Shown in pieces: positions 1 through 19,583 of a stretch of 19,583 nucleotides of DNA; position 1 is the first letter of the stretch; the number at the start of each line of letters is the position of its first letter. The stretch spans positions 1-19,583 of the forward strand of contig WAMJ01000097.1 in assembly GCA_015522385.1 (NCBI GenBank). Direction: 5' to 3'. The position numbers were made by a program, and so were the translations under genes. The notes under the pieces are model-generated. The model did not search any database and was not told where the DNA came from. It worked only from the letters and a program-made list of their open reading frames with translations. Source of the DNA: Candidatus Heimdallarchaeota archaeon. Its GTDB lineage: Archaea > Asgardarchaeota > Heimdallarchaeia > Heimdallarchaeales > Kariarchaeaceae.

Positions 1-1376
1 ATGAGAGCGGTTATCCTGTAACTTGTTCTCGGGTGCGAGACGAGGATGTTTGAAAATGCTTGGCTACGAGTTGGAGAGAGGAATTCCTGATAGATTCTCC
101 TTCCAGCAGCTGCGGTGAACTTCTCTCGCTCTGCCTGTGTGTACTGTTTATTGGTCAGTAGGTTCACCGAAATACCGAAATCTGAGGCTACCCCTTGGTA
201 GAATCCCTCCAACCTGAACAGGGCCTTACCTAGATCCTCACCGTATCCCACGTCTTTGGTCACCTTGTCCGCGTGACCCTCCAAAGCTCGGACAAAAATA
301 TACAGGACGATGACAAGACCGTAGTTGATGATGAAGTACCACAGGAGACTGACGGTCAGTCCGCTGCTGTTAAACGCATAATCGAAATAGGTTGCGGGAA
401 GTAGCAGTGCCTTCTTGGAAAGGACCTCTAGGACACTGATCAGGAGAAGGATGAGTGTGTGGTTCTTTGTAGCATGGGCAAGTTCGTGTCCAACGACACC
501 CCTGATATCAGAGTCTGAGAACTGATTGAGATCAGAGGCTATGAAGGATATACGCTTGTCTATGAATGGCCCGTAAGCGAAAGCATTGAGTATCGGTGCT
601 TGAACGAATCCGACTTTGAGCTCCTCCTTGATCCCCATCTTGTCAGCTACCTCCTGCACCTTGGCCAAGACGTCAGGATCTGTCACCTTCTTCACACCGA
701 AGAGTACGTCTAGGAGCCATCCAGAGATGAAATACATGAAGGTCATGGCTATGATCAGGATCTCGTAGATACCAAATGAGGCAAAGAGAATTCTGTCTGC
801 AATACCCTTATTGATCGGGAGGTAATACAGGTTCTTGAAATCCATCGATGCCACACCACCGTAGATGATGGCAAAGAGGAACAGGTAGACCATCTGTGGT
901 GAGGATAATCGTGATACGAGGATAAACTGCTTCCCAAAGAAGATGAAAGCCACTATGAAGAAGATGTATACGGATACAATGAACGCTGAAGCAAAGATCT
1001 GTTCATTCTCGGGCGGAGAACCTGTGACATAGTTATAGATCATCTGAGCTACCTTACCACCAAGAATAGTGAGGTAGGCGAATAGTGAAGCCACCATGAG
1101 CTTACCCCACACAGGTGCATCCCTCAATTCGTAAACTTGGTAGATCATGAGGAATGTGATACCCGAGAGAACACCCAGTAAAATATCGTTGAAGATAAGG
1201 GTCAGAAGACCAGCTACTAGAGCCGATAGCCAAAGTATCAGTTGCTCTACCGATGACTTGTACTTGAGATAAACTCTTAATTCTGAGATAAGGAGGACAA
1301 GAGAAAATACGGAAATGAGAGCACCAATTCCCCTAGTGGAGTTCTGAGACACCCAATCGATTACAACTTCAAACAT
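1..1376 (-). CDS. M48-family integral membrane zinc metalloprotease (partial, C-terminus off the window)
   Basis: The minus frame opens with ATG at 1376 and stays open to base 1, giving about 458 residues without a stop. The first half has several hydrophobic membrane-spanning stretches. After these comes the sequence QAPILNAFAYGP and then the zinc motif HELAH (residues 297-301, bases 474-488), preceded by VVG. Further membrane segments follow, then EGHAD, which matches the E-x-x-A-D third-ligand region of M48 peptidases, and later an SHPRTSYR element typical of the end of the M48 catalytic domain. The family (HtpX/Ste24-like) cleaves membrane or misfolded membrane proteins. The start is supported by a TATA-like box about 30 nt upstream. 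It is divergent from the GcvH-like gene and has no evident tie to the lipid genes. The C-terminus is cut by the window edge, not by a mutation. Confidence 0.88.
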   Translation of the reverse strand, partial: MFEVVIDWVSQNSTRGIGALISVFSLVLLISELRVYLKYKSSVEQLILWLSALVAGLLTLIFNDILLGVLSGITFLMIYQVYELRDAPVWGKLMVASLFAYLTILGGKVAQMIYNYVTGSPPENEQIFASAFIVSVYIFFIVAFIFFGKQFILVSRLSSPQMVYLFLFAIIYGGVASMDFKNLYYLPINKGIADRILFASFGIYEILIIAMTFMYFISGWLLDVLFGVKKVTDPDVLAKVQEVADKMGIKEELKVGFVQAPILNAFAYGPFIDKRISFIASDLNQFSDSDIRGVVGHELAHATKNHTLILLLISVLEVLSKKALLLPATYFDYAFNSSGLTVSLLWYFIINYGLVIVLYIFVRALEGHADKVTKDVGYGEDLGKALFRLEGFYQGVASDFGISVNLLTNKQYTQAEREKFTAAAGRRIYQEFLSPTRSQAFSNILVSHPRTSYRITAL

Positions 1377-1400
1377 ATCTGATTCATCGATGAAATTTCG

Positions 1401-1410
1401 ACTTTAAAAC
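1401..1410 (-). promoter_or_regulatory. TATA-like box for the M48 protease gene
   Basis: On the minus strand this reads GTTTTAAAGT. It is centred about 30 nt before the ATG at 1376, which suggests a leaderless or nearly leaderless archaeal transcript. Confidence 0.5.
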
Positions 1411-1508
1411 CACGTGTATGTGTTAATGTGCTTTAGGGGTGGTGTAAAAGGAAGTTTGAAATACCTTCTTGACAATTCAAATATGCCTCTCGATGTCTCA
1501 GACTGATA

Positions 1509-1518
1509 CATATAAAAA
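1509..1518 (+). promoter_or_regulatory. TATA box for the GcvH-like gene
   Basis: CATATAAAAA is a strong archaeal-type TATA element. Transcription would begin near 1535-1540, leaving a leader of about 20 nt that contains the ribosome site AAGGTGA (1547-1553), 4 nt before the ATG at 1558. Confidence 0.6.
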
Positions 1519-1557
1519 CAATGAAGATTCGAGAGAGTTAGTATCGAAGGTGAAATC

Positions 1558-2115
1558 ATGTCACAAGGAACAAAGATTGGAAGGTATTATGTTCAACCTG
1601 ACTTTCTCTATTACGATCTTTATATATGGGTAGATCGGGACTCGGAAAATGAAGTATTTATTGGATTAACAGACTACGGACAAAGAGATCTCAAAGATAT
1701 TGTCAATATCGATCTTCCTTCACCTTCACAAAGATTCGCCAGAGGAGCACCCCTTATATCGATAGAGTCAATTTCGAAAGAATATGTCATGAAGTCTCCG
1801 TTCTCATGCATAGTTCTAGAGGTGAACGAGGCAGCAATGACAAACCCTGAACTAGTCAACACTAAGCCCTTCGAGACTTGGCTGATCCGTGCAGAGGTCA
1901 TCGACTTATCACAGCTAGATTCACTCTTGGAGGGAGATGACATGATTGACTCACTGGCTGAAGAGGTGGATATCGGTGAGGAAGGTGTCGACATCAACGA
2001 ATCACATGATTACTCCGATCCAGAGGACGACTTATACTCCATGCTTACAGGTGAGAGCGACGAGGATCCGTATGACTACAGCTACAATGACGAATTCTAC
2101 GATGACGATATTTAG
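1558..2115 (+). CDS. Glycine-cleavage H-like lipoyl-domain protein with altered lipoylation site and acidic tail
   Basis: Residues 10-114 follow the GcvH fold closely: a YY...W start, then IGLTDYGQ (35-42), DIVNIDLP (47-54), IES (69-71), SPFSCIVLEVNEA (80-92) and NPELVN (96-101), then W108. In canonical H proteins ES-V-K carries the lipoyl lysine. Here the text is E70-S71-I72-S73-K74, so the lysine position is Ser and the nearest Lys is one residue later. Residues 115-185 form a tail dominated by Asp, Glu and Tyr, ending in DEFYDDDI, which ordinary H proteins lack. No other glycine-cleavage gene is in the window. It may be a non-lipoylated scaffold, or lipoylated at the shifted Lys74. The fold call is firm; the function is unknown. 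The start has a ribosome site (AAGGTGA) and a TATA box. The next gene follows after 55 nt, so the two may be co-transcribed. Confidence 0.8.
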   Translation: MSQGTKIGRYYVQPDFLYYDLYIWVDRDSENEVFIGLTDYGQRDLKDIVNIDLPSPSQRFARGAPLISIESISKEYVMKSPFSCIVLEVNEAAMTNPELVNTKPFETWLIRAEVIDLSQLDSLLEGDDMIDSLAEEVDIGEEGVDINESHDYSDPEDDLYSMLTGESDEDPYDYSYNDEFYDDDI

Positions 2116-2170
2116 TAGATATCATCCGGCTATTACTTCTGCTTATATTTCATGGACAGTCTAAAGAGCT

Positions 2171-2542
2171 GTGCAACTCGAAATCCCAAGTGCATTAAAC
2201 ATCGTGAAAGAATGGCTGGATCACTTCGAGATACTCTATCACGAAGATGTTCCCTTCTCAGACAGTAGCGTCAAACTCCAGCTGTATGTACCCTCCCTGG
2301 GACTTGGCGTACTAGTTCCAAATTGGAAGAAACCAATCTCTATCACCGTTCTGCACCAAGCTGTCCACGCCTTCGAGAATATGAACTTGACCCAAGTGAT
2401 CATCGTAGCTGAACGAATTAGCTTCTACGTTCAAGAGACTATGAAAAGACTGACCTATCCCATCAAAATCATAGACCCATATTCTCTAACTGAAATCCTT
2501 GATCTCTTCGACGGGTCTACAATCCAGCCTGTACAGGTTTAG
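2171..2542 (+). CDS. Small protein of unknown function, possibly a degenerate restriction-endonuclease-like fold
   Basis: This is a 123-residue protein with a GTG start at 2171. The only in-frame room upstream ends at a stop at 2162-2164, so no earlier start is possible. The predicted order is helix (IVKEWLDHFEIL), two strands around LGLGVLVPNW, helix (VLHQAVHAFENM), strand (TQVIIVAERI), helix (VQETMKRL), strand (IKIIDPYS) and a last helix. This recalls the alpha/beta core of Mrr-like PD-(D/E)XK domains, but the catalytic Asp and the E-x-K are not present, so nuclease activity is not claimed. No signal peptide or membrane segment is visible. It probably shares a transcript with the GcvH-like gene 55 nt upstream. 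The gene call is good; the family call is weak. Confidence 0.6.
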   Translation: MQLEIPSALNIVKEWLDHFEILYHEDVPFSDSSVKLQLYVPSLGLGVLVPNWKKPISITVLHQAVHAFENMNLTQVIIVAERISFYVQETMKRLTYPIKIIDPYSLTEILDLFDGSTIQPVQV

Positions 2543-2575
2543 AATTTAGCATTTTAGCCAAGATCGAGGGCTAGA

Positions 2576-2585
2576 TTTACATTAT
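2576..2585 (+). promoter_or_regulatory. Weak TATA-like box for the acyl-CoA dehydrogenase
   Basis: TTTACATTAT is centred about 25 nt before the ATG at 2605. No Shine-Dalgarno sequence precedes that ATG, which fits a leaderless transcript. The match to the TATA consensus is imperfect. Confidence 0.35.
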
Positions 2586-2604
2586 CACAATTCCTAGATC
2601 CTGT

Positions 2605-3744
2605 ATGTACAAGTTTTCTGAAGAGCAGGAACTAATCCGTAGCACAATCCGTGACATCGTCAATGATCAGATAAAACCCCGTGCCAAGATGTATGATGAA
2701 GAGGAGCGATTCCCAACCGAGAACATAAAGGATTTGAGAGACAACGGTTTCCTTCACCTTACATTACCCGAAGAGTACGGTGGTATTGGAGCTGATATTA
2801 TGACCTACGCCACAGTGACGGAGGAGATTGCACGAGGGTGCGCCTCTACTGCCACGATCTTTGCTGGTAACAACTCCCTCGGAATCTCCCCTATTATGAT
2901 GTTTGGGAATGAGGAACAGAGGGAGAGACTGATCCCTTACTTCACCAAGGATGAGGGTCTGGGTGCATTCGCTCTATCTGAACCTCATGCTGGTTCCGAC
3001 CCCGCATCCCTGAGCACAAGGGCCAAGAAGGATGGGGACGAATGGGTAATCAATGGATCCAAGTTCTACATAACCAATGCAGCAGAAGCTAGCATATTCA
3101 TCGTCTTCGCAAGAAGCAATGACCAACCCGGTCATAAGGGAATATCGATGTTCGCTGTTCCTGCAGACACTCCTGGGATCACCGTCATGCCACCTGAGAA
3201 GAAGATGGGAATTAAGGCTAGTGTGACATCAGCCATGACCTTCGAAGACGTCCGCATCCCCGCAGATAATCTGATCGGTCAGGAGGGCAAGGGTCTGAGC
3301 CAAGCACTCAGCATACTTGACAAGGGAAGGATTGCTGTAGCTGCACAGGCGACAGGAATATCTCAAGCAGCATATGAGGACTCTCTAAAGTACGCCCAGG
3401 AGAGGGTTCAATTCGGCAAACCCATTATTAGTTTCCAAGGTATTCAAATGATGATTGCTGAGATGGCGACAAAGATCAACGCAAGCAGGCTCCTATACCA
3501 GAATGCTGCAGTACTACAGATGGAGGGCAAACGTTTCACCCAAGCAGCTGCTATGGCCAAATTATTCGCCTCTGAAGCAGCGACCGCGGTAACTCACAAA
3601 GCCATTCAGATTCATGGAGGAGGTGGTTTTCTCAAAGATTTTGAAGTCGAGAGATACTACAGAGATGCCCGTGTGACCGAAATATATGAAGGGACATCCG
3701 AGGTCATGAAGATGGTGATCTCCCGAGAAGCACTGAAAATGTAA
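2605..3744 (+). CDS. Acyl-CoA dehydrogenase (short-chain/butyryl-type, FAD)
   Basis: The 379-residue protein is full length for the family (about 380). It carries the first family signature (LSEPHAGSD, residues 124-132), which contacts FAD and the acyl-CoA. The second is Q335-x2-GGGGF to D354 within QIHGGGGFLKD...RYYRD. The catalytic base is E362 in IYEGTSEV. The family oxidises an acyl-CoA to its 2,3-enoyl-CoA and passes electrons to an electron-transfer flavoprotein, which is not in this window. The sequence resembles short-chain or butyryl-type enzymes more than glutaryl-CoA dehydrogenase, so the exact substrate is open. It sits 51 nt before the preferred start of the lysine aminotransferase gene. 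It could belong to amino-acid degradation, or could act on a product or precursor of the convergent polyketide synthase; the sequence does not decide. Confidence 0.95.
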   Translation: MYKFSEEQELIRSTIRDIVNDQIKPRAKMYDEEERFPTENIKDLRDNGFLHLTLPEEYGGIGADIMTYATVTEEIARGCASTATIFAGNNSLGISPIMMFGNEEQRERLIPYFTKDEGLGAFALSEPHAGSDPASLSTRAKKDGDEWVINGSKFYITNAAEASIFIVFARSNDQPGHKGISMFAVPADTPGITVMPPEKKMGIKASVTSAMTFEDVRIPADNLIGQEGKGLSQALSILDKGRIAVAAQATGISQAAYEDSLKYAQERVQFGKPIISFQGIQMMIAEMATKINASRLLYQNAAVLQMEGKRFTQAAAMAKLFASEAATAVTHKAIQIHGGGGFLKDFEVERYYRDARVTEIYEGTSEVMKMVISREALKM

Positions 3745-3765
3745 TGACGCGTATCAATTCAACAA

Positions 3766-3773
3766 TTTATAAT
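3766..3773 (+). promoter_or_regulatory. TATA box for the lysine aminotransferase gene
   Basis: TTTATAAT is centred about 27 nt before the ATG at 3796. It overlaps the upstream ATG at 3772, so that ATG would lie inside the promoter. This favours 3796 as the true start of a leaderless mRNA. Confidence 0.55.
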
Positions 3774-3795
3774 GATTCAAGTCTTACGGTATTCT

Positions 3796-5109
3796 ATGAG
3801 CGAGTTAAGACAAATAGAATTGGACAGCCTCCGTAAGCACATCCTTGTTGACGGCTTTGACATGATCTTGGATCTGGAAAGGAGCAAAGGATCCAACTTC
3901 ATTGACAAGAGGACTGGGGATAAATACCTTGATATGGCTAGCTTTTTCGCCTCCATGCCATTCGGTCTTAATCACCCACTCTTTGATAATCCTGAGGTGA
4001 AGAAGGATCTACACCTCGCAGCTACAAATAAAGTGGCAAACAGTGATTTTTACACGGAGCAGATGATTGAATTTGTCGACACTTTCGCAAATGTAGCAGT
4101 CCCTAAGCAGTTCAAGCACATGTTCTTCATTGAAGGAGGAGCGCTTGCAGTTGAGAACGCTCTCAAGGCATCCTTTGACTGGAAGGTGAGGAAGAATCTT
4201 GCAGCTGGAAAGGGTGAATTGGGCTCACAGATCATTCATTTCAAACAAGCGTTCCACGGTAGATCTGGTTATACACTTTCACTAACCAATACCTCTGATC
4301 CCCGCAAGTACATGTACTTCCCCAAATTCGACTGGCCCCGAATCACCCCTCCCACTATTGTCCATCCACTCGCAGACAATATTGAGGAAGTCAAGAGAAG
4401 GGAGGAAGAGAGTCTCATGCAGATCGAACAGGCAATAGCTGAGCGATCCGATGACATCGCTGGCCTGATCATCGAGCCCGTCCAAGCAGAAGGCGGTGAT
4501 AACCACTTCAGACCAGAGTTCTTCAAGGAGATCAGAAGACTAACTCTGGAGAATGATATAATGCTCATCTATGACGAGGTTCAGACCGGGATGGGATTGA
4601 CTGGAAAGATGTGGTATTCCGAGTACCTACCAGATGCACAGCCGGATGTTTTCAGCTTTGGGAAGAAGTCACAGGTATGTGGGATCGTTGCGACAGACCG
4701 TTTCGACGAGGTGGAGAAGAATGTGTTTGAGGAATCAAGCAGGATAAACTCCACATGGGGTGGAAATATTGTAGATATGGTCAGATCCAAGTACTATCTC
4801 GAAATCTACCAGAAGGAAAACATTTTGGATAACGTCAATAAGCAGGGAGAACATCTTATGAAAAGGTTGTACGAGCTCCAAGAGAATTCTGAGGTATCAA
4901 ATGTGAGAGGAGTTGGACTGATGGCAGCCTTCGATCTCCCAACCACCGACAAGAGGGATAGGTTGAGGAACGAGCTTTTCAAGAATAAGCTTATCATGCT
5001 CGCTTGTGGAGACCAGTCCATCAGGTTTAGGCCTGCTTTGAATATCACTGCAGACGAACTCGACCAAGCCTTCGATATTATCACCAAATCAATGTCAGTT
5101 TTGCGCTAA
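3796..5109 (+). CDS. lat: L-lysine 6-transaminase (class III PLP aminotransferase)
   Basis: The protein matches the lysine 6-aminotransferase family (mycobacterial Rv3290c type) throughout, judged from memory. It shares FDMILDLERS, FFIEGGALAVENALKA, AFHGRSGYTLSLTNT, EPVQAEGGD, DEVQTG, FSFGKKSQVCG, NSTWGG and IRFRP. Counted from the alternative ATG at 3772, the PLP Lys is K298 (FGKK). The other likely substrate or cofactor residues are R164, E240, T328 and R420. The enzyme moves the epsilon-amino group of lysine to 2-oxoglutarate, giving 2-aminoadipate 6-semialdehyde, which cyclises to piperideine-6-carboxylate. The chosen start is MSELRQIE at 3796, because the TATA box covers the ATG at 3772; the longer form would add 8 residues. 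In bacteria the enzyme serves lysine breakdown, persistence, or beta-lactam precursor supply. A T8 tract follows 11 nt after the stop. Its link to the polyketide synthase is unknown. Confidence 0.93.
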   Translation: MSELRQIELDSLRKHILVDGFDMILDLERSKGSNFIDKRTGDKYLDMASFFASMPFGLNHPLFDNPEVKKDLHLAATNKVANSDFYTEQMIEFVDTFANVAVPKQFKHMFFIEGGALAVENALKASFDWKVRKNLAAGKGELGSQIIHFKQAFHGRSGYTLSLTNTSDPRKYMYFPKFDWPRITPPTIVHPLADNIEEVKRREEESLMQIEQAIAERSDDIAGLIIEPVQAEGGDNHFRPEFFKEIRRLTLENDIMLIYDEVQTGMGLTGKMWYSEYLPDAQPDVFSFGKKSQVCGIVATDRFDEVEKNVFEESSRINSTWGGNIVDMVRSKYYLEIYQKENILDNVNKQGEHLMKRLYELQENSEVSNVRGVGLMAAFDLPTTDKRDRLRNELFKNKLIMLACGDQSIRFRPALNITADELDQAFDIITKSMSVLR

Positions 5110-5119
5110 TTACTGCTAA

Positions 5120-5127
5120 TTTTTTTT
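5120..5127 (+). terminator. T-tract terminator after the lysine aminotransferase gene
   Basis: A run of eight T begins 11 nt after the stop codon, with more T-rich sequence (ATTATTTTACC) behind it. There is no clear hairpin, as expected for intrinsic termination in archaea. Confidence 0.5.
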
Positions 5128-5194
5128 AGATTATTTTACCAATAGTCCACCCAACATTCTGTATGTCCTATAGATATATATTAATTTTGCCAAA

Positions 5195-5204
5195 ATCTTA
5201 AGAT
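5195..5204. promoter_or_regulatory. Perfect 10-bp palindrome upstream of the winged-helix gene (possible operator)
   Basis: ATCTTAAGAT is a perfect inverted repeat within A/T-rich DNA, about 30 nt before the TATA-like box and 58 nt before the preferred ATG at 5262. Winged-helix dimers bind such sites, so autoregulation is possible. A 10-bp palindrome in A/T-rich DNA can also arise by chance. Confidence 0.25.
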
Positions 5205-5230
5205 CATTTTTTGTTCTCCCCCCAAAAAAC

Positions 5231-5240
5231 ATTTTTAAGA
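5231..5240 (+). promoter_or_regulatory. TATA-like box for the winged-helix regulator
   Basis: ATTTTTAAGA is centred about 26 nt before the ATG at 5262. It supports that codon, rather than the TTG at 5211, as a leaderless start. Confidence 0.45.
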
Positions 5241-5261
5241 ATAGTATTCACAGACGAATCG

Positions 5262-5525
5262 ATGCGTGCAAAATCACCATTACCTCCTCAGTCTTTACAG
5301 GTACTAGAATATCTTCGGAACATGGGGTCGAGGACTCAGAGAGAGATTATAGAGGAACTTAATCTCCCTACCCGAACTGTCAGGTACTCAATCAGGCGAC
5401 TATTGGAAAAAGACTTCATAGTAAAACAACCCAATCTGAATGACATGAGGAGCGTGTACTACGCAGTAAGTCCTGATTTAACAAACTTTGATGAAATTGT
5501 AAAGAAGGAATTTGCTCACGTTTAA
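5262..5525 (+). CDS. Small MarR/ArsR-like winged-helix transcriptional regulator
   Basis: From the ATG at 5262 this encodes 87 residues, essentially a single winged helix-turn-helix. It has helix LQVLEYLRN, helix REIIEELNL, the recognition helix PTRTVRYSIRRLLEKDFI, and a wing around VKQPNLNDMRSVYYAVS. The L-P-T-R-T-V-R-Y and D-M-R-x-x-Y-Y patterns are typical of small archaeal regulators of this type. No metal-binding cysteines and no ligand domain are present. A longer form from the TTG at 5211 would add 17 residues, but that codon lies upstream of the TATA-like box, so it is not preferred. Its stop codon overlaps the stop codon of the convergent megasynthase. Its place beside the synthase and the lysine/acyl-CoA genes makes it a plausible local regulator of either, which is inference. 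Confidence 0.8.
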   Translation: MRAKSPLPPQSLQVLEYLRNMGSRTQREIIEELNLPTRTVRYSIRRLLEKDFIVKQPNLNDMRSVYYAVSPDLTNFDEIVKKEFAHV

Positions 5526-8500
5526 TCCTTGGATTTTGCGAAGCTTAGAACCCACTTTTCAGTTGATTTCACAGTCACTTGCTTGACTCCCAGAGGAGTT
5601 TTTATCTCCAGTCCAGACTCGATGTCTCCTTTGATCTTGGTCTTGAGGAGGTTGTCTCGGAGACCTGTACCATCTGCTTTCAGCGCTGCCTCCTTTGCAG
5701 TCCACATCGCATTGATCACATCAGAGTTGTCTGGGATGATGCCGTACATGTCCTGCTCCTTCTGGGTAAAGGCAGTCTTGATGATAGATTTCTTCCTCTT
5801 GACATTCTTTTCGAGATCAATTCCAAATTGATCTTTGTCCATAGAGACTGCAATGACTATACCATTGGAATGGGTCTTGCTCAAGGGATACTTACTATCT
5901 CCCCAGAGACCGTAAGGTCGTCCTTCCTCGTCCCTGATGATAGTTATGTCGGGCTCACGGATGTTGTGGATAATACCTAGAACAAGCTTGGACGCAATTA
6001 TCCCAGAGAGCCACTCCAGTCTTCTCTTCTTTACCTTTAGCTTGTCCAATCGGAGACGCTCCGACTCCGTGAGGAATTCCTCAAGGAACTCATTGGAAAT
6101 GCCGCCAAACGCGTCTATGGATAACGTTACAGCATTAATACCCAGAGACCCGACAAGGTGCTTCACAGTAGCGATGTCAAGGTCGTAGGTGTGCTTGAAC
6201 CTAAGTTTGTGCTTGACCTTCCCCGTGTGGATCATGCTGAATTCGTGGAGGTCAATGACTATTGATCCTGTCTTGTCCAAGGCCTGTACATGATATATGG
6301 AGTGCCCGTCCTCCTCGCGGAGGAACACCGCGAAGACATACTCTACCGGATTCGAGTTCTTGTAGAGCTTGACCTGTTTGATCCCTGCGGGAAGTGACAT
6401 CCTTTTATTGGTGAGCAGGTCGTACATTCCTGCTGTCTGGAAGCAAGCCTCTATTACTAAAGGATTGATTTTTGTCTTCTCATACTCCACGTCACGAAAT
6501 TGTTCATTCTCTGGGAGAGAATAGCGAGTGCCAACACTGACCTTACCTAGTGCCAAGACCTCTGAGAGAACTTGGAACTTCGGTCCATGAAAGAATATCT
6601 CGTAGATCTTCTCCTTAGAGATGAGGGGCTCTTCAGGTGCAAACCACTGCAGTTGATCACTGTCGAGTACCGGAAAGGTTCTGACCATTGCCTTGTCCAC
6701 CAACTCTGCAGAGAAATGCTCCCTGAGATCACCTAGTTGTTTACCATCTGGTCCAATAAATTTGGACTTGACGTCGAAATGCAGGGACAGTGAGGACACA
6801 CTCGCAGAGGTGATAGCGCTGATCTCTAAGGGTTTGTCCCGAGGGAGTTTGATCGGGGACTTGAACTCTATGTTCCTGAACTCAGTGATCGAGCCACCGA
6901 GAATAGCTCCAGTTTCTGCCATGAATTCCAAGCCCATAACTCCTGGAAGTACTGCCTTCCCATCAATCCTATGGTGGTCAAGATATAGGTCGCGCTGAAG
7001 TGAGATGACCCTCCTTGCAGTGATGTTGTCTGCGGTCTTGAAGACGCAGTCAATCATGGGGAATTCTTCCAATTCCTCTTCTGACTTTAGCTGCGTGCTA
7101 CCTTCATCAGCTTTTGCGACCAGTGAGCTCAAGTCCTCAGATTCGGTCTCCTCAGATGCAGTCTCTTCGGAATCAGTCTCCTTGGATTCAGTCTCCTTGG
7201 ATTTCGTTTCTTCCTGCTCAGTCTTTACTTCCCCGATCTCTTCCCCCGACTTCTCATCATCAGATGGATCTTTGTCGATAAATCTGACCTTGCTGGCCAA
7301 ACCTCCAAGCTCACCACTGACGACGACCTCTGGCTCTGCACCGTATCCAAACTCTTCGACGAAGTGCTGTACTCCCTCATCAAATGGGATAGGGGTCACA
7401 CCTAGGGCAGAGAGGACCTTAAGCGTAGAACCACGGGTGGCCATTCCAACCCCCTCCCAAGCAGACCAGTCGATCACCGAGGCGACTGTCGTCTCACTGT
7501 TAAGCTGGGCAAGCCTCTTGGCGAGATACTCATTGGCTGCAGAGTAATCCGCTTGGGTGGCGTTCCCGAATCTTCCCGCCACAGAGCTAAACGCCATGAT
7601 TCTCTTGATCTTGGACAGGTCAACTCCTTGGAGAATGTTCTCAAAACCATCCATCTTGATGCCATAGACCATATCGAACTCCTCGACGCTCTTCTTCTTG
7701 GTCGGTTTTGAGATCTCAACTCCCGCCCCGTGGATGATGTAGTGCACCTCTCCGAATTCGTCCACGATCTCCGAAACTGCCTGTTTCATCCTATCTGCAT
7801 CCCTGACGTCAACTGATTTGTACACGACTTTCGCTCCCATACTTTCCAGCTCCTTGATGGCGCTGAAGACTGCTGCAGACTTTGTGTACTTTGACCACTC
7901 TTTCTCCAGCATAACGGGTGTTACTCGTTCGTTGTTCTCCTTGAGCTCGTCAAGAAGTTTCTGCTTCCTCTCTTTGAGGGCTTTCTCATCCAATGATGAG
8001 ATCTCGGGTGCGTCATCTCTGATCTCAGTTCGTCCGAGGAGAGCAACATTAACTCCTGTAGATACTATCTCCTTAAGGCAGGCGAAGGTGATGCCCTGAG
8101 CTCCACCAGAGACTATAATGGAACTGTTCTCTGGGAGTTTGAATTCCCTGAACTCGGGATCAACCTCCAAGAGTGACACAATCTTACGTATATTGCCATC
8201 AAGTATGACCTCCTGTCCAAGAGCGTTCTTAATCTCCCGAAGTTCCATCTCCTTTGTAGCTTTAGAGCTCACGATGATCTTTGAGCTAATATTGTTGAAC
8301 TCGGCATCTAGTGCCTTGAACAGTCCTCCAAGAGCACCTTGGTATCCACTCATCGAGTGGAGACTTGCCTTCTCGGTGTGTATGAGAAGTACAAGCCTTA
8401 TTTCCTTGTCTACATGTTCCTTGAGAACCTTGTAATACTCAGGGATTGACCCTGACTTTTCGGTTGGATCGATAATGACGAGATCGCCACCATCATAAGC

Positions 8501-11500
8501 GTTAATGCCAGAGATTGTATTCCCCAACTCTTCGAGCTCACCGATAACGACAGGATCATTGAGTTCTATCCCTTTGTAATCGTCCGACGGGACGTACCGG
8601 ATGAGGTACTTGTGAGACTTGGCACTACCGTCTTCCCTAATTGCCAATTGTTCGGCAAGTTTGTCAAGAGTAGGTTCAGGTTTGAAGTCTGACGGAACTG
8701 ATAGTCCAAAGTGCTTAGCAGTCTCCGAGATTATGTGCTCATACTGCTGATCTGTGGCGCCCAGATCTACTTTCACATCTGTGGTAGGTGCGATTAGACT
8801 GTCAGGATACCCAGTAAGCGCAGAGGTCTTAGCTATCAGAACATCAAGTATCTCCTTGCTCCGATTCTCATCCACACTCTTCACAGGTTCAGGAGTGGAC
8901 TGCTTCTCAGAGCTAGACATCGAACCAGCGTAGGAAAGGACAAAATCAACCATCTTGTTTATAGTTGAAACATCTCCTAAATCGAGATTCTCGTCAAATG
9001 GTATGCTGTATTCCTCACGGATCAGACCTATAATCTCTGCCTGCTTGACGGTGTCTACACCGAGGTCTGCTTCTAAGTCCAAATCGAGGTCAAGCATCTC
9101 TGGAGGGTAGCCTGTCTCGGAGGCGATAACAGATACAACCTTTTCCAGAATTGCACCTCTATCCTCGGAGCTTACCTTGGGTATGGTCTTGGTCGTCTCT
9201 TCGATTCTGGCTGTTGTAGTTACTTTTTCCGTGAGTGATGAGATGTTGTTCTTGACAAAATCTCCCACTTTTGCAATAGTGTTGTAGTCCGCGAGATCGA
9301 TGTTCTCATCAAACGGAATACCATACATCTCCCTAATCTCTCCAAAGATCTCTGCTTGTTTCACAGTGTCTATCCCGAGATCTGCCTCCATGTCTAGGTC
9401 TGGATCCAGTGTCTCAAGAGCGTAACCTGTTGCCTCAGAGACTACCGAGAGAACTTTGTGCATGATTTCCTCGGGATCAATCTTATTCTCGGAGGTCACC
9501 GAGGTCTGAGTAGATTGCAATGTGGCAGATTGTTCTGCTGTTGTCGGCTGTCCACCCTTACCTGCGTTATCCATGACGAACTGAGCGACCTTTCTGATGG
9601 TGTTATATTCACCCAGATCAAGGTTTTCGTCGAACGGGATGTCGTACTGTTCCCGTACCTCTCCGAAGATCTCCGCTTGCTTGACGGTGTCTATTCCAAG
9701 ATCAGCCTCCATGTCAAGATCAGGATCTAGGGTCTCTAGGGGATACCCCGACTGCTCGGCGATGGTGTCCAAAACCTTCTTGAGTACTTCGTCTGCATCG
9801 AGTGAGGATGTCGTTGGTGAAGAGCTTGTCGGAGTTTCGGTCACTGGTTGAGCAGATCCGGTCGTTCCTGAGGTATTGTCCTTCACGAACTGCTCTATCT
9901 TTCTAATCGTATTGTACTCACCCAAATCAAGGTTCTCGTCGAATGGAATACCATAAGATTCCCTGATATCACCGAAGATTTCCGCCTGCTTGACAGTGTC
10001 AATACCGAGATCTGCCTCTAGATCCATGTCAACATCCAATGTCTCCTTTGGATATCCAGTGCTCTCCGCAATTCTGTCAAGGATGTCCTCGAGTAGGTTC
10101 CCTTGACGTGCTTTGGGTGCAGATACTCGGGCAGGTGTAGATTTGCTCGGTTTGGTACTCTTCTTTCCTCCTGAGGACAAGCTGACCGTTCCTGTGGCTA
10201 TGCTGTTTAATTCACCCACTGTGAGGTCCTCCTTGTACTGGGAACTCTTGTTACCTAGGATCTCCTTCACATCGTGTTCTGATAGTCCAAGGTCATTCTT
10301 CAGTGACAGATTGTCCATCAACATCGATTCGGGATAGCCCGTCTTCTGCGACAGTACCTGCATGACCGAGCCGGAGTATGTGACAACCGATGGAGTAGGT
10401 CTCGCCTTCTCCTTTACTGGCTTAGCTACGGATCTCGTTGACTGGGCCACTGCAATCTTAGGTGGGATTCCATTATCCTTCAGTCTCAAGGTCTTACCGA
10501 CATTGACGAGCTGTTCTACAGAACCACCAATGGATTTTAACCACTCGTTGTACTTGGTCGATTTCCTCTCACCAGTGCTTGCCTTTCTGTAGAGGGCAAA
10601 GGCGAGTTGTGAACCGAATCCCGCAGCAATCCTGAATGCGTAGTCCAGAGGGATTTTCTCACCCTTGGAAAGTCTGAGATTGCCGAGACTCTCATCGGGC
10701 TCTTGGAAGTTAGCAATTGGAGGAACAACTCCTAGCTCTAGAGCCTTAATTGCTATAGCATCCTCGATCCCCGCGCCCATTGGGTGGCCTGTGAAACCCT
10801 TGGTGTTGGCAACTACAATCTTGTCAGCATCCTCTCCGAAGGTTTCCCGAATGGAGTTTATCTCAGCTGCAGCAGATCCACCCCTTGCGGGAGTGTATGT
10901 TTCGTGGCTCATGAACATGCACGATTTGGCGATATCGCTGGTCGTCAAACCGGTTTGCTTGGCGACGATATTCATGAACTTCTTCATCTCAGCTGTAATA
11001 TGTGCGACGTCCAGACGTGTACCGTGGAATGCTGAGTTTGCATAGTGGGTTCCAATGATCTCGACAATGGGCGCGACACCTCTTCTCCGGGCCTCGGATC
11101 GGGTCTCGATGACAAGTCCAACAGCCCCCATTCCAACGATCATCCCGTTCCTTCTCCGGTCGAATGGTAGAGCAGCTTTCTTAATATCACCCTCTGTCGT
11201 AGCTGCTCCCGAGATAAGAAATCCTGATCCTATCCACTCAAAGAGGTTCTCACCTGAGACGTTGTCCGCAGAAATGATGATGACCCTCTCACATCTTCCA
11301 TTCCTGATCCAGTCTTCAGCAATTCCTACGGCTTGGGTCGTGGACGCACAGGCAGCGTTTGTCTGTGTATTCGGACCGTATGCCTTTATCAACTGTGCAA
11401 ATTGGGAGTGACCCATGGACAGGATCCTGAACAGGAACTTCCTGTTGAACTCAAAGACTGAACGGTGCTTCTCCAGATCCTCCAATTCCGCATCAAGAAA

Positions 11501-14500
11501 ATCAAGAAGAGGGTTCTCTGAACCCTTCTTTCTCTCTCGACGGGATACCTCTCCGTATACCTTTCGTATGACATCAATGGCATTCTCCGCGTACTTGTTC
11601 TGGTAGAAGTGGGAAATGTCTTCTACCAAGCTGTCAAAACCGGGGAATGCAGATGCAAATATGACTCCGGTATTCTCTTGGAGATCTGGGGGAAGTACCC
11701 AGTCACCCGGAAGGTAGCCACCCGTGGTGGTCTTGTTGTACTGCCTGACGAGTGGGATACCTGCGTCCTTCAGAGCCTCCAGACCTGCTGCAATGGCCAA
11801 TTTTGTCGTGATATCGTAAGCTCCGACCATCTTCTCTGCTATCTGGTACTCCTTGACAAGATCAAATGTGCCGGGCTGACCTGCAAGTTTTATGACATTG
11901 TCTCTAGAATCGATCTTCAGGAATGACCCACCACCTGATTTGGACTTAACCAAACGGTTGATGTTCTTGTCTGTTTGCTGAAGCTCTTTGGCCTCACCCA
12001 CGGGATCGATCAGGTTATCTCCCCGGAGGATTCTTCTGATGTTCTCGGGATCAAATATCTCCTTGTTCTTCCCCGGCAGTCCAACTCCAGTTCCCGTAAC
12101 GACAATCTTGTCAAGATTTATTCCATACTTATCCAGTAAGCTACTCTCGCTTCCATGTCCTGCGTAATTCATCTTGAACTTCTCAAAGGACTCTCGAACA
12201 AATGATGAGAATGCCTGACCTTGGAACTTCATGAACTCCTCAAAGAGAGGGTCAGAGTGTATATCCTTATCAATCATCGGAGTGATGTCCACGGTAGACT
12301 CTGTTGATCTCACTGCAATAGGTGCTGATACGGGTTGAGGATCTGCCCTGATCCTAACTGGAACTCTCGTCTTCTCAATCTTAGGTTTGATCTTGAAAGC
12401 TTCGTCCTCACGAGCATCTGTAAGGTCATAACCGAGTGCTATTAAGGCTGCAAGACTCTCACAAAAGTGGTAGATACCACCTTTCTTTGGATGATTGGTG
12501 ACCACAGAGACGATTTCCTTGTCGTCGAGTATCTCTGCTACGAATGATGCCAGAGCCCTCTTCGGTCCGACTTCAAAGAAGAGTCGTGCACCTGCGTTGT
12601 ACATTGATTCCGTCTGTGCTGTCCACTCCACTGGAGACTCAACCTGCTTTTCAAGTAACTCCCGTATCTTCTCAGGATCTTCGGGATAGAAGTCTCCAAG
12701 CACATTCGAGGATACTGGAATTTTCGGTCTGGAGAAAGTGATGGTTCTGAGGTACTCTGCAAGGGTCTCAGCTGCTGGTGCCACGATTTTGGTGTGGAAT
12801 GCAGCGGATACATTCAGCTTTATTGCTTTAATTTTCTTCTCGGTGAAGACCTTAATTGCTTCCTGAACCCCCTCCGTTGAACCCGAGATCACTACTCGCT
12901 TTGTACTATTCTTGTTCGCAGCGATTGCATATCCCTCGACCTCTTCCTCGAGGATCTTGACCACCTCATCGAGGCTTCCAGAGATCGAGGCCATTGTGCC
13001 CTTGTCGTCAGCGTCGACATCAGACATTGCCTTCCCTCTTATAGCCACTGCCATCAGTGCATCGGGGAAACTCAGGACTTCTGCTGCGACTAGAGCTGCG
13101 TACTCCCCGAGTGAGTGACCGGCGACCATGTCTGGTTCAACACCAAATTCCTTGAACAGCCTGAACAGGGCTATGTCTGCGGTCAGCATGGCGGGTTGGG
13201 TGTACTGGGTCTGCTTGAGGACTTCCTCTGCTTTCTTTGTGTCTCCCTTAGAGAATACAAGGGAGCTGAGTTTCTTCCCGAGAAACTCTTCGAGAACCTC
13301 GTCTGCCTCGTCAAATGTCTCCTTGACGACAGGATACCTACTCGCTAGGTCTGCGAGCATATTTACATACTGGGAACCCTGACCAGGGAAGAGAAATGCC
13401 AACTTACCAGTGGGTATGCCCTCGGAGTAGAATATCCCCCTTGCCCTTGCACCTTTCCGAATTGATTCTTTGTCAATCACCGAGGAGGCGAACTCGAGGT
13501 TCTTCTTCAGCGCCTCGACGTTTGTTGCTGCGAATGAAAGGACAAGGCTTTCCGAGTTCGGTGTGCTAATTTTCTCCCGGACTTCAGCCAATGTCATCGC
13601 AGCGGGATCCTCTGTGAGGTCCTTGCTCGGAACTTTGGAGATTGCTGTTTTTATTTGATCTTTAAGTTGGTTGGAGTCCGATGAGCTAAATGTGAATACT
13701 TCTCCTAAGCTCTTACCGTATTTCTCCATGTATGTGTTGTAGTCCAGTGCTTCGACAATCTTCCTATCTGGAAAATAGTTAAAGTTGGGGTTGTACTCCT
13801 CCATGATCAGGTGGAAGTTTGTACCGCCAAATCCAAAAGCAGAAACTCCGGCCTTCCTTGTCTTGGAGGAGTCGTGATCCCACGGTTTTGCCTGTGTGTT
13901 TACGTAGAAAGGTGAATTGTCCCAGTCGATCTTAGGGTTGGGAACTTTGAAATTGATCGATGGAGGGAGAGTCTTATTGTAGAGTGACAGAGCCACTTTG
14001 AGAACCGCGGCAGAACCAGCAGCGCTCTTGAGATGACCGATCTGGCTCTTGATAGAACCTAGAGCGATTGAACGCTTTTCAAGATTGGCCTCACTGAAGA
14101 CCTTCTGCAGGGTAGCGACCTCAACGACGTCACCGACAGCTGTGGAGGTTCCGTGTGCCTCGATGAGAGAAATGTCCTCGGGAGTGACCCCTGCATTGGT
14201 CAAAGCTCTGCGAATAGCCAGTTCCTGACCAATTGGGTTAGGTGCGGTAATACCCTTCCCCTTACCGTCTGAGGACGATCCAACACCCCTGATTATTGCG
14301 TAGATGGTATCACCGTCCCTTATTGCATCCTCCAATCTCTTCATGAGGAAGAATCCCACTCCCTCTCCCATGATAAAACCATTGGCATCCTTATCAAACG
14401 GTCGGGAACCATCTGGTGAGAGTGCTCCAATTTTGCAGAACTTCACGAAAGAAGAGATCTCATTACTGCGATCTGCTCCACCGCAGAGCACAGCATCCAC

Positions 14501-15235
14501 CTCCCCAGAGACTAGCGACTTGTACGCTTGATCCACTGCTGCAATAGAAGATGCACACGCTGCATCAGTGGTCATGTTCTTCCCACGTAAGTTGAAGACA
14601 TTTGCTACTCTTCCAGCGATTACATTTGCCAGCTCTCCAGGCATGGAGTCCTCGGTGATCTCAGTTAGGGGTTTTAGGTACTTCTCCTTTAGGTGAATAA
14701 GCATTGACTGCTGGGATTTGGAATCGAGCTGCTTGAATTCTTCGGTGCTCTTCAAGGACTGTTCTACCTCTGGAAAGTACACTCTTCTTGTGTACTGTCT
14801 TACAATTTCTCCACCCATGGAGTTACCCAGTATTACAGCTGTATTTTCATTGTTAATATTAGCACCTTCCAATGCCTGTCTTGCAGCTTCAAGTGCCATT
14901 TGCTGCACAGGATCGATCTGTTTGGCAACCTTTGGAGGAATTCTGAATTTTACACTGTTGAATTCAAAGTCTGTGATCCAAGAACCAATTTTAGAGTACG
15001 TTTTATCAGGTGCATTTCTGTCCTCATCGTAGTAGAGCTCAGGGTCCCACCGTTCCTTTGGAACCTCACGTATGGAGTCTCTCCCGGTTCGAACATTCTC
15101 CCAGAATTCCTCGATATTATTCGCGTCCGGCATGACCGCACCCAATCCGATTATCGCAACCGGATCACCTGGGTAAGTGACGCGAGTTTGAGAGAATTTA
15201 ATTTTGGTCTTTTGTTTCTTAGAATTAGATGTCAT
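5522..15235 (-). CDS. Giant iterative-type polyketide/PUFA-like synthase: KS-AT-KS-ACP array-KR-DH-PPTase
   Basis: One uninterrupted frame of 3237 residues. Domain order by residue: KS1 22-480, AT 610-935, KS2 1042-1552, a degenerate ACP 1622-1685, four ACP repeats 1712-2104, a degenerate ACP 2126-2200, KR 2205-2650, an acidic repeat linker 2676-2700, a double-hotdog DH 2725-3005, and PPTase 3055-3237. Such synthases extend a thioester-bound chain with malonyl units, reduce the keto group and dehydrate it. The order KS-AT-ACP-KR-DH-PPTase is that of enediyne PKSE enzymes and is close to PfaA/PfaC PUFA synthases; the extra KS2 and the ACP multiplication differ. There is no enoyl reductase and no thioesterase, so an unsaturated or hydroxylated product, released by another protein, is expected. 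All four good ACPs have Thr at the pantetheine-serine position. The ATG at 15235 is preceded by AGGTGA. The nearby carboxylase genes probably supply malonyl-CoA. The product is unknown. Confidence 0.93.
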   Translation of the reverse strand: MTSNSKKQKTKIKFSQTRVTYPGDPVAIIGLGAVMPDANNIEEFWENVRTGRDSIREVPKERWDPELYYDEDRNAPDKTYSKIGSWITDFEFNSVKFRIPPKVAKQIDPVQQMALEAARQALEGANINNENTAVILGNSMGGEIVRQYTRRVYFPEVEQSLKSTEEFKQLDSKSQQSMLIHLKEKYLKPLTEITEDSMPGELANVIAGRVANVFNLRGKNMTTDAACASSIAAVDQAYKSLVSGEVDAVLCGGADRSNEISSFVKFCKIGALSPDGSRPFDKDANGFIMGEGVGFFLMKRLEDAIRDGDTIYAIIRGVGSSSDGKGKGITAPNPIGQELAIRRALTNAGVTPEDISLIEAHGTSTAVGDVVEVATLQKVFSEANLEKRSIALGSIKSQIGHLKSAAGSAAVLKVALSLYNKTLPPSINFKVPNPKIDWDNSPFYVNTQAKPWDHDSSKTRKAGVSAFGFGGTNFHLIMEEYNPNFNYFPDRKIVEALDYNTYMEKYGKSLGEVFTFSSSDSNQLKDQIKTAISKVPSKDLTEDPAAMTLAEVREKISTPNSESLVLSFAATNVEALKKNLEFASSVIDKESIRKGARARGIFYSEGIPTGKLAFLFPGQGSQYVNMLADLASRYPVVKETFDEADEVLEEFLGKKLSSLVFSKGDTKKAEEVLKQTQYTQPAMLTADIALFRLFKEFGVEPDMVAGHSLGEYAALVAAEVLSFPDALMAVAIRGKAMSDVDADDKGTMASISGSLDEVVKILEEEVEGYAIAANKNSTKRVVISGSTEGVQEAIKVFTEKKIKAIKLNVSAAFHTKIVAPAAETLAEYLRTITFSRPKIPVSSNVLGDFYPEDPEKIRELLEKQVESPVEWTAQTESMYNAGARLFFEVGPKRALASFVAEILDDKEIVSVVTNHPKKGGIYHFCESLAALIALGYDLTDAREDEAFKIKPKIEKTRVPVRIRADPQPVSAPIAVRSTESTVDITPMIDKDIHSDPLFEEFMKFQGQAFSSFVRESFEKFKMNYAGHGSESSLLDKYGINLDKIVVTGTGVGLPGKNKEIFDPENIRRILRGDNLIDPVGEAKELQQTDKNINRLVKSKSGGGSFLKIDSRDNVIKLAGQPGTFDLVKEYQIAEKMVGAYDITTKLAIAAGLEALKDAGIPLVRQYNKTTTGGYLPGDWVLPPDLQENTGVIFASAFPGFDSLVEDISHFYQNKYAENAIDVIRKVYGEVSRRERKKGSENPLLDFLDAELEDLEKHRSVFEFNRKFLFRILSMGHSQFAQLIKAYGPNTQTNAACASTTQAVGIAEDWIRNGRCERVIIISADNVSGENLFEWIGSGFLISGAATTEGDIKKAALPFDRRRNGMIVGMGAVGLVIETRSEARRRGVAPIVEIIGTHYANSAFHGTRLDVAHITAEMKKFMNIVAKQTGLTTSDIAKSCMFMSHETYTPARGGSAAAEINSIRETFGEDADKIVVANTKGFTGHPMGAGIEDAIAIKALELGVVPPIANFQEPDESLGNLRLSKGEKIPLDYAFRIAAGFGSQLAFALYRKASTGERKSTKYNEWLKSIGGSVEQLVNVGKTLRLKDNGIPPKIAVAQSTRSVAKPVKEKARPTPSVVTYSGSVMQVLSQKTGYPESMLMDNLSLKNDLGLSEHDVKEILGNKSSQYKEDLTVGELNSIATGTVSLSSGGKKSTKPSKSTPARVSAPKARQGNLLEDILDRIAESTGYPKETLDVDMDLEADLGIDTVKQAEIFGDIRESYGIPFDENLDLGEYNTIRKIEQFVKDNTSGTTGSAQPVTETPTSSSPTTSSLDADEVLKKVLDTIAEQSGYPLETLDPDLDMEADLGIDTVKQAEIFGEVREQYDIPFDENLDLGEYNTIRKVAQFVMDNAGKGGQPTTAEQSATLQSTQTSVTSENKIDPEEIMHKVLSVVSEATGYALETLDPDLDMEADLGIDTVKQAEIFGEIREMYGIPFDENIDLADYNTIAKVGDFVKNNISSLTEKVTTTARIEETTKTIPKVSSEDRGAILEKVVSVIASETGYPPEMLDLDLDLEADLGVDTVKQAEIIGLIREEYSIPFDENLDLGDVSTINKMVDFVLSYAGSMSSSEKQSTPEPVKSVDENRSKEILDVLIAKTSALTGYPDSLIAPTTDVKVDLGATDQQYEHIISETAKHFGLSVPSDFKPEPTLDKLAEQLAIREDGSAKSHKYLIRYVPSDDYKGIELNDPVVIGELEELGNTISGINAYDGGDLVIIDPTEKSGSIPEYYKVLKEHVDKEIRLVLLIHTEKASLHSMSGYQGALGGLFKALDAEFNNISSKIIVSSKATKEMELREIKNALGQEVILDGNIRKIVSLLEVDPEFREFKLPENSSIIVSGGAQGITFACLKEIVSTGVNVALLGRTEIRDDAPEISSLDEKALKERKQKLLDELKENNERVTPVMLEKEWSKYTKSAAVFSAIKELESMGAKVVYKSVDVRDADRMKQAVSEIVDEFGEVHYIIHGAGVEISKPTKKKSVEEFDMVYGIKMDGFENILQGVDLSKIKRIMAFSSVAGRFGNATQADYSAANEYLAKRLAQLNSETTVASVIDWSAWEGVGMATRGSTLKVLSALGVTPIPFDEGVQHFVEEFGYGAEPEVVVSGELGGLASKVRFIDKDPSDDEKSGEEIGEVKTEQEETKSKETESKETDSEETASEETESEDLSSLVAKADEGSTQLKSEEELEEFPMIDCVFKTADNITARRVISLQRDLYLDHHRIDGKAVLPGVMGLEFMAETGAILGGSITEFRNIEFKSPIKLPRDKPLEISAITSASVSSLSLHFDVKSKFIGPDGKQLGDLREHFSAELVDKAMVRTFPVLDSDQLQWFAPEEPLISKEKIYEIFFHGPKFQVLSEVLALGKVSVGTRYSLPENEQFRDVEYEKTKINPLVIEACFQTAGMYDLLTNKRMSLPAGIKQVKLYKNSNPVEYVFAVFLREEDGHSIYHVQALDKTGSIVIDLHEFSMIHTGKVKHKLRFKHTYDLDIATVKHLVGSLGINAVTLSIDAFGGISNEFLEEFLTESERLRLDKLKVKKRRLEWLSGIIASKLVLGIIHNIREPDITIIRDEEGRPYGLWGDSKYPLSKTHSNGIVIAVSMDKDQFGIDLEKNVKRKKSIIKTAFTQKEQDMYGIIPDNSDVINAMWTAKEAALKADGTGLRDNLLKTKIKGDIESGLEIKTPLGVKQVTVKSTEKWVLSFAKSKD
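5525..6073 (-). other. C-terminal phosphopantetheinyl transferase domain (Sfp type)
   Basis: Residues 3055-3237 carry EWLSGIIASK (3074-3083), H3122 near LSKTHSNG, the magnesium-binding FGIDLE (D3140, E3142) and MWTAKEAALKADG (K3181, E3182, K3186). This is the complete motif set of an Sfp-type transferase, which moves 4'-phosphopantetheine from CoA to carrier domains. Fusion to the synthase suggests self-activation, as in enediyne PKSE proteins. Confidence 0.85.
6221..7063 (-). other. Dehydratase domain (double hotdog)
   Basis: Residues 2725-3005. The first hotdog has the H-x3-G-x4-P motif (H2755, G2759, P2764) within HRIDGKAVLPG. In the second hotdog the usual catalytic Asp is Glu (E2929 in NPLVIEACFQ). 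It should remove water from the beta-hydroxyacyl chain, though the Glu is unusual. Confidence 0.75.
7133..7210 (-). repeat. Short acidic pentapeptide repeat in the KR-DH linker
   Basis: Residues 2676-2701 repeat S-[KE]-E-T-x about five times with a 15-base period, ending SEETESED. It is a charged, probably extended spacer between domains and may vary in copy number between strains. Confidence 0.7.
7286..8623 (-). other. Ketoreductase domain (KR) of PfaA type
   Basis: Residues 2205-2650 comprise a structural half followed by a catalytic half. The NADPH loop is GGAQGIT (2377-2383). K2527, S2551, Y2564 (ADYSAAN) and N2568 form the catalytic set. A long insert after LLGRTE (about 2404-2455) is also seen in PfaA-type reductases. 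It should reduce the beta-keto group to a hydroxyl. Confidence 0.88.
8636..8860 (-). other. Degenerate acyl-carrier-like domain downstream of the ACP array
   Basis: Residues 2126-2200 retain TGYP and V-DLG but read A-T-D-Q-Q after it. D2162 is at the attachment position and T2161 one residue earlier. It is probably a structural remnant. Confidence 0.5.
8924..10102 (-). repeat. Four tandem acyl-carrier-protein repeats with Thr at the attachment site
   Basis: The units lie at 9872-10102, 9560-9793, 9242-9472 and 8924-9160. Each has TGYP or SGYP, then L-[DE]-ADLG-[IV]-DTVKQAEI, then [GDS]IPFDEN-[LI]-DL. They are joined by Ser/Thr/Pro/Gln-rich linkers. The residue at the pantetheine-serine position is T1747 (ACT), T1850 (ACC), T1957 (ACT) and T2062 (ACC). 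Thr to Thr spacing is 103, 107 and 105 residues. Tandem ACP arrays are a hallmark of PUFA synthases, whose motif reads D-S-I-K. Confidence 0.9.
10181..10372 (-). other. Degenerate acyl-carrier-like domain upstream of the ACP array
   Basis: Residues 1622-1685 keep the KTGYP start and the DLG turn of the four good repeats. However, L-S-E-H replaces I-D-T-V, putting E1653 where the attachment residue should be. S1652 is one residue out of register. Carrier function is doubtful. Confidence 0.5.
10580..12112 (-). other. Second, divergent ketosynthase domain (KS2)
   Basis: Residues 1042-1552. The thiolase fold is recognisable from IVVTGTGVGLPG, C1296 in TNAACASTT, and H1484 in KGFTGHPMGAG. The usual E-A-H-G-T-x-T is replaced by MSHETYTPARGG, with H1444 in the histidine position. 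Because Cys and both His are present, it is not a decarboxylating chain-length factor of the PfaC type. It may be a second condensing or transacylating domain. Confidence 0.75.
12431..13408 (-). other. Acyltransferase domain (AT), malonyl-type
   Basis: Residues 610-935. It begins with FPGQGSQY. The nucleophile S708 lies in GHSLGEYAA and H814 in SAAFHT. The x-A-F-H pattern is that of malonyl-specific acyltransferases rather than the Y-A-S-H of methylmalonyl enzymes, which fits the carboxylase encoded next door. Confidence 0.88.
13796..15172 (-). other. Ketosynthase domain 1 (KS1) of the megasynthase
   Basis: Residues 22-480. The catalytic triad of condensing enzymes is intact: C227 in DAACASS, H361 in EAHGTST and H401 in SQIGHLKSAAG. 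The end motif FGFGGTNFH is also present. The sequence is of the PfaA/PKS type, so this domain should perform decarboxylative condensation. Confidence 0.92.
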
Positions 15236-15237
15236 AT

Positions 15238-15534
15238 GCTATTCACCTTTAAATTATTACAATCTCAGCTTTAATTCTGGATTGATAAATCATACTTTTG
15301 TTGGGGTAAACATCCCTATCCGTGATTTCAAAGGGCGTTGATACAAATTTCCAAAGATTCCTATATTTTCGTAACTTTGAAGAATCTGAGCTAAAATCTA
15401 ATATATTCAGTCTACAGATATTCTTTCTCAATAATTTGAAATCAAGGATCATTCGAATAGGAAAAACGTCAGAATCTGTGCTTTCAATATTATCTAACTA
15501 TAAAATAATGAATATCGTATGTAACTGTACGAAC
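15238..15534 (-). promoter_or_regulatory. Intergenic region upstream of the megasynthase: ribosome site and candidate promoters
   Basis: This A/T-rich stretch of almost 300 bases separates the carboxyltransferase stop from the megasynthase start. On the minus strand AGGTGA (15243-15248) lies 7 nt before the ATG at 15235. TATA-like candidates are ATTTATCAAT (15281-15290) and TAATTTAAAG (15247-15256); the first gives a leader holding the ribosome site. A short T-rich run on the minus strand at about 15463-15470 might end the carboxylase transcript. A 67-codon minus frame (15249-15452) has no homology I recognise and is not called. Confidence 0.45.
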
Positions 15535-17130
15535 TTAGAGCGGCATGTTCCCGTGCTTTCTCTTCATACGAGTCTCTCGTTTGCTCAGAAGAGGCCATAG
15601 ACTTTCAATAAGCTTTGGTCGTGTTTCCGATGGAAGAATCACCGCATCCACATAACCCAGACTCGCTGCTTCGTACGGATTGTAGAATTGATCCTTATAC
15701 TCCTTCTCGATCTTTAGTCTCTCCTCCTCTGGATTGTCCGAATTCAATAAATCCCTCCTGAAGATGACATTGACCGCGGCTTCAGAACCCATGACTGCAA
15801 TCTCTGCTGTCGGCCACGCAAGGTTGACATCTGTCCTAAGATGCTTAGATGCCATGACGATGTATGCCCCGCCAAAGGCCTTTCTAGTAACGACCGCAAT
15901 CTTGGGGACTGTAGCTTCACAGTACGCATACAACATCTTTGCTCCATTCCTGATGATCCCTCTCCATTCCTCGTCTTTGCCAGGTAGGAACCCGGGAACA
16001 TCAACGAAGGTAATTATCGGTATGTTGAATGCATCACAGAATCTGATGAACTTGGAACCCTTGATCGAGGCCTCGGAATCCAAAGCCCCAGCAAGAACTG
16101 TTGGTTGGTTTGCCACGATCCCTACGGGGTAGCCATTCAATCTTCCGAATCCTACGATTATATTTCGAGCCCACTTCTCCTGAACTTCAAAGAAGTCCCT
16201 ATGATCTAAAATCTCGCGGATAATACCTTTCATATCATACGCCTGTTTGGAGTCATCTGGGATTATAGTATTAAGGAAATCAGACATCCTGGCCTTGTCA
16301 TCCGTGGGATCGATGCTCGGTGGGTACTCAAGGTTATTGGAGGGGATAAAGCTCAAGATCCTCCGGATTATATTGATCGAGTCCTTCTCGTCTTCTCCCT
16401 CAAAATGAGCAACTCCTGACTTATAGGAGTGAATGGAAGCCCCTCCGAGATCCTCGAAAGAGATGTCCTCACCCGTCACTGTTTTGACCACACTAGGACC
16501 TGTTACGAACATGTGGGATGTGTCCTTGGTCATAATGATGAAATCGGTAAGAGCAGGAGAGTACACTGCACCACCTGCTGACGGACCCATAATTACACTG
16601 ATCTGCGGGATGACACCGGATGCGTTCACATTCCTGAAGAAAATCTCTCCGTATCCTGCCAATGCCGCTACACCTTCCTGAATCCTTGCCCCACCTGAGT
16701 CGTTGAACCCAATAATCGGCGCTCCATTCTTCAATGCTTGATCCATGATGTGAGCGATCTTCATTGCATGGGCGTTACCGAGGGAGCCTCCGATAACTGT
16801 GAAGTCCTGCGAGTAGACGTATACCAGTCTCCCATTTACTCTTCCGTATCCGGTGATCACTCCATCACCGAGGAATTTCTTCTTCTCCATCCCGAAATTT
16901 GTGCTCTGGTGTGTGACAAATTGTCCTGTTTCTACGAAGGTCTCTGGATCAAGAAACAGAAGTATCCTCTCACGAGCTGTGTACTTACCCTTGGCATGTT
17001 GAGCTTCGATTCGTTTCTCCCCTCCACCCAGCTGTGCCTTCTTCTCCAGCTCGATAAATCTCTGTATTTTCTCTTTTGTAGGGATGTCCAATACATTCAC
17101 TTTCGGATTACTCTCTTGATTGGGAGACAT
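15535..17130 (-). CDS. Acyl-CoA carboxylase carboxyltransferase (beta) subunit, PccB family
   Basis: This 531-residue protein is full length for the PccB/AccD family. It moves the carboxyl group from carboxybiotin to an acyl-CoA. The N-terminal half has ARERILLFLD, GGSLGNAHAMKI, FNDSGGARIQEG and the oxyanion segment MGPSAGGAVYSPA. The C-terminal half has VDVPGFLPG, GIIRNGAK, KAFGGAYIVM and LAWPTAEIAVMG. At the known substrate-control position (Asp422 in Streptomyces PccB, within GGAYDVM) this protein has I424. From published work on Streptomyces carboxylases, Ile there goes with acceptance of acetyl-CoA, so malonyl-CoA is a likely product. The segment before GIIR reads KDEEWR, unlike the usual QE-Y-GG. 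There is no ribosome site before the ATG at 17130, but a TATA-like A-rich box lies about 27 nt upstream. It forms one set with the two genes upstream. Confidence 0.95.
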   Translation of the reverse strand: MSPNQESNPKVNVLDIPTKEKIQRFIELEKKAQLGGGEKRIEAQHAKGKYTARERILLFLDPETFVETGQFVTHQSTNFGMEKKKFLGDGVITGYGRVNGRLVYVYSQDFTVIGGSLGNAHAMKIAHIMDQALKNGAPIIGFNDSGGARIQEGVAALAGYGEIFFRNVNASGVIPQISVIMGPSAGGAVYSPALTDFIIMTKDTSHMFVTGPSVVKTVTGEDISFEDLGGASIHSYKSGVAHFEGEDEKDSINIIRRILSFIPSNNLEYPPSIDPTDDKARMSDFLNTIIPDDSKQAYDMKGIIREILDHRDFFEVQEKWARNIIVGFGRLNGYPVGIVANQPTVLAGALDSEASIKGSKFIRFCDAFNIPIITFVDVPGFLPGKDEEWRGIIRNGAKMLYAYCEATVPKIAVVTRKAFGGAYIVMASKHLRTDVNLAWPTAEIAVMGSEAAVNVIFRRDLLNSDNPEEERLKIEKEYKDQFYNPYEAASLGYVDAVILPSETRPKLIESLWPLLSKRETRMKRKHGNMPL

Positions 17131-17151
17131 TCTAATTCATAGTTTCAGATT

Positions 17152-17161
17152 TGTTTTTTAG
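17152..17161 (-). promoter_or_regulatory. Possible TATA-like box for the carboxyltransferase gene
   Basis: The minus strand reads CTAAAAAACA, about 27 nt before the ATG at 17130, in the 70-nt gap after the biotin carrier gene. With no ribosome site present, a separate leaderless transcript is possible. Confidence 0.35.
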
Positions 17162-17200
17162 ACTTTTGGAAATCTCTTGGATGCAGAAACTCTGGAGAAT

Positions 17201-17785
17201 TTACTCGTCTTTCTTCTCTTTCTCTATCTCTACGAGTGGTAAATTGTTTTCTACCTGATCTTGGAGATTGACATGCACCTTCTTGACTACGCCTCCCATC
17301 TCTGTAATGAGTTCATTCTGCATTTTCATCGCCTCAAGAGTGATGACCTTCGATCCTGAATCTACCGTATCTCCCACTTGGACATGAACGCCCACAATCA
17401 CACCCGGTAGTGGAGCTCTGATTACCTCCTTCCCTGAGCTACTTCCTGATGAACGTTTCAGATCGGGCACTGCGGGAGTATATGTGAACTCAACCATCCT
17501 ACCGTCAAGGAATATCTGTCCTTCAGATGGATCAATGTGATACACGTGGCCTGCGACCTCGACGACTTGAAGCCCACCTGCATTGGTCTGGATCTTCGGC
17601 TTGAAAAGAAGACCGTCAATGATGATCTCTCCTGTCTTCTCGTTGTGGAAGAGTGAAGCTCTCCTTCCTGCAAACAGGATATCGTACTCCTTGAATTTCG
17701 AGGTATCGATTTTCTGGCTTGTCTTTCCAATGACCTTCTTGGCCTTCTCCTGAGCTTTCATTGACTTTGAAATATCCACTGACAT
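17201..17785 (-). CDS. Biotin carboxyl carrier protein of acyl-CoA carboxylase
   Basis: From the ATG at 17785 this encodes 194 residues. The C-terminal biotinyl domain (about 122-188) begins RAPLPGVI and carries the biotin lysine K154 in LEAMKMQNEL, 40 residues from the end as usual. Residues 35-105 form a beta-rich N-terminal domain (KEYDILFAGRRAS to GRMVEFTY) of the kind that binds the rest of the carboxylase. A Ser/Gly-rich hinge (112-118) links the two. A GTG at 17794 is in frame and would add three residues, but it overlaps the likely ribosome site AGGTGG (17794-17799), so ATG 17785 is preferred. Only two bases separate it from the biotin carboxylase stop, so the two genes are translationally coupled. 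Biotin would be added by a ligase encoded elsewhere. Confidence 0.93.
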   Translation of the reverse strand: MSVDISKSMKAQEKAKKVIGKTSQKIDTSKFKEYDILFAGRRASLFHNEKTGEIIIDGLLFKPKIQTNAGGLQVVEVAGHVYHIDPSEGQIFLDGRMVEFTYTPAVPDLKRSSGSSSGKEVIRAPLPGVIVGVHVQVGDTVDSGSKVITLEAMKMQNELITEMGGVVKKVHVNLQDQVENNLPLVEIEKEKKDE

Positions 17786-17787
17786 CC

Positions 17788-19263
17788 TTACCACCTACCT
17801 GTAGACTCCTTAAGAGCCTCGTTCATCCATCCTCGCTCAAGCCGCTCCGGAAGGAAGACCTTCTTTGTCACCTGCTGGCTAGCGAAGAGTGCTGCGGCCC
17901 TCCTCGCGAATGCCACCTTGATGTATGGAACTATGTTATTCTCTTCCACGAACCTCGTGGTTATATTTCCTCTGTGGAAGTTCTTGTTGGCCAGCACCAC
18001 TCTGTGGAATGGAAGATTCGTTGGTAGACTAGAGATAGATAACTCTGTAAGGGCCAGATACGCCCTCCTAATCGCCTGCTTCCGGTCTTCGCCCCAGATG
18101 ATAAGTTTACCGAGAAGTGAGTCATACTCCCTCGGGATCTTGTAGCCTGAGTATAGATGAGAGTCGAACCTTACTCCCGGACCCCCAGGAATCTGAAGTT
18201 TATCGACAGAGCCAACTGTGGGACTGAAATCGTAGAGTGGATCCTCGCTGTTGATCCTGAGCTCAATGGCATGTCCGTGGAACTCAATCTTCTTTTGGCT
18301 CCATGAGAGTCTCTTACCATCTGCAATCTTCAACTGCTCGACAACAAGATCCCTTCCAGTGATAGCTTCCGTCACCGGGTGCTCAACTTGCAGTCGAGTA
18401 TTTACCTCATTGAAGTAGAAATTTCCATCCTCGAATAGAAATTCTGCAGTTCCGGCATTCTCGTACCCGACCTGCTTAGCAAGCTTCTTCACTGCATTGC
18501 CAATAGTTTCTCTCTCCTCCTCGGTTATCGCTGTCGAGGGTGCTTCCTCAATGAGTTTCTGATGCCTACGCTGGATCGAGCATTCTCTCTCTCCCATATG
18601 GATGACATTTCCCTTGGAGTCCGCGATGAATTGGATCTCTATATGCCGGGGGCGCTCGATGAATTTCTCGATGAAAACCTCACTTCGACCAAAGACTGCT
18701 CCTGCTTGGCGGGATGTTGCCTCGATGGCATCGAGTAGATCCTCCTCTTTGTGAACGACCTTGATCCCCATCCCCCCCCCTCCAAATGATGCCTTGACAA
18801 TAACTGGATAACCTATATCCCTTGCTATTTTTAGGGCATCTTCGTCGGCTTGGACTGGATCTTCGCTACCGGGAGTGGTTGGTACTCCTGCTTTCTCCGC
18901 AATCTTCCTTGATGATAACTTATCTCCCAAGACATTGATAGCCTCCGCAGATGGTCCGACCCACTTGATTCCGCTCTCTGCCACTGCTTTAGCAAATTGT
19001 GGATTCTCGGAGAGGAAGCCATATCCTGGATGAATTGCATCTGTCTCCATATCTTGGGCAATCTCGATGATCTTCGGAATGTTGAGATAATTCTCACTAA
19101 GTGTCCCCCCTCCCAGACTCTTAGAGTGATCAGCCTTGCGGATGTGCAGGCAATCCTTGTCCTGCTCAGCATAGATGGCAACTGTTTCGATTCCTTGAGT
19201 TTTCGCGGCTCGAATCACCCTTAGGGCTATCTCGCCTCGATTGGCAATAAGCAGTCTTTCCAT
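17788..19263 (-). CDS. Biotin carboxylase subunit of acyl-CoA carboxylase
   Basis: From the ATG at 19263 this encodes 491 residues. It begins with the hallmark RLLIANRGEIALRVIRAAK. It has HPGYGFLSEN (78-87), the ATP glycine loop FGGGGMG (160-166), RECSIQRRHQKLIEE (H234, K236), and FNEVNTRLQVEHPVTE with the Mg/bicarbonate residues E286, N288, R290, Q292, V293 and E294. R336 (ELRINSED) completes the active site. The enzyme uses ATP and bicarbonate to carboxylate biotin on the carrier protein encoded next. The ATG at 19263 has AAGGTGA 5 nt upstream (19269-19275). The 17 residues encoded further upstream are unlike the family start and are left out. A TATA box lies 60-70 nt upstream. A C9 tract (18772-18780) encodes the glycine loop. 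Confidence 0.95.
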   Translation of the reverse strand: MERLLIANRGEIALRVIRAAKTQGIETVAIYAEQDKDCLHIRKADHSKSLGGGTLSENYLNIPKIIEIAQDMETDAIHPGYGFLSENPQFAKAVAESGIKWVGPSAEAINVLGDKLSSRKIAEKAGVPTTPGSEDPVQADEDALKIARDIGYPVIVKASFGGGGMGIKVVHKEEDLLDAIEATSRQAGAVFGRSEVFIEKFIERPRHIEIQFIADSKGNVIHMGERECSIQRRHQKLIEEAPSTAITEEERETIGNAVKKLAKQVGYENAGTAEFLFEDGNFYFNEVNTRLQVEHPVTEAITGRDLVVEQLKIADGKRLSWSQKKIEFHGHAIELRINSEDPLYDFSPTVGSVDKLQIPGGPGVRFDSHLYSGYKIPREYDSLLGKLIIWGEDRKQAIRRAYLALTELSISSLPTNLPFHRVVLANKNFHRGNITTRFVEENNIVPYIKVAFARRAAALFASQQVTKKVFLPERLERGWMNEALKESTGRW

Positions 19264-19268
19264 TATTG

Positions 19269-19275
19269 TCACCTT
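19269..19275 (-). promoter_or_regulatory. Ribosome-binding site deciding the biotin carboxylase start
   Basis: AAGGTGA on the minus strand lies 5 nt before the ATG at 19263. It rules in favour of that codon over the in-frame ATG at 19314. Confidence 0.7.
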
Positions 19276-19326
19276 GGAATCCAGAAGGGAACTTCCGAAT
19301 CTCCTCAGTTTCAACCTGAGTAGAGG

Positions 19327-19334
19327 CTATAAAA
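19327..19334 (-). promoter_or_regulatory. TATA box for the carboxylase operon
   Basis: The minus strand reads TTTTATAG. Transcription would begin near 19300, giving a leader of about 40 nt with the ribosome site. The plus-strand reading CTATAAAA is also TATA-like, but no gene starts at the right distance in that direction. Confidence 0.5.
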
Positions 19335-19423
19335 GTCATGTGTTGATTTGGTGCATAGCATCTTGTCAATTTGTAAGTAAATCCTGCCATAGAACTCTAG
19401 AGTTCATATTTCGATAGTACAGA

Positions 19424-19431
19424 TTTTTATT
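19424..19431 (+). promoter_or_regulatory. TATA-like box for the partial gene at 19453
   Basis: TTTTTATT is centred about 26 nt before the ATG at 19453, the usual distance for a leaderless archaeal gene. Confidence 0.45.
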
Positions 19432-19452
19432 GTCATAAAATACCTATTCTGT

Positions 19453-19583
19453 ATGGACATCCCGAGTGACTTGAGAGTCAATATATTGGAAAATGTCTCC
19501 CCTTTCGCTAAGAAATTGGGATACACTGATGACCAGATCCAAGACTTTGGAATATTCCTTGAATCTATTGAAGCTATTATGGA
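19453..19583 (+). CDS. Start of an unrecognised plus-strand gene (partial, cut by the window edge)
   Basis: The frame from the ATG at 19453 is open for 43 codons to the end of the window. It begins MDIPSDLRVNILENVSPF and continues KKLGYTDDQIQ...FGIFLESIEAIM. The sequence is acidic and probably helical, with no signal peptide or membrane segment in the visible part. I do not recognise the family. The gene call rests on the TATA-like box at the leaderless distance and the absence of stops in this short stretch. It is divergent from the carboxylase operon. Confidence 0.5.
   Translation, partial: MDIPSDLRVNILENVSPFAKKLGYTDDQIQDFGIFLESIEAIM

Follow-up and report, generated by a model that had tools for sequence, protein, structure and literature searches.

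Phosphopantetheinylation is described as modification of a conserved Ser (e.g., PMC3447402, PMC4103896). The introduction of a third paper (PMC9310384) states second-hand that replacement of Ser38 in spinach ACP-I by Thr or Cys cost function, so that Thr would seem to be a poor acceptor for at least one ordinary ACP; if this loss is general, carriers with Thr would need an adapted phosphopantetheinyl transferase (PPTase). Two described synthases are the closest in architecture to the protein reported here. PfaA-type PUFA synthases combine KS, AT, several ACPs in tandem, KR and DH in a single polypeptide, and fungal type I FAS has a C-terminal PPTase domain. The acceptor of the fungal ACP is Ser.

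The window, i.e., the whole stretch of DNA analysed here (19,583 nucleotides of Candidatus Heimdallarchaeota contig WAMJ01000097.1), contains on its minus strand an ORF, 5522-15235, for a 3237-aa synthase, KS-AT-KS-ACPx4-KR-DH-PPTase. Pfam finds in this chain KS, AT, four PP-binding stretches (PF00550, 112.5 bits vs cut-off 20.8), KR, double-hotdog DH and an ACPS-type PPTase. Active-site motifs were sought and found in both KS domains, AT, KR, DH and PPTase. The features are as follows.

5522..15235, minus strand: synthase, KS-AT-KS2-(degenerate carrier)-ACP x4-(degenerate carrier)-KR-DH-PPTase, 3237 aa (ORF, Pfam)
13784..15166, minus strand: KS1, catalytic Cys motif DAACAS at 14549-14566, His motifs EAHGTST and KSQIGHL (Pfam, motifs)
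12497..13405, minus strand: acyltransferase, GHSLGEY motif at 13100-13120
10556..12058, minus strand: KS2, Cys motif NAACAST, His motifs SHETYTP and KGFTGHP
10196..10369, minus strand: degenerate carrier-like repeat, Glu in the acceptor column, LGLSEHDVKEIL
9881..10096, minus strand: Thr carrier 1, acceptor Thr1747, codon ACT at 9995-9997
9572..9787, minus strand: Thr carrier 2, acceptor Thr1850, codon ACC at 9686-9688
9251..9466, minus strand: Thr carrier 3, acceptor Thr1957, codon ACT at 9365-9367; structure modelled
8936..9151, minus strand: Thr carrier 4, acceptor Thr2062, codon ACC at 9050-9052
8666..8863, minus strand: degenerate carrier-like repeat that follows the array, DLGATDQQYEHI, with Asp at the acceptor place (by eye)
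7454..8122, minus strand: ketoreductase, Ser and Tyr catalytic motifs present
6227..7057, minus strand: double-hotdog dehydratase, HxxxGxxxxP and EACFQ motifs
5525..6178, minus strand: fused Sfp-type PPTase; GIDLE (metal-binding Asp/Glu) at 5810-5824, WTAKEA (catalytic Glu/Lys) at 5687-5704, SKTHSNG at 5861-5881
15535..17130, minus strand: carboxyltransferase of an acyl-CoA carboxylase, the next gene upstream of the synthase, as it also is in loci L001-L003
17201..17794, minus strand: biotin carboxyl carrier protein
17788..19314, minus strand: biotin carboxylase

The four Thr codons (ACT, ACC, ACT, ACC) are, to the base, where the initial annotation had placed them. The PPTase domain that it noted in the same protein is present with its catalytic residues (Pfam, motifs), and its D-L-G-[IV]-D-T-V-K motif extends to D-L-G-[IV]-D-T-V-K-Q-A-E in all four repeats. 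An acyl carrier domain is expected to have Ser at the acceptor place; all four motif-intact repeats have Thr. Both carrier-like repeats that flank the array, neither of which the initial annotation had included, lack Ser and Thr at this place (8666-8863 judged by eye), and the array contains no recognised carrier with Ser there. Pfam detects no separate enoyl-reductase domain in the synthase, only SDR models that overlap KR.

The synthase passes the TIGR02813 (PfaA) model with a score of 1130.3 against a cut-off of 1010.1, and its carriers share E-A-D-L-G-I-D-x-[IV]-K with those of PfaA-type enzymes. It differs from them in having Thr instead of Ser as the acceptor (D-T-V-K in 4/4 repeats vs D-S-[IV]-K), a second KS and a PPTase in the same chain, and degenerate carriers on both sides of the array. 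No PfaB-, PfaC- or PfaD-like gene was seen among the 7 other proteins of the 19.6 kb window scanned with Pfam. Compared to fungal type I FAS, the domain order is different, the PPTase is two-lobed and Sfp-like, and the carriers are in tandem. We are rather confident, on the strength of sequence and predicted folds, that the four repeats are working acyl carriers with the 4'-phosphopantetheine arm on Thr, which would be a natural acceptor.

The Thr extends far beyond the window. When the carrier region was used as query, 5476 relatives were found; in the 120 of these that were listed, a purpose-built profile counts 645 carriers, with Thr at the acceptor place in 637, Ser in 3, Glu in 2, and Pro, Lys and a gap in 1 each, and 113 of the 120 proteins have Thr only. 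Because the words of this search include the Thr itself, it was redone with the second ketosynthase (residues 1060-1560), a family marker by which relatives can be sampled independently of their carriers. This gave 3751 relatives, and 5 proteins are common to the two lists of 120. Among the 120 KS2 matches listed, the profile counts 396 carriers (359 Thr, 17 Ser, 20 other residues or gaps); 101 proteins have Thr only, 3 have no Thr, and 16 combine Thr with other residues or gaps. With the acceptor left open and the remaining motif required, the count is 359 Thr and 10 Ser of 369 sites, with no third residue, in these 120 KS2 matches; 634 Thr and 3 Ser of 637 in the 120 carrier-anchored matches listed; and 188 Thr and 2 Ser of 190 in 172 long frames of genome loci. 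The seven Ser that fail the stricter motif are in repeats that are otherwise eroded (two in P0132, one each in P0135, P0124, P0126, P0129 and P0136). Thirty short loci from a search of the Asgard phylum, 29 of them with the motif, add 61 Thr and 4 Ser, several of their genomes being shared with the other sets. The initial annotation had mentioned D-T-V-K-Q-A-E in bacterial PKS-like megaproteins, and the motif does occur in such proteins.

Thr is also encoded in every possible way. The 193 sites of L001-L080 have ACG in 75, ACC in 63, ACT in 35 and ACA in 18, the other 2 being AGT (Ser). Within the window, the four repeats have pairwise nucleotide identities of 0.58-0.69, and third-position identity at identical residues of 0.34-0.50; the repeats are old, with Thr retained while synonymous sites drifted. 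The synonymous divergence and the use of all four codons support the proposal that Thr is kept by selection, in line with 359 Thr, 10 Ser and no other residue at the 369 sites. Since Thr is the inherited state of the family, the initial annotation was wrong to see four independent substitutions. A sequencing, frame or binning artefact is hardly conceivable, and we regard this reading as refuted, since the motif, encoded with each of the four Thr codons, recurs in carriers by the hundred and across many assemblies, including strain-titled records (L067, L074, L077) and Nonomuraea.

The same counts bear on the reading in which the Thr repeats are never loaded and form a scaffold or substrate-docking array, the chain being held on CoA or on a separate Ser carrier in trans. 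The loss of function stated in PMC9310384 for an ordinary ACP with Thr speaks for it, yet an idle array is expected to lose the hydroxyl, and none of the 369 motif-intact sites among the KS2 matches listed is other than Thr or Ser. Degenerate repeats, by contrast, vary widely at the acceptor place (E, D, A, P, K, I, Q, N, L, G, some Ser). Overall we find this reading unlikely, and judge the Thr acceptor to be genuine and shared across the family, in carriers that look functional and mostly come with a PPTase.

Other synthases provide a control. The carrier array matched 15 plasmid records; of ten examined, seven gave 22 motif sites, 21 Ser and 1 Thr, and three gave none. When 18-24 kb around the seven motif-bearing records were tested for the KS2 marker, only Nonomuraea gerenzanensis had it (63.6% over 225 residues), and this is the record with the single Thr. 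In the six Ser control regions, matches to the marker are at most <31% identical, and HETYTP is absent from the carrier frame; the control arrays of Persicobacter, Streptomyces and Beijerinckia read D-S-I-K-R-[VI]-E and do not have this KS2. With Ser in 21/21 control carriers, the carriers of other synthases keep Ser, as the initial annotation had said of ordinary carrier domains. The Nonomuraea gerenzanensis protein is a 2584-aa family member with one motif-intact carrier, whose acceptor is Thr, which again argues against an array that is never loaded; an acyl-CoA dehydrogenase is upstream of this synthase, and a PPTase open frame is located ~5.5 kb after it. An annotated PPTase gene is present in two of the six Ser control regions (Beijerinckia and Azospirillum), so Thr arrays are not alone in having such a gene close by.

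The predicted structure of Thr carrier 3 has the helical ACP fold with Thr as the first residue of helix II; this N-end Thr corresponds to the Ser site of ACP. AcpP shares the helical fold and the acceptor hydroxyl at the start of helix II with the modelled repeat, and the difference is that the acceptor in the window carriers is Thr. The structure bears on whether the array is loaded on another conserved hydroxyl of the repeat, for which there are two candidates near-invariant in Thr repeats: Thr at -26 (TGY; 961 Thr and 11 Ser of 975) and Thr at +32 (946 Thr and 22 Ser of 972). But canonical ACPs bear the arm where helix II begins, which is also the position of the modelled Thr, it is the acceptor-site residue that switches to Ser in all-Ser relatives, and no conserved Ser or Cys column was found in Thr repeats, which makes loading elsewhere highly improbable. 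A Ser of the N-terminal degenerate repeat (LGLSEHD) was also considered as the true acceptor and rejected; it is one place off, and close relatives differ there.

Exchange between Thr and Ser is seen within the family. All motif-intact carriers have Ser in P0132 and P0135, both with a PPTase, and in P0133 (3 of the 120 KS2 matches listed); G047 has a cut synthase with two Ser carriers. In a 56-row KS2 tree, where proteins with any motif-intact Ser carrier were coded apart from Thr-only ones, there are at least five changes between the Thr-only and Ser-bearing states; it is a quick tree with a midpoint root, and the direction of change is not inferred. One pair of sisters (SH-aLRT 100) differs in this respect, P0133 having Ser and P0131 Thr; the two proteins are 62-65% identical and share the position of a degenerate repeat. 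P0024 (named Thermoplasmatota), P0018 and P0091 have one Ser carrier followed by 4-5 Thr carriers and group with Thr-only P0067 and P0119. The idea that Ser relatives make the Thr a local quirk, which the initial annotation had given as grounds for refutation, is rejected: such arrays are rare, as counted above, and nested inside the Thr clade, which supports equal function of Ser and Thr. These whole-array differences between close relatives are ready material for a test of specificity.

Mixed arrays raise the question of whether only a Ser-bearing or minor degenerate repeat is loaded, with the Thr repeats as spacer. The S-TTTT(T) arrays of P0018, P0024 and P0091, the Ser-Thr-Ser array of L059, and the Ser in the degenerate repeat of four Thr proteins (P0124, P0126, P0129, P0136) would all fit, and in the P-numbered proteins of this kind a single Ser arm could suffice. 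For the family at large this is very unlikely: every profile-found carrier has Thr in 101/120 KS2-anchored and 113/120 carrier-anchored matches listed, and the window has no recognised carrier with Ser at the site. Loading on Thr is the reading that we retain.

The partner enzyme would then have to accept Thr. In the window, the PPTase has a PF01648 match and a full two-lobed fold (predicted), and Asp, Glu, Trp, Lys and Glu of GIDLE and WTAKEA are invariant in a 13-row alignment. It is of the Sfp type (group II), and what sets the family enzyme apart is that it is fused to, or often beside, a Thr carrier array. A profile built from the fused domains was applied to 80 loci, of which 41 with a closed synthase frame >2200 aa were counted and 39 shorter or cut ones excluded. 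Of the 41, 36 have a PPTase, 19 as a fused domain and 17 as a flanking one; among these 17, 12 are overlapping or within 1 kb, and 5 are at 2.3-5.7 kb, two of them on the other strand. Five loci (L022, L031, L044, L051, L077) have no PPTase in the fetched flank. Genome searches put that of L077 on the carrier contig, ~7 kb from the synthase, and that of L044 just past the fetched flank on a same-numbered, probably the same, contig, leaving L022, L031 and L051 without one. Fusion is found in all 16 archaeal loci of the 41 and in three titled proteobacteria (L012, L027, L032); in other bacterial loci the PPTase, where seen, is a separate gene. These carriers therefore do not always occur with a fused PPTase: a PPTase is usually at hand, but fused in 19/41, and P0131 (named Heimdallarchaeota) has no PPTase among its listed domains. 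No PPTase residue that would mark the use of Thr was found, the enzymes of Thr arrays and Ser arrays being alike (with 2 all-Ser examples that have a PPTase). AVDVE, found in P0132 and P0135 vs mostly GIDLE-like sequences in Thr relatives, is not claimed as such a marker, given that it is seen in just two proteins and that P0130, which has Thr, reads TVDLE.

We searched 12 archaeal genomes (G001-G012) with PF00550 at E up to 10 and with PF01648, and nine of them also with TIGR00517 and PF01648 at E up to 10. In eight (G003, G006-G012), no recognised carrier outside the Thr array has Ser or Thr as its acceptor, and no PPTase other than the one fused to the array exceeds the cut-off. Outside the array, no carrier is found in G003, G006 and G008, and G007 shows nothing but a single TIGR00517 stretch at chance level (E 0.8). 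In G009 there are two PF00550 stretches, likewise at chance level (E 0.42, 0.56), and a PPTase stretch below the cut-off. G010, G011 and G012 have, besides chance-level stretches, an extra small ACP-like protein with Asn, Glu and Lys at the acceptor place; these frames of 87-101 aa (L084, L085, L086; Heimdallarchaeota/Asgard) may have kept the carrier fold without the arm. Eleven of the 12 genomes are drafts for which completeness is not given, so an unseen carrier is possible in any single genome, but eight cases of 12 make this unlikely overall. The one complete chromosome, that of Candidatus Heimdallarchaeum endolithica (G001), has its carriers confined to the synthase, bar one chance-level stretch; the array of this synthase (L059, 4472-15028) reads Ser-Thr-Ser. 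A carrier in trans is available to G002 and G004, which have a small Ser carrier with the fused PPTase as their only PPTase, to G005, where the contig of the small Ser carrier also encodes a second PPTase, and to five bacterial genomes (G013-G017), each with an AcpP-like Ser carrier elsewhere. These favour the never-loaded array, yet eight archaeal genomes keep a PPTase where no Ser carrier is recognised, and this agrees better with loading on Thr.

The closest KS2 relatives among the matches listed are three Candidatus Heimdallarchaeota records (L001-L003, 74-78% over 225 residues), in which the three carboxylase genes have the same order as in the window, pointing to an Asgard archaeon as the probable host; these genes presumably serve the supply of malonyl-CoA. 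Elsewhere in the window, 1558-2115 encodes a GcvH-like protein (PF01597) with an acidic tail, which reads ESIS at the place of the lipoyl Lys of GcvH (ESVK). An acyl-CoA dehydrogenase adjoins a class III aminotransferase at 2605-5109, on the strand opposite to the synthase. Many bacterial loci have an acyl-CoA dehydrogenase directly upstream of the Thr synthase (e.g., L014, L016, L050, L065), and this might be a reductase or desaturase for the chain. P0139, P0140, P0144 and P0162 (~3580 aa) combine an NMO/PfaD-like domain (PF03060) with the PPTase and are possibly complete single-chain fatty acid synthases; P0139 and P0144 are named Asgard group archaeon, and P0162 Zixibacteria.

A scan of genome contigs gave 525 relatives, of which the 80 loci were kept, with titles that include Heimdallarchaeota, Thermoplasmata, Chloroflexi, Acidobacteria, Myxococcales, Actinomycetes, Woeseiaceae and others. 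Among genomes of the phylum of G003, 37/227 have the KS2 marker, as do at least 23/400 genomes of the phylum of Bellilinea caldifistulae, where up to 7 candidates were scored in each genome; the carrier array had 0 matches in a search of phages. The KS2 match of G023 and G043 is in a frame of ~500 aa, which may be a stand-alone ketosynthase or a cut gene. Stand-alone KS2 relatives of ~500-550 aa are seen in G003:C8:519718-520392, G024:C197 and G048:C190, and the same genomes also have the megasynthase. Among 11 candidates for stand-alone small Thr carriers, ten are short proteins, and all seven that were read hold DTVKQAE; part of them may be genuine and others pieces of larger genes or products of split frames, and we claim no family.

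The proposed course of loading is as follows. The C-terminal PPTase of the same chain would bind CoA and metal, and Glu of WTAKEA would deprotonate the hydroxyl of the Thr that begins helix II; the Thr alkoxide would then attack the beta-phosphate of CoA, as has been proposed for Ser in human PPTase. The loaded arms would carry malonyl and growing acyl chains between AT, KS1/KS2, KR and DH, with malonyl-CoA coming from the adjacent carboxylase.

No description of Thr carriers was found in the open-licence PMC literature, which does not prove that none has been published. The conserved-Ser rule of phosphopantetheinylation is broken by this large and old family with its Thr at the acceptor site, and such carriers could be missed or called inactive by Ser-motif annotation. 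Thr O-phosphopantetheine is probably widespread, in a lineage that includes synthases of Asgard archaea, Thermoplasmatota, Chloroflexota, Acidobacteriota, Myxococcota, Actinomycetota and others and that would have switched from Ser to Thr together with its partner PPTase, with whole-array exchange more than once; it may be orthogonal to the Ser-ACP network, and the sole carrier system in some Asgard archaea. Orthogonal labelling of proteins could make use of a natural Thr carrier together with its PPTase. The finding also means that Asgard archaea have a synthase of the fatty-acid/polyketide type that brings its own PPTase and lies beside acyl-CoA carboxylase genes, and bears on the question of fatty acyl chains in the archaeal relatives of eukaryotes.
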